From Solwaraspora sp. WMMD791 (GTDB lineage: Bacteria; Actinomycetota; Actinomycetes; Mycobacteriales; Micromonosporaceae), in NCBI RefSeq assembly GCF_029581195.1, contig NZ_CP120737.1, forward strand, positions 5,247,001 to 5,311,000: a stretch of DNA of 64,000 nt. Direction: 5' to 3'. This document shows, in pieces, positions 1-64,000 of the stretch. The number at the start of each line of letters is the position of its first letter. The stretch's first letter is position 1. The notes under the pieces are model-generated. The model did no database searches and was not told the DNA's origin. It saw only the letters and a list, made by a program, of their open reading frames with translations. The position numbers and the translations under genes are program-made.

Positions 1-1
1 G

Positions 2-778
2 GACCGGGCCGACCGCTACCCCGACGACCGGTTCGACGGGTCGGGTGGCCGCTTCGACGGCCCCGACCCGAGGGGCGCGCGGGACGCCTCCCGGTTCGAC
101 GCGCCCGTGTCGGGTGCCCGGTCGCCGGACGAACCGCCATGGCGCGACGCCCGCTGGGACCAGCGGGCGCCCGACGTGGCGGACAGCCCTGGTCCGCGCC
201 GTGCCGCGCTGCCGGCGCTACCGGCCGGCAGCAGCGCCGAGGTCACGCCCTGGTCGTCCGGCGTACGGGAGGTGGCCGACGCCGAACCGGTGCGCCGCAG
301 CCGTCGCTACCGTGACGACGACGAACCTGGTCGTCGCTACCGCGACGACGATGAGTCCGGCCGGCGCTACCGGGCCGACGACCTCGACGGTGGCCGCTAC
401 CGGGCCGACGACCTCGACGGTGGCCGCTACCGGGCCGACGACCTCGACGGTGGCCGATACCGGGCCGACGAACCGGGCGGGCGCTACCGCGCCGACAGCG
501 GCCGGGACTTCCGTGGCGAGCCCGACGGCGGCCGGCGCTACCGGGCCGACGAGTTCGACGGCGGCCGGTACCGCGACGACGGCGACGCCGGTCGCCGCTA
601 CCGGGACGACACCGGCCGGGACCTGCACGACGATGCGGGGCGCGGCTACCGGGACGACGGCGGGCGCGGCTACCGCGACGACGGCTACGCCGACGACGGG
701 CGGGGCCGCTACGGCGACGACGGGCGGGGCCGCTACCGGGACGACTACGAGTACTCCGAGGACCGTCGACGGCGCTAG
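2..778 (+). CDS. Arg/Asp/Tyr-rich repeat protein (5' partial)
   Basis: The frame is already open at base 2 and ends at the TAG at 776-778, so the true start lies before the window and 258 residues are visible. Almost all of it is low-complexity sequence made of RYRADD and RYRDD blocks with alternating acidic and basic residues, including a perfect triple decapeptide RYRADDLDGG near residues 122-151. I see no membrane segment, signal peptide or known domain. It looks intrinsically disordered and very strongly charged. An internal GTG at 107 could start a shorter form, but the same composition runs on upstream of it. The gene converges on nuoD with only 7 bases between the stops. I do not recognise its function. 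Confidence 0.7.
   Translation, partial: DRADRYPDDRFDGSGGRFDGPDPRGARDASRFDAPVSGARSPDEPPWRDARWDQRAPDVADSPGPRRAALPALPAGSSAEVTPWSSGVREVADAEPVRRSRRYRDDDEPGRRYRDDDESGRRYRADDLDGGRYRADDLDGGRYRADDLDGGRYRADEPGGRYRADSGRDFRGEPDGGRRYRADEFDGGRYRDDGDAGRRYRDDTGRDLHDDAGRGYRDDGGRGYRDDGYADDGRGRYGDDGRGRYRDDYEYSEDRRRR
365..454 (+). repeat. 30-base tandem repeat, 3 perfect copies, in frame
   Basis: The unit begins CGCTACCGGGCCGACGACCT and repeats at 365-394, 395-424 and 425-454. A degenerate fourth copy follows. It encodes RYRADDLDGG three times, so copy-number change would keep the reading frame. Confidence 0.95.
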
Positions 779-785
779 CCCGACC

Positions 786-1976
786 TCACTTGTCGATGTC
801 ACCGACCACGAAGAACATCGACCCGAGGATCGCCACCAGATCCGGCACCAGGCTGCCCGGGATCAGCGTCGCCAACGCCTGCACGTTGGCGTACGAGGCG
901 GTCCGCAGCTTGAGCCGCCACGGCGTCTTTTCGCCCCGGGACACCAGGTAGTAGCCGTTGACGCCGAGCGGGTTCTCGGTCCAGGCGTACGTGTGCCCCT
1001 CGGGTGCCTTGACCACCTTGGGCAGCCGGACGTTCACCGGCCCGGTCAGCTGGTCGACCCGGTCCAGGCAGCGGCGGGCCAGATCGAGGGAGACGTACAC
1101 CTGGTCGAGCAGGACCTCGAACCGGGCATGGCAGTCGCCGGTGCGCCGGGTGACGACCGGGACGTCGAGCTCACCGTAGGCGAGGTACGGCTCGTCGCGG
1201 CGCAGGTCAAGGTCGAGCCCGCTGGCCCTTGCCACCGGGCCGGACGCGCCGAACGCGGCGGCGGTGGCGGCGTCGAGCACCCCGACGCCGACCGTACGGG
1301 CGAGGAAGATCTCGTTGCGCCGGATCAGCCGGTCCAGGTCGGGCATCCGCGCCTCGACCTGGCCGATGGCCTCCCGGGCCCGGCGGGTCCAGCCGGCCGG
1401 CACCTCCTCCTTGAGGCCGCCGACCCGGTTGAACATGTAGTGCATCCGCCCGCCGGAGACCTCCTCCATGACGGTCTGCAGGGTCTCCCGCTCCCGGAAC
1501 GAGTAGAACACCGGAGTGAGCGCCCCGATCTCCAGTGGATACGAGCCGAGGAACATCAGGTGGTTCAGCACCCGGTTCAGCTCGGCCAGCGCGGTCCGCA
1601 GCCAGACGGCCCGTTCCGGCACCTCGATGCCCATCAGCCGCTCGACGGCGAGCACCACGCCGAGTTCGTTGCCGAATGCCGACAACCAGTCGTGCCGGTT
1701 CGCCAGCATGATGATCTGGCGGTAGTCGCGCACCTCGAACAGCTTCTCGGCACCCCGGTGCATGTAGCCGACGATCGGCTCACAGGAGACCACCCGCTCG
1801 CCGTCGAGGACCAGCTTGAGGCGGAGTACGCCGTGTGTGGACGGATGCTGCGGGCCGATGTTGAGCACCATGTCGGCGGTGTCCAGCCCGGCACCCGTGC
1901 CGACGGTGACCTGACGGAGCCCGGCTGCCGGGTCGGCCACGGGCAGCGAACCGGTCTCGGTGTCCATGCCGGTCAT
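786..1976 (-). CDS. nuoD: NADH-quinone oxidoreductase subunit D, stand-alone second copy
   Basis: This 396-residue protein is the 49-kDa/NuoD subunit of respiratory complex I, which forms part of the quinone pocket next to iron-sulfur cluster N2 on the cytoplasmic side. The motifs GPQHPSTHG (41-49), HRG (73-75) and the typical C-terminus ending in GDIDK are present. No other nuo gene is nearby, so this is a stand-alone copy like the nuoD2 genes of streptomycetes. The start was chosen at ATG 1976, which overlaps the stop of the upstream methyltransferase gene (ATGA). A second ATG lies 9 bases downstream. Residue 97 is Trp where the quinone-binding Tyr of complex I (bovine Tyr108) is expected, in RHDW instead of RxDY. 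The identity as a NuoD family member is certain; whether it works in complex I is not. Confidence 0.95.
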
Positions 1977-3115
1977 CGTGCCATGTCGTCCCCGCCCTCG
2001 TCGGCCAGCAGCGCGGCGGCCGCGTCGGTGGCCGGCGGCGGCCCGTCCACGTCGGCCGGCAGCGAACCGTCCTCGGCGGTCAGGCCGACGGGTTGCAGCA
2101 GCCACCAGTGCGCGCCCAGGCCGTACGGGTCGGTCAGTTCGGCGGCGGTGCCGGCGGCGGACAGCGCGGCGAGGTAGCCGCGCGGGTCGCTGCCGGCCAG
2201 GGTCAGCGGCGGCCGGGCACCGGACACGCCCAGCGTCCGCAGGACGTCGCGTTGACGGCGCAGCAGATGACCGGCGCCACCGGCGGCGACGGTGCCGGCG
2301 GCGGCCACCGCGTCGATCGCCACGTGGGCGGTGATGTCGCAGGAGCCGTCGGGTATCGGGGCCACGGTCCGACCGGACCGGTAACCGGTCAGCGTGCTGG
2401 CGGTGGGGCGTTCGGCGTACCGGTGGCCGTAGTCGACGGCGACCGCGACGCCCCGCCGCAGCGTCCGGACGGCCTCGGCCCAGGCCTCGTCGCGGGCCCG
2501 GCCGAGGTCGGCCCGGCCGTCGTCGGGCAGCGCCGGCCACCACCGGGCCAGCCAGGCGGCGTCGGCGTCGGTGAGCGGGTCGCCGGGCCGCTCGGCACCG
2601 GTGACCGGGTCGACCAGGCCGTACCGCACCGCGCCGTCGACCCGCACGGCCAGATCCAGCGGTACGTTGTCCAGCCATTCGGTGGCGACGAGCAGCCCGA
2701 CGACCCCGGTCGGGAAGGTGGCCTGCCAGCCGATGTCGGTGGCCAGCCCGGCGGGTCGGTCGGCGTGGTCGACGCCGATCAGCCGGAGCCGTCCGGCGAG
2801 CGGCCGCCGGTCGCCCGGTGCGGGGCGACCCCGGTCCCGCCCTGGCCGATCCCCGTCCGGCCGTGGTCCGGTCAGTTCGTGGACGGCGGCGAGCAGTTCG
2901 CCGCCCCCGGCACCGACGTCGACCAGGTCGAGCGGGTCGGGGTGGCCGAGCAGCCGGTCGACCCGGGTCAGCAGCCGCAGCACCGCCGTGGCGAACGGCA
3001 CCCCGCTCTGGGCGCTGGTCCGGAAGTGCGCCGCCGGCACCGGCGGGTCCCCGGCCCGGTAGAAGCCCTGCGGACCGTAGAGCGCCCGGGTCATGGCGGC
3101 CCGCCAGGTCAGCAC
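1973..3115 (-). CDS. SAM-dependent methyltransferase, MidA/NDUFAF7 (DUF185, COG1565) family
   Basis: This 380-residue protein shows the features of the MidA family: N-terminal ALYGPQGFY and HFRTS, a SAM-binding motif [11 protein letters not shown] (65-75), and [10 protein letters not shown] followed by VDYGH. The human member NDUFAF7 dimethylates an arginine of NDUFS2, the homologue of NuoD. Here the gene is followed directly by nuoD with a four-base ATGA overlap, so enzyme and probable substrate are translationally coupled. The start GTG at 3115 gives the family N-terminus; ATG 3094 is a shorter alternative. A 115-base gap separates it from the divergent DUF2520 gene. Family assignment is by motif recall; the NuoD substrate is inferred from family knowledge and coupling. 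Confidence 0.85.
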
Positions 3116-3230
3116 CCGGCCAACCCTAGTCGACGGGGGTGAAGGTTTTCACACACCATGTTTCGGCCGTGTGGCGGCGGCGCATACTGGGCATCGACCG
3201 GTACCCCCGTTTCGAGGACTGGATCACGTT

Positions 3231-4178
3231 ATGAGCGCATTGGCGCGCCCGGCAGCGGACGTCTCCGCCGACCGGGACATCGGCCCCGCCGTCGGGGTCA
3301 TCGGCGCCGGACGGGTCGGCGTGGTGCTCGCCGCCGCCCTCGCCGCCGCCGGCTACCGGATCACCGCCGTCTCCGGTGACAGCCCGACCAGCCGACAACG
3401 GACCGCCCGGATGCTGCCCGGTGTGCCGCGTCGGCCGGTCCCCGCTGTGCCGGCCACCGCCGACCTGCTGATCCTGAGCGTGCCCGACGACACCCTGCCC
3501 GGCCTGGTGGCCGAGCTCACCGCCCGGCAGGTGCTGCGAACCGGTCAGGTGGTGGCGCACACCTCGGGCGCGTACGGGCTCGGGGTGCTCGCGCCGGTGG
3601 AGCGTGCCGGGGCCGTCGGGCTGGCACTGCACCCGGCGATGACCTTCACCGGGCAGCCGGAGGATCTCGACCGGTTGCCCGGCATCAGCTACGGCGTCAC
3701 CGCGCCGGCATCGCTGCGGGCCCTGGCGCAGCGGCTCGTCGCCGATCTCGGCGGCAGCGTCGAGTGGGTCGACGAGGCCGACCGTCCGCTGTACCACGCC
3801 GCGTTGGCACACGGTGCCAATCACCTGGTCACCCTGGTCAACGAGGCCGCCGACCGGCTGCGCGACGCCGGGGTCGGTGACCCGGCGAAAGTGCTGGCGC
3901 CGCTGCTGCGGGCGGCCCTGGACAACGCGCTCGCGCAGGGCGACGCGGCGCTGACCGGGCCGGTGTCGCGCGGCGACGCCGGCACCGTCGCGCGGCACGT
4001 CGACCGGCTGGCCGGGACCGCGCCGGAGAGTCTGCCGAGCTACCTGGCGCTGGCCCGGCGGACCGCCGACCGGGCGATCGCCGCCGGCCGGCTGTCGGCC
4101 GGCGACGCCGTACCGCTGCTCGACGTGCTGGCCGGCCGGGACACCGCCGCCGCGGCGCGTCGGGAGTGGGCGCGGTGA
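3231..4178 (+). CDS. Rossmann-fold oxidoreductase with DUF2520 domain, beside panC
   Basis: The 315-residue protein has an N-terminal NAD(P)-binding motif GVIGAGRVG near residues 22-30 and a helical C-terminal half (DUF2520) with LHPAMTFTG and HGANHLVTL. It resembles 6-phosphogluconate/ketopantoate reductase-like enzymes. The M. tuberculosis equivalent Rv3603c also precedes panC-panD. The gene runs into panC with a GTGA overlap. A role as ketopantoate reductase in pantothenate synthesis is attractive from the context but remains inference. ATG 3231 was chosen because the Rossmann motif follows at the usual distance and no longer start fits the family. A possible promoter (TTTCGG 3161-3166, CATACT 3183-3188) lies upstream. 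Confidence 0.85.
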
Positions 4179-4204
4179 GTGCGTCGGGAGTGGGCGCGGT
4201 GAGT
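4157..4204 (+). repeat. 24-base perfect tandem duplication over the DUF2520/panC junction
   Basis: The unit starting GCGTCGGGAGTGGGCGCGGT occupies 4157-4180 and again 4181-4204. It contains the TGA stop of the upstream gene and the GTG start of panC, so panC has two identical in-frame GTGA contexts at 4175 and 4199, eight codons apart. Confidence 0.9.
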
Positions 4205-5104
4205 GCGTCGACGACGGCCGGCCTGCAGGTCGCCTGGACCCGTGCCGAGCTGGCCGCCGTGCGTTCCGGCTGGACCGGATCGGTGGCCGTGGTGATGACG
4301 ATGGGGGCGCTGCACGACGGGCACGCCGCCCTGCTGCAGGCGGCCGTGGCCCGGGCCGACCACGTCATCGTGACGATCTTCGTCAACCCGCTGCAGTTCG
4401 GCCCGACCGAGGATTTCGACCGCTATCCGCGCACCATCGACGACGACCTGGAGATCTGCCGGAAGGCCGGGGTCGGGCTGGTGTTCGCGCCGGGCCGGGC
4501 CGAGATCTACCCGGACGGCGAGCCGATGGTCCGGGTGAATCCCGGACCGGTCGGCGAGACGTTGGAGGGGGCGAGCCGGCCCGGCTTCTTCCACGGCGTA
4601 CTCACCGTGGTGCTCAAGCTGCTCCAGCTGACCCGCCCCGATCTGGCCTTCTTCGGCGAGAAGGACTACCAGCAGCTGACTCTGGTCCGGCGGATGGTGC
4701 GGGACCTGGACCTTCCGGTGGAGATCGTCGGGGTGCCGACCGTCCGGGAGACCGACGGGCTGGCCCGGTCGAGCCGTAACCGGTACCTGTCCCCGTCGCA
4801 ACGGCAGACGGCGCTGGGGCTGGCCGTGGCGTTGCGGGCCGGGGCGGCAGCGGCCGACGCCGGAGGTGACGCCGCCGAGGTGGTGGCTGCCGGCCGGGCC
4901 GCCTTCGACCAGCACACCGCCGGTGCCGCCGAGCTGGACTACCTGGTGTTGACCGACCCCGACCTGGCCCCGCCGGTGGCCGGCCCGGCCCGGCTGCTGA
5001 TCGCGGCCCGGGTCGGTGCGACCCGGTTGATCGACAACTCGCCGGTGGACCTGAGCGGCCCCCGACCCGACCTGCAGTCCGGCCCGCGATCGGAAGGACC
5101 CTGA
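4175..5104 (+). CDS. panC: pantoate--beta-alanine ligase
   Basis: Pantothenate synthetase condenses pantoate and beta-alanine with ATP in the cytoplasm, the last step to vitamin B5. The 309-residue protein has the nucleotide-binding MGALHDGH (43-50), [19 protein letters not shown] and SSRNRYLSP motifs. The start is taken as GTG 4175, overlapping the DUF2520 stop; an identical GTG at 4199 comes from a 24-base duplication and would remove the first eight residues (MSASGVGA), which are not conserved. The stop overlaps the panD start (TGATG at 5102-5106). The three genes therefore form one translationally coupled unit for pantothenate synthesis. Confidence 0.97.
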
Positions 5105-5550
5105 TGCTGCGCACCATGCTCAAGTCGAAGATCCACCGGGCCACGGTGACCCAGGCCGACCTGCACTACGTCGGCTCGGTAACCGTCGACGCCGATCTGC
5201 TCGACGCGGCGGACCTGCTCCCCGGTGAGCAGGTCGCCATCGTGGACGTGACGAACGGGGCGCGGCTGGAGACGTACGTCATCGAAGGTGCCCGGGGCAG
5301 CGGCGTGATCGGCATCAACGGTGCCGCCGCCCACCTGGTGCACCCCGGCGACCTGGTCATCCTGATCGCGTACGGGCAGTTCACCGACGAGCAGGCGCGG
5401 GCCTTCAGCCCCCGGGTGGTACACGTCGACGCCGCCAACCGGGTGATCCAGTTGGACGCGGACCCGGCCGGCGCTCCGGTCGGCCTGGTCGGCGACCCGG
5501 TACGCGGTGATCGGGCCGTCGGCTGGCCGGCGGTTGCCGCCACGCCGTAG
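5104..5550 (+). CDS. panD: aspartate 1-decarboxylase proenzyme
   Basis: PanD makes beta-alanine from aspartate for PanC. The 148-residue proenzyme has the canonical self-cleavage site Gly24-Ser25 (YVGSVT), where Ser25 becomes the pyruvoyl cofactor, plus Lys9, and NGAAAH near residues 72-77. The C-terminal tail of about 20 residues beyond the usual end is rich in Gly, Pro and Val and probably flexible. ATG 5104 overlaps the panC TGA. A weak hairpin (GTGGGAC 5552-5558 with GTCCCAC 5578-5584) follows the stop. Confidence 0.97.
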
Positions 5551-5668
5551 CGTGGGACGTCACCGCCGTACCGTGCTGTCCCACCGTCACCGGTCGGTGA
5601 CCGGAAGCTCACGTATGCTCGGCGGTCCGTACTACTGCCTGCCAGCCAGTGCCCGTGGGAGGGACACG

Positions 5669-6574
5669 ATGCGTCGATGGACCGCCGCCGTAGCGGTCGG
5701 CGGAGCGCTCGCGCTCGGCCTGACCGGTTGTGGTCTGCCTGCCGGGGTGGACGGGAAGCTGACCAACAGTTGGCAGCCGATCCCCGAGCCGACCCCGTTC
5801 GTGCCCCCGGCGGAGGTCTGCCACTCGGGTGACTTCGCCGAGACCGCCTACCTGTCGTCGTACAGCCCGGTGGACTGCACCGCGCCGCACCGGACCGAGA
5901 CGGTGCACGTCGGCGCGTTCGGCGCGGCGGTGGCCGAGGCGGCCGAGCCGCCCGCCCAGGGGTCGGCGGAGATCCGTGGCGCGTACGCCGAGTGCGACAC
6001 CAAGGCCAGCGAGTACGTCGGCGGTGACTGGCGCTCCGGCCGGCTGTGGATCGGGGTCGCGGTGCCCTCGCCGGCGGCCTGGGAGGGCGGCGCCCGGTGG
6101 TTCCGCTGTGACATGACGGAGCTGACCAACGTCGAGGACAACGGCGGTACGGCCAGCCGTACCGCGAGTCTGCGCGACGCGCTCGCCGAGCCGTCCCCGC
6201 TGCACCTGACCTGTTACGCGGTGCGCAACGACAGCAACGGCGCGATCGACACGATGCCGGCGGAGCAGTGCGACAAGCCGCACAACGCGGAGTTCGCCGG
6301 GGTGTGGCAGGCGCCGGACATTCCGTTTCCCACCCAGGACCGGGACTGGGCCCAGTTCCACGCCGAGTGCCGCAAGATCATCGGCCGGTACGCCGGGGTG
6401 CCGCTCGACGACAACCTGCAGTTCCGTACGGGTGTGATCTCGCTGCCGGGTGGCGCGACCGAGTGGGCGGCCGGCAACCGGGGGGTCCGCTGCTACCTGT
6501 GGCTCAACGAGCGCAACGTCAGCCGTTCGCTCAAGGGTGCCGGGACCGACGGACTGCCGATCCAGTACGAGTAG
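5669..6574 (+). CDS. septum-formation family lipoprotein
   Basis: The 301-residue protein begins with a lipoprotein signal (MRRWTAAVAVGGALALGL, then LTGC), so it should be anchored outside the membrane by a lipidated Cys. The mature part has two similar Cys-containing modules: VDCTAPHRTETVHVG and the paired PAEQCDKPHNAEFAGV, each followed by a C..Y/W region. This is the pattern of the Septum_form (PF13845) family. GTGGGAGGG lies about 10 bases before ATG 5669. It sits alone between panD and nadB, with gaps of 118 and 78 bases. A role in cell division is taken from the family name only. Confidence 0.8.
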   Translation: MRRWTAAVAVGGALALGLTGCGLPAGVDGKLTNSWQPIPEPTPFVPPAEVCHSGDFAETAYLSSYSPVDCTAPHRTETVHVGAFGAAVAEAAEPPAQGSAEIRGAYAECDTKASEYVGGDWRSGRLWIGVAVPSPAAWEGGARWFRCDMTELTNVEDNGGTASRTASLRDALAEPSPLHLTCYAVRNDSNGAIDTMPAEQCDKPHNAEFAGVWQAPDIPFPTQDRDWAQFHAECRKIIGRYAGVPLDDNLQFRTGVISLPGGATEWAAGNRGVRCYLWLNERNVSRSLKGAGTDGLPIQYE

Positions 6575-6652
6575 GCGTCGGTGCGGGTGCACCGGCCCAC
6601 ATCCGGTCGCCCCGGCGCACCAGGTCGTCGTCAGGCGGGGTTGACTGACTCC

Positions 6653-8347
6653 ATGCTCGTGCCTACCCCGGAACTGCCCGCCCTGCCGGGCCGGCTCGCC
6701 GCGCCGCAGCCCGGTTGGGCGGAGACCACCGACGTGGTGGTCGTCGGCTCCGGGATCGCCGGTCTGACCGCCGCGCTCTACCTGCGGGAAGCCGGCCTGC
6801 ACGTCACCGTCGTGACCAAGGTCAACATCGACGACGGCTCCACCCGCTGGGCGCAGGGCGGGATCGCCGCCGTGCTGGACCCGCTGGACACTCCGGCCGC
6901 GCACGCCCAGGACACCGAGGTCGCCGGCGTCGGCCTCTGCGACCGGGACGCGGTCCGGACCCTGGTGGAGGAGGGGCCGGCCCGGATCCGTGAGCTGATC
7001 CGGGTCGGTGCGGAGTTCGACCGCGACGCCGCCGGCATGCTGCTGCTCACCCGGGAGGGCGGGCACCGGGCGAACCGCATCGTGCACGCTGGCGGCGACG
7101 CCACCGGTGCCGAGGTGCAGCGGGCGCTGCACGCGGCGGTCCGCCGGGACCCGTGGATCCGCCTGGTGGAGCACGCCCTGGTGGTCGACCTGCTGCGGGC
7201 GGCCCCGGAGCGCGCCGGGGCACCGGGCGCGGCCTGTGGGGTCACCCTGCACGTGCTCGGCGAGGGCTCCCCGGACGGGGTCGGGGCGATCCTGGCCCGG
7301 GCCGTGGTGCTGGCCACCGGCGGGATGGGGCAGATCTTCGCCACCACCACCAACCCGGCGGTCTCCACCGGCGACGGGGTGGCTCTCGCACTGCGGGCCG
7401 GCGCGGTCGTGGCCGATCTGGAGTTCGTCCAGTTCCATCCCACCGCACTGGCGGTGCCCGGCGGGGCCGGTGGCAGCGGACAGCAGCCGCTGGTCTCCGA
7501 GGCGCTGCGCGGCGAGGGCGCCCACCTGGTCGACCCGGACGGCAAACGGTTCATGCTCGGCCAGCACGAACTCGCCGAGCTGGCCCCCCGGGACGTGGTC
7601 GCCAAGGGCATCCACCGGGTGATGGTGGCCAACGACAGCGACCACGTCCATCTGGACGCCCGGCATCTGGGCGCCGAGTTCCTGGACCGGCGCTTTCCGA
7701 CCATCGTCGCCTCCTGCCGGGCCGCCGGCATCGAGCCGGCGCAGGCGTTGATCCCGGTCGCGCCGGCCGCGCACTACGCCTCCGGCGGCGTCCGTACCGA
7801 CCTGCACGGCCGGACCAGCATCCCCGGCCTGTACGCCTGTGGCGAGGTGGCCTGCACGGGGGTGCACGGCGCCAACCGGTTGGCCAGCAACTCGCTGCTG
7901 GAAGGGCTGGTGTTCGCCCGGCGGATCGCCCGGGACATCGCCCGTCAGCTGCCCGCCCAGCGGGATCCGGCCGGGTCTGGGGCCGACCCCGGTGCCGGTT
8001 CCGGGTGGGTCGTGGCGGCGACCGCCCGGCAGCCGTTGCAGCGGGCGATGAGCCGGGGCGCCGGGGTACTGCGGTCGGCGGCCACCCTCGACGGCGCGGC
8101 GACCGCGCTGCGCGCCGCGGCCGCCGTACCGGGTGTGCCCGGCACCGCCGACTGGGAGACGACTAATCTGGTCACCGTCGCCACCGCGCTGGTGGCGGCG
8201 GCGTACGCCCGGCAGGAGACCCGGGGTTGTCACTGGCGTGACGACTTCCCCGATGCCGACGAGGACTGGCTGGGACATCTGGTGAGCGGTCTCGGCTCCG
8301 CCGGAGCGCCCACCCTGACCTGGGAGCCGTCATGCGCAGCGAGCTGA
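6653..8347 (+). CDS. nadB: L-aspartate oxidase
   Basis: NadB is the FAD enzyme that oxidises L-aspartate to iminoaspartate, the first step of de novo NAD synthesis. The 564-residue protein shows the FAD-binding VVVGSGIAGL (28-37), STRWAQGGIAA, the active-site region EFVQFHPTAL, and the C-terminal GEVACTGVHGANRLASNSLLEG. The start ATG 6653 fits the family; an upstream extension has no ribosome-binding site. The last 16 bases overlap nadC. The partner gene nadA (quinolinate synthase), usually adjacent in actinobacteria, is not in the window. Confidence 0.97.
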   Translation: MLVPTPELPALPGRLAAPQPGWAETTDVVVVGSGIAGLTAALYLREAGLHVTVVTKVNIDDGSTRWAQGGIAAVLDPLDTPAAHAQDTEVAGVGLCDRDAVRTLVEEGPARIRELIRVGAEFDRDAAGMLLLTREGGHRANRIVHAGGDATGAEVQRALHAAVRRDPWIRLVEHALVVDLLRAAPERAGAPGAACGVTLHVLGEGSPDGVGAILARAVVLATGGMGQIFATTTNPAVSTGDGVALALRAGAVVADLEFVQFHPTALAVPGGAGGSGQQPLVSEALRGEGAHLVDPDGKRFMLGQHELAELAPRDVVAKGIHRVMVANDSDHVHLDARHLGAEFLDRRFPTIVASCRAAGIEPAQALIPVAPAAHYASGGVRTDLHGRTSIPGLYACGEVACTGVHGANRLASNSLLEGLVFARRIARDIARQLPAQRDPAGSGADPGAGSGWVVAATARQPLQRAMSRGAGVLRSAATLDGAATALRAAAAVPGVPGTADWETTNLVTVATALVAAAYARQETRGCHWRDDFPDADEDWLGHLVSGLGSAGAPTLTWEPSCAAS

Positions 8348-9237
8348 CCGCCGGGCCGGTCGACGGCGACCTCGACCCCGTCGTGGTCGAGCGGGTGGTG
8401 GCGACCGCGCTCGCCGAGGATCTCGGTCCGGCCGGGTTGGACGTGACCACGGCCGCGACGATCGACGCCGACCAGATGGGCACCGCCGAGCTGGTGGCCC
8501 GGGCCGACGGGGTGGTGGCCGGGCTGGCGCTGGTCGCCGCCGTGTTCGACGCGGTGCCGTCGCCCGGTACGCCGGTCGAGGTGCGGTTGCACTGCCGCGA
8601 CGGTGACCGGGTGCCGGTCGGTACGGTGCTGGCCTCGGTGACCGGGCCGGTCCGGACCCTGCTGACCGGGGAACGGACCGCGTTGAACCTGATCAGCCGG
8701 CTGTCCGGGATCGCCACCCACACCCGCGCCTGGGCCGACGCGCTGGCCGGTTCGACGGCGACCGTGCTCGACACCCGCAAGACCACCCCGGGGCTGCGGG
8801 CGTTGGAGAAGTACGCGGTGCGCGTCGGCGGCGGCGGCAACAAGCGGATGGGCCTGTTCGACGTGGCGATGGTCAAGGACAACCACAAGCTGGCTGCCGG
8901 CGGGGTGGGGGCGGCGTACCGTCGGGTCCGCGCGGCGTTCCCGCAGGTGCCGGTCGAGGTCGAGGTGACGACGCTGGCCGAGGCGGTGGAGGCGGTGGCG
9001 GCCGGGGCGACGTTCCTGCTCTGCGACAACATGCCACCGGAGCTGCTGCGGGAGGTGGTGGCCGCCGTCGGCGACCGTGCCGAGTTGGAGGCGACCGGGG
9101 GGTTGACGCTGGCCAACGCGGCGCGGTACGCGGCGACCGGGGTGGACTACCTGTCGGTGGGGGCGCTCACCCACTCTTCGCCGATCATGGACATCGCCCT
9201 GGACCTGCGGCCGGCCGCCGACGGGCCGTCGCGCTGA
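8332..9237 (+). CDS. nadC: nicotinate-nucleotide diphosphorylase (carboxylating)
   Basis: Quinolinate phosphoribosyltransferase converts quinolinate and PRPP to nicotinate mononucleotide. The 301-residue protein has the expected EDLG..DVTT start region, ERTALNLISRLSGIAT, the catalytic DTRKTTPGLRALEKYAV, and GGGGNKRMGLFD followed by KDNHK. ATG 8332 lies inside the end of nadB, so translation is coupled. coaX follows after 17 bases, which places NAD and CoA precursor genes in one transcription unit. Confidence 0.97.
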   Translation: MRSELTAGPVDGDLDPVVVERVVATALAEDLGPAGLDVTTAATIDADQMGTAELVARADGVVAGLALVAAVFDAVPSPGTPVEVRLHCRDGDRVPVGTVLASVTGPVRTLLTGERTALNLISRLSGIATHTRAWADALAGSTATVLDTRKTTPGLRALEKYAVRVGGGGNKRMGLFDVAMVKDNHKLAAGGVGAAYRRVRAAFPQVPVEVEVTTLAEAVEAVAAGATFLLCDNMPPELLREVVAAVGDRAELEATGGLTLANAARYAATGVDYLSVGALTHSSPIMDIALDLRPAADGPSR

Positions 9238-9254
9238 CTGGCCGGGAGGACGAC

Positions 9255-10013
9255 ATGCTGCTCTGCATCGACATCGGCAACACCAACACGGTGCTGGCCA
9301 CCTTCGCCGGCGACAAGCTGGTCCACTCGTGGCGGATCAAGACCGACGCCCGGTCCACCGCCGACGAGCTGGGCCTGATGTTCCGTGGGCTGCTCGCCGG
9401 GGACGCGGTGGAGATAACCGGGGTGGCGGCCTGCTCGACGGTGCCGGCGGCGCTGCGGTCGCTGCGGTCGATGCTGGCCCGCTACTACGGGGACATCCCG
9501 AGCGTGATCGTGGAGCCGGGGGTGAAGACCGGCGTGCAGCTGGCGATCGACAACCCCAAGGAGGTGGGCGCGGACCGGGTGGTGAACACGCTCGCCGCGC
9601 ATTGCCTGTACGGCGGTCCGTCGATCGTCGTCGACTTCGGCACCACCACGAACTTCGACGTGATCAGTGCCCGGGGGGAGTTTCTCGGCGGCGCGTTCGC
9701 GCCGGGTATCGAGATCTCGTTCGACGCGTTGGCGGCCAGGGCCGCGCAGCTGCGTAAGGTCGAACCGACCCGGCCCCGGTCGGTGATCGGCAAGAACACG
9801 GTGGAGTGCCTGCAGTCGGGCATGTACTTCGGTTTCGCCGGTCAGGTGGATCGCATCGTGGAGCGGATGTCGGAAGAGTTGGGGCAGCTCAGCGCGGTCA
9901 TTGCCACTGGCGGGCTGGCGCCGGTGGTGATCGGCGAGTGCCGGACGATCACCCACCACGAGCCCATGATCACCCTGATCGGCCTGCGGATGGTGTTCGA
10001 GCGCAACACCTGA
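9255..10013 (+). CDS. coaX: type III pantothenate kinase
   Basis: CoaX phosphorylates pantothenate, the first and controlling step of CoA synthesis from the product of panC/panD. The 252-residue protein has the ASKHA-fold phosphate loop CIDIGNTNT (4-12), the GADRVVNTLAA motif and VDFGTTTNFDV. GGGAGGAC gives a strong ribosome-binding site before ATG 9255. It is encoded just downstream of nadC and upstream of lysS, as in mycobacteria. Confidence 0.97.
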   Translation: MLLCIDIGNTNTVLATFAGDKLVHSWRIKTDARSTADELGLMFRGLLAGDAVEITGVAACSTVPAALRSLRSMLARYYGDIPSVIVEPGVKTGVQLAIDNPKEVGADRVVNTLAAHCLYGGPSIVVDFGTTTNFDVISARGEFLGGAFAPGIEISFDALAARAAQLRKVEPTRPRSVIGKNTVECLQSGMYFGFAGQVDRIVERMSEELGQLSAVIATGGLAPVVIGECRTITHHEPMITLIGLRMVFERNT

Positions 10014-10131
10014 TCCGTCCCGGCGCTTGTCGACTGCCGGCTCCGCGCCCGCTTGAGTACGCTCGTGGCCGGACGGCCGCCCCGAGCTGCCCGTCGTTGT
10101 CCGTACCCCCTGCTTTTTGAGGATGCCCACC

Positions 10132-11640
10132 GTGACCGAGCACGTGACCGAGCCCGACGATTTCGCCGAGGATCTGCCGGAGCAGATGCGGGTGCGCCGG
10201 GAGAAGCGGGACCGGCTGCTGGCCCGGGGCATCGCGCCGTACCCGGTGGGATATCCCCGGACGGCGACGCTGGCGCAGGTACGCGAGCGCTTCGGTGACC
10301 TGCCGACCGACACCGCGACCGGCGAGCAGGCTGCGGTGACCGGCCGGGTGATCTTCGTACGGAACAGCGGCAAGCTCTGCTTCGCGACGTTGCGTGACGG
10401 CGACGGCACCGAGTTGCAGGTGATGCTGTCCCGGGACCGGGTCGGTGCGGAGCCGCTGGAGGACTGGAAGCGGCTGGTCGACCTGGGTGACCACGTCGGG
10501 GTCACCGGTGAGGTGATCACCAGTCGGCGGGGTGAGCTGTCGGTGCTCGCCGACTCCTGGCAGATCACCGCCAAGGCGCTGCGTCCGCTGCCGGTGGCGC
10601 ACAAGCCGTTGAGCGAGGAGTCGCGGGTCCGGCAGCGGTACGTCGATCTGATCATGCGTCCGGAGGCGCGGCGGACCGTGGCCACCCGGGCGACCACCTT
10701 GCGTACGCTGCGTGACTCTTTCCATGCTCGCGGGTACGTCGAGGTGGAGACGCCGATGCTGCAGCTGTTGCACGGTGGCGCGGCGGCCCGGCCGTTCGTC
10801 ACGCACAGCAATGCCCTGGATGCTGATCTGTATCTGCGAATCGCCCCGGAGCTTTTCCTCAAGCGCTGCGTGATCGGCGGCATCGACCGGGTGTTCGAGA
10901 TCAACCGGAACTTCCGCAATGAAGGGATCGACTCGTCCCACTCGCCGGAGTTCGCGATGCTGGAGACTTACGAAGCGTACGGGGACTACGACACCATGGC
11001 GCGGCTGACCCGGGAGTTGGTACAGGAGTGCGCTGCCGCAGTCAGTGGGTCACATGTGGTGACGCACGCCGACGGGTCGGAGTTCGACCTGGGTGGTGAG
11101 TGGCGGACCGTCACACTGTACGGAGTGTTGTCGGAGGCTCTCGGTGAGGAAGTCACCGTGCGAACCGACCGTACGCAGTTGCTGCGTTACGCCGAGAAGT
11201 TCGACGTCAGCGTCGACCCGAAGTGGGGTCCGGGCAAGCTGGCGGAGGAACTCTTCGAAGAATTGGTCGTGCCGCATCTGCGCAAGCCGACGTTCGTGCG
11301 GGACTACCCGGTGGAGACCAGCCCGCTGACCCGGGAGCACCGCAGCGAGCCGGGGCTGGCCGAGAAGTGGGACCTCTACGTGCGCGGGGTGGAGCTGGCC
11401 ACGGCCTACAGCGAGCTGGTCGACCCGGTGGTGCAGCGGGATCGGCTGGTGGCACAGGCCCGGCTGGCCGCCGGGGGAGACCCGGAGGCGATGCGCCTCG
11501 ACGAGGACTTCCTACGGGCCATGGAGTACGGAATGCCGCCGGCCGGGGGCATGGGAATGGGAATCGACCGCTTGCTCATGGCCCTGACCGGCCTGGGTAT
11601 TCGCGAAACCATCCTCTTCCCGCTGGTCCGTCCGGAGTAG
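10132..11640 (+). CDS. lysS: lysine--tRNA ligase, class II
   Basis: This is a class II lysyl-tRNA synthetase of 502 residues with the OB-fold anticodon domain at the N-terminus and class II motifs: motif 1 around YVEVETPML, motif 2 [13 protein letters not shown] followed by HSPEFAMLE, and motif 3 [16 protein letters not shown] chose GTG 10132 because GAGG at 10119-10122 is spaced correctly from it; ATG 10123 lies too close to that site. There is a 117-base gap after coaX and lsr2 follows after 109 bases. The order coaX-lysS-lsr2-clpC is conserved in actinobacteria. Confidence 0.96.
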
Positions 11641-11676
11641 TTCCGGCAAGTTTTCTGGGGGAGTTTGCGCGTCCTA

Positions 11677-11707
11677 TTGACGGCTGGCGCATCTTTCGGG
11701 CTATTGT
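11677..11707 (+). promoter_or_regulatory. possible lsr2 promoter
   Basis: The gap before lsr2 is notably AT-rich for this genome. TTGACG at 11677-11682 and TATTGT at 11702-11707 (spacer 19) could form a sigma-70-type promoter. AT-rich DNA is the known Lsr2 target, so autoregulation is plausible. The spacer is long and the assignment is weak. Confidence 0.35.
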
Positions 11708-11749
11708 GCTCTTGATTGCGGGAGAACGTGCTCGGAAGGACAACGGCCT

Positions 11750-12100
11750 GTGGCCAAGCAGATCATTCACAAGCTGGTCGACGATCTGGACGGCGGCGAC
11801 GCCGACGAGACCGTCAAGTTCGCCCTCGACGGCGTCCAGTACGAGATCGACCTCTCGGAGAAGAACGCGGACAAATTGCGGCAGGTGTTCGCTCCGTACG
11901 TGGCTGCAGGCACCAAGATCGGCCGCGGTGGCGTGGTCGTGGGTGGTCGGGCCGCGCGGGGTCGTGGCGGTGCTGCTGCCGACCGTGAGCAGAACCGGGC
12001 GATCCGTGCCTGGGCGAAGAAGGAAGGCAAGGAGATCTCCGACCGCGGGCGCATCCCGCAGGAGATCGTGGACGAGTACCACGCCAAAGCCGGTCGCTGA
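11750..12100 (+). CDS. lsr2: nucleoid-associated xenogeneic silencer Lsr2
   Basis: Lsr2 is the actinobacterial H-NS analogue that bridges DNA and silences AT-rich, often foreign, genes. The 116-residue protein has the N-terminal oligomerisation domain (MAKQIIHKLVDDLDGG), a Gly/Arg-rich linker, and the C-terminal AT-hook-like RGR at residues 99-101 followed by IPQEIVDEYHA. GTG 11750 is preceded by GGAAGGA at a good distance. A perfect terminator hairpin lies 54 bases after the stop. Confidence 0.96.
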   Translation: MAKQIIHKLVDDLDGGDADETVKFALDGVQYEIDLSEKNADKLRQVFAPYVAAGTKIGRGGVVVGGRAARGRGGAAADREQNRAIRAWAKKEGKEISDRGRIPQEIVDEYHAKAGR

Positions 12101-12153
12101 TCGTCCCAGGCGTACCGGTGCTGGCCGGCCCGGCCGGACCAGTCAGGTGCAGT

Positions 12154-12197
12154 GACACGAGGTACGGATGGTGACATCCGTACCTCGTGTCGTTTTT
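12154..12197 (+). terminator. rho-independent terminator after lsr2
   Basis: A 17-base perfect stem is formed by 12154-12170 (GACACGAGGTACGGATG) and 12175-12191, with a GTGA loop and a T run at 12193-12197. This is the clearest intrinsic terminator in the window. Confidence 0.9.
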
Positions 12198-12271
12198 GGG
12201 GGTTTCTGGGTTTTTGGGCGCTCACTGCCTGCGGCCCTGGACTCACCCGGCGCACCGAGGGTCGCCGGAGG

Positions 12272-12319
12272 TTTTCCACAGGCTGTGCACCAGTTGTCCA
12301 CAGGCCTGTGGACAACTGG
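12272..12319. promoter_or_regulatory. cluster of three DnaA-box-like sites, two in a perfect 30-base palindrome
   Basis: TTGTCCACA at 12294-12302 and its complement TGTGGACAA at 12307-12315 match the actinobacterial DnaA box. They sit head to head in a perfect palindrome covering 12290-12319 (left half CCAGTTGTCCACAGG). A third, weaker box TTTTCCACA lies at 12272-12280. This is in the 500-base lsr2-clpC gap. No dnaA or dnaN is near, so this is not oriC; a DnaA-titrating or clpC-regulating site is possible. Confidence 0.6.
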
Positions 12320-12389
12320 CTGGCCCGGCCCGGTACGGACGGCGCGGCCGACTGCGCCGACGCCGCGCCGAACCTGCGGATCGACCGGA

Positions 12390-12406
12390 TTTCGCTCACC
12401 GCGTAG
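12390..12406. promoter_or_regulatory. ClgR-like operator upstream of clpC
   Basis: TTTCGCTCACCGCGTAG contains CGC-N5-GCG with flanking A/T bases, close to the known binding motif of ClgR, the activator of clp genes in actinobacteria. It lies about 200 bases before the clpC start, compatible with activation. Only the pattern is seen; binding is inferred. Confidence 0.5.
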
Positions 12407-12523
12407 CGCCGGAGCCTCGGGGAACAGCCGGCGAGGCGGCACAGTTGGGTTAAACGTTGCGGATCGCCCCTGCTCCGGCCAGACACGGCAGGAGCGGAGT
12501 CGGTCCACGGCGATAGAGTGATG

Positions 12524-12551
12524 GCACGAGCTTCCACCTGGAGGCTCGTGC
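12524..12551 (+). promoter_or_regulatory. hairpin in the clpC leader
   Basis: GCACGAGC (12524-12531) pairs with GCTCGTGC (12544-12551), and TCCA (12533-12536) can pair with TGGA (12539-12542) inside. It lies about 50 bases before the clpC start and could be an operator or a leader hairpin. The rest of the 12321-12601 stretch shows no gene. Confidence 0.4.
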
Positions 12552-12601
12552 GCTGGCCCCGCCACGATCAATGGCGCACGGCACGTGAGGAGCACGAGGG
12601 C

Positions 12602-15133
<2,532 letters not shown>

Positions 15134-15155
15134 CCAGCACCCGCACCATCTGTTC

Positions 15156-15189
15156 GTGAGGCGTCGCCGGGCCACCGGCGGCGCCTCAC
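15156..15189 (+). terminator. GC-rich hairpin after clpC
   Basis: GTGAGGCGTCGCCGG (15156-15170) pairs with CCGGCGGCGCCTCAC (15175-15189) through 15 positions with one T-G wobble and a GCCA loop. There is no T run, as is common for actinobacterial terminators. Confidence 0.65.
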
Positions 15190-15198
15190 GGCGTCGCG

Positions 15199-15310
15199 GG
15201 GGTGCTGCTGCGCCGCAGGGCGTCACGGGGTGCTGCTGCGCCTCACGGCGTCAGGGGGTGCTGCTGCGCCGCAAGGGCTCGTGGGGTGCTGCTGCGCCGC
15301 ACGGGGTCGC
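15199..15310 (+). repeat. 28-base tandem repeat, 4 copies, between clpC and mutY
   Basis: Four units start with GGGGTGCTGCTGCGCC at 15199, 15227, 15255 and 15283, exactly 28 bases apart, with variable last ten bases. The end of the clpC hairpin (15181-15198) resembles the last part of a further unit. No unique spacers separate the units, so this is a minisatellite and not a CRISPR array. Confidence 0.85.
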
Positions 15311-15325
15311 GGCGTCCGGCCCGGT

Positions 15326-16222
15326 TCAGCCCTGACCGGCCAGGGCGTACCCGGTCGGCGGGGCGTCGTCGTGGCCGACCGGCTCCACCAGGCCGTCCTC
15401 GATCAGGCTGGCCAACGCCCGGCGGCGCTGCAGATCGTCGGCCCAGACCGTGTCCAGCCGCTGCTGCGGCACCGGGCCGGTCGCCTCCCGCAGCACCGCC
15501 AGCAGCAGCCCACGTACCTGCCGGTCGGTGCCGGCGTACTGCTGGGGTCGTCGGCTCGGGCCGACCAGCGGCGGGCTGCCCGCCGCCCGCCAGGCGCATC
15601 GTCGGGCCATCGGGCAGCCGCCGCAACGGGGCGTACGGGCCACGCAGACCACCGCACCCAGCTCCATGAAGGCGGCGCTGGCCCGGGCCGCCCGAGCCGG
15701 CTCCACCGGCAGCAGCGCCGCCGTGGCCACCAGGTCCGCCGGCCGAGTGGCCGGACCCGCGTCGGCGGCACCGTCGATCGCCCGGGCCACCAACCGCCGT
15801 ACGTTCGTGTCGACCACCGGATGGCGCTGCCCGTACGCGAACGCGGCGACCGCCCGCGCCGTGTACATGCCGACCCCGGGCAGCGCGAGCAGTTCGTCCA
15901 GGTCGGTCGGCACCGCGCCACCGTGCCGGGTGACCAGCTCGACGGCGCATTCGTGCAGCCGCAACGCCCGGCGTGGATAGCCGAGCCGGTTCCACATCCG
16001 GATCGCCTCGGCCGGTGGGTCGGCCGCCAACGCCGCCGGCTCCGGCCACCGGTCCAGCCAGGCCCGCCAGGCCGGCAACACCCGGACCACCGGTGTCTGC
16101 TGCAGCATCACCTCGCTGACCAGGATCGCCCATGCGCCGATCCCCGGCTCACGCCACGGCAGGTCCCGGGCGTTGCGGTCGTACCATTCGATGGCGGCAT
16201 CAGCGAAGCTCACGTCACGCAT
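15326..16222 (-). CDS. mutY: A/G-specific adenine glycosylase
   Basis: MutY removes adenine mispaired with 8-oxoguanine. The 298-residue protein has the catalytic Glu37 (SEVMLQQT), the helix-hairpin-helix LPGVGMYTA (114-122), the catalytic Asp138 (VVDTNVRR) and a C-x6-C-x2-C-x5-C iron-sulfur loop (Cys193, 200, 203, 209). The C-terminal NUDIX-like 8-oxoG recognition domain of E. coli MutY is missing and replaced by about 80 residues, as in the short mycobacterial enzyme. It converges on clpC and is divergent from the ACT gene by 95 bases. Confidence 0.95.
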   Translation of the reverse strand: MRDVSFADAAIEWYDRNARDLPWREPGIGAWAILVSEVMLQQTPVVRVLPAWRAWLDRWPEPAALAADPPAEAIRMWNRLGYPRRALRLHECAVELVTRHGGAVPTDLDELLALPGVGMYTARAVAAFAYGQRHPVVDTNVRRLVARAIDGAADAGPATRPADLVATAALLPVEPARAARASAAFMELGAVVCVARTPRCGGCPMARRCAWRAAGSPPLVGPSRRPQQYAGTDRQVRGLLLAVLREATGPVPQQRLDTVWADDLQRRRALASLIEDGLVEPVGHDDAPPTGYALAGQG

Positions 16223-16317
16223 AGCGTGGACGATCCTGCCAGGCCGCGCGGACGCCCCGTCATCCGGTCGGGCAGACTGCTCAGGTGGAGTCGACCGGAA
16301 GTGAGGGCCCGACAGGC

Positions 16318-16830
16318 ATGAACGAAATCGCGATCACCGTGATCGGCCGCGACCGGCCGGGGATCGTCGCGGACGTCGCCGAGGCGTTGGCGGGTCTCGG
16401 CGCGAACCTGACCGACTCCACGATGACCCGGCTGCGCGGCCACTTCGCGATGACCCTGGTCTGCACCGGTCCGGCCGGGTCCGACGTCGACGCGGCGCTG
16501 CGCGGGCTGACCGCAGACGACCAGCTGCTGGCCACCGTACGGCCGGTCCCGGCCGACAACCAGCTGCCGTCGGCCGGGGAGCCGTATCTGGTCAGTGTGC
16601 ACGGAGCCGACCGGCTGGGCATCGTCGCGGCGGTGACCCGGGTGGTCGCCGAGGCGGGCGGCAACGTCACCGACCTGACCACCCGGCTGACCGGTCCGCT
16701 CTACGTACTGGTCGCCGAGGTCGAACTGCCGGTCGGTACAGCGCCCGAGGTGGGTCGGCGGCTGGCGGAGACCGGGCGGGAGCTCGACGTCGAGGTGACC
16801 CTGCGACCGGTCGATTCGGACGTGCTGTGA
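16318..16830 (+). CDS. tandem ACT-domain protein (GcvR-like)
   Basis: The 170-residue protein is two ACT domains in a row: ITVIGRDRPGIVADVAEAL (6-24) and VSVHGADRLGIVAAVTRVV after residue 90, each with the ligand-loop glycine. It resembles the glycine-cleavage regulator GcvR type of stand-alone ACT proteins, which bind amino acids and act through partner proteins. I chose ATG 16318 because the ACT domain starts at once; GTG 16285 would add 11 residues. The stop overlaps the def start (GTGA). The ligand is unknown. Confidence 0.8.
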   Translation: MNEIAITVIGRDRPGIVADVAEALAGLGANLTDSTMTRLRGHFAMTLVCTGPAGSDVDAALRGLTADDQLLATVRPVPADNQLPSAGEPYLVSVHGADRLGIVAAVTRVVAEAGGNVTDLTTRLTGPLYVLVAEVELPVGTAPEVGRRLAETGRELDVEVTLRPVDSDVL

Positions 16831-17387
16831 GCACCGTCAGCCGTACGCTCGCCGACTGGACCGAGGCGGCGCTGGGCGTACCGGGACAGGTGGTCCCGGT
16901 GGTCACCGCGCCTGATCCGACGCTCAGTCGACCCGGTGAGCCGGTCGATCCGTGCGCGGCCGAGGTGGTGCGGCTCGCCGCCGACCTGGTCGCCACCATG
17001 CGGGTGTCGCCGGGCTGTGTCGGCCTGGCCGCGCCGCAGATCGGCGTCGGTGCGCAGGTCTTCGCCGTCGACGTGACCGGGCATCCGAAGACCGTCACCG
17101 GACACGGCACGTTCGTGCTGTGCAACGCGCGGCTGGTCGAGGCGACCCGGTGGCGACCCGGCCGGGAGGGCTGCATGTCCGTTCCCGACCTCACCGGTGA
17201 CGTCAAGCGGGCCAGCCGGGTGGTGGTCGAGGCGCAACTGCCCGGCACCGGCGAACCGGTCCGCCTGGTCACCGACGGGTTCGAGGCCCGTGCCCTGCAG
17301 CACGAGATCGACCACTGTGCCGGCCTGCTCTTTCTGGACCGGGTGGCCGGCGCGCACGCGGTCTTCGCGCGTAAGACATATCTCTGA
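16827..17387 (+). CDS. def: peptide deformylase
   Basis: Peptide deformylase removes the N-formyl group from new proteins using Fe2+ in the active site. The 186-residue protein has motif I GCVGLAAPQ (63-71, with Cys replacing the usual first Gly), motif II EGCMS (114-118, metal ligand Cys116) and motif III HEIDH (159-163, ligands His159 and His163, catalytic Glu160). GTG 16827 overlaps the preceding ACT gene stop by three bases, so the two are translationally coupled, which is not an obvious functional pairing. Confidence 0.96.
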   Translation: MSTVSRTLADWTEAALGVPGQVVPVVTAPDPTLSRPGEPVDPCAAEVVRLAADLVATMRVSPGCVGLAAPQIGVGAQVFAVDVTGHPKTVTGHGTFVLCNARLVEATRWRPGREGCMSVPDLTGDVKRASRVVVEAQLPGTGEPVRLVTDGFEARALQHEIDHCAGLLFLDRVAGAHAVFARKTYL

Positions 17388-17455
17388 CGGACCCGCCCGG
17401 GGCGTCGGCGCGTCGCGTGCCGGCCGACCCGGACTTGCCGATACGGTGTGCCATC

Positions 17456-18226
17456 ATGCGACTGACGGTTGGCCCGCTGCCATCCGCCATCTACTGGCGG
17501 CGTCGTGCCGTCGTGCTCGGCGCAGTGTTGATGCTGTTGTTCATCGTGGTCTACTCCTGCAGCGGCTCCAACCGGTCCGGTGTGGGTGGCGGCCCGACGC
17601 CGACGCCGACGCCGTCGGGCGAGATCCTCACCCCGACGACCGGCTCGCCGCCGGCCGACGACTCCGGTGACGACGGAACCTCCGGTGGCGGCACCGGCGA
17701 CGCCGGCGGTACGGGCGACGGCGGCACCGGTGACGGTGGCCCGGCTGCCGGTGGTGCGACCGGCGGCCAGCCGCCAGCCGCCGGTGGCGGGGATCCGGGT
17801 GTGCCACCGGCTCCGGTCGGTCCGTCCTCCGGCACCTGCACCGACGACGAGCTGCTGCTGGCCGCCTCCGCGTCCCCGGCGAGTGCCCAACGTGGCGTGA
17901 CCCTGGCGCTGCGCCTGCGGGTGCAGAACGCCGGCAGCCGTACCTGCGACCGGGACGTGGGTGCCGACCCGCAGGAGCTCTACCTCAAGCGCGGTGCCGA
18001 GCTGATCTGGTCGTCGGACACCTGCGGCACGGCGCGCGGCACCGACGTGCAGACGTTCGGGCCGGGGACGGCCCGCGACTACCAGGTCAGCTGGAACGGT
18101 CGGGCGGCCAGCACCTGCGCCAACGACGTCGCCGCCGGTGACCACCTCGCCGCTGGCGAGTACCAGCTGTTCGCCCGGCTGGGCAGCAAGGTGAGCGAGC
18201 CGTTCGTCGTGACCATCACCAACTGA
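17456..18226 (+). CDS. membrane-anchored protein with Gly/Thr-rich linker and Ig-like outer domain
   Basis: This 256-residue protein has one membrane segment (AVVLGAVLMLLFIVVYSC, about 19-36), a long Thr/Pro/Gly/Asp-rich linker to about residue 125, and a C-terminal domain of about 120 residues starting TCTDDELLLAASASP with three to four further Cys, likely a disulfide-bonded beta-sandwich outside the cell. By position (between mutY/def and disA) it may correspond to the mycobacterial membrane protein Rv3587c. ATG 17456 precedes the charged stretch before the membrane helix. Function unknown. Confidence 0.75.
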   Translation: MRLTVGPLPSAIYWRRRAVVLGAVLMLLFIVVYSCSGSNRSGVGGGPTPTPTPSGEILTPTTGSPPADDSGDDGTSGGGTGDAGGTGDGGTGDGGPAAGGATGGQPPAAGGGDPGVPPAPVGPSSGTCTDDELLLAASASPASAQRGVTLALRLRVQNAGSRTCDRDVGADPQELYLKRGAELIWSSDTCGTARGTDVQTFGPGTARDYQVSWNGRAASTCANDVAAGDHLAAGEYQLFARLGSKVSEPFVVTITN

Positions 18227-18316
18227 CAGCCGTCGGCCCGGCACGGCGACGCCAACTGTCGCCGGCCAGGGCGCGCCGAGCTGCGCTGCGGCTCAGCCGT
18301 GGCCCGCCCCGGCGGC

Positions 18317-19504
18317 TCAGACGTAGCGTTCCAGGATCGACGCCTCGGCCAGTCGGGACAGACCTTCCCGTACGCTGCGCGCCCGGGCGTCGCCGACACC
18401 GTCGACGGCCTGCAGGTCCTCCACGGTGGCTCCCAGCAGCCGCTGCAGGCTGCCGAAGTGGTTGACCAGCCGGTCGACCACCGCCACCGGCAGCCGGGGC
18501 ACCTTGGCCAGCAGCCGGAACCCGCGCGGGCTGACCGCCGCGTCCAGGGCCTCGGTGGAGCCGGCGTACCCGATCGCCTTGGCCACCGCGACCAGGTCGA
18601 TCAGCTCGGTCGCGGTCAGCAGGTCCAGCTCGACCAGTGCCTCGTCCAGGGTGCGGGGTTTGCGCCCGGTCGGCAGGTAGTCGCGGATCACCAGGGTCCG
18701 GTCGGCGTCGACACCGGCCATCAGCTCGTCGAGTTGCAGGGCGAGCAGCCGTCCGTCGGTGCCCAGCTCGACGACGTACCCGGCGATCTCGTCGGCGATC
18801 CGGCGGACCATCTCCAGCCGCTGCACCACGGCGACCGCGTCGCGGACGGTGACCAGATCCTCGATCTCCAGGGCCGACAAGGTGCCGGAGACCTCGTCCA
18901 GCCGCAGCTTGTAGCGCTCCAGGGTGGCCAGCGCCTGGTTGGCCCGGGACAGGATCGCGGCGGAGTCGTCCAGTACGTGCCGCTGACCGTTGACGTAGAG
19001 ACTGATGATCCGCATCGACTGGCTGACCGAGATCACCGGGTAGCCGGTCTGCCGGGCGACGCGTTCGGCGGTGCGGTGCCGGGTGCCGGACTCCTCGGTG
19101 GGGATCGACGGATCCGGCATCAGGTGTACGGCGGCCCGGACGATCCGGGTGCCGTCGCTGGAGAGCACCACCGCGCCGTCCATCTTGCACAGCTCGCGGA
19201 CCCGGGTGGAGGAGAATTCGACGTCCAGCGGGAAACCGCCGGTGCACAGCGACTCGACCTGTTTGTCGTAGCCGAGCACGATCAGTGCGCCGGTGCGTCC
19301 GCGCAGGATCCGTTCCAGCCCGTCGCGCAGCGCGGTGCCCGGCGCCATCAGGGCCAGATTGGCCCGCAGTGGGTCGCCGGTGGCAGCCGGGGTGGTCAAC
19401 GCGGACGTGCCGGCGCTGATCGGGCGGGCCGGGGAGCCGACGGCACCGACCCGGCCGGGCGTGCCAGCGCCGGCAGTCTTGTTCGCATCGCGGTCGATCG
19501 CCAC
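18317..19504 (-). CDS. disA: diadenylate cyclase DisA (DNA integrity scanning)
   Basis: DisA makes the second messenger c-di-AMP from two ATP and stops when it meets branched DNA. The 395-residue protein has the DAC domain with DGA (109-111) and RHR within GTRHRTAER (140-148), a helical linker, and a C-terminal helix-hairpin-helix DNA-binding region ([16 protein letters not shown]). The N-terminus is about 40 residues longer than usual, with GTG 19504 the only reasonable start upstream of the conserved region. It lies downstream of radA on the same strand, as in Mycobacterium. Confidence 0.96.
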
Positions 19505-19573
19505 GGCACCAGTCTACGGACCGGCATGCGGTGGGTGCTGCCGTGGTTACTGTTGCCGCGGTGACGCCGGTGG

Positions 19574-21049
19574 TCAGTCGGCGGAGGCACGGGCCGCGGC
19601 CTGCAGCGCGGCGCGCACGTCGCCGACCTCGGTGACGTGCATGTTCGCCGGCAACGGGTCACTGCCGGCGGCGGCCGCACCGGGTGGCACCAGGGCGTAC
19701 CGGAAGCCGAGCCGGGCCGCTTCGGCCAGCCGGCGGGCGACCGCGCCGACCCGGCGGACCTCGCCGGTCAGCCCGACCTCCCCGATCGCCACCAGCTGCG
19801 GGGAGATGGCCAGGTTGACCCCGCCGGACGCGACCGCCAACGCCACCGCAAGGTCGGCGGCCGGCTCGACCACCCGGATGCCGCCGACGGTCGCCGCGAA
19901 GACCTCCCGGTCGTGCAGGGTGAGCCGTTCGGTACGCCGTTGCAGCACCGCCAGCACCATGGCCAGCCGGGCACCGTCGAGCCCGGAGACGGTCCGCCGG
20001 GGCGAGCCGGCGACGGTGGCCCCGATCAGCGCCTGCACCTCGGTGACCAGCGCCCGGCGGCCCTCCATCGCCACGGTCGCGCAGGTGCCCGGCACCGGTT
20101 CGCTGTAGCGGGTGAGGAACAGCCCGGACGGGTCGGCCAGGCTGCTGATGCCGCCCTCGTGCATCTCGAAGCAGCCGACCTCGTCGGCGGCGCCGAACCG
20201 GTTCTTCATGCCGCGCACCATCCGCAGCGACGAGTGCTTGTCGCCTTCGAAGTGCAGCACCACGTCGACCAGGTGCTCCAGCACCCGGGGGCCGGCGACC
20301 TGGCCGTCCTTGGTGACGTGGCCGACCAGCACGGTGGCGATGTTGCGTTCCTTGGCGGCGGCGACGAGCGCGGCGGTGACGGCCCGGACCTGGGTGACCC
20401 CGCCGGGGATGCCGTCGGAGCCGGGCATCGAGATGGTCTGCACCGAGTCGAGCACCAGCAGCCCCGGCTTGACCGCGTCGAGGTGACCGAGGACCACCCC
20501 GAGGTCGCTCTCGGCGGCCAGGTAGAGCTTGTCGTGCAGGGCGCCGATCCGTTCCGCCCGCAACCGGACCTGGCTGGTCGACTCTTCGCCGCTGACCACC
20601 AGCGACGGGCTGCCGGCACCGGCGGCCCACTGCTGGGCGACGTCCAGCAGCAGGGTGGACTTGCCGACCCCGGGCTCGCCGGCGAGCAGCACCACCGCGC
20701 CGGGCACCAGCCCGCCGCCGAGGACCCGGTCGAGTTCGCTGACGCCGGTCGGGCGGGCCTTGGCCGGCGCGGCGCTGATGGTGGCGATCGGTCGGGCCGG
20801 TTCGGCGGGCATCCGGGTGCTGACCACCCGGCCGGAGACCACCGGGCCGCTGACGACCGACTCGATCACCGACCCCCACTCGCCGCACTCCGGGCAGCGG
20901 CCGACCCACTTGGGCGGCTGGTGTCCGCAGGCGTCGCATTCGTACGCGGGTCGGGGCTCACGGGCCGCGCGGGCCCGCGGCGCGGCACCACCACGGGTGG
21001 TGCCGGCGGCGCTGCCGCCGGCACCCCGGGGGATCGACCGCGAGCTCAG
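19574..21049 (-). CDS. radA: DNA repair protein RadA
   Basis: RadA is a RecA-like branch-migration helicase. The protein shows an N-terminal zinc finger (CDACG..CPECG), Walker A GEPGVGKS, Walker B LLVLDSVQT, the RadA-specific KNRFG motif and a C-terminal Lon-like domain. No ATG, GTG or TTG lies in frame between the preceding gene's stop and the zinc finger. CTG 21049, which overlaps that stop (CTGA) and follows GAGGA at 21060-21056 with a 6-base gap, gives 491 residues and is my best start; the alternative is a start far inside the upstream gene. Confidence 0.93.
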   Translation of the reverse strand: MSSRSIPRGAGGSAAGTTRGGAAPRARAAREPRPAYECDACGHQPPKWVGRCPECGEWGSVIESVVSGPVVSGRVVSTRMPAEPARPIATISAAPAKARPTGVSELDRVLGGGLVPGAVVLLAGEPGVGKSTLLLDVAQQWAAGAGSPSLVVSGEESTSQVRLRAERIGALHDKLYLAAESDLGVVLGHLDAVKPGLLVLDSVQTISMPGSDGIPGGVTQVRAVTAALVAAAKERNIATVLVGHVTKDGQVAGPRVLEHLVDVVLHFEGDKHSSLRMVRGMKNRFGAADEVGCFEMHEGGISSLADPSGLFLTRYSEPVPGTCATVAMEGRRALVTEVQALIGATVAGSPRRTVSGLDGARLAMVLAVLQRRTERLTLHDREVFAATVGGIRVVEPAADLAVALAVASGGVNLAISPQLVAIGEVGLTGEVRRVGAVARRLAEAARLGFRYALVPPGAAAAGSDPLPANMHVTEVGDVRAALQAAARASAD

Positions 21050-21702
21050 TGCTCTTCCTCGTCGTGCTCGGCCGGGGCGCGCGGCACCGGGGTGAGCGGC
21101 ATGTCGACCGGGGCCGGCACGACCAGACGTTCGTTGCCGTTGTCGAACTCGAAGACCAGGTTGACCGAGCGGCCGGCGGTCAGCGTGTCGGTCAGGCCGG
21201 TCACCCGCAGCGGCTCGGTGTCGTCGGTGCTGAACAGGGCCCAGCCGTTGGCCGGCAACGAGATCCGGGCGTCCCGGCCAGGGTCGGCGGCGGGCTGGCC
21301 GGTCGGCTCCGTACCGTCGGTGGTCTGCGGCGACGGCTCGGCGTCGGATCCGCCGATCACCACCGACGCGGCACCGATGACCGTCTCCCGGTCGCTGTCG
21401 CCCGGCCCGGCGACGCTGACCGTCACGGTGACCGGGTCGTTGGTGTTGTTGAAGATCGCGACCTCGACGGGGGCGCTGCTGCCGGCCGGGTAGCCCTCGA
21501 CCCCCGGGTAGGGCACGGACAGGTCGCGCAGCGACACCGTACCGTCCGGTGAGTCGACGTTGACCCCGTTGATCGACGCCGACTTGATCGCGGTCTCGGC
21601 GATCTGGCCGGTGCCACAGCCGCTGAGCAACAGGGCGCTCGCTGCGGCCGCGCCGGTGAACAGCACCGTGACTCGGCGGTATCCCCTGGTCGAGGGCGTC
21701 AC
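21046..21702 (-). CDS. LpqE-like lipoprotein
   Basis: The 218-residue protein has a lipoprotein signal with lipobox LLSGC and a mature part predicted to be beta-rich, with a Ser/Thr/Asp/Pro-rich insertion (GSDAEPSPQTTDGTEPTGQP) and an acidic end (DEEEEH). It sits upstream of radA-disA exactly where M. tuberculosis has LpqE (Rv3584), so it is probably the orthologue. GTG 21702 is preceded by GAGGAGGA. The stop overlaps the proposed CTG start of radA. The mature sequence includes NNTNDPVTVTVSV and a closing V(F/P) strand region. Function in this family is not settled. Confidence 0.75.
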   Translation of the reverse strand: MTPSTRGYRRVTVLFTGAAAASALLLSGCGTGQIAETAIKSASINGVNVDSPDGTVSLRDLSVPYPGVEGYPAGSSAPVEVAIFNNTNDPVTVTVSVAGPGDSDRETVIGAASVVIGGSDAEPSPQTTDGTEPTGQPAADPGRDARISLPANGWALFSTDDTEPLRVTGLTDTLTAGRSVNLVFEFDNGNERLVVPAPVDMPLTPVPRAPAEHDEEEH

Positions 21703-21856
21703 GTCGGTCCTCCTCGTTACGATCCGCGCCGCGCCGGCGCCGGGCGCGGGGCGACACCCCGCGCAGACCGGCTCCAGGGTAGTTGGCGATGATCGGCCGT
21801 CCGCCACGGACCCGACAATCACCTGACCTGGCCCCCTGCGCGGGTGGCGTACCCGC

Positions 21857-22696
21857 TCAGGCCACCGGGCCGCTGGCGACCAGCAGGACCACGTCGATCA
21901 CGGCGACCAGCATGACGGCCCGGAAGACGGCGTCCGGCCGGGCGCCGTCGGCGGTGGCGCGGCGGGCCACGTACCAGCCGGTGGCCAGGATGACGACGGT
22001 GCCGGCGACCGCCGCGAGCCCGGCCCACGACGGCGGTCCGGGCGGGCCGACGACCAGGGTGACCGTGGCGGCGGCGAGCAGCCCGGCGGCGGCCAGCCCG
22101 GACCCGGTGGCACCGAGGCGGTGCGGCAGTCCGCGCACCCCGGTGCGGGCGTCGTCGGCCAGGTCCGGCAGCACGTTGGCGAAGTGCGCGCCGGCACCGA
22201 GCAGCGCGCCGGCGGCGACCAGCCAGGCCGGCGGGGCCGGCGCGCCGGGCAGGGCCAGGACGACGAACGCCGGCAGCGCCCCGAACGACACCGCGTACGG
22301 CAGGACCGAGACGACGGTGAACTTCAACGGCCAGTTGTACGCCAGGGCGCTGAGCAGCGCACCGGTGATGCACGCCGTGGCCGGTACGCCGGTCGGCGCG
22401 GCCAGCAGCGGGGTGGCCGCCGCCGCGACCAGCCCGGCGGCGCCGACCGTCCGCGCGCTGACCGCCCCGGCCGGTACGGGTTTGTCGGCCCGCCCCACCC
22501 GCCGGTCCCGGTCGGCGTCGAGCCAGTCGTTGGTCCAGCCGACGGCGAGCTGGGTGGCCGCGATGGTGAGTGCGACCAGGACGATCCCGACCGGACGGTG
22601 CCCGACGCCCCAGGCCAGCAGCGCCGCGACGGCGGTGACCGCGACCGCCGGTTCGGGATGGCTGGCCTTGATCAATGCGGACACGCGGCGTGACAT
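21857..22696 (-). CDS. UbiA-family prenyltransferase
   Basis: UbiA enzymes are integral membrane proteins that transfer isoprenoid chains onto aromatic acceptors. The 279-residue protein has several hydrophobic segments, the first Asp-rich motif NDWLDADRD (about 59-67) and the second motif around NVLPDLADD. It is divergent from the methyltransferase/flavoprotein/type III PKS genes, with which it probably forms a phenolic lipid pathway. ATG 22696 is preferred; a TTG three codons upstream is possible. Menaquinone or heme A synthesis enzymes are the alternatives, but no such partner genes are nearby. Confidence 0.88.
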   Translation of the reverse strand: MSRRVSALIKASHPEPAVAVTAVAALLAWGVGHRPVGIVLVALTIAATQLAVGWTNDWLDADRDRRVGRADKPVPAGAVSARTVGAAGLVAAAATPLLAAPTGVPATACITGALLSALAYNWPLKFTVVSVLPYAVSFGALPAFVVLALPGAPAPPAWLVAAGALLGAGAHFANVLPDLADDARTGVRGLPHRLGATGSGLAAAGLLAAATVTLVVGPPGPPSWAGLAAVAGTVVILATGWYVARRATADGARPDAVFRAVMLVAVIDVVLLVASGPVA

Positions 22697-22743
22697 AGCC
22701 GTCAAGTGTGGCCGTTACCAGCTGGTCGTGTCACGCTCACTCA

Positions 22744-23550
22744 ATGTCCGGGCTGCCCGCGAACGACGTCCGCCAGTACGACGTACTGGCCGACGAGTGG
22801 TGGCGACCGGCGGGTGCGTTCGAGATGCTGCACTGGATCGCGCAGGCGCGGGCCGAGCTGATCCCGCCGGCCGCCCGCGACGGCGCGGTGCTGGTCGACG
22901 TCGGCTGCGGAGCCGGCCTGCTCGCCCCGCACCTGCACGGCAAGGGTTACCGGCACGTCGGGGTGGACCTGACCGCATCGGCGCTCGGCCAGGCCGCCGC
23001 GCACGGGGTGACCCCGGTACGCGGTGACGCGCTGGCGTTGCCGCTGGCGGACGCGGTGGCCGACGTGGTCTCCGCCGGTGAGCTGCTGGAGCACGTGCCG
23101 GATCTGGCGGGAGCCGTCGCCGAGGTGTGCCGGGTGCTGCGTCCTGGTGGGCTGCTGGTGCTGGACACCCTGAACGCGACCCTGCGCTGCCGGCTGGTCG
23201 CGGTCGAGCTGGGGGAGCGGCTGCCGATGGTGCCGCGCGGCATCCACGATCCGGCGCTGTTCGTGAGCCCGCAGCGGCTGACGAGGGAGTGCGCGCGGCA
23301 CGGCGTACGGCTGTTCGTGCGGGGGCTGCGGCCGACCGGCCCGGCGCTGGCCGACTGGCTGCTGCGGGCCACGCTGGCGCGCACCGGCACCCCGGGCACC
23401 GGCAGCGCGCGCGCCGGCACCCCGGGCACCGGCAGCGCGCGCGCCGGCACCGACGCCTCGCGACCCCCGTTGTGGCCGGTACGGCGCCGGATGGTGCCGA
23501 CCCGGTCCACCGCGCTGCTGTACCAGGGCAGGGGGCTGAAGTCAGGCTGA
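22744..23550 (+). CDS. UbiG-like O-methyltransferase
   Basis: This 268-residue class I SAM methyltransferase begins NDVRQYDVLADEWWRP like UbiG and has the SAM motif VDVGCGAGLLAPHL (about 46-59) and ELLEHVPD. It likely O-methylates a dihydroxyaromatic ring. Near the C-terminus a 30-base tandem repeat inserts GTPGTGSARA twice. The start ATG 22744 was chosen because NDVRQYD is the family beginning; an ATG at 22708 lies upstream. The gene is followed after 22 bases by the flavoprotein gene and then the type III PKS. Confidence 0.85.
   Translation: MSGLPANDVRQYDVLADEWWRPAGAFEMLHWIAQARAELIPPAARDGAVLVDVGCGAGLLAPHLHGKGYRHVGVDLTASALGQAAAHGVTPVRGDALALPLADAVADVVSAGELLEHVPDLAGAVAEVCRVLRPGGLLVLDTLNATLRCRLVAVELGERLPMVPRGIHDPALFVSPQRLTRECARHGVRLFVRGLRPTGPALADWLLRATLARTGTPGTGSARAGTPGTGSARAGTDASRPPLWPVRRRMVPTRSTALLYQGRGLKSG
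23381..23451 (+). repeat. 30-base tandem repeat in the methyltransferase gene
   Basis: Units at 23381-23410 and 23411-23440 differ by one base and a third partial unit continues to 23451. The core is CCGGCACCCCGGGCACCGGC. It encodes GTPGTGSARA repeats and keeps the frame. Confidence 0.9.
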
Positions 23551-23572
23551 TCGACCGGCGGAAGGGGAAGCA

Positions 23573-24745
23573 ATGGTGGGCGACGCATTGGCGGCGGCGC
23601 GGCGGTTGGTGCCGAGGTTCGCCGCGCGGGCGGGTGAGCACGACCGGGCCGGGAGTTTCCCGGTGGCGGACTTCGCCGACCTGCGCCAGGAGGGCCTGTT
23701 CGGGCTGCTGGTCCCGGAGCGCATGGGCGGCCTGGGTGCCGGGTTCGCCGACTACGCCGAGGTGGCGTACGAGCTGGCCCGGGGCAACGGGGCGACGGCG
23801 CTGGTGTTCAACATGCACGTGTCGGTGACCGGGGCGCTGAGTGCGGTCGACGACAACCTCGCCGAGGCGCTCGGGCTGCCGGACGAGGCGCTGGCCGCCC
23901 GGGACCGGCTGCTCGCGGCCGCCGCCGCCGGCACCTGGTACGCGGTGGCGATGAGCGAACGGGGTGCCGGGTCCCGGCTGTCCCAACTGTCGACGGTGTA
24001 CCACCCGGTGCCCGGTGGCGGGTTTCAGATCAAGGGTGCCAAGGCGTTCTGCTCCGGTGCCGGGCACGCCGGCGGGTACCTGGTGGCGGCCCGGCACGCC
24101 GACGATCCGGCGACGGTGTCGCAGTTCCTGGTGCCGGCGGACACCCCGGGGCTGCGGGTGGAGCAGACCTGGGATTCGCTGGGGATGCGGGCGACCTGCT
24201 CGCACGATCTGCACCTGGACGTCACCGTGCCGGCGTCCGCCCTGCTCGGCGGGGTCGAAGGGTTGGCGCTGGTGGTGGCCCAGTTGATGCCACACTGGAT
24301 GGTCGCCAGCTATGCGGCGGTGTACGCCGGGGTGGCGCGGGCGGCGGTGGACGCGGCGGTGGCGCACCTGACCGACCGTGGCCTGACCGGGCTGCCGGCG
24401 GTGCGGGCCCGGATCGGTCGGGCGGACGCGGCTGCGGAGTCGGCGTGGCTGACCGTACGGGAGGCGGCCCGCCGGGTGGACGCCGCGCCGGGGGATCCGC
24501 AGACCAACCAGTGGGTGTGGCGGGCCAAGCTGGTGGCCGGTGCCACGGCGGCCGAGGTGGCGTCGTCGATGGTGGAGGCGGCCGGCACCGGGGCGACCCG
24601 CCGGGGTCATCCGGTGGAGCGGCTGTTCCGCGACGCCCGCTGCGGTGCCCTGCATCCGCCGACGTCGGACGTCTGCGCGGACTGGCTGGGGGTGGCCGCC
24701 CTCGGCGGGGATCCGGACCGCGACGGATCGGCGCCCCGGTGGTGA
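23573..24745 (+). CDS. acyl-CoA dehydrogenase-fold flavoprotein, possibly a group D monooxygenase
   Basis: The 390-residue protein has the acyl-CoA dehydrogenase fold: FPVADFADLRQEGLFGLLVPE at the N-terminus, AMSERGAGSRLSQL for FAD binding and an all-helical C-terminal part. The usual dehydrogenase YxGTSEIQ signature is replaced by RLFRDARCGALHPPTSDVCADW, with a His as in flavin-dependent two-component monooxygenases of the same fold. ATG 23573 follows GGAAGGGGAAG. The stop overlaps the PKS start (GTGA), so it is part of the PKS pathway and could be its ring hydroxylase. The dehydrogenase reading remains possible. Confidence 0.8.
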   Translation: MVGDALAAARRLVPRFAARAGEHDRAGSFPVADFADLRQEGLFGLLVPERMGGLGAGFADYAEVAYELARGNGATALVFNMHVSVTGALSAVDDNLAEALGLPDEALAARDRLLAAAAAGTWYAVAMSERGAGSRLSQLSTVYHPVPGGGFQIKGAKAFCSGAGHAGGYLVAARHADDPATVSQFLVPADTPGLRVEQTWDSLGMRATCSHDLHLDVTVPASALLGGVEGLALVVAQLMPHWMVASYAAVYAGVARAAVDAAVAHLTDRGLTGLPAVRARIGRADAAAESAWLTVREAARRVDAAPGDPQTNQWVWRAKLVAGATAAEVASSMVEAAGTGATRRGHPVERLFRDARCGALHPPTSDVCADWLGVAALGGDPDRDGSAPRW

Positions 24746-25935
24746 CCGCCTCGGTGGGGCCGGCGGTGGGCGAGACGACGCACCGGTCGGCGGCGGTGGT
24801 CGGGCTGGGGCTGGCGTTGCCGCCGTCGGCGACCCAGGACGAGCTGTGGCGGGACTTCTTCGCCGCCCGCTACAGCGGTGCCGCCCGGGCGTTGGCCGCG
24901 CGGATCTTCGCCAATTCGGGGGTACGGACCCGGCAGGCGGCGGTGAGTCCGCTGCTGGAAGACGTGGCGGACTGGCCGACGGAGCGCCGGATGCGTCGCT
25001 ACCAGGTCGAGGCGTTGCCGCTGGGCAAGGAGGCGGTGGCGCAGGCGTTGACCGGGTCGGGGGTGTCGGCCGGCGACATCGGGCTGTTCGTGGTCTGTTC
25101 CTGCACCGGGTACGCCACACCGGGCCTGGACATCCTGCTGGCCCGGGATCTCGGGATGTCACCGGCGACCCAGCGGCTGTTCGTCGGGCACATGGGCTGC
25201 TACGCGGCGCTGCCGGGGCTGGGCGCGGCGGCGGACTTCGTCACCGCGCGGGGCCGGCCGGCGGTGCTGCTGTGCGCCGAGTTGACCAGCCTGCACATCC
25301 AGCCGCCGGGCCGCCGTACCGACACCCAGCAGATCGTGGCGCACGCCCTGTTCTCGGACGCGGCGGCGGCGGTGGTGCTGGCGCCGACCGGGCCGAGGCC
25401 GACCGGCGCGGGCGGCATCCCGCCCGGTCCGCGCCGGTCCGGCGACGATGCCGTACGGTCCGGCGACGTCCCACGGTCCGGTGACTACGTCCCACGGTCC
25501 GGTGACTACGTCGTACGGGAGATCGTGGCGGCGACGGACACCGCGACGGCCGACCACATGACCTGGGAGGTGACCGATCTCGGGTTCCGGATGGGCCTGT
25601 CACCCCGGGTGCCGCAGGTGTTGTCGCTGCACGTCCGGGCGCTGGTGGCCGACCTGCTGGCCCGGCACGGGCTGTCGGTGGCCCAGGTCGACGGTTGGGC
25701 GGTGCATCCGGGTGGTCCGCGCATCCTGAGCGTGGTGCAGCGGGAGCTGGCGTTGCCGGACGAGGCGATGGCGGCGTCCCGGGAGACCCTGGCGGAGTAC
25801 GGCAACTGTTCGTCGCCGACCGTACTGCTGATCCTGGACCGGCTGCGGCGGGCACCACGGCCGCCGGGCCGGGTGGTGATGCTGGCGTTCGGTCCGGGGC
25901 TGACGCTCTACGCCGGCCTGCTCACCGCTGACTGA
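24742..25935 (+). CDS. type III polyketide synthase
   Basis: Type III PKSs of the chalcone synthase family extend acyl-CoA starters with malonyl-CoA and cyclise the chain. The 397-residue protein has the catalytic triad Cys153 (GHMGCYAAL), His322 (AVHPGG) and Asn355 (YGNCSSPT), and the C-terminal AFGPGLTLY. A loop near residues 215-258 carries a repeat of SGDYVPR absent from typical enzymes. GTG 24742 overlaps the stop of the flavoprotein gene. Together with UbiA and the methyltransferase, the set resembles alkyl-(hydro)quinone or resorcinol clusters such as the one known from Actinoplanes missouriensis. It overlaps the next, convergent gene by 14 bases. Confidence 0.93.
   Translation: MTASVGPAVGETTHRSAAVVGLGLALPPSATQDELWRDFFAARYSGAARALAARIFANSGVRTRQAAVSPLLEDVADWPTERRMRRYQVEALPLGKEAVAQALTGSGVSAGDIGLFVVCSCTGYATPGLDILLARDLGMSPATQRLFVGHMGCYAALPGLGAAADFVTARGRPAVLLCAELTSLHIQPPGRRTDTQQIVAHALFSDAAAAVVLAPTGPRPTGAGGIPPGPRRSGDDAVRSGDVPRSGDYVPRSGDYVVREIVAATDTATADHMTWEVTDLGFRMGLSPRVPQVLSLHVRALVADLLARHGLSVAQVDGWAVHPGGPRILSVVQRELALPDEAMAASRETLAEYGNCSSPTVLLILDRLRRAPRPPGRVVMLAFGPGLTLYAGLLTAD
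25471..25512 (+). repeat. 21-base tandem repeat in the PKS gene
   Basis: CCACGGTCCGGTGACTACGT plus C occurs at 25471-25491 and 25492-25512, with degenerate copies on both sides. It encodes PRSGDYV twice in a surface-loop region. Confidence 0.85.
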
Positions 25936-26812
25936 CCAGCCCGGCCAGGTCGGCGCGGTACGTCTCGGTGGTGCGGGCGGCCGGCACGAGCCGGACGACG
26001 TCGCCGCCGCGCGCCACGAGCAGGACGGTGGCGGTGTCGGCGACCGGGGTGACGTCGACGAAGTCGCGGATCTCGCCGGTCGGGTCGGCCAGGCGGTGCA
26101 CGGCCGGTTCGGTGGCGGGCAGCGGATCGCTGCCGTCGGTGGCGGGCGTCGCCGCGTTGCCGTCGGTGCCCGCCGCAGGGTCGGGGCGGTCGGTGACGGC
26201 GACGACCGACACCCCGGCCGGGGCGGCGCCTCGGGCGGCGGCGACCTGATCTGCGCAGTCGCAGCTGTCGACCAGCAGGATCACCGCTGGTAGCAGGGCG
26301 TGCAGGGCGACCGGGCGGCCGGCGGGGTCGATCAGGTCGAGCGCGGGCAGCGGCCCGGCGGGCAGGGTGGCCGAACCCGCCGCCGCCGACGGTGCCACCG
26401 ACGGCTCGGCCGACTGGCCCGGCGACGGCGGCGGCCGGTCGGTCCAGGCGACGATGAACAGGCTCACCATGGCGGCGAGTACGGCGACCAGCATGATGGT
26501 CAGCGGCAGGCGGAGCGCGGCGATCTCGTGCGGTCGGTGTCCGACCTGGTCGGAGCGCAGCCCCAGCCGGCGGTGCCAGCGGTCGCGGCGGCGGGTGCGG
26601 CGCAGCTCCCGGCGGACGAGCTCGGCCTCGGCGGCGAGCGCGGCGGGATCGTCGGGTACGACGATCGGGCCCCAGTCGGCAGGGATCTGCGGCAGGTCGT
26701 CGGGCGCTCCCGCGCCGTCAGACCACCCATCGCCGTTGCCTGTCCTGCCCACAGCACCCCCAGCCCGCTCGCCCGTGAGGTCGATCGGGGTCCAACTATC
26801 AGGGTCTCGCAC
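25922..26812 (-). CDS. membrane protein with thioredoxin-like outer domain
   Basis: The 296-residue protein has a cytoplasmic N-terminal part of about 100 residues, one membrane helix (LPLTIMLVAVLAAMVSLFIV, about 102-121), a Pro/Ser linker and an outer domain that starts PALDLIDPAGRPVALH like redoxin proteins and contains SCDCADQ, with a CxC instead of the classic CxxC. GTG 26812 is the only clear start. It converges with the PKS gene and faces away from carD. A thiol-redox role is a guess from the fold; the CxC spacing is unusual. Confidence 0.7.
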   Translation of the reverse strand: MRDPDSWTPIDLTGERAGGAVGRTGNGDGWSDGAGAPDDLPQIPADWGPIVVPDDPAALAAEAELVRRELRRTRRRDRWHRRLGLRSDQVGHRPHEIAALRLPLTIMLVAVLAAMVSLFIVAWTDRPPPSPGQSAEPSVAPSAAAGSATLPAGPLPALDLIDPAGRPVALHALLPAVILLVDSCDCADQVAAARGAAPAGVSVVAVTDRPDPAAGTDGNAATPATDGSDPLPATEPAVHRLADPTGEIRDFVDVTPVADTATVLLVARGGDVVRLVPAARTTETYRADLAGLVSQR

Positions 26813-27080
26813 CGGACCTGGTTACGCCAGAGCCAGGTAAAAGATGAGGGTGACGGATAGGATGAGAGGGGTCGAAACGCGCCTCGTCCGGCCACCGGGC
26901 GGGTTAGCTGCCTGCTGATCGTCCGGTTACTCACGGTGGTCGAAGCTTGCCGGCGGCTGCGTGTCAAGCCGGAGAAAGACCTCTCACAGCCCCTCTGACC
27001 TGCGCTTACGGCTATGAGTACGACGGGACATCGGTGCCTGAGCGTGTTACCCTAGACACAGCGAAAGGGGCTTCGAACCT

Positions 27081-27566
27081 ATGGTTTTCAGTGTCGGCGA
27101 GACCGTTGTTTACCCCCACCACGGGGCCGCACTCATCGAGGCAATCGAGACTCGTGTCATCAAGGGCGAGGAGAAGCAGTACCTCGTCCTCAGGGTTGCG
27201 CAGGGTGACCTGACGGTGCGAGTTCCCGCCGAGAACGCCGAGATCGTCGGTGTGCGTGAAGTGGTTGGCGAAGAAGGCTTGGGCAAGGTCTTCGATGTGC
27301 TTCGCGCGCCACACACCGAGGAGCCGACCAACTGGTCGCGGCGGTACAAGGCGAACCTCGAGAAGTTGGCGTCCGGAAACCCGCTCAAGGTCGCCGAGGT
27401 CGTTCGTGACCTCTGGCGTCGGGAGCGGGAGCGGGGGCTGTCCGCAGGCGAGAAGCGCATGCTCGCCAAGGCCCGGGACATCCTGGTCGGCGAGGTCGCG
27501 CTTGCGGAGAAGAGCACCAAGGACGAGGCGGAGAACCTCCTCGACAAGGTGCTCACCGACGCGTAA
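27081..27566 (+). CDS. carD: RNA polymerase-binding transcription factor CarD
   Basis: CarD binds the RNA polymerase beta subunit and stabilises the open complex at many promoters, including rRNA. The 161-residue protein has the N-terminal RNAP-interacting domain ([17 protein letters not shown]) and a C-terminal helical DNA-binding domain with the conserved Trp85 (NWSRRYKAN) that wedges at the upstream edge of the bubble. It is followed by ispD after a 53-base gap. The 268-base region upstream (26813-27080) shows no gene; it includes AAAGGGG at 27064-27070 as a possible ribosome-binding site and TACCCT near 27048 as a weak -10. Confidence 0.97.
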
Positions 27567-27604
27567 GGCAGCTCTCCACCCATAGATCGTCTGTTGCTCC
27601 CGAA

Positions 27605-27664
27605 AACGAGGACCGCGACGTGACCGCGCATCTCCAGCAGCGCGGTGACGTCGCGGTCCTCGTT
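27605..27664 (+). promoter_or_regulatory. 25-base inverted repeat enclosing the ispD ribosome-binding site and start
   Basis: Positions 27605-27629 and 27640-27664 are complementary at 24 of 25 positions, with a 10-base loop (ATCTCCAGCA). The left arm holds GAGG (27608-27611) and the GTG start (27620-27622); the single mismatch is at base 27622. In mRNA this would hide the start of ispD in a very stable hairpin. There is no T run, so it is not an ordinary terminator. Confidence 0.7.
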
Positions 27665-28345
27665 CCGGCTGCCGGTGCCGGGGTACGCCTCGGGCCCGGC
27701 GCGCCGAAGGCTCTGCGCCTGCTCGGCGGCGTACCGCTGCTGGTGCACGCGGTCCACCGGCTCGCCGACGCCGCCTCGGTCGCGGTGATCGTGGTCGCCG
27801 CCCCACCGGCCGACGTCGACGCCGTGCGCGACCTGCTCACCCCGGCCGCCGCCGGGCTACCGCTGATCGTCGTGCCGGGCGGGGCGCACCGGCAGGCCTC
27901 GGTGGCCGCCGCGCTGGCCGCCGTACCGGCCGGCCCGCAGATCGTCCTGGTGCACGACGCGGCCCGGGCACTCACCCCACCCGACCTGATCGACTCGGTC
28001 GCCGCCGCGGTCCGGGCCGGTGCCCCGGCCGTCGTCCCGGTGCTCCCTGTCGTCGACACGATCAAGTCGGTGGACGCCGACGAGACCGTCCTGGCCACCG
28101 TCGACCGGTCGACGCTGCGGGCCGTACAGACCCCGCAGGGGTTCCGCCGGGACGTGCTGGCCGCCGCGCACGCCGACGCCGCCGACCCGCACACCGACGA
28201 CGCCGGGCTGGTGGAGAAACTCGGCGTACCGGTCGTCTGCGTGCCCGGCTCGGAGCGGGCGCTGAAGATCACCCGCCCGTTCGACCTGGTGATCGCCGAG
28301 CACCTGCTCGCCACCGAACCGGCACCCCGTACCCTGCCGTCATGA
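27620..28345 (+). CDS. ispD: 2-C-methyl-D-erythritol 4-phosphate cytidylyltransferase
   Basis: IspD makes CDP-methylerythritol in the MEP isoprenoid pathway. The 241-residue protein has [12 protein letters not shown] (14-25) with the CTP-binding loop, HDAARAL, and the C-terminal [17 protein letters not shown] 27620 is the only in-frame start after carD; the next conserved residues follow within ten codons. The start lies inside a 25-base inverted repeat that would form a stem over the ribosome-binding site. ispF follows, with repeated ATGATCGT sequences at the junction. Confidence 0.96.
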
Positions 28346-28397
28346 TCGTCCTTCGGACCGAGCCGTCATGATCGTCCCGTCCGACGGAACCCGCGCG

Positions 28398-28883
28398 ATG
28401 ATCGTTCCCCGGGTCGGGGTCGGCACCGACGTGCACGCCTTCGCCGCCGACCGCCCCTGCTGGGTCGCCGGCCTGCACTGGCCGGGCGAGACCGGCCTGG
28501 CCGGGCACTCCGACGGCGACGTCGCCGCGCACGCCGCCTGCGACGCGCTCTTCTCCGCCGCCGGCCTCGGTGACCTGGGTGCCAACTTCGGCGTCGACCA
28601 GCCGCAGTGGGCCGGGGCCGCCGGGGTCGACCTGCTCGCCGAGGCGGCCCGCCGGGTGGTCGCCGCCGGGTTCGTCATCGGCAACGTGTCGATCCAGGTG
28701 ATCGGCGTACGGCCGAAGATCGGTCCCCGCCGCACCGAGGCGCAGCAGGCGCTCAGCGCCGCCGCCGGTGCCCCGGTCACCGTCTCCGGCACCACCACCG
28801 ACGGGCTCGGGCTGACCGGCCGGGGCGAAGGGCTGGCCGGCCTGGCGGTCGCGCTCGTCTATCCGCTCGCGCCGCCCGGATAG
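28398..28883 (+). CDS. ispF: 2-C-methyl-D-erythritol 2,4-cyclodiphosphate synthase
   Basis: IspF forms the cyclic diphosphate of the MEP pathway. The protein has the metal ligands Asp11 and His13 in [25 protein letters not shown], and the closing [16 protein letters not shown] 28398 gives 161 residues and the family N-terminus [11 protein letters not shown]. An in-frame ATG at 28368 starts the near-duplicate [10 protein letters not shown] and would add ten residues; the ATGATCGT block occurs three times between 28338 and 28410. ispD and ispF thus work in consecutive parts of the same pathway. Isoprenoid units could also serve the UbiA enzyme nearby. Confidence 0.95.
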
Positions 28884-28892
28884 GCTCGACAG

Positions 28893-30011
28893 GTGTCGAG
28901 CGAGTCTGCCCCCGAGCCGCCCACCGACGTCCACGGCTACCTGCAACGGGCCGGGCTGCTGGCCGACCTCGGCCGCTACGACGAAGCCGCCGCCGAGATC
29001 GGGTTCGCGACCGCGCTCGACCCGGACAGCGTCGCCGCCCGGATCATGCTGGCCCGGGTGCAGTTGGCCGCCGACCGCCCGGAACAGGCCCTCGCCGCGG
29101 TCGACGGGTCGACCACCGGAGACGTGCCGAGTCCGTGGTCGGCGGCGGCCGCCGAGCCACCGACCGACCCCGCCGCCGGGCTCGACGTCGCGGACCGGAT
29201 CGCCCTGCAGGTGGTACGCGGACTGGCGCTGATCGACCTGCGCCGGTTCGCCGAGGCGGCCCGGGTCGCCACCGACCTGCTGGCCACGTACCCCGACGAC
29301 GCGTACGCCCAGCGCAGCGGAGCGGCGATCCTGGCCGGCTCACGCAACGGCCAGCCGGCACTGAACGCGGCCTGGCGCGGGGTGGGGCTGGCCCCGCAGG
29401 ACGCCCAGGCGCACCTGGTGCTCGGCCTGGTCGGTGCCCGGCTGGAACTGTTCGACCTGGCGCACCGGGCGTACGGCGAGGCGCTGCGGCTGGACCCGCT
29501 GATCGGTGAGGCGCAGCACGACGTCGGGGTGATCGGCCTGGAGCAGCGCCGGTACGCCGCCGAGCTGGCGATCCTCGCCGAGCAGGCGACCATGATGGCC
29601 CCGCCGCCACCACCGGATCCGGGGCAGCGGCAGCCGCGCACGGTCGACGAGGAACTGCGCCGGCTGGTGCTGATCGGTGCCGGCTACAGCATGGTCGCGG
29701 CGGTGACCGTGGCCTGCCTGGCGGGCAGCACCGCGTCGCGCGGCTGGGCGATGTTCTCGGCGATCGGCGGGGTGGTGCTGGTCTGGTTGCTGGCCCGGCG
29801 GGTGCCGGGCCGGATCAGCGAGGTGCTGTCGCAGCTGTTGGACCGCCGCCTGGCGACGGCCGTGTACGCGGTGGGCGCCGCCCCGGTGCTGATCTTCTGC
29901 TACGCGGCGATCGCCTCGCCGTGGCTGCTGGTGTCGGCGATCGGTGCCGCCGCGTTCGCCCAGTTCATGGTGTTGCGCTCGGCCACCGGTCGGCCGCCGG
30001 ACCAACGGTAG
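28893..30011 (+). CDS. TPR-repeat membrane protein
   Basis: The 372-residue protein has tetratricopeptide-like repeats in the first 230 residues (GLLADLGRYDEAAAEIGFA, DLAHRAYGEALRLDPLIGEA) and four hydrophobic segments after residue 255. TPRs mediate protein contacts, here presumably on the cytoplasmic side. GTG 28893 starts 9 bases after ispF, so it may belong to the carD-ispD-ispF unit. It converges on hmgA with five bases between the stops. Partner unknown. Confidence 0.8.
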   Translation: MSSESAPEPPTDVHGYLQRAGLLADLGRYDEAAAEIGFATALDPDSVAARIMLARVQLAADRPEQALAAVDGSTTGDVPSPWSAAAAEPPTDPAAGLDVADRIALQVVRGLALIDLRRFAEAARVATDLLATYPDDAYAQRSGAAILAGSRNGQPALNAAWRGVGLAPQDAQAHLVLGLVGARLELFDLAHRAYGEALRLDPLIGEAQHDVGVIGLEQRRYAAELAILAEQATMMAPPPPPDPGQRQPRTVDEELRRLVLIGAGYSMVAAVTVACLAGSTASRGWAMFSAIGGVVLVWLLARRVPGRISEVLSQLLDRRLATAVYAVGAAPVLIFCYAAIASPWLLVSAIGAAAFAQFMVLRSATGRPPDQR

Positions 30012-30016
30012 TCGGC

Positions 30017-31186
30017 TCAGCGGGCGTTGCCCGCCCAGGTCCAGGCGTACCCGCTGTCCTCGACGGTCAGGGCGGCGTCGCAGAGGTCCAGCGGTCGGAA
30101 GGTGTCGACCATGACGGCGAGTTCGTCGAAGTACTCGGCACCGAGTGAGCGTTCGACGGCCCCGGGTTGCGGCCCGTGGGTGAATCCCGCCGGGTGCAGC
30201 GAGATCGAGCCCTGTTCGATGCCGGAGCCGCGTCGCGCCTCGTAGTTGCCGCCGGTGTAGAACAGCATCTCGTCGGAGTCGACGTTGTGGTGATTGTACG
30301 GCACCGGGACGGCCTGCGGGTGGTAGTCGACCTTGCGGGGCACGAACGAGCAGATCACGAAGTTCGGGCCGGCGAAGGTCTGGTGCACCGGTGGCGGCTG
30401 GTGCAGCCGGCCGGTGATCGGCTCGAAGTCGTAGATGCTCAACGCCCACGGGTAGAGGTGGCCGTCCCAGCCGACCACGTCGAACGGGTGGTGGGCATAG
30501 ACGTGCCGGGTCCAGCCCTGCCGGTGCCGCACGTACACCTCGACGTCGGTGCCGTCGACCAGCAGCGGCTGGCCGGGTCCACGGATGTCCCGCTCACAGT
30601 ACGGCGAGTGCTCCAGGAACTGGCCGCGCTGCGACAGGTACCGCTTGGGCGCTCCGATGTGGCCGGTCGCCTCGATGGTGAGCAGTCGCAGTGGTACGTC
30701 GTCGACGGGCACGATCCGGTGCACCACCGAGGTCGGGATGATCACGTAGTCACCGGAGGTGACACCGAGCACCCCGAAGCTGGTCTCCACCCGGGCGGCG
30801 CCGGACTCGACGTACAGGCACTCGTCGCCGGTGGCGTTGCGGTACAGCGGGGACGGCTGGTCGGCGACGACGTAGCAGATCCGTACGTCGTCGTTGGCGA
30901 GCAGCGGTTGCCGGCCGAGGACGGCGTCGGTGTGTCCGGAGTCGAGCTTGTGGGTACGCAGGTGCCGTGGCGTGAGCGGGTGGTTCGGCAGCCGTCGGGT
31001 CGGCGGGGGCGCGTAGGCCTCGGCGGCGACGATCGCGGTGGGCAGGTGCCGGTGGTAGAGCAGGGACGAGTCGGCGGAGAAGCCTTCCTGGCCCATCAGT
31101 TCCTCGGCGTACAGGCTGCCGTCGGGTTGGCGGAACTGGGTGTGGCGCTTGCGGGGGATCTCGCCAACGCTGCGGTAGTAGGGCAT
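30017..31186 (-). CDS. hmgA: homogentisate 1,2-dioxygenase
   Basis: HmgA opens the ring of homogentisate to maleylacetoacetate. The 389-residue cupin protein is of the shorter actinobacterial type and keeps the iron ligands His300 and Glu306 (HNVDSDE, spaced as His335/Glu341 of human HGD) and His337 (THGPQPG). ATG 31186 is preceded by GGAGGG with a five-base gap; ATG 31189 is too close. It diverges from an operon holding an unknown gene and fumarylacetoacetase, across a 100-base region with a 19-base palindrome. Confidence 0.93.
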   Translation of the reverse strand: MPYYRSVGEIPRKRHTQFRQPDGSLYAEELMGQEGFSADSSLLYHRHLPTAIVAAEAYAPPPTRRLPNHPLTPRHLRTHKLDSGHTDAVLGRQPLLANDDVRICYVVADQPSPLYRNATGDECLYVESGAARVETSFGVLGVTSGDYVIIPTSVVHRIVPVDDVPLRLLTIEATGHIGAPKRYLSQRGQFLEHSPYCERDIRGPGQPLLVDGTDVEVYVRHRQGWTRHVYAHHPFDVVGWDGHLYPWALSIYDFEPITGRLHQPPPVHQTFAGPNFVICSFVPRKVDYHPQAVPVPYNHHNVDSDEMLFYTGGNYEARRGSGIEQGSISLHPAGFTHGPQPGAVERSLGAEYFDELAVMVDTFRPLDLCDAALTVEDSGYAWTWAGNAR

Positions 31187-31222
31187 CATTACCCTCCGTA
31201 TCTCCCCGTTGACCGGGCGAAA

Positions 31223-31241
31223 GCGTCCGATAGTCGGACGC
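31223..31241. promoter_or_regulatory. 19-base palindromic operator between hmgA and the fumarylacetoacetase operon
   Basis: GCGTCCGA-TAG-TCGGACGC is a perfect 8-base inverted repeat with a 3-base centre. It overlaps the expected -35 region of a rightward promoter whose -10 could be TAGAAT (31258-31263). A repressor controlling both directions is likely; none is encoded next to it. Confidence 0.65.
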
Positions 31242-31286
31242 TGTTGTCCGTTAATCGTAGAATCCACTAGGTTCAAAGGCGTGTCA

Positions 31287-32138
31287 ATGCAGGTACCCAG
31301 GATCTTCGCCGGCCTCGTCGACGACGCCGCCGTCTTCCCGCCGGGCAGCGCCGACCTGCCCGACGCGATCACCGCGCACCGTGGCCACCGCACCGCCTGG
31401 TACGCCAACCTGGTCGGCCCGTTCCTGCTGCCCGCCTCCGAGATCGACGCGGCCCGGCGGCTGCTCGGACCCGGCGAGGAGCTGGAGATCGGCCTCATCG
31501 GCGACACCGGGCTCGCCGCCCTGCCGGCCGCCGTCGACGCGCTGCCCGCCGACCGGCTGCGGCTGCGCCAGGTCGAGGTCGCCGTCGCCAAACGCGGCGA
31601 GGACCCGCAACCCGGCCTCCGCGCGCTGCTGGCGGCCCTCGCCGGTTGGCCCAAGATCAGCGGGTACGCCGAGGTGCCGCTGACCTGGGGGCTGCTCGCC
31701 GCCCTGGACACCCTCGCCGAGGCGCGGGCCGGCGGCGTCGACGTGGCCGCCAAGTTCCGCACCGGCGGGCTGGCCGCCGAACTGTTCCCCACCCCGGTCG
31801 AGCTGGCCGCCGTGATCTGCGCCTGCCGGGACCGCGCGTTGCCGTTCAAGCTGACCGCCGGGCTGCACCACGCCATCCGGGACACCGACCCGGAGACCGG
31901 CTTCACCCACCACGGCTTCCTCAACGTCCTCGCCGCCACGATCACCGCCGCCGAGGGTGCCGAGGTGGCCGAGGTCGCCGAGCTGCTCGCCACCACCGAC
32001 GCGGCGCGGCTGATCGAGCCGGCCCGCACGCGCGGGCGCGCCGACCGGCCGCTGTGGGTAGGTTTCGGGTCCTGCAGCATCACCGACCCGCTGACCGACC
32101 TGGTCCGGCTGGGGCTGATCAACGGAGGATTCGCGTGA
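31287..32138 (+). CDS. conserved protein of unknown function between hmgA and fumarylacetoacetase
   Basis: I do not recognise this 283-residue protein. It starts MQVPRIFAGLVDDAAVFPPG and has a segment LPFKLTAGLHHAIR followed by THHGFLNVLAA and a late WVGFGSCSITDP. It is soluble, without signal or membrane segments, and the pattern of strands and helices would suit an alpha/beta barrel. AAAGG is spaced seven bases from ATG 31287; GTG 31281 is an alternative. Its stop overlaps the GTG of fumarylacetoacetase. Position in the pathway points to the maleylacetoacetate isomerase step, which in organisms without glutathione needs a different enzyme. That function is inference only. Confidence 0.7.
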   Translation: MQVPRIFAGLVDDAAVFPPGSADLPDAITAHRGHRTAWYANLVGPFLLPASEIDAARRLLGPGEELEIGLIGDTGLAALPAAVDALPADRLRLRQVEVAVAKRGEDPQPGLRALLAALAGWPKISGYAEVPLTWGLLAALDTLAEARAGGVDVAAKFRTGGLAAELFPTPVELAAVICACRDRALPFKLTAGLHHAIRDTDPETGFTHHGFLNVLAATITAAEGAEVAEVAELLATTDAARLIEPARTRGRADRPLWVGFGSCSITDPLTDLVRLGLINGGFA

Positions 32139-33418
32139 CGACCTGCTGGGTGCCGGGTGCCGACGGTTCACCGTACGGGGTGCAGACCCTGCCGTACGGT
32201 GCTTTCCGCCACAGCGGCGGGGCCGGCTCGCCTGGCGGCGGCTCGCCTGGCGGCGGCTCGCCTGGCGGCGGCTCGCCTGGCGGCGGCTCGCCTGGCGGCG
32301 AGCAGCGGCTCGGCGTACGGATCGGGGATTTCGTGCTCGACCTGCGCGGCGCGGAGGATGCCGACCTGATCCTCGCTGGCGGCGCCCTGTGCCAGCCGAC
32401 CCTCGACGCCTTCCTGGCCCTCGGCCGGGCACAGTGGACCACCGTCCGGCGGCGGATCGTCGAGCTGCTCACCGAGTCGGAGCACCGGGCGGCGGTCGAG
32501 CCGCTGCTGGTCCCGTTGGCGCAGGTCGACCTGGTCATGCCGTTCACCGTCGGTGACTACGTCGACTTCTACTCCTCCGAGCAGCACGCCAGCAACGTCG
32601 GGCAGATCTTCCGCCCCGGCCAGCCGCTGCTCACTCCGAACTGGCGGCACCTGCCGATCGGCTACCACGGGCGGGCCGGCACGGTCGTCGTCTCCGGTAC
32701 GCCGATCGTGCGCCCCTGCGGGCAGCGGCGCAGCTCCGCCGGCCCGGTCTTCGGCCCGTCGGGCCGGCTCGACATCGAAGCCGAGGTCGGTTTCGTCGTC
32801 GGGGTGCCGACCCGGCTCGGCGACCGGGTGCCGACGGAGCGGTTCGCCGACCACGTCTTCGGCGTCACCCTGGTCAACGACTGGTCGGCCCGCGACATCC
32901 AGGCCTGGGAGTACCAGCCGCTGGGTCCGTTCCTCGGCAAGTCGTTCGCCACCTCGGTCAGCCCGTGGATCGTGCCGCTGGAGGCACTGGAGCACGCCTG
33001 GGTGCCGGCCCCGCCGCAGGATCCACCGGTGTTGCCGTATCTCGCTGAATCGTCGCGGCGCGGCCTGGACCTGTCGATCGTCGTCGAGTGGAACGGCACC
33101 AAGGTCAGCGAGCCGCCGTTCGCCGGCATGTACTGGACGCCGGCGCAGCAGTTGGCGCACCTGACCGTCAACGGCGCGGCGCTGCGCACCGGCGACCTCT
33201 ACGCCTCCGGCACCGTCTCCGGGGACCGGCGCGACCAGGTCGGCTCGTTCCTGGAGCTGACCTGGGGCGGCACCGAGCCGGTCACCCTCGACGACGGCTC
33301 GCTGCGCACCTTCCTCGACGACGGCGACACGGTGACCATCACCGCCACCGCTCCCGGCCCGGCCGGCACGACCATCGGCCTGGGCGAGGTCACCGGCACC
33401 GTCCTGCCCGCCTCCTGA
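32135..33418 (+). CDS. fumarylacetoacetase
   Basis: Fumarylacetoacetate hydrolase yields fumarate and acetoacetate, the last step of tyrosine degradation. The 427-residue protein has the eukaryote-like full-length layout: an N-terminal domain, DYVDFYSSEQHASNVG, WRHLPIGYHGRAG, a metal-binding region DIEAEVGFVVG and LVNDWSARDIQAWE, then QVGSFLELTWGG. GGAGGA precedes GTG 32135. The N-terminal domain carries a (GSPGG)5 insertion from a 15-base minisatellite at 32225-32299. It is coupled to the unknown upstream gene. Confidence 0.95.
   Translation: MTTCWVPGADGSPYGVQTLPYGAFRHSGGAGSPGGGSPGGGSPGGGSPGGGSPGGEQRLGVRIGDFVLDLRGAEDADLILAGGALCQPTLDAFLALGRAQWTTVRRRIVELLTESEHRAAVEPLLVPLAQVDLVMPFTVGDYVDFYSSEQHASNVGQIFRPGQPLLTPNWRHLPIGYHGRAGTVVVSGTPIVRPCGQRRSSAGPVFGPSGRLDIEAEVGFVVGVPTRLGDRVPTERFADHVFGVTLVNDWSARDIQAWEYQPLGPFLGKSFATSVSPWIVPLEALEHAWVPAPPQDPPVLPYLAESSRRGLDLSIVVEWNGTKVSEPPFAGMYWTPAQQLAHLTVNGAALRTGDLYASGTVSGDRRDQVGSFLELTWGGTEPVTLDDGSLRTFLDDGDTVTITATAPGPAGTTIGLGEVTGTVLPAS
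32225..32299 (+). repeat. 15-base tandem repeat, 5 perfect copies, in fumarylacetoacetase
   Basis: GGCTCGCCTGGCGGC is repeated five times without change at 32225-32299 and encodes (GSPGG)5. Perfect identity suggests recent expansion. Confidence 0.95.
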
Positions 33419-33430
33419 CCGGCCGGCGTG

Positions 33431-33486
33431 GTAGCCGACTAGGTAGATCGTTTAGTAGACGATATGTAGACTAGTGGGTAGACTAC
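33431..33486. promoter_or_regulatory. iterated GTAG operator and promoter of the toxin-antitoxin pair
   Basis: GTAG begins at 33431, 33443, 33455, 33466 and 33478, so the spacing is 12, 12, 11 and 12 bases, about one helical turn. The last three read GTAGAC and the final one forms the palindrome GTAGACTAC. TAGACT at 33479-33484 could be a -10 with a leaderless start at ATG 33491. Ribbon-helix-helix antitoxins bind such phased arrays. Confidence 0.7.
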
Positions 33487-33490
33487 CTCC

Positions 33491-33730
33491 ATGGCGACAA
33501 CGACGATCAGGGTCAGCGCTGCCACCCGCGACCGGCTGATGCGGACCCGTGCACAGGAGTTCGGAGACGCGTCGATCGACGATGTCATCACGCGGCTCCT
33601 CGACGAACATGCCGACCACGCGTTGAAGGCGAGAATGCGGGCGGACGCGGAGCACGCGCGCGGCAACGTCGACGACCTCGCTGAGGTTCGCCGGGTCCAG
33701 GCGGAGTTGGACGAGCTCAGTGCGTGGTGA
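33491..33730 (+). CDS. ribbon-helix-helix antitoxin
   Basis: This 79-residue protein starts ATTTIRVSAATRDRLMR, the beta-strand and first helix of a ribbon-helix-helix DNA-binding domain, followed by SIDDVITRLLDEH and a charged C-terminal helix that would wrap the toxin. The overlap of 11 bases with the MazF-like gene is typical for toxin-antitoxin pairs. It very likely represses its own promoter through the phased GTAG repeats directly upstream. No good Shine-Dalgarno sequence precedes ATG 33491, fitting a leaderless message. Confidence 0.85.
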   Translation: MATTTIRVSAATRDRLMRTRAQEFGDASIDDVITRLLDEHADHALKARMRADAEHARGNVDDLAEVRRVQAELDELSAW

Positions 33731-34037
33731 CGTCTACCGGCTCCGCGCTCCCCGTGACGCGATAGGTCACGAACAACAAGGCCGCCGGTACGCCGTGGTG
33801 GTGCAGTCCGACGAGCTGCACCTGTCGACGACGGTAGTTGCTCCGACCTCCACGTCGGCACACCCGTATGTGTTCCGTCCTGAGGTGACTGTGCGTGGTG
33901 AGTCGACCCGGCTCATGCTGGACCAACTGCGTGCCGTCGACACCGAGAAAGCCATTGGCGAGCGTGTCGGACGACTGAGCCCCGCCGAGATGGTGGAGGT
34001 CAATCGCCTGCTACGAGCCGTACTCGACATTCTCTGA
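33720..34037 (+). CDS. MazF/PemK-type endoribonuclease toxin
   Basis: The 105-residue protein shows MRGDVYRL at the start, then EQQGRRYAVVVQSD, VAPTSTSA and RLMLDQLRAVDTEK, which is the core of the MazF family of mRNA-cleaving toxins. GTG 33720 lies 11 bases before the antitoxin stop, so the toxin is translated by coupling and kept below antitoxin level. It is intact. The cut sequence cannot be predicted. A palindromic dispersed element begins 21 bases after the stop. Confidence 0.88.
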   Translation: MRGDVYRLRAPRDAIGHEQQGRRYAVVVQSDELHLSTTVVAPTSTSAHPYVFRPEVTVRGESTRLMLDQLRAVDTEKAIGERVGRLSPAEMVEVNRLLRAVLDIL

Positions 34038-34058
34038 CCGGACGAGCCCCTTACCCCC

Positions 34059-34138
34059 CATGATCGCGACGATCTTGCGCTTATCGAGAAGATTTGTCCA
34101 CTTTGTCTCACGATAACCGCAAGATCGCGGCGATCATG
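34059..34138. repeat. dispersed palindromic element, copy A
   Basis: Arms 34059-34086 and 34111-34138 match at 25 of 28 positions, outer end CATGATCGC, around a 24-base centre containing GAAGATTTGTCCA. A related copy lies at 60498-60565. It fills the gap between two convergent genes and its outer CATGATCG supplies the TGA stop of the minus-strand gene at 34134. It probably acts as a two-way terminator, or is a small mobile or REP-like repeat. Confidence 0.8.
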
Positions 34139-34568
34139 AGGCGGGGTGTGCTGAGTCGTCGTCGTCATCGCTGGCCGGTGGGGTGAGGCCGGCGTACTGC
34201 AGGACGGCCCGGATCTGGCGGGCGGCGGCCTGGTCGCGCCGGTCCAGCACCGCGAGCGCCTCCAGGAACAGATCGCAGTACGTACGCCCGCAGTGCCGGC
34301 AGCCGGCCATCCGGTCCGGCATGTGCCGCTGCGCCATCCGCTTGGCGAGCTGCGCCACCGTCACCGGGTTGTCGGGTGGCGCCGGGGCGACGCCTCGCGC
34401 GCCGACCAGGTGGAAGCGGGGGTCGGCGTCGACATCGGTGTCACCCGGCACCCGTTTCGGCAGCGGCGGTCGGTCGGGAGTGGGCCGTTCGTTGATCAGC
34501 TTTGCCGGTAGCGGCGGCCTGGTGAATCGGTCCGGCTTGTCATTGCGGTACGGCATGATCCCTCGCAT
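34134..34568 (-). CDS. small protein with CxxC..C motif, unknown
   Basis: The 144-residue protein has a Pro/Arg-rich N-terminal half (RPPLPAKLINERPTPDRPPL), a central CRHCGRTYC motif that could bind a metal, a helical stretch FLEALAVLDRRDQAAARQI and an acidic tail (SDDDDD). The stop codon is provided by the dispersed palindromic element. ATG 34568 is the first start; ATG 34556 is as likely. It lies downstream of a small membrane protein gene on the same strand. I do not recognise the family. Confidence 0.6.
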   Translation of the reverse strand: MRGIMPYRNDKPDRFTRPPLPAKLINERPTPDRPPLPKRVPGDTDVDADPRFHLVGARGVAPAPPDNPVTVAQLAKRMAQRHMPDRMAGCRHCGRTYCDLFLEALAVLDRRDQAAARQIRAVLQYAGLTPPASDDDDDSAHPAS

Positions 34569-34601
34569 TGGCGCGTTGTCGGTTGTGGTGGAAATTGCAA
34601 G

Positions 34602-34769
34602 TCAACTGCCGTTGCTGATCTGCATATTATGGCCGTCCGGTGGCCGTGGGTAGGTCATCGCCCCGCACTCGGGGCACCACCGGCTCTTGACCTTGAAACT
34701 GAGCAGGCCGGCGAGGAAGCCGACCAGCGTGGCGCTGGCCATCGCGATCGCGAAACCGACGTCGGACAT
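34602..34769 (-). CDS. 55-residue membrane protein with half zinc ribbon
   Basis: This short gene has a strong ribosome-binding site (GGAGGT, seven bases before ATG 34769). The product has one membrane helix (GFAIAMASATLVGFLAGLLS) followed by KVKSRWCPECGAMTYPRP, a CPEC knuckle facing the cytoplasm. A single CxxC pair suggests metal binding as a dimer. It is divergent from the XRE regulator, so the two may be a regulated pair. Family unknown. Confidence 0.65.
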   Translation of the reverse strand: MSDVGFAIAMASATLVGFLAGLLSFKVKSRWCPECGAMTYPRPPDGHNMQISNGS

Positions 34770-34814
34770 CTCTTCCACCTCCTGTAACGGCGGTGAGCTG
34801 GGAAAAGTTCGGGC

Positions 34815-34861
34815 GGCGTGGCGGCCGTACGGCTCGGGGGCGCCGTGCCGGCCGCCACGCC
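34815..34861. promoter_or_regulatory. 13-base inverted repeat in the gap before the XRE regulator
   Basis: GGCGTGGCGGCCG (34815-34827) pairs with CGGCCGCCACGCC (34849-34861), loop 21 bases. It lies upstream of the small membrane protein gene. The remaining gap to 35138 holds no gene apart from the operator described next. Confidence 0.4.
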
Positions 34862-35056
34862 TGATTGGGGAGAAACGTCCCTGGCCGTTCGGATGGTTTG
34901 CCGCCCACCGATCGGTCAGGTCGTATTCGTCGACGAAAGGTCCGCGCCGATTTGCGGCGCTTCGATCTCGTTCCCGAACGAAGACGAGTCTGTCGGCCAA
35001 TCCGCGCCACCGCAACACTGTCGGGGCCCTGTGATAGAGATATGGCCAGCCAGTTG

Positions 35057-35085
35057 TATAGACCTCGGTCGACCAGAAGTCGACC
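35057..35085 (+). promoter_or_regulatory. possible promoter and operator of the XRE regulator
   Basis: TATAGA at 35057-35062 could be a -10 element. Five bases later comes GGTCGAC-CAGAA-GTCGACC (35067-35085), a perfect 7-base inverted repeat with a 5-base centre, placed over the transcription start. Autorepression by the XRE protein is plausible. Confidence 0.5.
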
Positions 35086-35138
35086 TGCCAGACGTGCATG
35101 ATCAGCCCGGGTGTGATCAATTCCAGGAGGTGGCACCA

Positions 35139-36011
35139 ATGTCCTCGGCCCTGTTGAACTCGTCGGTCCCGCGACGCCAGCTCGGTCGGGAGCTGCGTCG
35201 GCTGCGGGAGCGGCTGGCCCGGGTCCCGCAGACCACGGCGGCCCGCGAGCTGGACTGGTCGGCGACCAAGCTGTTGCGGATGGAGCGGGGCGAGGTGCCG
35301 ATCCGCGCCGAGGACGTGGTGCTGCTCTGCGAGCTGTACGGCGCGGACCTGCCGACCATCGAGGCGCTGACCGCGCTGGCCCCGAAGACCAAGGAGAAGG
35401 GCTGGTGGCACGACTACGCCAGCATCCCGTCCTGGTTCGAGCTGTTCATCGGCCTGGAGGAGGCCGCCTCCCACCTCCGCGAGTACCACACGGGCGTCAT
35501 CTCCGGCACCCTTCAGACCCGGGAGTACGCGACGGCGGTCTTCGCCCGCAGCCCGCTACGCCTGTCGCCGGAGATCATCGAGCAGCGGGTGGCGGTGCGG
35601 CTGCAGCGCGCCCGGCTGCTCACCCGGATGGAGCCGATCCTGCCCCGGTTCGACATCGTGATGGACGAGGCGGTGACCCGTCGCCCGGTCGGCTCCGGGG
35701 CGATCATGGCGGCCCAGCTTCGTCGCCTTGCCGAGGCGAGTGAGCTGCCGAACGTCTCGATCCGGCTGATCCCGTTCAGCGCCGGCATCCACGGTGGAAC
35801 CTTCACCGGCGGCTTCGTCATGCTCGACTTCCCGGCCGAGCTGGAGCCGACCACCGTCTACGTCGAAGGCCTCACCGGCGCCCTCTATCTCGACCGCCCC
35901 GACGAGGCCGAGCGCTATACGATGGCTTTCGATGACCTGACCGCCGCCGCGCTGGGCCAGGCCGCGACACGTGACCTCCTCGCCCGGACCGCAAAGGAGT
36001 ACGAGTCATGA
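35139..36011 (+). CDS. XRE-type regulator with DUF5753 domain
   Basis: The 290-residue protein has an N-terminal helix-turn-helix (LGRELRRLRERLARVPQTTAARELDW is split here as LGRELRRLRERL and QTTAARELDWSATKLLRMER) and a C-terminal DUF5753 domain (WFELFIGLEEAAS, GLLQT-like SGTLQTREYA, VYVEGLTGALYLD). Such proteins are very numerous in Streptomyces and relatives and are paired with small DUF397 proteins. GGAGG precedes ATG 35139. The stop overlaps the DUF397 gene (ATGA). These pairs act like toxin-antitoxin or developmental switches in the studied cases. Confidence 0.92.
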   Translation: MSSALLNSSVPRRQLGRELRRLRERLARVPQTTAARELDWSATKLLRMERGEVPIRAEDVVLLCELYGADLPTIEALTALAPKTKEKGWWHDYASIPSWFELFIGLEEAASHLREYHTGVISGTLQTREYATAVFARSPLRLSPEIIEQRVAVRLQRARLLTRMEPILPRFDIVMDEAVTRRPVGSGAIMAAQLRRLAEASELPNVSIRLIPFSAGIHGGTFTGGFVMLDFPAELEPTTVYVEGLTGALYLDRPDEAERYTMAFDDLTAAALGQAATRDLLARTAKEYES

Positions 36012-36208
36012 TCGACCTCTCCACCGCCACCTGGCGCAAGAGCAGCCGCTCCAACGATCAGGGCCACTGTGTCGAGGTGGCCGACGGGCTCGGCGGCGTG
36101 GTCGGCGTACGGGACTCCAAGGACCCGGTCGGCCCGGTGCTGGTGATCGCCCCGGCGAGCTGGTCCGCCTTCATCGCCGCTACCAAGGGCGGCACGCTCA
36201 CCGCCTGA
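36008..36208 (+). CDS. DUF397 protein
   Basis: This 66-residue protein has the family signature TWRKSSRSNDQGHCVEVA, then VGVRDSKDPVGPVL and APASWSAFIAATK. It is translated by overlap with the XRE/DUF5753 gene and is its expected partner. A large hairpin after the stop ends the unit. Confidence 0.93.
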   Translation: MIDLSTATWRKSSRSNDQGHCVEVADGLGGVVGVRDSKDPVGPVLVIAPASWSAFIAATKGGTLTA

Positions 36209-36239
36209 CCGCTCGGCACCGGCAACGGCCCCACACGAT

Positions 36240-36288
36240 GTGAGGCTGGGATACCCAACGAGCGTGCCGTTGGGTGTCCCAGCCTCAC
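36240..36288. terminator. bidirectional terminator hairpin
   Basis: GTGAGGCTGGGA (36240-36251) and ACCCAAC (36253-36259) pair with GTTGGGT (36269-36275) and TCCCAGCCTCAC (36277-36288): 19 pairs plus one T-G wobble. It lies between the convergent DUF397 and DUF805 genes and lacks a T run. Confidence 0.8.
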
Positions 36289-36310
36289 GCGGGTGTCGCT
36301 GCCGCAGGCG

Positions 36311-36706
36311 TCAGACGGCTGGGCCGAACCCGGCGACGTCCTTGGGGTCGGGGCCGAAGCGGTTCGGGCCGGCCGTGCCGTTCTGCACGTAGAACACCAG
36401 CAGGACGATCCAGCCGATGATCGGGATCAGCCCGATCAGGATCCACCAGCCGGACCGGTCGGTGTCGTGCAGCCGGCGTACGGCGACCGCCAACGACGGC
36501 AGCAACAGCGCCAGGCTGACGATCAGGCCGATGACGCCGTTGGTGGAGTCCTCGAAGTTGGTGCCCAGGGCGGTGTCCAGGACCGAGGTCACGATGCTGA
36601 CGAGGAAGGAGAAGAGGAAGAACCACCAGTACTCGGAGCGGCGGGCCCGCCCGCTGAACCCGACGTACTGGGTGAGCACAGAGCGAACTGCGGCGGTGAA
36701 GTTCAT
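36311..36706 (-). CDS. DUF805 membrane protein
   Basis: The 131-residue protein has the DUF805 pattern: YVGFSGRARRSEYWWFFLF at the start, three to four membrane segments, VAVRRLHDTDRSGWW in the middle and a closing NGTAGPNRFGPDP. These proteins are small inner-membrane proteins of unknown role. ATG 36706 gives the family N-terminus MNFTAAVRSVL. Confidence 0.92.
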   Translation of the reverse strand: MNFTAAVRSVLTQYVGFSGRARRSEYWWFFLFSFLVSIVTSVLDTALGTNFEDSTNGVIGLIVSLALLLPSLAVAVRRLHDTDRSGWWILIGLIPIIGWIVLLVFYVQNGTAGPNRFGPDPKDVAGFGPAV

Positions 36707-36813
36707 GACGCCTCCAGCGTCTCAAGCGGGGCGGTGCGTGGCACTCAGGGTAGGAGACTGTCGCAACTGGATCTTGCCTGCCTGAGCGTACGGTGCCCGT
36801 GAGACCGGCGCTT

Positions 36814-37095
36814 CTACGAACGGCGCTTCAACTCACCGAGGACCTCGTCCATTGCGAACGTGTCGCCCGCTGCGAAGTCCTCCCGGGACTGGCGGAGATC
36901 CGCGAGGGCGTCGCCATCGGAGATCAGGTCGAGTGTTTCCCGCATCGACTCGTACTCGGCTACCGAGATCAGCATGACGTCGGCGCGGCCGTTGCGGGTG
37001 ATGGTGAAGTGGTCGTGTTCCCGGGCGACCCTGTCGGCGAGTTCGGCGATCCGGGCTTTGGCTTCCGAGATCGGAATGGTCTCCATGAAGGTCAT
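36814..37095 (-). CDS. Phd/YefM-type antitoxin without adjacent toxin
   Basis: The 93-residue protein starts with METIPISEAKARIAELADR and continues HDHFTITRNGRADVMLISVAEYESM, the Phd/YefM DNA-binding fold, with an acidic C-terminal tail that would bind a toxin. No RelE/YoeB-like gene follows: the 107 bases downstream to DUF805 contain no such frame. ATG 37095 was chosen; ATG 37086 three codons later is as good. It may be an orphan or act with a distant toxin. Confidence 0.8.
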   Translation of the reverse strand: MTFMETIPISEAKARIAELADRVAREHDHFTITRNGRADVMLISVAEYESMRETLDLISDGDALADLRQSREDFAAGDTFAMDEVLGELKRRS

Positions 37096-37249
37096 TCTGG
37101 CAACCGGGCGAACATCGACTACCGCCCGCTGAGTTGCGAGCACACCTGGCAGCGCGGCGGGCGACCGCAGACCCTCGCCGAACAGCACAAATCACATCAT
37201 TAGCCACTAGTTGGGCGCAGGGGAACCAGCGGAAGACGGCGGTAGAGGG

Positions 37250-37786
37250 TCAGCTGCCCGGGTTCGTGCCGACGCGGCGGGCGGTGGTGGCGGCAGCGGT
37301 CAGCGACTCGTCGACGCTGCCGGCCTGTTGCCGTACCGCCGCCAAGGTCTCCTTGACGGTGCCGAGCGCGCCGAGCAGCCGGGCCGGGTCGCCGCCGGCC
37401 AGCACCCGGGCCACCAACGTCGCCACCTCGTCCGCCTTGGCGGTGGCCGCGCCGATGCCGTCGTGGACGGTCCGGAGCTTGTCGCCGGCCCGGCCGAGGG
37501 TGGCCAGCACCTCGGCCGGTGATGCTTCCCGGGGCACCGGGACCACGGTCGCCGTCGTCTCGTCGAGGGCGCCGGTGACCCCGGCAAGACCGGCCTGCAG
37601 CTCCTTCAGCGCGTTGCGTACCTGGATCATGCCGGCCACGATGCCGCTGAAGCCGCCGGCCGCCGCCTGACCGGCGACCCGCTCGGCCTCGTGCTGGGCC
37701 GACGCGGCGGCCGTCCGTGCCTGTTCGATGCCCGCCCGCATCGCCCGCAGGTCCCTGCCGACGCCATCCACCGGTGCTGCCGCCAT
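37250..37786 (-). CDS. Ala-rich helical protein, unknown
   Basis: The 178-residue protein is almost entirely helical and rich in Ala and Gly, with AGIEQARTAAASAQHEAERV, a short glycine-rich break (QAAAGGFSGIVAGM) and heptad-like patterns. No signal or membrane segment is clear. The size and pattern resemble helical-hairpin proteins, but I see no WXG motif. ATG 37786 follows GAGGAG with a seven-base gap. It lies between the lone antitoxin and MerR, all on the minus strand. Confidence 0.65.
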   Translation of the reverse strand: MAAAPVDGVGRDLRAMRAGIEQARTAAASAQHEAERVAGQAAAGGFSGIVAGMIQVRNALKELQAGLAGVTGALDETTATVVPVPREASPAEVLATLGRAGDKLRTVHDGIGAATAKADEVATLVARVLAGGDPARLLGALGTVKETLAAVRQQAGSVDESLTAAATTARRVGTNPGS

Positions 37787-37856
37787 CGTCGTGCTCCTCA
37801 CCCCGTTTGACCTGCTTTTTCCATGGTGCGGGGTGGTCGGCGGAAAAGCCGGCAGA

Positions 37857-38240
37857 CTAGCCGTGGGTTGCGGTCGTGTCCGCCGAAGCCTGGTCGTGGT
37901 ACCAGGCGAGCTTCTCGCCGAGCCGGGCCCGCCAGCGGTGCAGCTGTTCGATCTGCTGCTCGACCGCATCCGCGTGTTCGCGCAGCAGCGCGATCCGCTC
38001 CGGAACGGTCTGCGGGTCACGGCACAGCTCGCCGTAGCGGCGTAGCCGTTCGATCGGCATCCCGGTGTCCCGCAGGCAGCGCAGGAAGTCGAGCATGCTC
38101 AGGTCGTCGTCGCTGTAGACGCGGCGCCCGCCGGCGGTGCGGGCGACCGGCGACAGAATGCCTTCCCGCTCGTAGTAGCGCAGGGTGTCGATCGAGAAGC
38201 CGGACCGGGCCGCCGCCTCGGCAGGTGAGTAGGCCGTCAT
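37857..38240 (-). CDS. MerR-family regulator
   Basis: The 127-residue protein has the MerR winged helix (YSPAEAAARSGFSIDTLRYYE, then GRRVYSDDDLSMLDFLRCLR) and a C-terminal coiled coil for dimerisation. No Cys cluster for metals is present, so it probably senses an organic compound. It is divergent from the aldo/keto reductase gene, and the shared region carries a typical MerR-type promoter. ATG 38240 gives MTAYSPAEAA. Confidence 0.93.
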   Translation of the reverse strand: MTAYSPAEAAARSGFSIDTLRYYEREGILSPVARTAGGRRVYSDDDLSMLDFLRCLRDTGMPIERLRRYGELCRDPQTVPERIALLREHADAVEQQIEQLHRWRARLGEKLAWYHDQASADTTATHG

Positions 38241-38257
38241 TCCGCCGACAGTACCGC

Positions 38258-38288
38258 TTGACCTGGAGCGCACTCCAGGTCGCAGGGT
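38258..38288 (+). promoter_or_regulatory. MerR-type promoter with 19-base spacer
   Basis: TTGACC (38258-38263) and CAGGGT (38283-38288) are separated by 19 bases. The palindrome ACCTGGAG-CGCA-CTCCAGGT (38261-38280) lies in the spacer. This is the classic layout of promoters that MerR proteins twist into an active shape. The reductase ATG at 38295 follows almost directly, so the message would be nearly leaderless. Confidence 0.8.
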
Positions 38289-38294
38289 GGACTC

Positions 38295-39257
38295 ATGACG
38301 TACGAGAAGAGCACCTGCGCACCGGCCTCGCCGCTGGTTCTGGGCGCGATGATGTTCGGCACCCGCATCGACGAGGAGACCTCGTTCGCCCTGCTCGACC
38401 GATTCGTCGAACGTGGCGGCGAGTGGATCGACACCGCTGACTGCTACGCGTTCTGGGCCAGCCAGGACGGCCGGGGCGGTGACAGCGAGCGGGTCATCGG
38501 ACGGTGGCTCGCCGCCCGCCCCGGCGTACGGGACAAGGTGCGCATCGCGACCAAGGTCGGGGCCGAGCCGCTGTGGGCCGGTTCGTGGCCGCGCGTGCGG
38601 GCCGGGCTGAGCCGCCGCGCCGTCGCCGACGCCTTCGCCGGCAGCCTGGACCGGCTGGGCGTGGCGAGCGTCGACCTGCTCTGGCTGCACCAGGAGGACC
38701 GGGCCACCCCGATCGAGGAGACCGTCGACGCGGTCGCCGCACTGGTCGCCTCCGGTGCCGTACGCCGGGTCGGCGCGTCCAACCACCCGGCCTGGCGGAT
38801 CGAACGGGCCCGCGCCCACGCGGCCGCCACCGGTACCCGGCCGATCGACGCCCTGCAGCTGAACGCCACCTATCTGCGGGCCCGCCCCGGCACGCTGCCC
38901 GAGGGAGTGGTCCATCCGTTCGGCCTGCTCAGCGACGAGCAGCGGGACATCGCCGAGGCGTACCGGATGGAGGTGTGGGCGTACACCCCGCTGCTGTCCG
39001 GTGCCTACGACGACCCGGCCAAGCCGATCCCGCCGGTGTACGACCACCCGGGCAGCGCGCGGCGGCTCGCGGCACTCGACGACGTCGCCCGGACCACCGG
39101 CGCGTCCCGTGGCCAGGTGGTGCTTGCCTGGCTGGTGGCGCAGGGCATCCGCCCGATACTGGGCGGCAGCAAGCCGTACCAGTTGGACGCGGCGCTCGAC
39201 GGCGTCTCACTGGAGCTCACCGACGAGCATCTCGCACACCTGAATGTGGCCGGCTGA
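38295..39257 (+). CDS. aldo/keto reductase
   Basis: The 320-residue NADPH-dependent oxidoreductase has the catalytic tetrad Asp46, Tyr51, Lys87 and His132 (WIDTADCYAFW, ATKVG, WLHQED) and the barrel motifs GASNHPAWR and ILGGSKPYQLDAAL. It likely reduces aldehydes or ketones when MerR is activated by the compound. The MerR gene and promoter are directly upstream. Substrate unknown. Confidence 0.93.
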   Translation: MTYEKSTCAPASPLVLGAMMFGTRIDEETSFALLDRFVERGGEWIDTADCYAFWASQDGRGGDSERVIGRWLAARPGVRDKVRIATKVGAEPLWAGSWPRVRAGLSRRAVADAFAGSLDRLGVASVDLLWLHQEDRATPIEETVDAVAALVASGAVRRVGASNHPAWRIERARAHAAATGTRPIDALQLNATYLRARPGTLPEGVVHPFGLLSDEQRDIAEAYRMEVWAYTPLLSGAYDDPAKPIPPVYDHPGSARRLAALDDVARTTGASRGQVVLAWLVAQGIRPILGGSKPYQLDAALDGVSLELTDEHLAHLNVAG

Positions 39258-39261
39258 CGGT

Positions 39262-39564
39262 GCTGACAGGTTCCTGATGGTTGGTCGGCAATCTCGTTCG
39301 CATGACGACATTTCGACACCCCCGTCGGTCCGGCCGCCGGTCCGTTCGTCGGTCCACTCCGCTGGTTGCCGCGCTGGCCGTGGCGGCGTGCGGGCTGCTG
39401 GCCGCCTGCGGCGGCGGGGGAAAGGACCCGGCGACCGGCGGTACGGCGACCGGTGCCCAAGGCTCGGCCGGTGACGGCGGGGTCGCCTCGATCGTGGGCA
39501 GCACGGCACCGGACGCGTCGCCGTCGCCGCAGGCGGAACGTCCGCTGATCCGTCCCGACACCTC
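39262..39564 (+). repeat. 303-base direct repeat, first copy
   Basis: 39262-39564 and 39998-40300 are identical except for one base near 39282. They cover the upstream leader and the first 88 codons of two adjacent lipoprotein genes. Sequence identity then stops abruptly. Confidence 0.95.
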
Positions 39565-39940
39565 GCGGGAGGAAGAGGATCGGCTCTACGCCGTCTACCT
39601 ACAGTGCCTGGAGGCCAATGGCCTGCCCAAGGGCGTCCGGGCGCCGGAGAACGGCGGCGACGACGCCCCGCCGGTCGCTGGCCCCCCGGAAAGCGCGGAG
39701 GATCAAGCCGCAGCGCGGAAGGCGGCCGAGGCGTGTGCCGCGCTGGAGCCCGAGGAGCTGTGGGAACGGTCCATGCGGCTCGACCCGACGTACCGGGACA
39801 AGCTGCAGGTGTGGGTGACGTGCCTGCAGGACAAGGGGGTCGACGCCTACGCCGACGGCGACAACCTGATGCTCAACGACGGGCTGCCGCCCGGCAACGA
39901 GATCGAGGAATGTGAGGCGGAGGCGTTCATCGAGGGCTGA
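39302..39940 (+). CDS. lipoprotein, tandem paralogue A
   Basis: This 212-residue protein begins with a long basic region (TTFRHPRRSGRRSVRRS) and a lipoprotein signal with two possible lipoboxes (VAACG, LLAACGG). After a Gly/Thr-rich linker comes a small domain with four Cys (YLQCLEANG, AEACAAL, VTCLQDKG, EECEAEAF), likely two disulfides. It is the first of two tandem copies: the leader and signal/linker are virtually identical, the middle differs, the end is about 94% identical in DNA. No family recognised. No clear ribosome-binding site before ATG 39302. Confidence 0.75.
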   Translation: MTTFRHPRRSGRRSVRRSTPLVAALAVAACGLLAACGGGGKDPATGGTATGAQGSAGDGGVASIVGSTAPDASPSPQAERPLIRPDTSREEEDRLYAVYLQCLEANGLPKGVRAPENGGDDAPPVAGPPESAEDQAAARKAAEACAALEPEELWERSMRLDPTYRDKLQVWVTCLQDKGVDAYADGDNLMLNDGLPPGNEIEECEAEAFIEG

Positions 39941-39997
39941 CCGGTGCTCCGCCCTTCAGAACGGGAGAGGATGTCAGTGGTGCAAGGAAGGTCCGGC

Positions 39998-40300
39998 GCT
40001 GACAGGTTCCTGATGGTCGGTCGGCAATCTCGTTCGCATGACGACATTTCGACACCCCCGTCGGTCCGGCCGCCGGTCCGTTCGTCGGTCCACTCCGCTG
40101 GTTGCCGCGCTGGCCGTGGCGGCGTGCGGGCTGCTGGCCGCCTGCGGCGGCGGGGGAAAGGACCCGGCGACCGGCGGTACGGCGACCGGTGCCCAAGGCT
40201 CGGCCGGTGACGGCGGGGTCGCCTCGATCGTGGGCAGCACGGCACCGGACGCGTCGCCGTCGCCGCAGGCGGAACGTCCGCTGATCCGTCCCGACACCTC
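39998..40300 (+). repeat. 303-base direct repeat, second copy
   Basis: Second copy of 39262-39564. A matching 3' block (39776-39946 and 40509-40679, about 94% identical) shows that the whole gene was duplicated. Confidence 0.95.
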
Positions 40301-40673
40301 CCCGGAGGAGGTGGATCGTATCTACGACGTCTACTGGAAGTGCCTGGAGGACAACGGGCTGACCCAGAGCGGCAGGGTCGTCGGCGGCAGCGGCGATTCG
40401 CCGACACCCACCAGCCCACCCAAGAGCCCGGAGGAGGAGGTCGCGGTGCGGAAGGCCGTTGAAAGATGTGCCGTACTGGAACCTGAGCACCTGTCCGAGC
40501 GGTCCCAGCGGCTCGACCCGACGTACCGGGACAAGCTGCAGGTGTGGGTGAAGTGCCTGCAGGACCGGGGGATCGACGCCTACGCCGAGGGCGACAACCT
40601 GATGCTCAAAGACGGTCTGCCGCCCGGCGACGAGATCGAGGAATGCGAGGCGGAGGCGTTCATCGAGGGCTGA
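40038..40673 (+). CDS. lipoprotein, tandem paralogue B
   Basis: This 211-residue copy shares the signal and linker with paralogue A, residue for residue over the first 88 positions, and its last 55 residues are nearly the same. The middle (about residues 90-155) is changed: VYWKCLEDNGLTQSGRVV and SPTPTSPPKSPEEEV replace the corresponding part, with the four Cys retained. Its 3' end overlaps the convergent histidine kinase gene by 14 bases. Possibly a partner or ligand sensor for that kinase, but this is only proximity. Confidence 0.75.
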   Translation: MTTFRHPRRSGRRSVRRSTPLVAALAVAACGLLAACGGGGKDPATGGTATGAQGSAGDGGVASIVGSTAPDASPSPQAERPLIRPDTSPEEVDRIYDVYWKCLEDNGLTQSGRVVGGSGDSPTPTSPPKSPEEEVAVRKAVERCAVLEPEHLSERSQRLDPTYRDKLQVWVKCLQDRGIDAYAEGDNLMLKDGLPPGDEIEECEAEAFIEG

Positions 40674-42594
40674 CCGGTGTCCGGGCCGGGATGCGTACGG
40701 TGACGTGCGTGCCCCGGCCCGGCTCGCTCGCCACGGTGATCTCCCCGCCGTGGGCGCGGGCCAGCTGCCGGGCGATCGGCAGACCCAGCCCGCTGCCGCC
40801 GGTGGACCGGCTGCGGGAGGCGTCCGCCCGCCAGAACCGGTCGAACAGTTTCGGCAGGTCGTCGGCGGCGATCCCGACCCCGGTGTCGACCACCTCGATG
40901 GTCAGCCAGTCGTCGCCGCGTACCGCGCAGTCGACGGTCACCGACCCGCCGGCCGGCGTGTGTCGGACCGCGTTGCCGACCAGGTTGCCGACGAGCTGGC
41001 GCAGCCGTACCGGATCGAGGACGACCTCCGGGTCGCCGTGGACCGCCAGCCGCAGGGCGACCCCGGCGGCGGTCGCGGCACCCTGGTTGGCCTCGACGAC
41101 CTGGGTGAGCACGTCGCCGACGAACGTCGGCTCCGGATGCAGGGTGAAGGTCCCGGCGTCGGCGGCGGCCAGATCCCGCAGATCGTCGATGACGTGCTGC
41201 AACAGGGTCGCTTCCTCGGTCAGCAGCGTGAGGGTACGCGGATCCACCGGGGCCAGCCCGTCCTGGGCGGCCTCCAACCAGGCCCGAATGTTCGTCAACG
41301 GGGTACGCAGCTCGTGCGCGACGTCGCTGACCATCGCCCGGCGCTGCTGTTCCAGCTGGTCCCGCCGCTGCGCCAGGTCGTTGAGGGCGGTGGCGAGGTA
41401 GCCGATCTCGTCGCGGGTGGTGACCGGCACCCGGTGCTGCCGGTCGACCGGCGCACGGGCCGCCTCGGTCAACGCCCGCAGCGGCCGGACCAGGCGCCTC
41501 CCGACGCCGACGGTGACCGCGACGGTGAGCAGCAGGACCAGGCCGGCGACGCCGGCGATCCGCAGCAGGTTGCCGGTGGAGAGGTTGACGGTCGTCGGTT
41601 CGGGCCCGGCGGCCGTCGGGTCGGTGACGAACAGCAGGACGGGCGGAGCGACGTACGGTCGTAGCTGGCTGCGTCGGCTCTCCTCCACGCAGGCCCGCAG
41701 CTGCGCCACCGACGGTACGCGCGGCAGCGCGCGGACGACCCCGACGGTCAACTCAGCCGTGATCGTCAGGTCGATCTGATCGACCACCGGGCTCAGACAG
41801 TTCCTGGTGAGGTCGAGCAGTTCCTCGAAGGGGCCGATCTCCCCGCGCGTCGGCTCGTGCAGCACGTCCGGCTCGACGCACCTGCCGTCACTGGGGAAGG
41901 GCACAGCTTCGAGCCCCTCGACGGCGGGCGACGGCCCAGGCTCACCCGAGGAGACGATCTCGACGGTCGGTCGGCCGCTGGGCAGCTCGACGATGCGGGC
42001 GGTGTCGTCGCTGCGGCCGAGACAGGTGAGGTACTCCTCGGCGACCTCGCGCAGCATCGCCCGTTCGTCGTCGGTGGGTCGGTACGGTCCGACCACGCGG
42101 GCGTCGATGCGTGACTCCTGACCGGCGGCCGTCGCGCCGACGTTCGCCACCGGGCTGGTGACCGTCGCGGCGGTCCCGGCCAACGCCGGGTCGAGGTCGA
42201 GCGGGTCGACGGTGGCCGACGGCCGGGCGTCGCGCAGCGACGGCCCGGGTGCCGACTCGGCGATCGGGTCGCGGGTCACCGGGTCGAGCAGCACGATCCT
42301 GCGGTCGGTGCGGGCCGCCAGTTCGTCGACGGTCGGGGCGACAGCCGACCAGTCGCGGTGCTCGACCGCGTAGGTGATCAAGGTGTCGTAGACGCTGACG
42401 TCGTCGGCGAGGGACCTGCCCTGTTCCTGTTCGATCGCCCGGGTCGTCGACTCCACCGTCAGCCAGGCGGTGGCGACGACCGCGCAGACCGTCACCAGCA
42501 CCGACGCGGCGAGCAGCCGCAGCACCAGACTGTGCCGCAGCGGCACCCGGGCACCGCCGGCCGCCGAGGCGCCGCCGGTCCCGGACTCAGCCAT
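40660..42594 (-). CDS. sensor histidine kinase
   Basis: The 644-residue membrane kinase has a first membrane helix (LVLRLLAASVLVTVCAVVAT), a large outer sensor of about 300 residues with several Cys, a second helix (IAGVAGLVLLLTVAVTVGV), HAMP, the phospho-acceptor His427 in SDVAHELRTPL, and the ATPase boxes (LVGNLVGNAVRHT, DTGVGI, GGSGLGL). ATG 42594 overlaps the end of the response-regulator gene by eight bases. The unusually large sensor part is not a domain I recognise. Confidence 0.95.
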   Translation of the reverse strand: MAESGTGGASAAGGARVPLRHSLVLRLLAASVLVTVCAVVATAWLTVESTTRAIEQEQGRSLADDVSVYDTLITYAVEHRDWSAVAPTVDELAARTDRRIVLLDPVTRDPIAESAPGPSLRDARPSATVDPLDLDPALAGTAATVTSPVANVGATAAGQESRIDARVVGPYRPTDDERAMLREVAEEYLTCLGRSDDTARIVELPSGRPTVEIVSSGEPGPSPAVEGLEAVPFPSDGRCVEPDVLHEPTRGEIGPFEELLDLTRNCLSPVVDQIDLTITAELTVGVVRALPRVPSVAQLRACVEESRRSQLRPYVAPPVLLFVTDPTAAGPEPTTVNLSTGNLLRIAGVAGLVLLLTVAVTVGVGRRLVRPLRALTEAARAPVDRQHRVPVTTRDEIGYLATALNDLAQRRDQLEQQRRAMVSDVAHELRTPLTNIRAWLEAAQDGLAPVDPRTLTLLTEEATLLQHVIDDLRDLAAADAGTFTLHPEPTFVGDVLTQVVEANQGAATAAGVALRLAVHGDPEVVLDPVRLRQLVGNLVGNAVRHTPAGGSVTVDCAVRGDDWLTIEVVDTGVGIAADDLPKLFDRFWRADASRSRSTGGSGLGLPIARQLARAHGGEITVASEPGRGTHVTVRIPARTPVSPR

Positions 42595-43282
42595 TGTCGG
42601 GGTCGCGGAGTTTGTAGCCGACGCCGTACACCGTCATCAGGTACGCCGGGCGGCGTACGTTCGGTTCGATCTTGCGGCGTAGGTTCACCATGTGGGTGTC
42701 GATGGCCCGCTCGGTCGAGTCCCGCTCCACGCCCCGGGTGTGCTCCAGCAGTTGCGCCCGGGTGAAGGCGCGTTCCGGCTGTTGCGCCATGGCGGCCAGG
42801 ATGGCGAACTCACCCGGGGTGCACACGACCGGCCGCCCGTCGACGGTGACCTCGCGACGGGCCGGGTCGACGGCGAGCGCACCGACCCGCCGTACCCCGT
42901 CGATCGTGGTCGGCAGCCGGTCGACGCGGCGCAGCAGCGTCCGGACCCGGGCCACCAGCTCCCGCGGCGAGTACGGCTTGGTCAGGTAGTCGTCGGCGCC
43001 CAGGTCCAGCCCGCGCAGCATGTCGTCCTCGTCGGCACGGGCGGTGAGCATCAGCACCAGCAGGTCGGATTCGCGGCGCAGGATCCGGCAGACGTTCAGC
43101 CCGTCCAGGCCGGGCATCATCACGTCGAGCACCAGCAGGTGCGGGCGCAGCCGACGGGCCCGGTCGAGCGCGTCGCGGCCGTCGTGGACCACAGTGGTCC
43201 GGTGACCCTCGGATTCGAGATAGCGACGCAGCACCTCGGCCTGCCGTCGGTCGTCCTCGGCGATCAGCACATGGGCAACCAC
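42587..43282 (-). CDS. OmpR-type response regulator
   Basis: The 231-residue protein has a receiver domain with phosphorylated Asp53 ([13 protein letters not shown]), Lys in YLTKPYSP, and a winged-helix output domain ([39 protein letters not shown]). It works with the downstream kinase. GTG 43282 gives [11 protein letters not shown]. It is divergent from the export adaptor gene across 98 bases, so the MacB-like system is a likely target. Confidence 0.95.
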
Positions 43283-43380
43283 CGCCGAACCATACTGCGC
43301 CGCCGGGCCGACCCAGCCGTGGGAAACCGCACCCGCACGGTCTGACAAGATCCTCACAATCGTTGTCGACGCTGGTCGGC

Positions 43381-44661
43381 ATGGTGTTCTCCCTGCGGGT
43401 CGCGGGCCGTCGTTGGCGGCGGCCCCTGACGTACGGACTGCTCGTCGTGATGCCGGTGGCCGGGTTGGTGGCGGCATCGACCATCACCGGCTGGGGCTGG
43501 CCCGGCCGGGATGCCGACGCCGAGGCGTCGGCGACCGACGACCCGGTCTGGGTGGCGACCACCGAGGTGGTCCGGATGGACATCTCGGACAGTCGGGAGC
43601 TGGACGGCACCCTCGGCTACGGCGCGGCCCGGCCGGTCCGGGGCACCGACGGGGTGCTGACCTGGCTGCCCGAGCAGGGCACCGTCGTCGGGCGCGGCGA
43701 GCAGCTGTACCGGGTGGACGACCAGCCGGTGCTGCTGTTCTACGGCGGTACGCCGTTGTTCCGTACCCTCGACACGCCCAACCTGGTCGGCCGCGACGTA
43801 CGGGTCGTCGCCGACAACCTGACGGCGCTGGGCTACCAGATCGGTTGGCAGCCGCCGGTCGGCACGACCGTCTCGGTCCCGGACCAGGATGCGGATGCCG
43901 ACGCGGACCAGGATGCGGATCCGGGCCAGACGCCGGCCCCGACGCAGTCGCCGGACAAGACGCAGTCGCCGGCCCCGACCCAGGCTCCCGACTCCGGTCG
44001 GCAGCCGACCCCGGCCGGCGGCGTGGTCACCGTCCGTACCGGCGACGCGGTCCTCACCCCGGACCTGATCTCGGCGATCCGACGCTGGCAGCGCGACCGC
44101 GACGCACCGGAGACCGGCACGCTGCGCCCCGGCGAGGTCGCCGTACTGCCGGGAAAGGTCCGGGTCGACGCGGTCGCCGCGCTGGCCGGCGACAGCGCCG
44201 CGACGGACCTCATGTCGGTCACCCCGACAGACAAGATCATTACGGTACGGGTGGGAGTCGGCGAGGCGAGCGGGATGGCGCCCAAAGCTCCGGTGTCGAT
44301 CACCCTGCCCGACGGCACGACCGTCCCCGGCACGATCACCGCCGTCGGCACCGTCGTCACCGATCCCGAGGGCCAGCCGGGGCAGGCTCCGCAGCTGAAC
44401 CTCAGCGTCGTGCCCGACGACCCGGCGGTGGTCGCCGCGCTGGAGTCCGCGCCGGTCCGGGTGCAGTTCCACACCGAGGTACGCGAGCAGGTCCTCGCCG
44501 TACCGGTCGGTGCGCTGCTGGCCCTCGCCGAGGGCGGGTACGCGGTCCAGTTCACCGACGGCACCCTGATCGCCGTGGAGACCGGCCTGTTCACCCGCGG
44601 CATGGTCGAGGTCACCGGGGCCGGCCTCGACGAGGGCATGACGGTGGTGACGACCTCGTGA
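43381..44661 (+). CDS. efflux adaptor with peptidoglycan-binding-like domain
   Basis: The 426-residue protein has an N-terminal membrane anchor ([20 protein letters not shown]), a biotinyl-lipoyl-like part ([16 protein letters not shown]), a domain with [16 protein letters not shown] and [14 protein letters not shown] like peptidoglycan-binding folds, and a beta-barrel part at the end. Such adaptors work with MacB-like ATPase/permease pairs in Gram-positives. A Asp/Ala and Gln/Ser/Pro-rich stretch (about 169-220) interrupts the middle. Its stop overlaps the ATPase start. Confidence 0.85.
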
Positions 44662-45353
44662 GCGTCGCGGTGCTGTCGGTCGTCGGGGCCGGGATGAGCT
44701 ACCCCGGTGGAGTGGCCGCGCTGACCGACGTCGACCTCGACATCCACGCCGGCGAACTGGTCGCCATCGTCGGCCCGTCCGGCTCCGGCAAGTCCACGTT
44801 GCTCAACATCATGGGTACGTTGGACCGCCCCACCACCGGCACGGTCCGGCTCGGCGGCCACGATGTGACCAGCTTGTCCGACCGGCAACTGTCGGCGTTG
44901 CGCGGGCGCTGGCTCGGCTTCGTCTTCCAGCAGTTCCACCTCAGTGACGGGCTGACCGCTGCCGAGAACGTCGCCACCGGGCTGCTGTACGCCGGCGTAC
45001 CGCGCCGGCGCCGCCGGCACCTGGCCGCCGAGGCTCTGGCCCGGGTCGGGCTCGCCCACCGGCTCGGTCACCTGCCCCGGCAGCTGTCCGGTGGGGAACG
45101 CCAGCGGGTGGCGATCGCGCGCGCGCTGGTCAACGACCCGGCGCTGGTGCTGGCCGACGAACCGACCGGCGCGCTGGACACGGCGACCGGTGGTGCCGTA
45201 CTCGACCTGCTCACCGCGCTCAACGCCGACGGCACCACGATCGCGGTGATCACCCACGACCGGGACATCGCGGCGCGGCTGCCGCGGCGGGTGGAGATCC
45301 GCGACGGCCGGCTGGTCAGCGACGTCCGCCAGCAGCCGGTGGCGGCGTCATGA
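44658..45353 (+). CDS. ABC transporter ATP-binding protein (MacB/LolD type)
   Basis: The 231-residue ATPase has Walker [11 protein letters not shown]-loop FVFQQFHL, signature [15 protein letters not shown], Walker [12 protein letters not shown] and the H-loop THDRD. The Gln/Phe pattern and GALD are typical of the MacB/LolD group that moves peptides or lipoproteins. GTG 44658 and the stop overlap both neighbours, so the three genes are translated as a block. Confidence 0.95.
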
Positions 45354-46585
45354 GCGCGGCGAATGCTCCCCGACGGGCCCCGGTGGAGTTGCCCCGTCCG
45401 GTGCGGCTGGCCCCGCTGGACCTGCTGCGGCTCGGCCTGGTCGGCATCCGTACCCGCCGGCTGCGGGCGGTGCTGTCGGCACTGGGCATCTCGATCGGCA
45501 TCGCCACGATGATCGTGGTCACCGGGATTCCGGCGGCCAGCGAACGGGCCCTGCTGGCCGAGCTGTCCGCCCTCGGGGTGAACCTGCTGCAGGCGACCGC
45601 CCGACCCGGCGACGACGGGATCACCCGGCTGCCGGTCGAGTCACCGGCGATGGTGGCCCGGATCGGCCCGGTGACCGCGACCAGCGCGGTCGCCAACACC
45701 AACACGGTGATCCGCCGGTCCGACTGGGTCGACCCGCGTGACGGCTCCGGGTTGACCGTGCTGGCCAGCGCGCCGAGCCTGCCGGAGACCCTCGACGCGC
45801 GGCTGCGGACCGGCCGCTACCTCGACGCCGCCACCGAACGTCTGCCGACGGTGGTGCTCGGTGCGGTGGCCGCGACCCGGTTGGGCATCGTCGACCTGGG
45901 GCGGGCGGACTCACCGACCCAGGTACGCATCGACGACGAGTGGTTCACCGTGATCGGCATCCTGGAGCCGCTGCCGCTGGCACCCGAGATCGACCGTTCG
46001 GCGTTGGTCGGCTGGCCGGCCGCCGAGGCGAAGCTGGGCTTCGGCGGGCATCCGACGGTGATCTACCTGCGGGCGCACGAGCCGTCGATCGAGGCGGTCC
46101 GGGCGGTGCTGCCGGCCACCATCGACCCGCAGCGGCCCAGCACGGTGCAGGTGACCCGGCCGTCGGACGCGCTGGCCGCCAAACGCGCCACCGAGAGCAG
46201 CTTTGCGTCGCTGTTCCTGGCCCTGGCCGGGGTGGCGCTGCTGGTCGGCGGGATCGGGGTGGCGAACACGATGGTGATCTCGGTGTTGGAACGCCGTGCG
46301 GAGATCGGGCTGCGCCGGGCGCTCGGTGCCAGCCGGGGCCAGATCCGGGCGCAGTTCCTCACCGAATCGGTGGCCATGTCGCTGCTCGGTGGCCTCGCCG
46401 GTACGGTGCTCGGCCTGCTCGCCACCGCCGGCTACGCCCTGGTCAACGACTGGCCGGTGGTGGTGCCGCCGGGGGCGACCCTCGCCGGGCTGGGCGGGGC
46501 GTTGCTGGTCGGGGTCGTGGCGGGCGGCTATCCGGCGTTCCAGGCGGCCCGGCTGCCGCCGACCCGGGCGCTGAGCGCACCCTGA
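45350..46585 (+). CDS. ABC transporter permease (MacB/FtsX type)
   Basis: The 411-residue permease has four membrane helices with a large outer domain between helix 1 ([17 protein letters not shown]) and helix 2 ([20 protein letters not shown]), and the coupling motif [14 protein letters not shown]. It pairs with the ATPase and adaptor as a tripartite export system. The stop falls within a tandem repeat that follows. Substrate unknown; peptides or lipids are usual for the family. Confidence 0.95.
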
Positions 46586-46702
46586 CCGGCGGTCTGCCTT
46601 GGCCGGTGGTCCTGCCCTGACCGGCGGTCTGCCTTGGCCGGTGGTCCTGCCCTGGCCGGCGGTCCTGCCCTGGCCGGCGGTCCTGCCCTGGCCGGCGGTC
46701 TG
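46580..46702 (+). repeat. tandem repeat of 17-18-base units after the permease gene
   Basis: A 35-base unit beginning CCCTGACCGGCGGTCTGCCT is perfectly doubled (46580-46614, 46615-46649). It is followed by 18-base copies CCCTGGCCGGCGGTCCTG at 46650, 46668 and a shorter one at 46686. The permease stop lies in the first unit. The region to 46750 has no gene. Confidence 0.85.
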
Positions 46703-46750
46703 CCGACTGGCAGGGAGAGCGCCGGGCGGAGGACAGGTAATGCGCCGAGT

Positions 46751-46792
46751 CGTTATTCCTCTGAGGAATAGTTATTCCTCAGAGGAATAACG
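46751..46792. repeat. 42-base perfect palindrome made of two smaller palindromes
   Basis: CGTTATTCCTCTGAGGAATA (46751-46770) and its complement (46773-46792) flank GT. Inside, TATTCCTC-T-GAGGAATA (46754-46770) and TATTCCTC-A-GAGGAATA (46773-46789) are two 17-base palindromes with centres 19 bases apart. The AT-rich block stands out from its surroundings. It overlaps the 3' end of the short minus-strand frame. Confidence 0.9.
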
Positions 46793-47005
46793 GCTGAAAG
46801 TCCTACCTGTCGGTGTCGAGGTGACAGTGGGTGACGTCGTGGCACCTGGCGGCGTCACGGCGAGTGCGCGGGCGAAGCCGATACCGGCCGGCAGGAATCC
46901 GGCGGCGAAGAGCACCCCGGTGGCCAGCGGGTAGCCGGAGACCGGGTCGGTGACGAAGACGCCGGCGACCGCTCCGCACTGAAGCAGCGGCCGGATCGGT
47001 CGCAT
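46772..47005 (-). CDS. short membrane-like ORF, possibly a remnant
   Basis: The 77-residue frame starts MRPIRPLLQCGAVAGVFV and has one or two hydrophobic stretches (LATGVLFAAGFLPAGIGFA), then a Thr/Pro tail. The last residues RYSSEE are written by the 42-base palindrome, where the TAA stop also lies. The beginning resembles the first helix of DUF998-like membrane proteins, but the length is less than half of that family, suggesting a deletion remnant. It is divergent from the ArsR gene across the second palindrome. Real expression is uncertain. Confidence 0.4.
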   Translation of the reverse strand: MRPIRPLLQCGAVAGVFVTDPVSGYPLATGVLFAAGFLPAGIGFARALAVTPPGATTSPTVTSTPTGRTFSRYSSEE

Positions 47006-47032
47006 GTCCGGCACGCTACCGCGTCCCGGCAA

Positions 47033-47074
47033 CATTGACAGAAGATCCTGTCTTGACAGGATCTTCTGTCAATG
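47033..47074. promoter_or_regulatory. 42-base perfect palindrome, probable ArsR operator
   Basis: CATTGACAGAAGATCCTGTC (47033-47052) and its complement (47055-47074) flank TT. It contains two GACAG-N6-CTGTC sites (47037-47052 and 47055-47070) with centres 18 bases apart. It lies directly before ATG 47083 of the ArsR gene, so autoregulation is likely. Confidence 0.8.
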
Positions 47075-47082
47075 GCAGGTTG

Positions 47083-47679
47083 ATGACCGTGCAGGACATC
47101 GAAGTCATCGAGGATCCGCAGGTGGCGGTCGCCGCGCTGGAGCCGACCCGGTCGCGGCTGCTGGCCGCGCTCGCCGCCCCGGCCAGCGCCACCGAACTGG
47201 CCGGGCGCACCGGGCTGACCCGCCAGCGGGCCAACTACCACCTGAAAGCCCTGGAGCAGCACGGTCTGGTCCAGCCGGCCGGTGAGCGCCGGCACGGTGG
47301 CCTCACCGAGCGGCTACTGGTCGCCAGCGCCGCCGCCTACCTGGTGTCGCCGGCAGCGCTCGGCGACGCGGCCGGTGACCCGGCCCGCACCGCCGACCGG
47401 GGGTCGGCCCGCTACCTGATCGCGCTCGCCGCCCGTACCGTCCGCGAGCTGACCCGGCTGCTGCGCCGCGCCGACACCACCGGCACGCCCGTCGTCACCT
47501 TCTCGCTGGACAGCGAGTTGCGGCTGGCGGCGTCACCGCAGGCCCGCGCCGCGTTCGCCGACGACCTGACCGCCGCCGTCGCCGCCGTGATCCGCCGGCA
47601 CCACCTGCCGGCCGACGCCCCCGGCGACGACTACCGCCTGATCGTGACCACCCATCCGAGGGAGAACGTCAATGACTGA
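47083..47679 (+). CDS. ArsR-like winged-helix regulator
   Basis: The 198-residue protein has an N-terminal winged helix (EPTRSRLLAALAAPASATELA, RTGLTRQRANYHLKALEQHG) and a C-terminal part without Cys metal sites, so it likely senses something other than metal. ATG 47083 follows the operator palindrome directly. The last eight bases overlap the SRPBCC gene, a common pairing in actinobacteria in which the regulator controls its own operon. Confidence 0.9.
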   Translation: MTVQDIEVIEDPQVAVAALEPTRSRLLAALAAPASATELAGRTGLTRQRANYHLKALEQHGLVQPAGERRHGGLTERLLVASAAAYLVSPAALGDAAGDPARTADRGSARYLIALAARTVRELTRLLRRADTTGTPVVTFSLDSELRLAASPQARAAFADDLTAAVAAVIRRHHLPADAPGDDYRLIVTTHPRENVND

Positions 47680-48442
47680 CCCTGTCGAGGTGTCCGCCGA
47701 GGTCGTCGGCACCCCGGAGGAGCTGTGGCCGCTGCTGACCACCGGCCCCGGCATCTCCACCTGGTTCATGCCGGCCGAGGTCGACGCCGCCGCCGGGACC
47801 GTACGGCACCGGTTCGGCCCCGGCGACGACGAGGTCTCCGACGGCACGATCGTCGCGCACGAGGCACCGCACCGCTTCGCGTACGTCGAGGAGTGGGTGC
47901 CCAGCGAGGGCGCCGCGCCGATCACGTCGACCACCGAGTTTCTGATCGAGGCGGTCTCCGGCGGCACCAGCCTGGTCCGGATCGTCTCCGCCGGGTTCGG
48001 CACCGCCGGCCCGGACGCGCAACGCCAGGCCGAGTCGACCGCCGCCGGCTGGACCCAGGCGCTGCGGGTGCTCACCCTCTACCGGGCACATTTCCCCGGC
48101 CGGCCGAGTGCGTCGCTGCGTGCCTGGGGCCACTCGACCCGACCGATCGTCGAGGTCTGGCAGGCCTTGACCGGCGACCTCGGGCTGACCGGCGCGGCCG
48201 TCGGCGACCGGGTCCAGGTCGGCGGTGACGCACCGCCGCTGGCCGGCCAGGTGACCGCGCTCGCCGGCACCGGGATGACCCTGCTGCTGGACGAACCGGC
48301 CGGCGGCGTCGCCAGCGTCACCGCCGCCGACTTCGGCACCAGCCGGGGCATGGTCGTCGACATCTTCTGGTACGGCGAGCAGGCCACCGACGCCGTCGCC
48401 ACGTACGGACCGGCCTGGGAGAAGTGGATGTCGACCCGCTGA
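47672..48442 (+). CDS. SRPBCC (AHSA1-like) domain protein
   Basis: The 256-residue protein begins VEVSAEVVGTPEELWPLLTTG and continues GISTWFMPAEVD, the START/AHSA1 hydrophobic-pocket fold, over about 145 residues. A second part with DRVQVGGDAPPLAGQV and WYGEQATDAV follows and may be a related degenerate domain. Such proteins bind small lipophilic molecules or help chaperones. Coupled to ArsR by an ATGACTGA overlap. Confidence 0.88.
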   Translation: MTDPVEVSAEVVGTPEELWPLLTTGPGISTWFMPAEVDAAAGTVRHRFGPGDDEVSDGTIVAHEAPHRFAYVEEWVPSEGAAPITSTTEFLIEAVSGGTSLVRIVSAGFGTAGPDAQRQAESTAAGWTQALRVLTLYRAHFPGRPSASLRAWGHSTRPIVEVWQALTGDLGLTGAAVGDRVQVGGDAPPLAGQVTALAGTGMTLLLDEPAGGVASVTAADFGTSRGMVVDIFWYGEQATDAVATYGPAWEKWMSTR

Positions 48443-48494
48443 CCCGTCGCCCCGGCTCCGTCGCCCCGGCACTTGGCGTTTTTCTCCGGTGAGT

Positions 48495-48545
48495 GTTCAT
48501 CCACCGAATACGGGTACGCGCTGCAGGTCCATCCGACCGGATGGA
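48495..48545 (+). promoter_or_regulatory. SigB/SigF-like promoter followed by an 18-base palindrome
   Basis: GTTC (48495-48498) and GGGTAC (48512-48517), 13 bases apart, resemble the general stress sigma consensus GTTT-N-GGGTAT. TCCATCCG-AC-CGGATGGA (48528-48545) lies between it and the ribosome-binding site AAGGGGG. This would place the next three genes under stress control. Confidence 0.5.
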
Positions 48546-48563
48546 GCCGAAGGGGGTGTTCGG

Positions 48564-49280
48564 ATGCAGGCGCAACATACTACGGAGTCGTCGTCACCCG
48601 GCGAGGGTGGTCCGCACCAGTTGCGGGAACAAGCAGGTCAGGTAGGCCACGAAGCGGCGCACGAGGGCCGCCAGTTGGCCAACCAGGCGACCGAGCAGGG
48701 TAAGCGGGTGGTGAACGAAACCGGCCGGCAGGCTCGCAACCTCGTCGGCGAGGCCACCTCGCAGCTGCGGGAGCAGGCCAGCACTCAGCAGCGCCGAGCC
48801 GCCGACGGGCTGCGAACGATCGGCAACGAACTGCAGGAGATGGCAGACAAGGGCCAGCCGGACGGGCTGGCGGGCGAGTTGGCGCGCCGTGCCTCCGACG
48901 CCGCCCAGCAAGCCGCCGGCTGGCTGGAGAACCGGCAGCCGGGTGAGCTGGTCGACGAGGTGCGACAGTACGCCCGACGGCACCCGGGAACCTTCCTTGC
49001 CGGGGCGGCCTTCGCCGGACTGCTCGTCGGTCGACTCACCCGCAGTCTCAGCGGCGGTCAGGCCGGCTCCGGCCAGCAGGACCAGCAGGATACGGGCGGC
49101 AACGGGCACCGGCCGGACCCCGGCGACGGGTTCACCGCGCCGCCGCCGGTCGCCCCGATAGGTGGCGAGTACGGGCAACCGCTGACGGCCGGACGCCGTC
49201 CAGGTGTCACGTACGGCGACGGCCGCTATCCCGATGGCGACGGCTATCCGGGTTCTCTCGGCAATGGGGTGAACCGATGA
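48564..49280 (+). CDS. amphipathic-helix protein with membrane segment, stress-envelope type
   Basis: The 238-residue protein has about 130 residues of Gln/Ala-rich amphipathic helix (QLANQATEQGKRVVNETGRQ), one membrane helix near residue 155 (TFLAGAAFAGLLVGRL) and a Gly/Pro-rich tail. The helical part could lie on or under the membrane like apolipoprotein-type repeats. ATG 48564 follows AAGGGGG. The stop overlaps the holin-like gene (ATGA). Family recognised only by context with the next two genes. Confidence 0.75.
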   Translation: MQAQHTTESSSPGEGGPHQLREQAGQVGHEAAHEGRQLANQATEQGKRVVNETGRQARNLVGEATSQLREQASTQQRRAADGLRTIGNELQEMADKGQPDGLAGELARRASDAAQQAAGWLENRQPGELVDEVRQYARRHPGTFLAGAAFAGLLVGRLTRSLSGGQAGSGQQDQQDTGGNGHRPDPGDGFTAPPPVAPIGGEYGQPLTAGRRPGVTYGDGRYPDGDGYPGSLGNGVNR

Positions 49281-49690
49281 AGTCGATGCAGCGGGAACAG
49301 GCTGTGGCTGGGGACGGACGCGCGCAGGCCTCCCTCGGTGAGTTGCTGGGCGACGTGTCCCGGGATCTGTCCACCTTGCTGCGCCAGGAAGTCGAGCTGG
49401 CAAAGGCGGAGCTCAGGCAGGAGGCGGGTAAGGCAGGCCAGGCCGGGGGGATGTTCGCCGGGGCGGCGATCGCCGGCCTGCTGACCCTGTTCTTCCTCTC
49501 GTATGCGCTCTGGTGGGGGCTGTCGAACGTGATGGACCAGAGCTGGGCCGCGTTGATCGTGGCGGCGGTGTGGGCGGTGATCTCGGTGGTCCTGCTGACG
49601 ATGGCGCGCGGCCGGGCCCGGGAGATCCGTGGACTGCCCCGCACCATGCAGACCGCCCGGGAGATACCCGACGCGGTCCGGGGCCACTAG
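49277..49690 (+). CDS. Actinobacterial Holin-X family (phage holin superfamily III) membrane protein
   Basis: The 137-residue protein has a cytoplasmic helix (LLGDVSRDLSTLLRQEVELAK, here 20 residues of it shown as LGDVSRDLSTLLRQEVELAK) and two membrane helices (GMFAGAAIAGLLTLFFLS and WAALIVAAVWAVISVVLL). This is the PF07332 pattern, found in ordinary chromosomal loci and not a sign of a prophage. It sits between two helical envelope proteins and is probably expressed with them under stress. Confidence 0.88.
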   Translation: MKSMQREQAVAGDGRAQASLGELLGDVSRDLSTLLRQEVELAKAELRQEAGKAGQAGGMFAGAAIAGLLTLFFLSYALWWGLSNVMDQSWAALIVAAVWAVISVVLLTMARGRAREIRGLPRTMQTAREIPDAVRGH

Positions 49691-49742
49691 GTCCGGGAAC
49701 CACCAGCGGGACCGTCGAGCACAACAGGTGAGGGAGTCTGAC

Positions 49743-50474
49743 ATGTACGACGAACCAGAGCGGATTCGCCAGCAGATCGAGGCGACCCGCGGCGAACTGA
49801 GCGACGATGTCGACGCGTTGGCGTACCGGGCCCGGCCCGGGCAGATCGCCAGCGACCAGATGGATCGGGTCCGCGGCCGGGTCCGAGGCCGGATCGCCCG
49901 GCTCCGGGACCGGGTGATGGGCACGGCGGTCGACGTCCGCGACAGCACCACCCACATGGCGTCCGACCTCGGCCATCAGGTCGCCGGGCAGGCGCAGCAC
50001 GTCGGCTCAGCGACCATGGGCACGGCGCAGCACGTTGGTTCGGCGACCAGGAACATGGCACACCGGGCCGGAGAGGGGCTTTCGCACACCGCTGAGACGG
50101 CGGCAGACCGGGTCCGGCACGTGCCGCAGATGACCCGGGAGCGGACCGAGGGCAGTCCGCTGGCGGCCGGGCTGGTCGCGTTCGGCGTCGGGGCGCTCGC
50201 TGCCGCGCTGCTGCCCGCCAGCGGCAAGGAGCGGCAACTGGCCCAGCAGGCGAACCAGCAGGTGATGGAGCACTCCGGGCAGGTTACGCAGAAGTTCGGC
50301 GAGATGGCGCATCAGATGGGAGACAACCTTCGCGAGCCGGCACAGCAGGCGGCAGAGTCGGTCCGCTCGACGGCTACCCAGGGTGCGTCTTCGGTGCGCG
50401 ACCAGGGTATGGCCGCCGCCCAGCACGTGCAGGGCCAGGTGCGTCACGGCGGCGACGGTCACCAGCAGAGCTGA
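49743..50474 (+). CDS. DUF3618 protein
   Basis: The 243-residue protein starts PERIRQQIEATRGELSDDVD, the DUF3618 signature, followed by long amphipathic repeats (GQAQHVGSATMGTAQHVGSA) and a membrane helix (LAAGLVAFGVGALAAALLP) with a Gln-rich tail. With the two preceding genes it makes a trio common in actinobacteria and linked to envelope stress. AGGGAG precedes ATG 49743. Confidence 0.88.
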   Translation: MYDEPERIRQQIEATRGELSDDVDALAYRARPGQIASDQMDRVRGRVRGRIARLRDRVMGTAVDVRDSTTHMASDLGHQVAGQAQHVGSATMGTAQHVGSATRNMAHRAGEGLSHTAETAADRVRHVPQMTRERTEGSPLAAGLVAFGVGALAAALLPASGKERQLAQQANQQVMEHSGQVTQKFGEMAHQMGDNLREPAQQAAESVRSTATQGASSVRDQGMAAAQHVQGQVRHGGDGHQQS

Positions 50475-50560
50475 CCCGGCTGCTTTTCGCCCCGACAGCT
50501 ACTGCGCGGGAGGGCAGCGACCGTTGTCCGGTTCGGTAGGGTGCGCAAGGAGGTGCCTGG

Positions 50561-51949
50561 ATGGCCGAGCCGGCGAGCAACACGCAACACTCAGCGGGCG
50601 CAGCGGACCCTTCGGCGCAGTCGGCCGGCGGACCCCGCCCCTGGTGGCGGTCGCGCCCGAGGTGGCAGTTGGTCACCGCGGGCGTGCTGGCCGGTCTGGT
50701 GGTGATCGGTGCCGCCACGGTCGTCGCCTGGCGGGTCCTCGCCCCGGCCGAGGTCGTCACCCCGTCCGGCTACCAGCCGTCGCCGCCGACCGCCGAGCCC
50801 GGTCCGGTGGCCCGGCTCTCCGCCGCACCGTTGCTGGTCGACGGACGGTTCCGGGTCTACGCCACCACCCGCCAGGTGCGCGCCGACGGCCCGATCGACA
50901 TGCGGACCCAGGTCACCCCGGCCTGGTCGTTCCGGCGCTGGCCGGAGCAGGTGACCGGGGTCGTCGCCACCGGTACGACGGTGGTCACCCGCTGGTCCGA
51001 CGGCGAGCTGGTGGCGATCGACGCGGTCAGCGGCGAGGTCGCCTGGCGGGCGGCCGGCCCGCAACCCAACGACACCGGGTACGCCGGCCGGCGTACCGGG
51101 GCGCAGACCGTCTACGCCCCGGCCGGCCTGCACACCGTGGTCAGCGGGGCGGACGGCCGGGTGATCGTGCTGGCGCAGGGCGGGTCCCAGCTGGCCGGGT
51201 TCGACGCCGCGACCGGCCGCCGCCTGTGGCAGGCCACGCTGCCCGGCCAGGGTGACGCCTGTCGGGACGCCGGCTTCAGCACCACCGGCGGCCAGTTCGC
51301 TCTGGTCAACAGCTGCGCCGCGCCACCGGCCGTGGAGTTCTACGAGGTTGCCGGCGGGGAGTTGACGTCGACCTGGCAACCGGAGGGGGCCGGGCCCGGC
51401 CTGGCGGTGGAACCGCTCGGCTGCGCGGTCGCCCGATCGCGGTGCGCGGCGCTGCGGACCACCGGTGCTGGCGAGTCCCGGGGCTGGCTGGTCGACGGCC
51501 CGGAGCCGGAGCCGGCAGCGGCGCTCGATCCGGTGGACGCCATGCTGGTCGACGGAATGGCGGTCCGGCTGGACGCCGACGCCACCGACCCGGCGGTGGT
51601 CGCGCAGGTGGTGCGCACCGGTGAGCAGGCGTGGCGGTGGCCGCTGCCGACCGCGGTGGCACCCGGCCCGGAAACCACCGGTGACCGGCTGCTCGCCGTG
51701 CAGCCGGGCCGCGTTCACCTGCTGACCGCTGCCCGGGAGCTGGTCACCCTCGACGCGACCACCGGTGCCGAGCTGTCCCGCTTCGTGCTCATCATGCCGA
51801 GCGAGCGGATGACCGACTGGGCACCGGGCTACGTCTACACCCAGGACGGTTTCGTGGCCGTCGAACGGCTCCGCCTGCCGGTCGACCCGGACGCCGACGA
51901 CGGCGGCTACTACTGGATCCAGGAGACGGTCATCGTCGCCGGCACCTGA
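50561..51949 (+). CDS. membrane-anchored PQQ-like beta-propeller protein
   Basis: The 462-residue protein has a short cytoplasmic part, one membrane helix (LVTAGVLAGLVVIGAATVVA, 37-56) and an outer beta-propeller with repeated WD-like blades (LVAIDAVSGEVAWRA, LAGFDAATGRRLWQA, LVTLDATTGAELS). Such propellers bind proteins or ligands and need not bind PQQ. A similar protein is encoded at 59066-60481. Role unknown. Confidence 0.82.
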   Translation: MAEPASNTQHSAGAADPSAQSAGGPRPWWRSRPRWQLVTAGVLAGLVVIGAATVVAWRVLAPAEVVTPSGYQPSPPTAEPGPVARLSAAPLLVDGRFRVYATTRQVRADGPIDMRTQVTPAWSFRRWPEQVTGVVATGTTVVTRWSDGELVAIDAVSGEVAWRAAGPQPNDTGYAGRRTGAQTVYAPAGLHTVVSGADGRVIVLAQGGSQLAGFDAATGRRLWQATLPGQGDACRDAGFSTTGGQFALVNSCAAPPAVEFYEVAGGELTSTWQPEGAGPGLAVEPLGCAVARSRCAALRTTGAGESRGWLVDGPEPEPAAALDPVDAMLVDGMAVRLDADATDPAVVAQVVRTGEQAWRWPLPTAVAPGPETTGDRLLAVQPGRVHLLTAARELVTLDATTGAELSRFVLIMPSERMTDWAPGYVYTQDGFVAVERLRLPVDPDADDGGYYWIQETVIVAGT

Positions 51950-51993
51950 GGTTCCGGCTCACCTACAGCCCAGCCGGCGACCGTTGGCCCAGG

Positions 51994-53085
51994 TCAGCTT
52001 TGGAGTGCGGCCTCGGCGGCGGCGAGGAAGGCGTCGTTCTCGGTCGGCGTACCGATGGTGACCCGGACCCCGTCGCCAGCGAACGGGCGCACGATCACGC
52101 CGCGCCCCTCGCAGGCCGCGCCGAACGCCGCCGCCCGCTCACCCAGCGGCAACCAGACGAAGTTCGCCTGGCTCGTCGGCACGTCCGGCACCAACTTGCG
52201 CAGCGCCTCGGTGACCCGCTCCCGTTCGGCGATCACCAGATCGCAGCGGCGGCGGACCTCGTCGGCCTGGTCGAGCGCGGCCAGCGCCGCCGCCTGCGCC
52301 AGCGAGCTGGTGCCAAACGGGGTGGCCACCTTGCGTACCGCCGACGCCACCTCAGGATGCGCGACCAGGTAGCCGACCCGTAGCCCGGCCAGTCCCCACG
52401 CCTTGGACAGTGTCCGCAGCACGACCACGTTGGGCCGGTCGCCGTAGGCATCGAGGCCGTCGGGCACATCCGGGTCGGTGACGAATTCGCGGTACGCCTC
52501 GTCCAGCACCACCAGCACGTCGTCCGGCACCGCGTCGACGAACCGGTCCAGCTCGGCCCGGCGCACGCTGCTGCCGGTCGGGTTGTTCGGGTTGCAGACC
52601 AGCACCATCCGGGTCTGCTCGGTGATCGCTGCCGCCATCGCCGGCAGATCGTGGCCATGGGTCGCGGTGTTCGGCACCCGGCGGCTGTTCGCCGCCGTGG
52701 TCGCGGCGATGATCGGGTACGCCTCGAACGACCGCCAGGAGTAGACGACCTCGTCACCGGGCAGGCAACTGGCCCGCATCAGGTGCTCGCAGAGCGCCAC
52801 CGAACCGCAGCCGGTGACGACCCGCTCCGCCGCCACCCCGAGCCGCTCGGCGAGGGCGCCCCGCAACGCCAGCACCCCCATGTCGGGATAGCGGTGCGTC
52901 GACGCCGCCGCCTGCGCCACCGCCTCGACGACGCCGGGCAGCGGCCCGAACGGCACCTCGTTGCTGGCCAGCTTGATCGCCTCGGGCAGGCCGAGCTCCC
53001 GGGCCAGGTCCACCGGGCTGCGCCCCGGCACGTAACTGGGCAGCGCGTCGAGGTCGGCGCGGGTCAGACCGAGCGAGGGGGGCAT
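51994..53085 (-). CDS. aromatic/histidinol-phosphate aminotransferase
   Basis: The 363-residue PLP enzyme has KLASNEVPFGPLPGV, CNPNNPTGSS, the PLP lysine in RTLSKAWGLAGLRVGY and a closing VRVTIGT. The EVPFGPLP form is that of the aromatic aminotransferases related to M. tuberculosis Rv3772, so tyrosine or phenylalanine is the likely substrate. This would feed 4-hydroxyphenylpyruvate to HppD encoded nearby. ATG 53085 has GGAGG upstream; ATG 53103 overlaps the RDD gene stop (ATGA) and would add six residues. Confidence 0.9.
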   Translation of the reverse strand: MPPSLGLTRADLDALPSYVPGRSPVDLARELGLPEAIKLASNEVPFGPLPGVVEAVAQAAASTHRYPDMGVLALRGALAERLGVAAERVVTGCGSVALCEHLMRASCLPGDEVVYSWRSFEAYPIIAATTAANSRRVPNTATHGHDLPAMAAAITEQTRMVLVCNPNNPTGSSVRRAELDRFVDAVPDDVLVVLDEAYREFVTDPDVPDGLDAYGDRPNVVVLRTLSKAWGLAGLRVGYLVAHPEVASAVRKVATPFGTSSLAQAAALAALDQADEVRRRCDLVIAERERVTEALRKLVPDVPTSQANFVWLPLGERAAAFGAACEGRGVIVRPFAGDGVRVTIGTPTENDAFLAAAEAALQS

Positions 53086-53099
53086 CGGGGGGCCTCCTG

Positions 53100-54086
53100 T
53101 CATGCTGAACTTCCGGGAGTGTCGCGGTCGGCGGGCGGCTTGTCCACCCCGGTACCGCCGGTGCCGCCGGTCCCGACCGCCGTCGCCGGTACGCCGGCCG
53201 GCAGTTGCACCACGACGGTGCGCGCCGACTTGTCGTGCAGCGCCTGCCGTAGCGGGCGGTCGAACAGCAGGTAGACGCAGTCGATGAACTGCAGGACGAA
53301 CCCGACGCAGCAGATCCACAGCAGAGTGGGCAGGCCGAGGGTGTTCCAGCGGCGGAACGAGCGGGCGAAGCCGAGCTGGCCGCCCGGCTCGACCGGCACG
53401 ATCTTCAGCCGGGTCAGCCGTTTGCCGAGGGTCTGGCCGGTGTTGGCGACGGCCGGCACCTCGTACGCCCACCAGATTGCCGCCGCCAGCAGGATGATCA
53501 CCATCTGCAGCCCGGAGGCCCGTTCGGTGACCTGCGGCAACCCTTCGGTGGACCGGTCGCCGGCCAGGGACCGCTGCCAGATCTCTGCCCACACCGGCCA
53601 GGACTCCACCACGAACTGCCAGACGAACCAGCCGTTGATGACGACGTTGAGCAGCAGCACCGCGCCGATGTCGATCAGCCGGGCGGCCAGCCGGGCACCG
53701 AGCGGGGCCAGCGCCAGCCCGTGTGGTCGCGGCTCGGGCGGCGGGTAGTAGGCCGGGTACCCCGGGGTCGGATATCCCGGCGGCGGGGCCGGATAGCCGG
53801 GCGGTGGATACCCCGGCGGTGGGTGTCCGGGCAGCGGGTGTCCGGGCAGCGGGTGTCCGGGCAGCGGGTGTCCGGGCGGCGGCGGGGCCGCCACCGGAGT
53901 CGGCGCAGTCGGGGCGGCCGGCACAGGTTGCGCTGGTGGGCTCGGCGGCTCCTCGGCCGGCGGCGGCCCGTCCGGCGGGGTGGCGTCAGCCGGCAGCGGC
54001 GCACCGATCCACCCGCCGCCGTCCCAGTACCGCTGGGTGCTCGGATCGGCGGGATCCTTGTACCAGCCGGGCGAGATCGACGTCAC
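53100..54086 (-). CDS. RDD-family membrane protein with DUF2510 and Pro-rich linker
   Basis: The 328-residue protein has an N-terminal DUF2510 module (SPGWYKDPADPSTQRYWDGG), a Pro/Gly/His/Tyr-rich linker with HPLPG and YPPPG repeats (about 70-118), and three membrane helices of the RDD domain (GARLAARLIDIGAVLLLNVV, GQTLGKRLTRLKIV). GTG 54086 starts DUF2510. A 15-base minisatellite at 53821-53880 encodes part of the linker. The function of RDD proteins is mostly open; transport or ion homeostasis has been proposed. Confidence 0.9.
   Translation of the reverse strand: MTSISPGWYKDPADPSTQRYWDGGGWIGAPLPADATPPDGPPPAEEPPSPPAQPVPAAPTAPTPVAAPPPPGHPLPGHPLPGHPLPGHPPPGYPPPGYPAPPPGYPTPGYPAYYPPPEPRPHGLALAPLGARLAARLIDIGAVLLLNVVINGWFVWQFVVESWPVWAEIWQRSLAGDRSTEGLPQVTERASGLQMVIILLAAAIWWAYEVPAVANTGQTLGKRLTRLKIVPVEPGGQLGFARSFRRWNTLGLPTLLWICCVGFVLQFIDCVYLLFDRPLRQALHDKSARTVVVQLPAGVPATAVGTGGTGGTGVDKPPADRDTPGSSA
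53821..53880 (-). repeat. 15-base tandem repeat, 4 copies, in the RDD gene
   Basis: GGGTGTCCGGGCAGC occurs at 53821, 53836 and 53851, and with one change at 53866. On the minus strand it encodes HPLPG repeats. Confidence 0.92.
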
Positions 54087-54226
54087 CGGACCGATCCCCG
54101 GTGGCGGGCGGATCCCCGGTGGCGGGCGGCCGGGTGGGGCGCGTTGGGCAAGCTCACCCTGGCACCTTAACGACCGACCCGGCCGGCACCGCAGCCTGTC
54201 GACGGTTCACCGACCGCCCACCCGGG

Positions 54227-55513
<1,287 letters not shown>

Positions 55514-55515
55514 TC

Positions 55516-56067
55516 ATGGATGCTGTGCAGAATGTTCAGCTCGACCGGTTGGACGCTGACCTGATCGCCCTGCTGGCGGCCGAGCCGAGGATCGGCGTAC
55601 TGGAGTGTTCGCGGCGGCTGCGGGTGGCGCGCGGCACCGTCCAGGCCCGGCTGGACAAGCTGCTCGCCCGGGGCGTGATCGAAGGCTTCGGCCCGCAGGT
55701 GTCACCGGTGGCACTCGGTTTCACGGTGACGTCGTTCGTCACGTTGGAGATCGGTCAGCGGCACGGGCACGGGCCGGTCGCGGCGCACCTGCGGGGCATC
55801 CCGGAGGTGCTGGAGGCGCACACCATCACCGGATCCGGCGACCTGCTGTGCCGGATCGTGGCCCGGTCCAACAGTGATCTGCAGCGGGTGCTGGACGAGA
55901 TCCTCGCCTACGAGGGGATCCGCCGGGCGTCGACGATCATCGCCCTGGCGCAGCAGATCCCGTACCGCGTCCTGCCGCTGGTGTCGGCGGCGGTGAGCGG
56001 CCCGCCGTCGCCGTCGGTGAGCGGCCCGCCGCCGGCGGCGGTGCCACCGGCGCCTCGTCCGGATTGA
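55516..56067 (+). CDS. Lrp/AsnC-family regulator
   Basis: The 183-residue protein has the Lrp winged helix (LDRLDADLIALLAAEPRIGV, LRVARGTVQARLDKL) and the RAM ligand-binding domain (VTSFVTLEIGQ, HTITGSGDLLCRIVARS). Amino acids such as tyrosine or phenylalanine are plausible ligands given the divergent hppD. A Pro/Ser-rich tail of about 25 residues follows. ATG 55516 fits the family start. Confidence 0.93.
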   Translation: MDAVQNVQLDRLDADLIALLAAEPRIGVLECSRRLRVARGTVQARLDKLLARGVIEGFGPQVSPVALGFTVTSFVTLEIGQRHGHGPVAAHLRGIPEVLEAHTITGSGDLLCRIVARSNSDLQRVLDEILAYEGIRRASTIIALAQQIPYRVLPLVSAAVSGPPSPSVSGPPPAAVPPAPRPD

Positions 56068-56200
56068 TCGCGCAGGTGGGCGAGGTTGTCCAGCGGTTGA
56101 TCACGCCGCTCCGGTGCCGGTGCCGCGGGACAGTGGCAGCCTTCGATCGTACGGTGGTCGCTGCCAACCACCGTTGCGCTCTCCACGAGGAGGAGACACC

Positions 56201-56638
56201 ATGTCCAGAGGTTCGGCTGTACTCCGTCGGCTGACCGCCGTCGCCGCTACCGCCGCACTGCTGACCGGCATGTCCGCTGTGGCCGCGTCACCCGCGTCCG
56301 CCCAGCAGATCGTCCGGCAGACCACCACCCGGGGCTGTGAGTGGACCACCGGTGTGGGTCAGTACTGGCGGGTCAAGGCCGATGTCACCGTCGCCCAGAT
56401 CGCCGGTACGAGCACCCGTTGGATCGAGTCGGCGACCAACGCCCGCACCGAACTGTCCGGGTTCACCTTCGGGGTCCGGGAGAGCAACTCGGTCGCGAGC
56501 GCGACCATCCAGGGCGGCGGGGTGAGCGTGCGGATCAGCGGCTCGGCGGTGCTCAACTACGGCGTTCCGACGCCGTTCGGCACCATCGAGTGGCTGAGCC
56601 AGCCGATCAGCTGCGCGACGACGTACTCGGTCTACTGA
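56201..56638 (+). CDS. small secreted protein, unknown
   Basis: The 145-residue protein has a classical signal peptide (LTAVAATAALLTGMSAVAAS, cleavage near PASAQQ) and a mature part of about 110 residues rich in strands, with two Cys (TRGCEW and ISCATT) likely forming a disulfide. GAGGAGGAG precedes ATG 56201. Its 3' end overlaps the convergent ArsR gene by 32 bases. I do not recognise the family. Confidence 0.75.
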   Translation: MSRGSAVLRRLTAVAATAALLTGMSAVAASPASAQQIVRQTTTRGCEWTTGVGQYWRVKADVTVAQIAGTSTRWIESATNARTELSGFTFGVRESNSVASATIQGGGVSVRISGSAVLNYGVPTPFGTIEWLSQPISCATTYSVY

Positions 56639-57692
56639 CCACCGGGTGCGGTGCCGTGCCGGACGGGACCCGGCGCGGCACCGCGCCACTGGCGTCGTCG
56701 CCCGCGCCCCCGTCGGCGTCGTCGAGGGCGTCACCGAGCGCGGTCCGCTCGTAGCGGACCGCGCGGCCGGTGCGGGCCCGTCGCACCAGCCCGGCATCCC
56801 GCAGTACGGCCAGGTGCCCGCCGACGGTGCCCAACGTCATGCCCAGCTGGGCGACCAGCTGGCTGGTGGTCGCCGGCACCGCCAGGGCGCGGAGCACGGC
56901 CGCCCGGGTAGGCCCGATCAGCCGGTCCAGCCCGTCGGCGGCCCGGTCGGGCGGCGGCGGGCCGAACAGTCCGGCGACGCCGCGCGCCGGGTAGCTGATC
57001 GCGTACGGCCAGGGCGGCTCCAGGTGCAGGCTCAGGGTGCTGAAGACCGACGGGACGAACAGCAGCCCCTGCCCGCCGAGCCGGTGCTGCTCCGGGGGGA
57101 ACCGGTCGACGACGATGGTGCCCGGGTCGGGCTCCCAGCGCAGCCGGGCTTCCAGGTCGGCCAGTGCGGCGCTCCAGCCGTACGTGGTCAGCCGGCCGGC
57201 CCGGTAGACGACGTCACGCTCCAGGATGGCCCGCAGCCGGGGCCAGTCCGGGGCGATCAGCGCCTGCCACGCGGCGTCGATGGCCTCGGCGAGCCGGTCG
57301 ACCACGTCGTCGGCGGCCAGCAGGCGCCCGGCCGCTCCGGTGGGGAAGGGCCGACCGGCCAGGCTGCGGGCGATCTCGTCGCGGGCCTGGTCCAGCGGGG
57401 TACGGCGGACCACCGCCAGCTGGTCGGCGAAGCTGAGCCCGACCCCGTCCGGCGGCGGCTGGACGAAGTCGGCGTTGTAGCCGGTGCGCCGGTACAGCGC
57501 CCGGATCGCCATGATGCCGGGCTGGGCGCGGCGCAGCGCGGCGTAGCGGTCGCGGTGCCGGTGCACCCAGGGCAGCAGCGGCCCGGCCGGACGGGTGCCG
57601 GCGAACAGCCGCAGGGCGGCCATCGTCTCGCCCAGCGGGGAGATCCCGAACCGACTGGCCGCCAGGTCGCCGGAGCTGACCTCGATCCGCAC
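56607..57692 (-). CDS. ArsR-family regulator with large N-terminal domain (DUF5937 type)
   Basis: The 361-residue protein has an N-terminal region starting IEVSSGDLAASRFGISPLGE (about 240 residues) and a C-terminal ArsR winged helix (GPTRAAVLRALAVPATTSQL, GMTLGTVGGHLAVLRDAGLV). This layout is common in actinobacteria next to MFS transporters. GTG 57692 is chosen because the family starts there. It is divergent from the MFS gene, with a palindrome between. Ligand unknown. Confidence 0.88.
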   Translation of the reverse strand: MRIEVSSGDLAASRFGISPLGETMAALRLFAGTRPAGPLLPWVHRHRDRYAALRRAQPGIMAIRALYRRTGYNADFVQPPPDGVGLSFADQLAVVRRTPLDQARDEIARSLAGRPFPTGAAGRLLAADDVVDRLAEAIDAAWQALIAPDWPRLRAILERDVVYRAGRLTTYGWSAALADLEARLRWEPDPGTIVVDRFPPEQHRLGGQGLLFVPSVFSTLSLHLEPPWPYAISYPARGVAGLFGPPPPDRAADGLDRLIGPTRAAVLRALAVPATTSQLVAQLGMTLGTVGGHLAVLRDAGLVRRARTGRAVRYERTALGDALDDADGGAGDDASGAVPRRVPSGTAPHPVVSRPSTSSRS

Positions 57693-57718
57693 CCGCTCCG
57701 CCTCCGCCCCGTCCCGCC

Positions 57719-57742
57719 ACCTTTCGCTTGACGTCGAAAGGT
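57719..57742. promoter_or_regulatory. palindromic operator between ArsR and MFS genes
   Basis: ACCTTTCG (57719-57726) and CGAAAGGT (57735-57742) form a perfect 8-base inverted repeat with an 8-base centre that includes TTGACG (57728-57733). It is a likely ArsR site controlling both genes. Confidence 0.65.
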
Positions 57743-57778
57743 TACCGTCGCCCGGCACCGGACCGGGATGCTCCACGC

Positions 57779-59008
57779 ATGACCACGAGTGCGCCGCCGG
57801 CCCCGCAGGCGACCTTCCGGGACCTGTTCACGGTCCGCGAGTTCCGGGTGCTCTTCGCCAGCTACGGCATCTTCATGGTCGGCGAGACGGTGAAGATGCT
57901 GGCCCTGTCGGTGCTGATCTACGACCGTACGGGTTCGCCGTTGCTGGCCGCGTTGGCGTACGTCGCCGGTTTCCTGCCCAGCGTGCTCGGCGGCATGTTC
58001 CTGCTGGCGTACGCCGACCGGTGGCGACCACGGGCGGTGATGGTCGGCTACGACCTGGTCCGGGTGGCCATGGTGGCGGTGCTGGCGCTCGGTGTGCTGT
58101 CACCCGGTGGCGCGTTGGCGCTGGTGTTCGTCGTCGGGTTGTTCACCCCGGTGTCGTCGGCGATGCGGACCGCCCTGCTGCCGGATCTGCTGGCCGGCGA
58201 CCGGTACGTGCTGGGGCGGGCGTTGTTCACCGTCACCGCCGGGGCCACCCAGGTCCTCGGGTTCGCCGTCGGCGGGGCGCTGATCGGCCTGCTGGGCCCG
58301 TACGGTGCCCTCTGGATCACGGCCGCGACCTGCCTGACCTCGGCGGTGTTGATCCGGTTCGGGCTGACCGACCGGCCGCCCCGGACGGTCGCGGTGGCCG
58401 GGGTGGTGCGGCCGGGCGCGGTCCGTCAGACCTGGCAGGTCAACCGGCAGCTGCTGGCCGACCGCCCGGTACGCGGGCTGCTGCTGGCGCAGTGGCTGCC
58501 CGGTTCGCTGCTGGTCGGGGCGGAGGGGGTGGTGGTGCCGTACACCGGTGGTGACGGGGCCGGGGTGCTGTTCATGGCCGGTGCCGCCGGGATGCTGCTG
58601 GGGGATCTGGTGATCGGACGCTGGACGGCGCCGGCGCGGCGGGAGGCGTTGACCCCGTGGTTGGCGTTGCTGCTCGGGGTGCCGATGCTGGCGTTCGTCG
58701 CCGACATCGGGCTGCTGGTGGCGGCGGTGCTGTTCGGGGTGGCGGCGTTCGGGTTCTCGTACCATCTGGGGTTGGCCCGGCGGTTCCTGGACGCGGTGCC
58801 GGCTGATCGGCGCGGCCAGGCGTTCGGGCTGTCCCACATGGGGATGATGACCGGGCAGGGGCTGGCGGCCGGTGGTGCCGGCCTGGTGGCGCAGTGGCTG
58901 GCGCCGGGGCTGGTGATGGCCGGGTTCGGGGCGTTGTCGCTGGTCGCCACCCTGCTCCTGTGGCGACAACTCCGGGTGCCACGCATGAATGTACCCCGAC
59001 ACGCCTAA
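57779..59008 (+). CDS. MFS transporter
   Basis: The 409-residue protein has about twelve membrane segments with VREFRVLFASYGIFMVGETV at the start and AYADRWRPRAVMV in the first cytoplasmic loop, the MFS motif A region. It is of the group annotated as multidrug or macrolide exporters (DHA3-like). ATG 57779 follows the operator by 37 bases. Regulation by the divergent ArsR protein is likely. Substrate unknown. Confidence 0.9.
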   Translation: MTTSAPPAPQATFRDLFTVREFRVLFASYGIFMVGETVKMLALSVLIYDRTGSPLLAALAYVAGFLPSVLGGMFLLAYADRWRPRAVMVGYDLVRVAMVAVLALGVLSPGGALALVFVVGLFTPVSSAMRTALLPDLLAGDRYVLGRALFTVTAGATQVLGFAVGGALIGLLGPYGALWITAATCLTSAVLIRFGLTDRPPRTVAVAGVVRPGAVRQTWQVNRQLLADRPVRGLLLAQWLPGSLLVGAEGVVVPYTGGDGAGVLFMAGAAGMLLGDLVIGRWTAPARREALTPWLALLLGVPMLAFVADIGLLVAAVLFGVAAFGFSYHLGLARRFLDAVPADRRGQAFGLSHMGMMTGQGLAAGGAGLVAQWLAPGLVMAGFGALSLVATLLLWRQLRVPRMNVPRHA

Positions 59009-59065
59009 AAAGGGCATTTGGGTCGGCGGTCGGTCGGGTCCAGGTCCGGCCGTTACGGTGGCCCG

Positions 59066-60481
59066 ATGGCGAAGGGGAGCGCGCCGTGCGTGAAGTGCTA
59101 TCTGGCCTTCGCGCTCGTCGTGGTCATCGTGCTCGCCGCCACCGGCGTCTGGAACCCGTTCCCCGGCCTGTGGGACTGGGTCAACCGCAGCCGCCCCCTC
59201 GCTGAGCCCGACGTCACCTGGCAGCAGCGGGTCGACGGCGCCCCGCAGAGCATCACCGTCACCGACCGGGCCGTCATCGTCGAACACCGGCTGACCGTCG
59301 AAGGCCACAGCCTCACCTCCGGCAACCAGGTCTGGGAGCACAAGGCCGACTGGGCCGCCGTCGCCGGCACCGGCACCGACCAGGTCGTCGTCGCCGGCAC
59401 CCTGCTGGTCAAGGGCTACCAGGTGCTCAACCCGGCGACCGGTGCCCTGCTGCGCCGCGACGAGGCCGCCGTCGCCGTCTGGACCTACCGCAACGCGCTG
59501 CTCGACGTCGAGTGTGCCGGCCCGCGTGACTGCACCCTGCGGGCCTGGGATCCGCGCGGCCAGCAGCCACGGTGGACCGCCCAACTGCCCGGCATGGGTC
59601 TCGTGCTCTTCGCCGACAACCCGCAGCTGCTCACCAGCCGACCGTTGACCGCCCGCGGCGTCGCCGACGACGCCGGCGGCCCGCAGAACCTGCCGGCCGC
59701 CCTCGGCTTCCCGATCGACGGCAAGATCCACGTCGTGGAGACCCGGACCGGCAAGGTGCTGCAGGAGCTGAAAGAGGAGCAGCACGAACGGATCGTGGTC
59801 CTCGGCGGTCGGGTCTTCACCCTGGTCGCCACCCCCCGCGACGGTGCCTGCTACTACACCGCCACCGCCCACGACCCGGTGACCGCGCTGCCAGTGTGGC
59901 AACGGGCCGGGATCAACCTGCGGACCGCCGACCGCACCGGTTGCGCCCAGCGGCACAATCCGACCGGCGGCCCCAACGTGCTGGCCGGGGTCGCCCCCGA
60001 CATGCGGGAAACCGTCCTCGACGCCCACGACGGGCGGGTGCTGTGGACCGGTGCCGCCGGGCAGGAGCTGCGGGCCGTCGACGACCGGTACGCGCTGACC
60101 CGCTCCGCCGACGGCACCACCCTCCAGGCGTACGCCCTGCCGACGTCGACCCCGGCGTGGACCCGGCCGATCGACGACGACGCGCAGATCGCCCTCACCC
60201 GGTACGCCGCCCTGGTCGTCACCCGTAAACCCGACCGGGTCGTCGCCCTTGATCCGGCCACCGGCACCGAACTGGCCAATCTTCGTACCTCGGCCGAGGT
60301 CAAGGCGGTCGGGCCAGCCGGCATGGTCATCGGCGAGGGTCGGGAGATCGGCTACGTCAGGTTCGCCGGAGCCGATCTCCCGGCACCCGCCGTCACCGGC
60401 CCCGGGGGCGTCGACCCCGGACCCACCTGTGGCGGTGTGAAGCAGGAGTCCTGCCCCGGCGACGGCAGCAAGGACGGCTGA
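59066..60481 (+). CDS. membrane-anchored PQQ-like beta-propeller protein
   Basis: The 471-residue protein has an N-terminal anchor (YLAFALVVVIVLAATGVW) preceded by PCVKC, and a propeller with blades such as HSLTSGNQVWEHKADW, YQVLNPATGALLRRD and VVALDPATGTELANL. The tail GPTCGGVKQESCPGDG has two Cys. It resembles the protein at 50561-51949 in layout but differs in sequence. A dispersed palindromic element follows 16 bases after the stop. Confidence 0.82.
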   Translation: MAKGSAPCVKCYLAFALVVVIVLAATGVWNPFPGLWDWVNRSRPLAEPDVTWQQRVDGAPQSITVTDRAVIVEHRLTVEGHSLTSGNQVWEHKADWAAVAGTGTDQVVVAGTLLVKGYQVLNPATGALLRRDEAAVAVWTYRNALLDVECAGPRDCTLRAWDPRGQQPRWTAQLPGMGLVLFADNPQLLTSRPLTARGVADDAGGPQNLPAALGFPIDGKIHVVETRTGKVLQELKEEQHERIVVLGGRVFTLVATPRDGACYYTATAHDPVTALPVWQRAGINLRTADRTGCAQRHNPTGGPNVLAGVAPDMRETVLDAHDGRVLWTGAAGQELRAVDDRYALTRSADGTTLQAYALPTSTPAWTRPIDDDAQIALTRYAALVVTRKPDRVVALDPATGTELANLRTSAEVKAVGPAGMVIGEGREIGYVRFAGADLPAPAVTGPGGVDPGPTCGGVKQESCPGDGSKDG

Positions 60482-60497
60482 CCGCCCCCTCTCTTTT

Positions 60498-60565
60498 CCC
60501 GACGATCTTGCAGTTATCGCGAAGATTTGTCCAAAATGTTCCTCGATAAGTGCAAGATCGTCGGG
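60498..60565. repeat. dispersed palindromic element, copy B
   Basis: Arms 60498-60519 (CCCGACGATCTTGCAGTTAT..) and 60544-60565 match at 21 of 22 positions around a 24-base centre that again contains GAAGATTTGTCCA and TGTTCCT. Centre length and sequence agree with copy A at 34059-34138. It lies between two genes in the same direction and may end transcription of the upstream gene. Confidence 0.8.
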
Positions 60566-60639
60566 ATCTTGGACGGGTGGCGTGGGGGATGACCGGGGGG
60601 TTGGTTGGTACCGCCCTCTCTGGCCTAGGCTTGCCGGTC

Positions 60640-62322
<1,683 letters not shown>

Positions 62323-62383
62323 CCGGCCAGCCCGTCTCCGGATGCCAATTATGACCTGACATCTGACCTGATGAGATGGGCAA

Positions 62384-62626
62384 GTGGCGAACCTGGAGGC
62401 GGCGGTACGGAAGTTGCGCACGGCGCAAGCTGCGGTGCCTCGTGCCGAAGAACGGGCCGCCCGGCTCGTGGCCGAGGCCCGAGTGAAGGTGGACCGGGCA
62501 CGCGCCGACCTGGCCGAAGCGATCAGGGCCGCCGACCGGGACGGCGTGCGCCAAGTGGACATCGTGGCGGCCACCGGCTACAGCCGGGAGCGGGTCCGGC
62601 AGATCATCCGCGACGGGGAACCCTGA
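62384..62626 (+). CDS. small helix-turn-helix protein
   Basis: The 80-residue protein has a long charged N-terminal helix (RAEERAARLVAEARVKVDRA) and a C-terminal helix-turn-helix (VDIVAATGYSRERVRQII) like sigma region 4. Related proteins occur as small DNA-binding regulators in actinobacteria and their plasmids. GTG 62384 follows GATGGGC weakly. Targets unknown. Confidence 0.75.
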   Translation: MANLEAAVRKLRTAQAAVPRAEERAARLVAEARVKVDRARADLAEAIRAADRDGVRQVDIVAATGYSRERVRQIIRDGEP

Positions 62627-62718
62627 CGTCTCGACGCCGGACGCCAGCGCCGCCGGGGCCTTGCGGCAGGCGGGCTGGCGTCAGACGTCGGTGGCCGAAC
62701 TTCGGAGAGCGTGGCCGT

Positions 62719-62759
62719 GTACGGGCGGGCCGGATCTGGTCGGTCCGGCCCACCCGTAC
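62719..62759. terminator. hairpin between convergent HTH and phoX genes
   Basis: GTACGGGCGGGCCGGA (62719-62734) pairs with TCCGGCCCACCCGTAC (62744-62759), 15 of 16 positions, loop nine bases. No T run. Confidence 0.65.
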
Positions 62760-62770
62760 GGTCGATCGGG

Positions 62771-64000
62771 TCAGCCCAGGTACTTCTCCCAGGGGCCGGT
62801 GATGGCCAGGGTGAGGCCCGGGTCCTGCATGTTGACGAAGAGCACCTTGCCGTCGGCGGTGAAGACCGGCCCGCAGAACTCCGAGTCGTTGAGCTGGTTG
62901 CGGGCGATCGCGTAGGTCGGGCCGCCCGGGACCGAGCTGAGTACGTGGGACGCGCCCGAGCCGTCCTCGGCCAGCACCAGGCTGCCCCACGGGGTGACGG
63001 TCACGTTGTCCGGCCCGTCGAAGGTCAGGTCGCTGTACCTGGCCGGCGTACCCTCCTCGGACGACGTCTGGTGCGGGAAGTACGTCACCAGCTGGATGGT
63101 CTGCGCCCGGTAGTCGTAGAACCAGACCATGCCGTCGTGCGGAGCGGCGTCCGCCGGCAGGTCACCGTCCTCCCATGCGTACGAGTTGACCACGTACACG
63201 CCCTGGTCGGTGCCCCACACGCCCTCGAACTTGCGGCCCCGGGTGACCTGATCGTCGGCGAACTGCTCCCGCAGGGGCGTGGCACGGGCGTCGCGCTCAG
63301 GGACCTCGATCCACCGTACGGGGAACGGCCGGCCCAGCTGCGCGGAGGTCAGGTAGGCGACGTCCGGCAGCACCGAACCGTCATCCATGATGATCTGCAT
63401 CGCGGCGAGGGTGCCCGCGTCCGGGGCGAGGCGGGTGAGCACTCCGGGGCCGAGCTTCACGCCGCGCGGCGCGGTCCACCGGTAGAACAGTCCGTTCGGC
63501 CCGTCGGCGTCCTCGGACAGGTAGATCCTCGTACGATCCTTGTCGATCGCCAGGGCTTCGTGGGCGTACCGGCCCAGGCACTTGATCGGCCTCGGGTCGG
63601 CACGGCCGTCGGCCCACACCTCGAAGACGTAGCCGTGGTCCTTCTGGTAGACGCCGGTGCGGCCGTCCTCGTCCCACTCGTCGCCGGCCCGGTCCTCGGT
63701 CTCCTCGCAGGTCAGCCAGGTCCCCCACGGGGTGGGCCCGCCCGCGCAGTTGTCGACGGTGCCGGAGATGGCGACGAACTCGCCGAGGTTGCGCCCGGCC
63801 CGGTCGGTCCGGATCACCGTGCAACCGCCGGCGTCGACCGCTCCCGGGTCGTAGACGGTGCCGGCGACGTGCGGTACGCCGTACTCGGCTCCCGGGCCGA
63901 GCTCGTGGTTCTGGATCAGGGTGTACCGGCCGTGTCCGGCGTCGAAGACGGCCATCCCGTCGTGCTCGGCCGGGGTCAGGCCCTGGCCGCGGTCGAGGCG
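62771..64000 (-). CDS. phoX: PhoX-like phosphatase (DUF839), 5' partial at window end
   Basis: The frame stays open through base 64000, so the start is outside; 409 residues are visible. It has the DUF839/PhoX layout: MAVFDAGHGRYTLIQNHE, the GTWLTCEETED motif with acidic metal ligands, GYVFEVWADG, ARYSDLTFDGPDNVTV and a closing LFVNMQDPGLT. PhoX enzymes are Tat-exported calcium/iron alkaline phosphatases; the expected Tat signal would lie beyond the window. A twin arrangement with phosphate genes cannot be seen here. Confidence 0.9.
   Translation of the reverse strand, partial: RLDRGQGLTPAEHDGMAVFDAGHGRYTLIQNHELGPGAEYGVPHVAGTVYDPGAVDAGGCTVIRTDRAGRNLGEFVAISGTVDNCAGGPTPWGTWLTCEETEDRAGDEWDEDGRTGVYQKDHGYVFEVWADGRADPRPIKCLGRYAHEALAIDKDRTRIYLSEDADGPNGLFYRWTAPRGVKLGPGVLTRLAPDAGTLAAMQIIMDDGSVLPDVAYLTSAQLGRPFPVRWIEVPERDARATPLREQFADDQVTRGRKFEGVWGTDQGVYVVNSYAWEDGDLPADAAPHDGMVWFYDYRAQTIQLVTYFPHQTSSEEGTPARYSDLTFDGPDNVTVTPWGSLVLAEDGSGASHVLSSVPGGPTYAIARNQLNDSEFCGPVFTADGKVLFVNMQDPGLTLAITGPWEKYLG

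Follow-up and report, generated by a model that had tools for sequence, protein, structure and literature searches.

NuoD2 of Solwaraspora sp. WMMD791, probably a displaced D subunit of a second, N-module-less complex I, and its MidA-type neighbour

RESULTS

The nuoD2 locus

The window, i.e. the whole 64,000-nucleotide stretch of DNA that was analysed, carries a nuoD-type gene, nuoD2, next to a gene for a MidA-type methyltransferase. NuoD2 is probably the displaced D subunit of a second complex I (Nuo2) that has no N-module, is fed by ferredoxin with a KorAB-like enzyme as the donor, and is modified by MidA. Cluster membership, lineage, residue pattern and the association with MidA and KorAB can be read from the sequences, and from these we infer the donor and acceptor of Nuo2, its methylation and its pumping. 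The features of the locus are as follows.

786..1976, minus strand: nuoD2, assigned as the D subunit of Nuo2; 396 amino acids; PF00346, E = 1.5e-71
1973..3115, minus strand: MidA/NDUFAF7-type methyltransferase (Methyltransf_28); 380 amino acids from GTG; PF02636, E = 2.5e-13
1973..1976, minus strand: ATGA stop/start overlap of midA and nuoD2, seen in the sequence
1686..1688, minus strand: codon TGG for W97, at the position of the quinone-binding Tyr (Thermus Y87)
1755..1757, minus strand: codon CGG for R74, the Arg of the HRGxE motif (R85 in human NDUFS2, R121 in Yarrowia) and the putative MidA target
1833..1835, minus strand: codon CAC, H48 (Thermus H38), the other quinone-coordinating residue, kept
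3231..5550, plus strand: divergent neighbours, comprising a Rossmann-like/DUF2520 protein (3231-4178), panC (4166-5104) and panD (5104-5550)

NuoD2 matches PF00346 (Complex1_49kDa) with 241 bits in two stretches that cover most of the protein, with profile positions 172-196 missing. PDB matches in phmmer reach E = 5.4e-80, and the NCBIfam scores fall above the cut-off for NF004739 (377 of 360 bits) and below that for TIGR01962 (387 of 459 bits). An earlier note on this DNA had pointed to the four-base overlap of the two genes, which lies at 1976-1973, to an Arg kept at position 74 and to Trp97 in place of the quinone-binding Tyr. The substitution is borne out by the phmmer alignments, in which W97 stands opposite Tyr in all five structures shown, gap-free there; in Thermus Nqo4 the residue is Y87.

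MidA belongs to its family by the PF02636 match and by the family profile: the single sequence found no relative in the PDB, and a profile of 18 MidA rows matched three PDB sequences, including the NDUFAF7 homologue 5ztz (E = 9.2e-27). In our judgement, the ATG at 3094 is a likelier start of midA than the GTG at 3115. Scans of positions 700-3400 found no promoter and one weak terminator-like site. The neighbouring panC recurs in the fetched span at 57 of 80 named loci, which come from Micromonospora, Actinoplanes, Salinispora, Streptomyces, Kitasatospora, Actinomadura, Nonomuraea, Kribbella, Knoellia and others and may overlap the other genome sets counted below. On the other side of nuoD2, positions 2-778 (plus strand) hold the end of an open frame with RYRADDLDGG-like repeats and 30-base tandem repeats at 365-496.

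A second complex I in the same genome

NuoD, NuoH, NuoB and NuoA are each encoded at two places in the 6.93-Mb genome, with the window NuoD split into two matches in the genome-wide NuoD search. The usual nuo operon (Nuo1) lies near 4.16-4.17 Mb. A further cluster on the minus strand at 3.88-3.89 Mb has the set B-C-H-I-J-K-L-M-N, and no A, D, E, F or G was found within it. Its genes follow in the order NuoB2, a DUF2252 protein, NuoC2, NuoH2, a long protein without a Pfam match, NuoI2, J2, K2, L2-N2 and an M48 peptidase, where L2, M2 and N2 are three antiporter-type subunits named by order and K2 is named by PF00420. NuoA2, named by PF00507, is found at 5.549 Mb, divergent from a pair of genes of the 2-oxoacid:ferredoxin oxidoreductase families. 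We label this pair KorAB by family match, which implies no substrate; the alpha subunit scores above the family cut-off (652 of 483 bits) and the beta subunit just below it (254 of 262 bits). The genome thus holds an A, B, C, D, H, I, J, K, L, M, N set without E, F and G, spread over three places. Because the second cluster has no D and the other NuoD copy sits in the main operon, the window NuoD is the only one left for Nuo2. A lone NuoD without partners is therefore ruled out by the second NuoH, NuoB and NuoA places and the Nuo2 cluster, so that the description "stand-alone" in the earlier note holds for the position of the gene and fails for the subunit, whose partners are encoded elsewhere in the genome.

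NuoH2 aligns to NuoH1 over its length with few loop gaps, and NuoL2 and NuoM2 keep the Glu and Lys columns common to Nuo1; NuoN2 lacks two Lys present in NuoN1, a point against the proposed reading of Nuo2. Considering that NuoH2, the pump subunits and the NuoB2 core are all present, the suggestion of a non-quinone NuoD is unsupported for this genome. In the fetched region of this cluster (L011), the Pfam-less protein (7999-9696) and the DUF2252 protein (12467-13786) interrupt the nuo genes; a DUF2252 gene between B2 and C2 also occurs in G204 (L220).

Residues at the quinone site and cluster N2

Residue counts were taken from 73 NuoD rows minus three (a 30-residue duplicate in G321 and distant homologues in G324 and G388), with the full G321 row moved by hand from D1 to D2 (D2 score 377, D1 score 122). 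At the W97 column, all 59 D2 rows have Trp and all 11 D1 rows have Tyr; at the R74 column, the same two sets have Arg and Thr, respectively, without exception. His is found at H48 in 58 of the 59 D2 rows. Both R74 and W97 are present at all 80 named loci, and they stay constant, as do the Fe-S ligands, across sequences with an overall identity of 45-89%. A sequencing error at W97, which the earlier note had allowed for, is thereby ruled out. The main-operon NuoD of the same genome has Thr and Tyr at the two sites, in agreement with the proposal that the window protein is a specialised form.

Trp can stack and form hydrogen bonds, but it cannot donate a proton as Tyr does, which means that either proton delivery or the chemistry differs in Nuo2. 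A group of complex I enzymes with Trp for the quinone-binding Tyr is thus a natural test of models in which this Tyr is the proton donor.

The Arg at position 74 of D is matched by a reciprocal change in the B subunit. In 15 of 15 Nuo1 clusters, D carries Thr and B carries Arg, whereas D carries Arg and B carries Thr in 22 of 22 Nuo2 loci, which come from 21 genomes (G010 being counted twice and one further locus having no B in its span); for one set, the patterns were taken from 18 of 20 regions, leaving out L210 and L211, the latter misplaced by the pattern search. The B-subunit column is presumably that of Thermus R83, by hand-counted spacing to the next cysteine and Thermus numbering. The Thermus D subunit has Thr at the R74 column. 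Papers are cited here from those parts of their text that were available: one describes the dimethylated HRG Arg of Yarrowia NDUFS2 (R121) and a Thermus B-subunit Arg, given in a figure legend as R83, as sharing one space beside N2 (PMC8042128). Given the reciprocal pattern, D2 fits B2 better than B1; the swap, which may be one ancient difference and not many events, distinguishes Nuo1 from Nuo2 by single residues and is consistent with MidA going with D2. Since Thr occupies the site in all 15 Nuo1 clusters, NuoD1 cannot be the MidA target there. A third combination, Arg and Tyr in D with Thr in B, is seen in 11 of 11 nuo clusters elsewhere in the phylum (L200-L207, L209, L217, L218).

Position and spread of D2

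Of 13 regions from other classes of the phylum, 12 have the D2 orthologue inside a cluster of the order A-B-C-D-H-I-J-K-L-M-N, with no E, F or G between the genes; in the thirteenth (L054), no nuo neighbours were found. As W97 is present even where D2 sits inside the cluster, the Trp is not a matter of stand-alone position. In each of six regions from close relatives, D2 is located away from the cluster and MidA is close by, and at all 80 named loci B2, A2, H2 and KorA are absent from the span. A tree of 70 D rows, comprising D2 and D1 rows and none of the Arg/Tyr type, unites 32 displaced D2 in one group with a support of 100/100. Together, the tree, the close-relative regions and the named loci suggest that all class members have the displaced D2, and that D2 and MidA probably moved out of the cluster to a place next to the pan genes in an ancestor of the class.

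D2 was found at 70% identity or more in 56 of 197 class genomes (two partial; among the matches listed), and NuoH2 at 62% or more in 51 of these 56 (one in pieces), as opposed to 2 of 141 others; the NuoH2-positive list includes G313, whose match is in pieces (E = 4e-77). A broader count, judged by eye as one-piece matches reaching residue 395-396, gives 86 D2-positive genomes among the matches listed, including two strong partial matches, with G407 and G427 (40% identity) borderline. All co-occurrence statistics for D2, NuoH2 and MidA ignore kinship among the genomes. In 14 sampled genomes of another family of the same order (f2), NuoD1 is present and no D2, NuoH2-type or MidA match is among those listed.

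Association with MidA

A PF02636 match is present in 74 of the 86 D2-positive genomes and in 5 of the 111 others of the 197 class genomes, among the D2 matches listed (Fisher p = 8e-35, kinship ignored). Four of the five MidA-positive genomes without D2 are at most 80% complete. Of the 12 D2-positive genomes without a PF02636 match, again among the D2 matches listed, two yielded MidA by tblastn (G312, at a contig end, and G460). At 76 of the 80 named loci, MidA is within the span; in 27 it immediately precedes D2 on the same strand, at a distance of up to 300 bases, and in 22 the two genes are convergent within this distance. No MidA was found at L131, which has full flanks, or at L148, L159 and L173, which have a contig end on one side. 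Judging by gene content, MidA goes with D2 within the class, and so does W97, the co-occurrence that the earlier note had proposed to check. In other classes, a weak MidA match directly follows NuoN2 in three complete clusters out of 12 (L058-L060), and the other nine have no MidA in the span; L214 is a further other-class case with a MidA match.

Human NDUFAF7 dimethylates Arg85 of NDUFS2, as the earlier note stated and the available text confirms (PMC3829151). By analogy, MidA would symmetrically dimethylate R74 of NuoD2. Conservation of R74 does not prove methylation, because the counterpart Arg of E. coli is present and is described as not dimethylated (PMC8042128).

Association with KorAB

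At the fetched loci, KorAB-like genes are divergent from A2 or B2 in 11 of 18 NuoH2-positive regions and absent from the remaining 7, three of whose contigs end there. Among 21 loci with a reduced gene set or cut by a contig end (see below), 13 have KorAB-like genes, one more has a remnant, and 7 have none. No KorAB was found in the span of the other-class Nuo2 clusters. To our knowledge, M. tuberculosis has no Nuo2, which counts against a coupling of KorAB to Nuo2. The species has KorAB, and the KOR paper of 2009 states in its available part that the physiological acceptor of the enzyme could not be identified (PMC2773412). In S. coelicolor, SCO4594 is named an alpha-ketoglutarate ferredoxin oxidoreductase (PMC8981147) and SCO4599-4608 are named NADH dehydrogenase genes (PMC9739823); going by the gene numbers, the two are near each other. 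The gene association suggests that KorAB may feed electrons to Nuo2.

A mechanism can be outlined on this basis. KorAB would oxidise a 2-oxoacid and pass low-potential electrons to NuoI2, via ferredoxin or directly, from where they would move over N6a/N6b to N2 in NuoB2. Menaquinone would be reduced at the D2/B2/H2 site, with Trp in place of Tyr, and H2 and J-N2 would pump protons. MidA would dimethylate R74, the Arg beside N2 that is contributed by D in Nuo2 and by B in Nuo1.

Relatives with a reduced gene set

The expectation that D2 always accompanies a full Nuo2 proved wrong, as 35 of the 86 D2-positive genomes have no NuoH2-type match (among the D2 matches listed). A NuoB2 search of 26 such genomes revealed at least two NuoB places in 25; in G460, one place only and no second NuoB was found. 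The 20 second-NuoB regions that were fetched all contain B2 and C2, and 18 contain I2 (L118 and L119, cut by contig ends, stop first; L119 keeps A2). No Nuo2-type H or J-N was found in their span, J-N being read at the loci. Most of 18 further regions are Nuo1 operons or distant homologues, and only L085, from G062, has a reduced Nuo2; these 20 regions and G062 make up the 21 reduced NuoB loci. In one genome, G354, the loss of NuoH2 may be an assembly gap.

The reduced proteins retain the residues that hold the clusters. NuoB2 keeps the N2 cysteines in 20-21 of 21 rows and has the Nuo2-type Thr in 21 of 21, and NuoI2 keeps its eight Cys in 19 of 19. The reduced D2 has W97 and R74 in 21 of 21 and H48 in 20 of 21, and 52 of 74 conserved columns are kept in at least 19 of the 21 rows. 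Reference columns were defined on 24 full-set and Nuo1 rows, with one residue shared by 95% or more of them. In reduced NuoB2, S52 is kept in 6 of 21, W54 in 6, D76 in 7, R79 in 8, R90 in 6 and Q91 in 3; several of these lost residues, we assume, face the quinone or NuoH.

On the D tree, the NuoH2-less label requires three changes (G062; G309 with G431; and a group of 18), of which the starred branches force at least two. We read the three changes as losses, which would make them a case of how a respiratory complex can shrink while its Q-module is kept. The placement of the group of 18 may be distorted by its long branches, which may also partly reflect relaxed selection. G062 has an in-frame NuoH2 of 123 residues (a full NuoH2 has 314) between NuoC2 and NuoI2 (L085:10930-11301; PF00146, E = 9e-12), possibly an intermediate that shrank by internal deletions before loss.

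Genomes that lack NuoH2 still carry D2 and MidA, so that D2 is not tied to the full complex, and a non-quinone role is possible in these relatives. Tentatively, and with less confidence than for the window genome, we suggest that a pump-less NuoB2-C2-D2-I2 electron-transfer enzyme, coupled to KorAB and matured by MidA, evolved repeatedly in actinomycetes and passes electrons from 2-oxoacids to an acceptor other than the membrane quinone. Judged by the retained residues, such an enzyme would keep the N6a, N6b and N2 ligands and the Trp/His/Arg pocket of D2, and would have lost NuoH and the proton pumps.

Relation to known systems

A second set in Streptomyces, nuoA2, B2, D2 and H2-N2, is already in print (PMC3765725, PMC8388888). 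It likewise has no N-module and is contiguous except for a separate nuoD2; the available text of these accounts names no nuoC2, MidA, KorAB, Trp or reduced relatives, and proposes instead that subunits are exchanged with complex I. The 11-subunit complex I (PMC11238625) also lacks E, F and G and has ferredoxin as a proposed donor, but it is from strict anaerobes, and the partners proposed there are PFOR, hydrogenase and ferredoxins. The mitochondrial NDUFS2/NDUFAF7 pair (PMC3829151, PMC8042128) shares the HRGxE Arg beside N2 and a MidA-type methyltransferase; it differs in having Tyr at the quinone site and in being NADH-driven, and methylation is demonstrated there and putative in Nuo2. The M. 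tuberculosis 2-oxoglutarate:ferredoxin oxidoreductase (PMC2773412) is, by families, an enzyme pair of the same kind as the KorAB described here. In one paper, as far as its text was available, NuoBCDI denotes part of a Chloroflexi complex. Titles and abstract openings of the literature searched contained nothing matching the Trp variant, a second complex I of actinobacteria or a reduced NuoBCDI, and the available texts, few of them from subscription journals, did not describe the Trp, the MidA-D2 or KorAB-Nuo2 association, the reduced sets or, for this group, the D/B Arg swap. Two published gaps meet in this system, as the direct electron donor of the 11-subunit complex I is described as still a question (PMC11238625) and the physiological acceptor of KorAB as not identified (PMC2773412); the KorAB-Nuo2 gene association makes both testable in Streptomyces.

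Alternative explanations

NuoD2 could be an isoform of NuoD1, able to take its place in the main NADH-driven complex I under certain conditions, given that the D1 and D2 types coexist and that Nuo2 antiporter subunits have been suggested to be perhaps incorporated differentially into complex I in Streptomyces (PMC3765725, PMC8388888). The Arg swap argues against such an exchange, because NuoB1 already supplies the Arg at N2 and D2 would add a second one (15 of 15 Nuo1 clusters versus 22 of 22 Nuo2 loci). The genome also has a dedicated NuoB2 and NuoC2, and D2 lacks PF00346 positions 172-196, so that we consider the isoform very unlikely. Even more improbable is that W97 abolishes quinone reduction and leaves D2 as a mere structural or regulatory remnant. 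A review does call the Tyr strictly conserved and essential (PMC8119997), yet a remnant would hardly show the conservation of W97, R74 and the Fe-S ligands described above. The SCO4599-4608 proteins are also reported to reach much higher levels in S. coelicolor than in S. lividans (PMC9739823), although this support is uncertain, as the available text of the presumed source proteome paper names SCO4562-75 instead (PMC8981147).

A different possibility is that what has been conserved is a soluble Q-module (B2, C2, D2, I2), which carries electrons from KorAB to a non-quinone acceptor in the D2 cavity, with the pump as an optional addition and both modes kept in the window genome. The NuoH2-less state on three branches of the D2 tree speaks for it, as do the reduced sets, in which NuoB2 keeps its cluster cysteines and mostly loses the six residues listed above, NuoI2 and the D2 pocket are retained, and KorAB adjacency continues. 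However, the window genome has NuoH2 and J-N2, the acceptor is hypothetical, the long branches could mean relaxed selection, the loss of J-N was read at the loci, and no second NuoB was found in G460. We therefore regard the soluble module as unlikely to be the conserved unit, and favour the assignment of NuoD2 to the N-module-less, ferredoxin-fed complex I.

Further observations on Nuo2 loci

An M48 peptidase closes the Nuo2 cluster (L011:188-1177 and other Nuo2 loci) and still adjoins the reduced set at 7 of 21 loci (L085, L100, L102, L104, L109, L115, L117). NuoI2 has a ninth conserved Cys (CPxxC) adjoining the first cluster motif (e.g. L011:7212-7817), present in 13 of 13 full rows and 19 of 19 reduced rows; the residue is Ala in 11 of 11 NuoI1.
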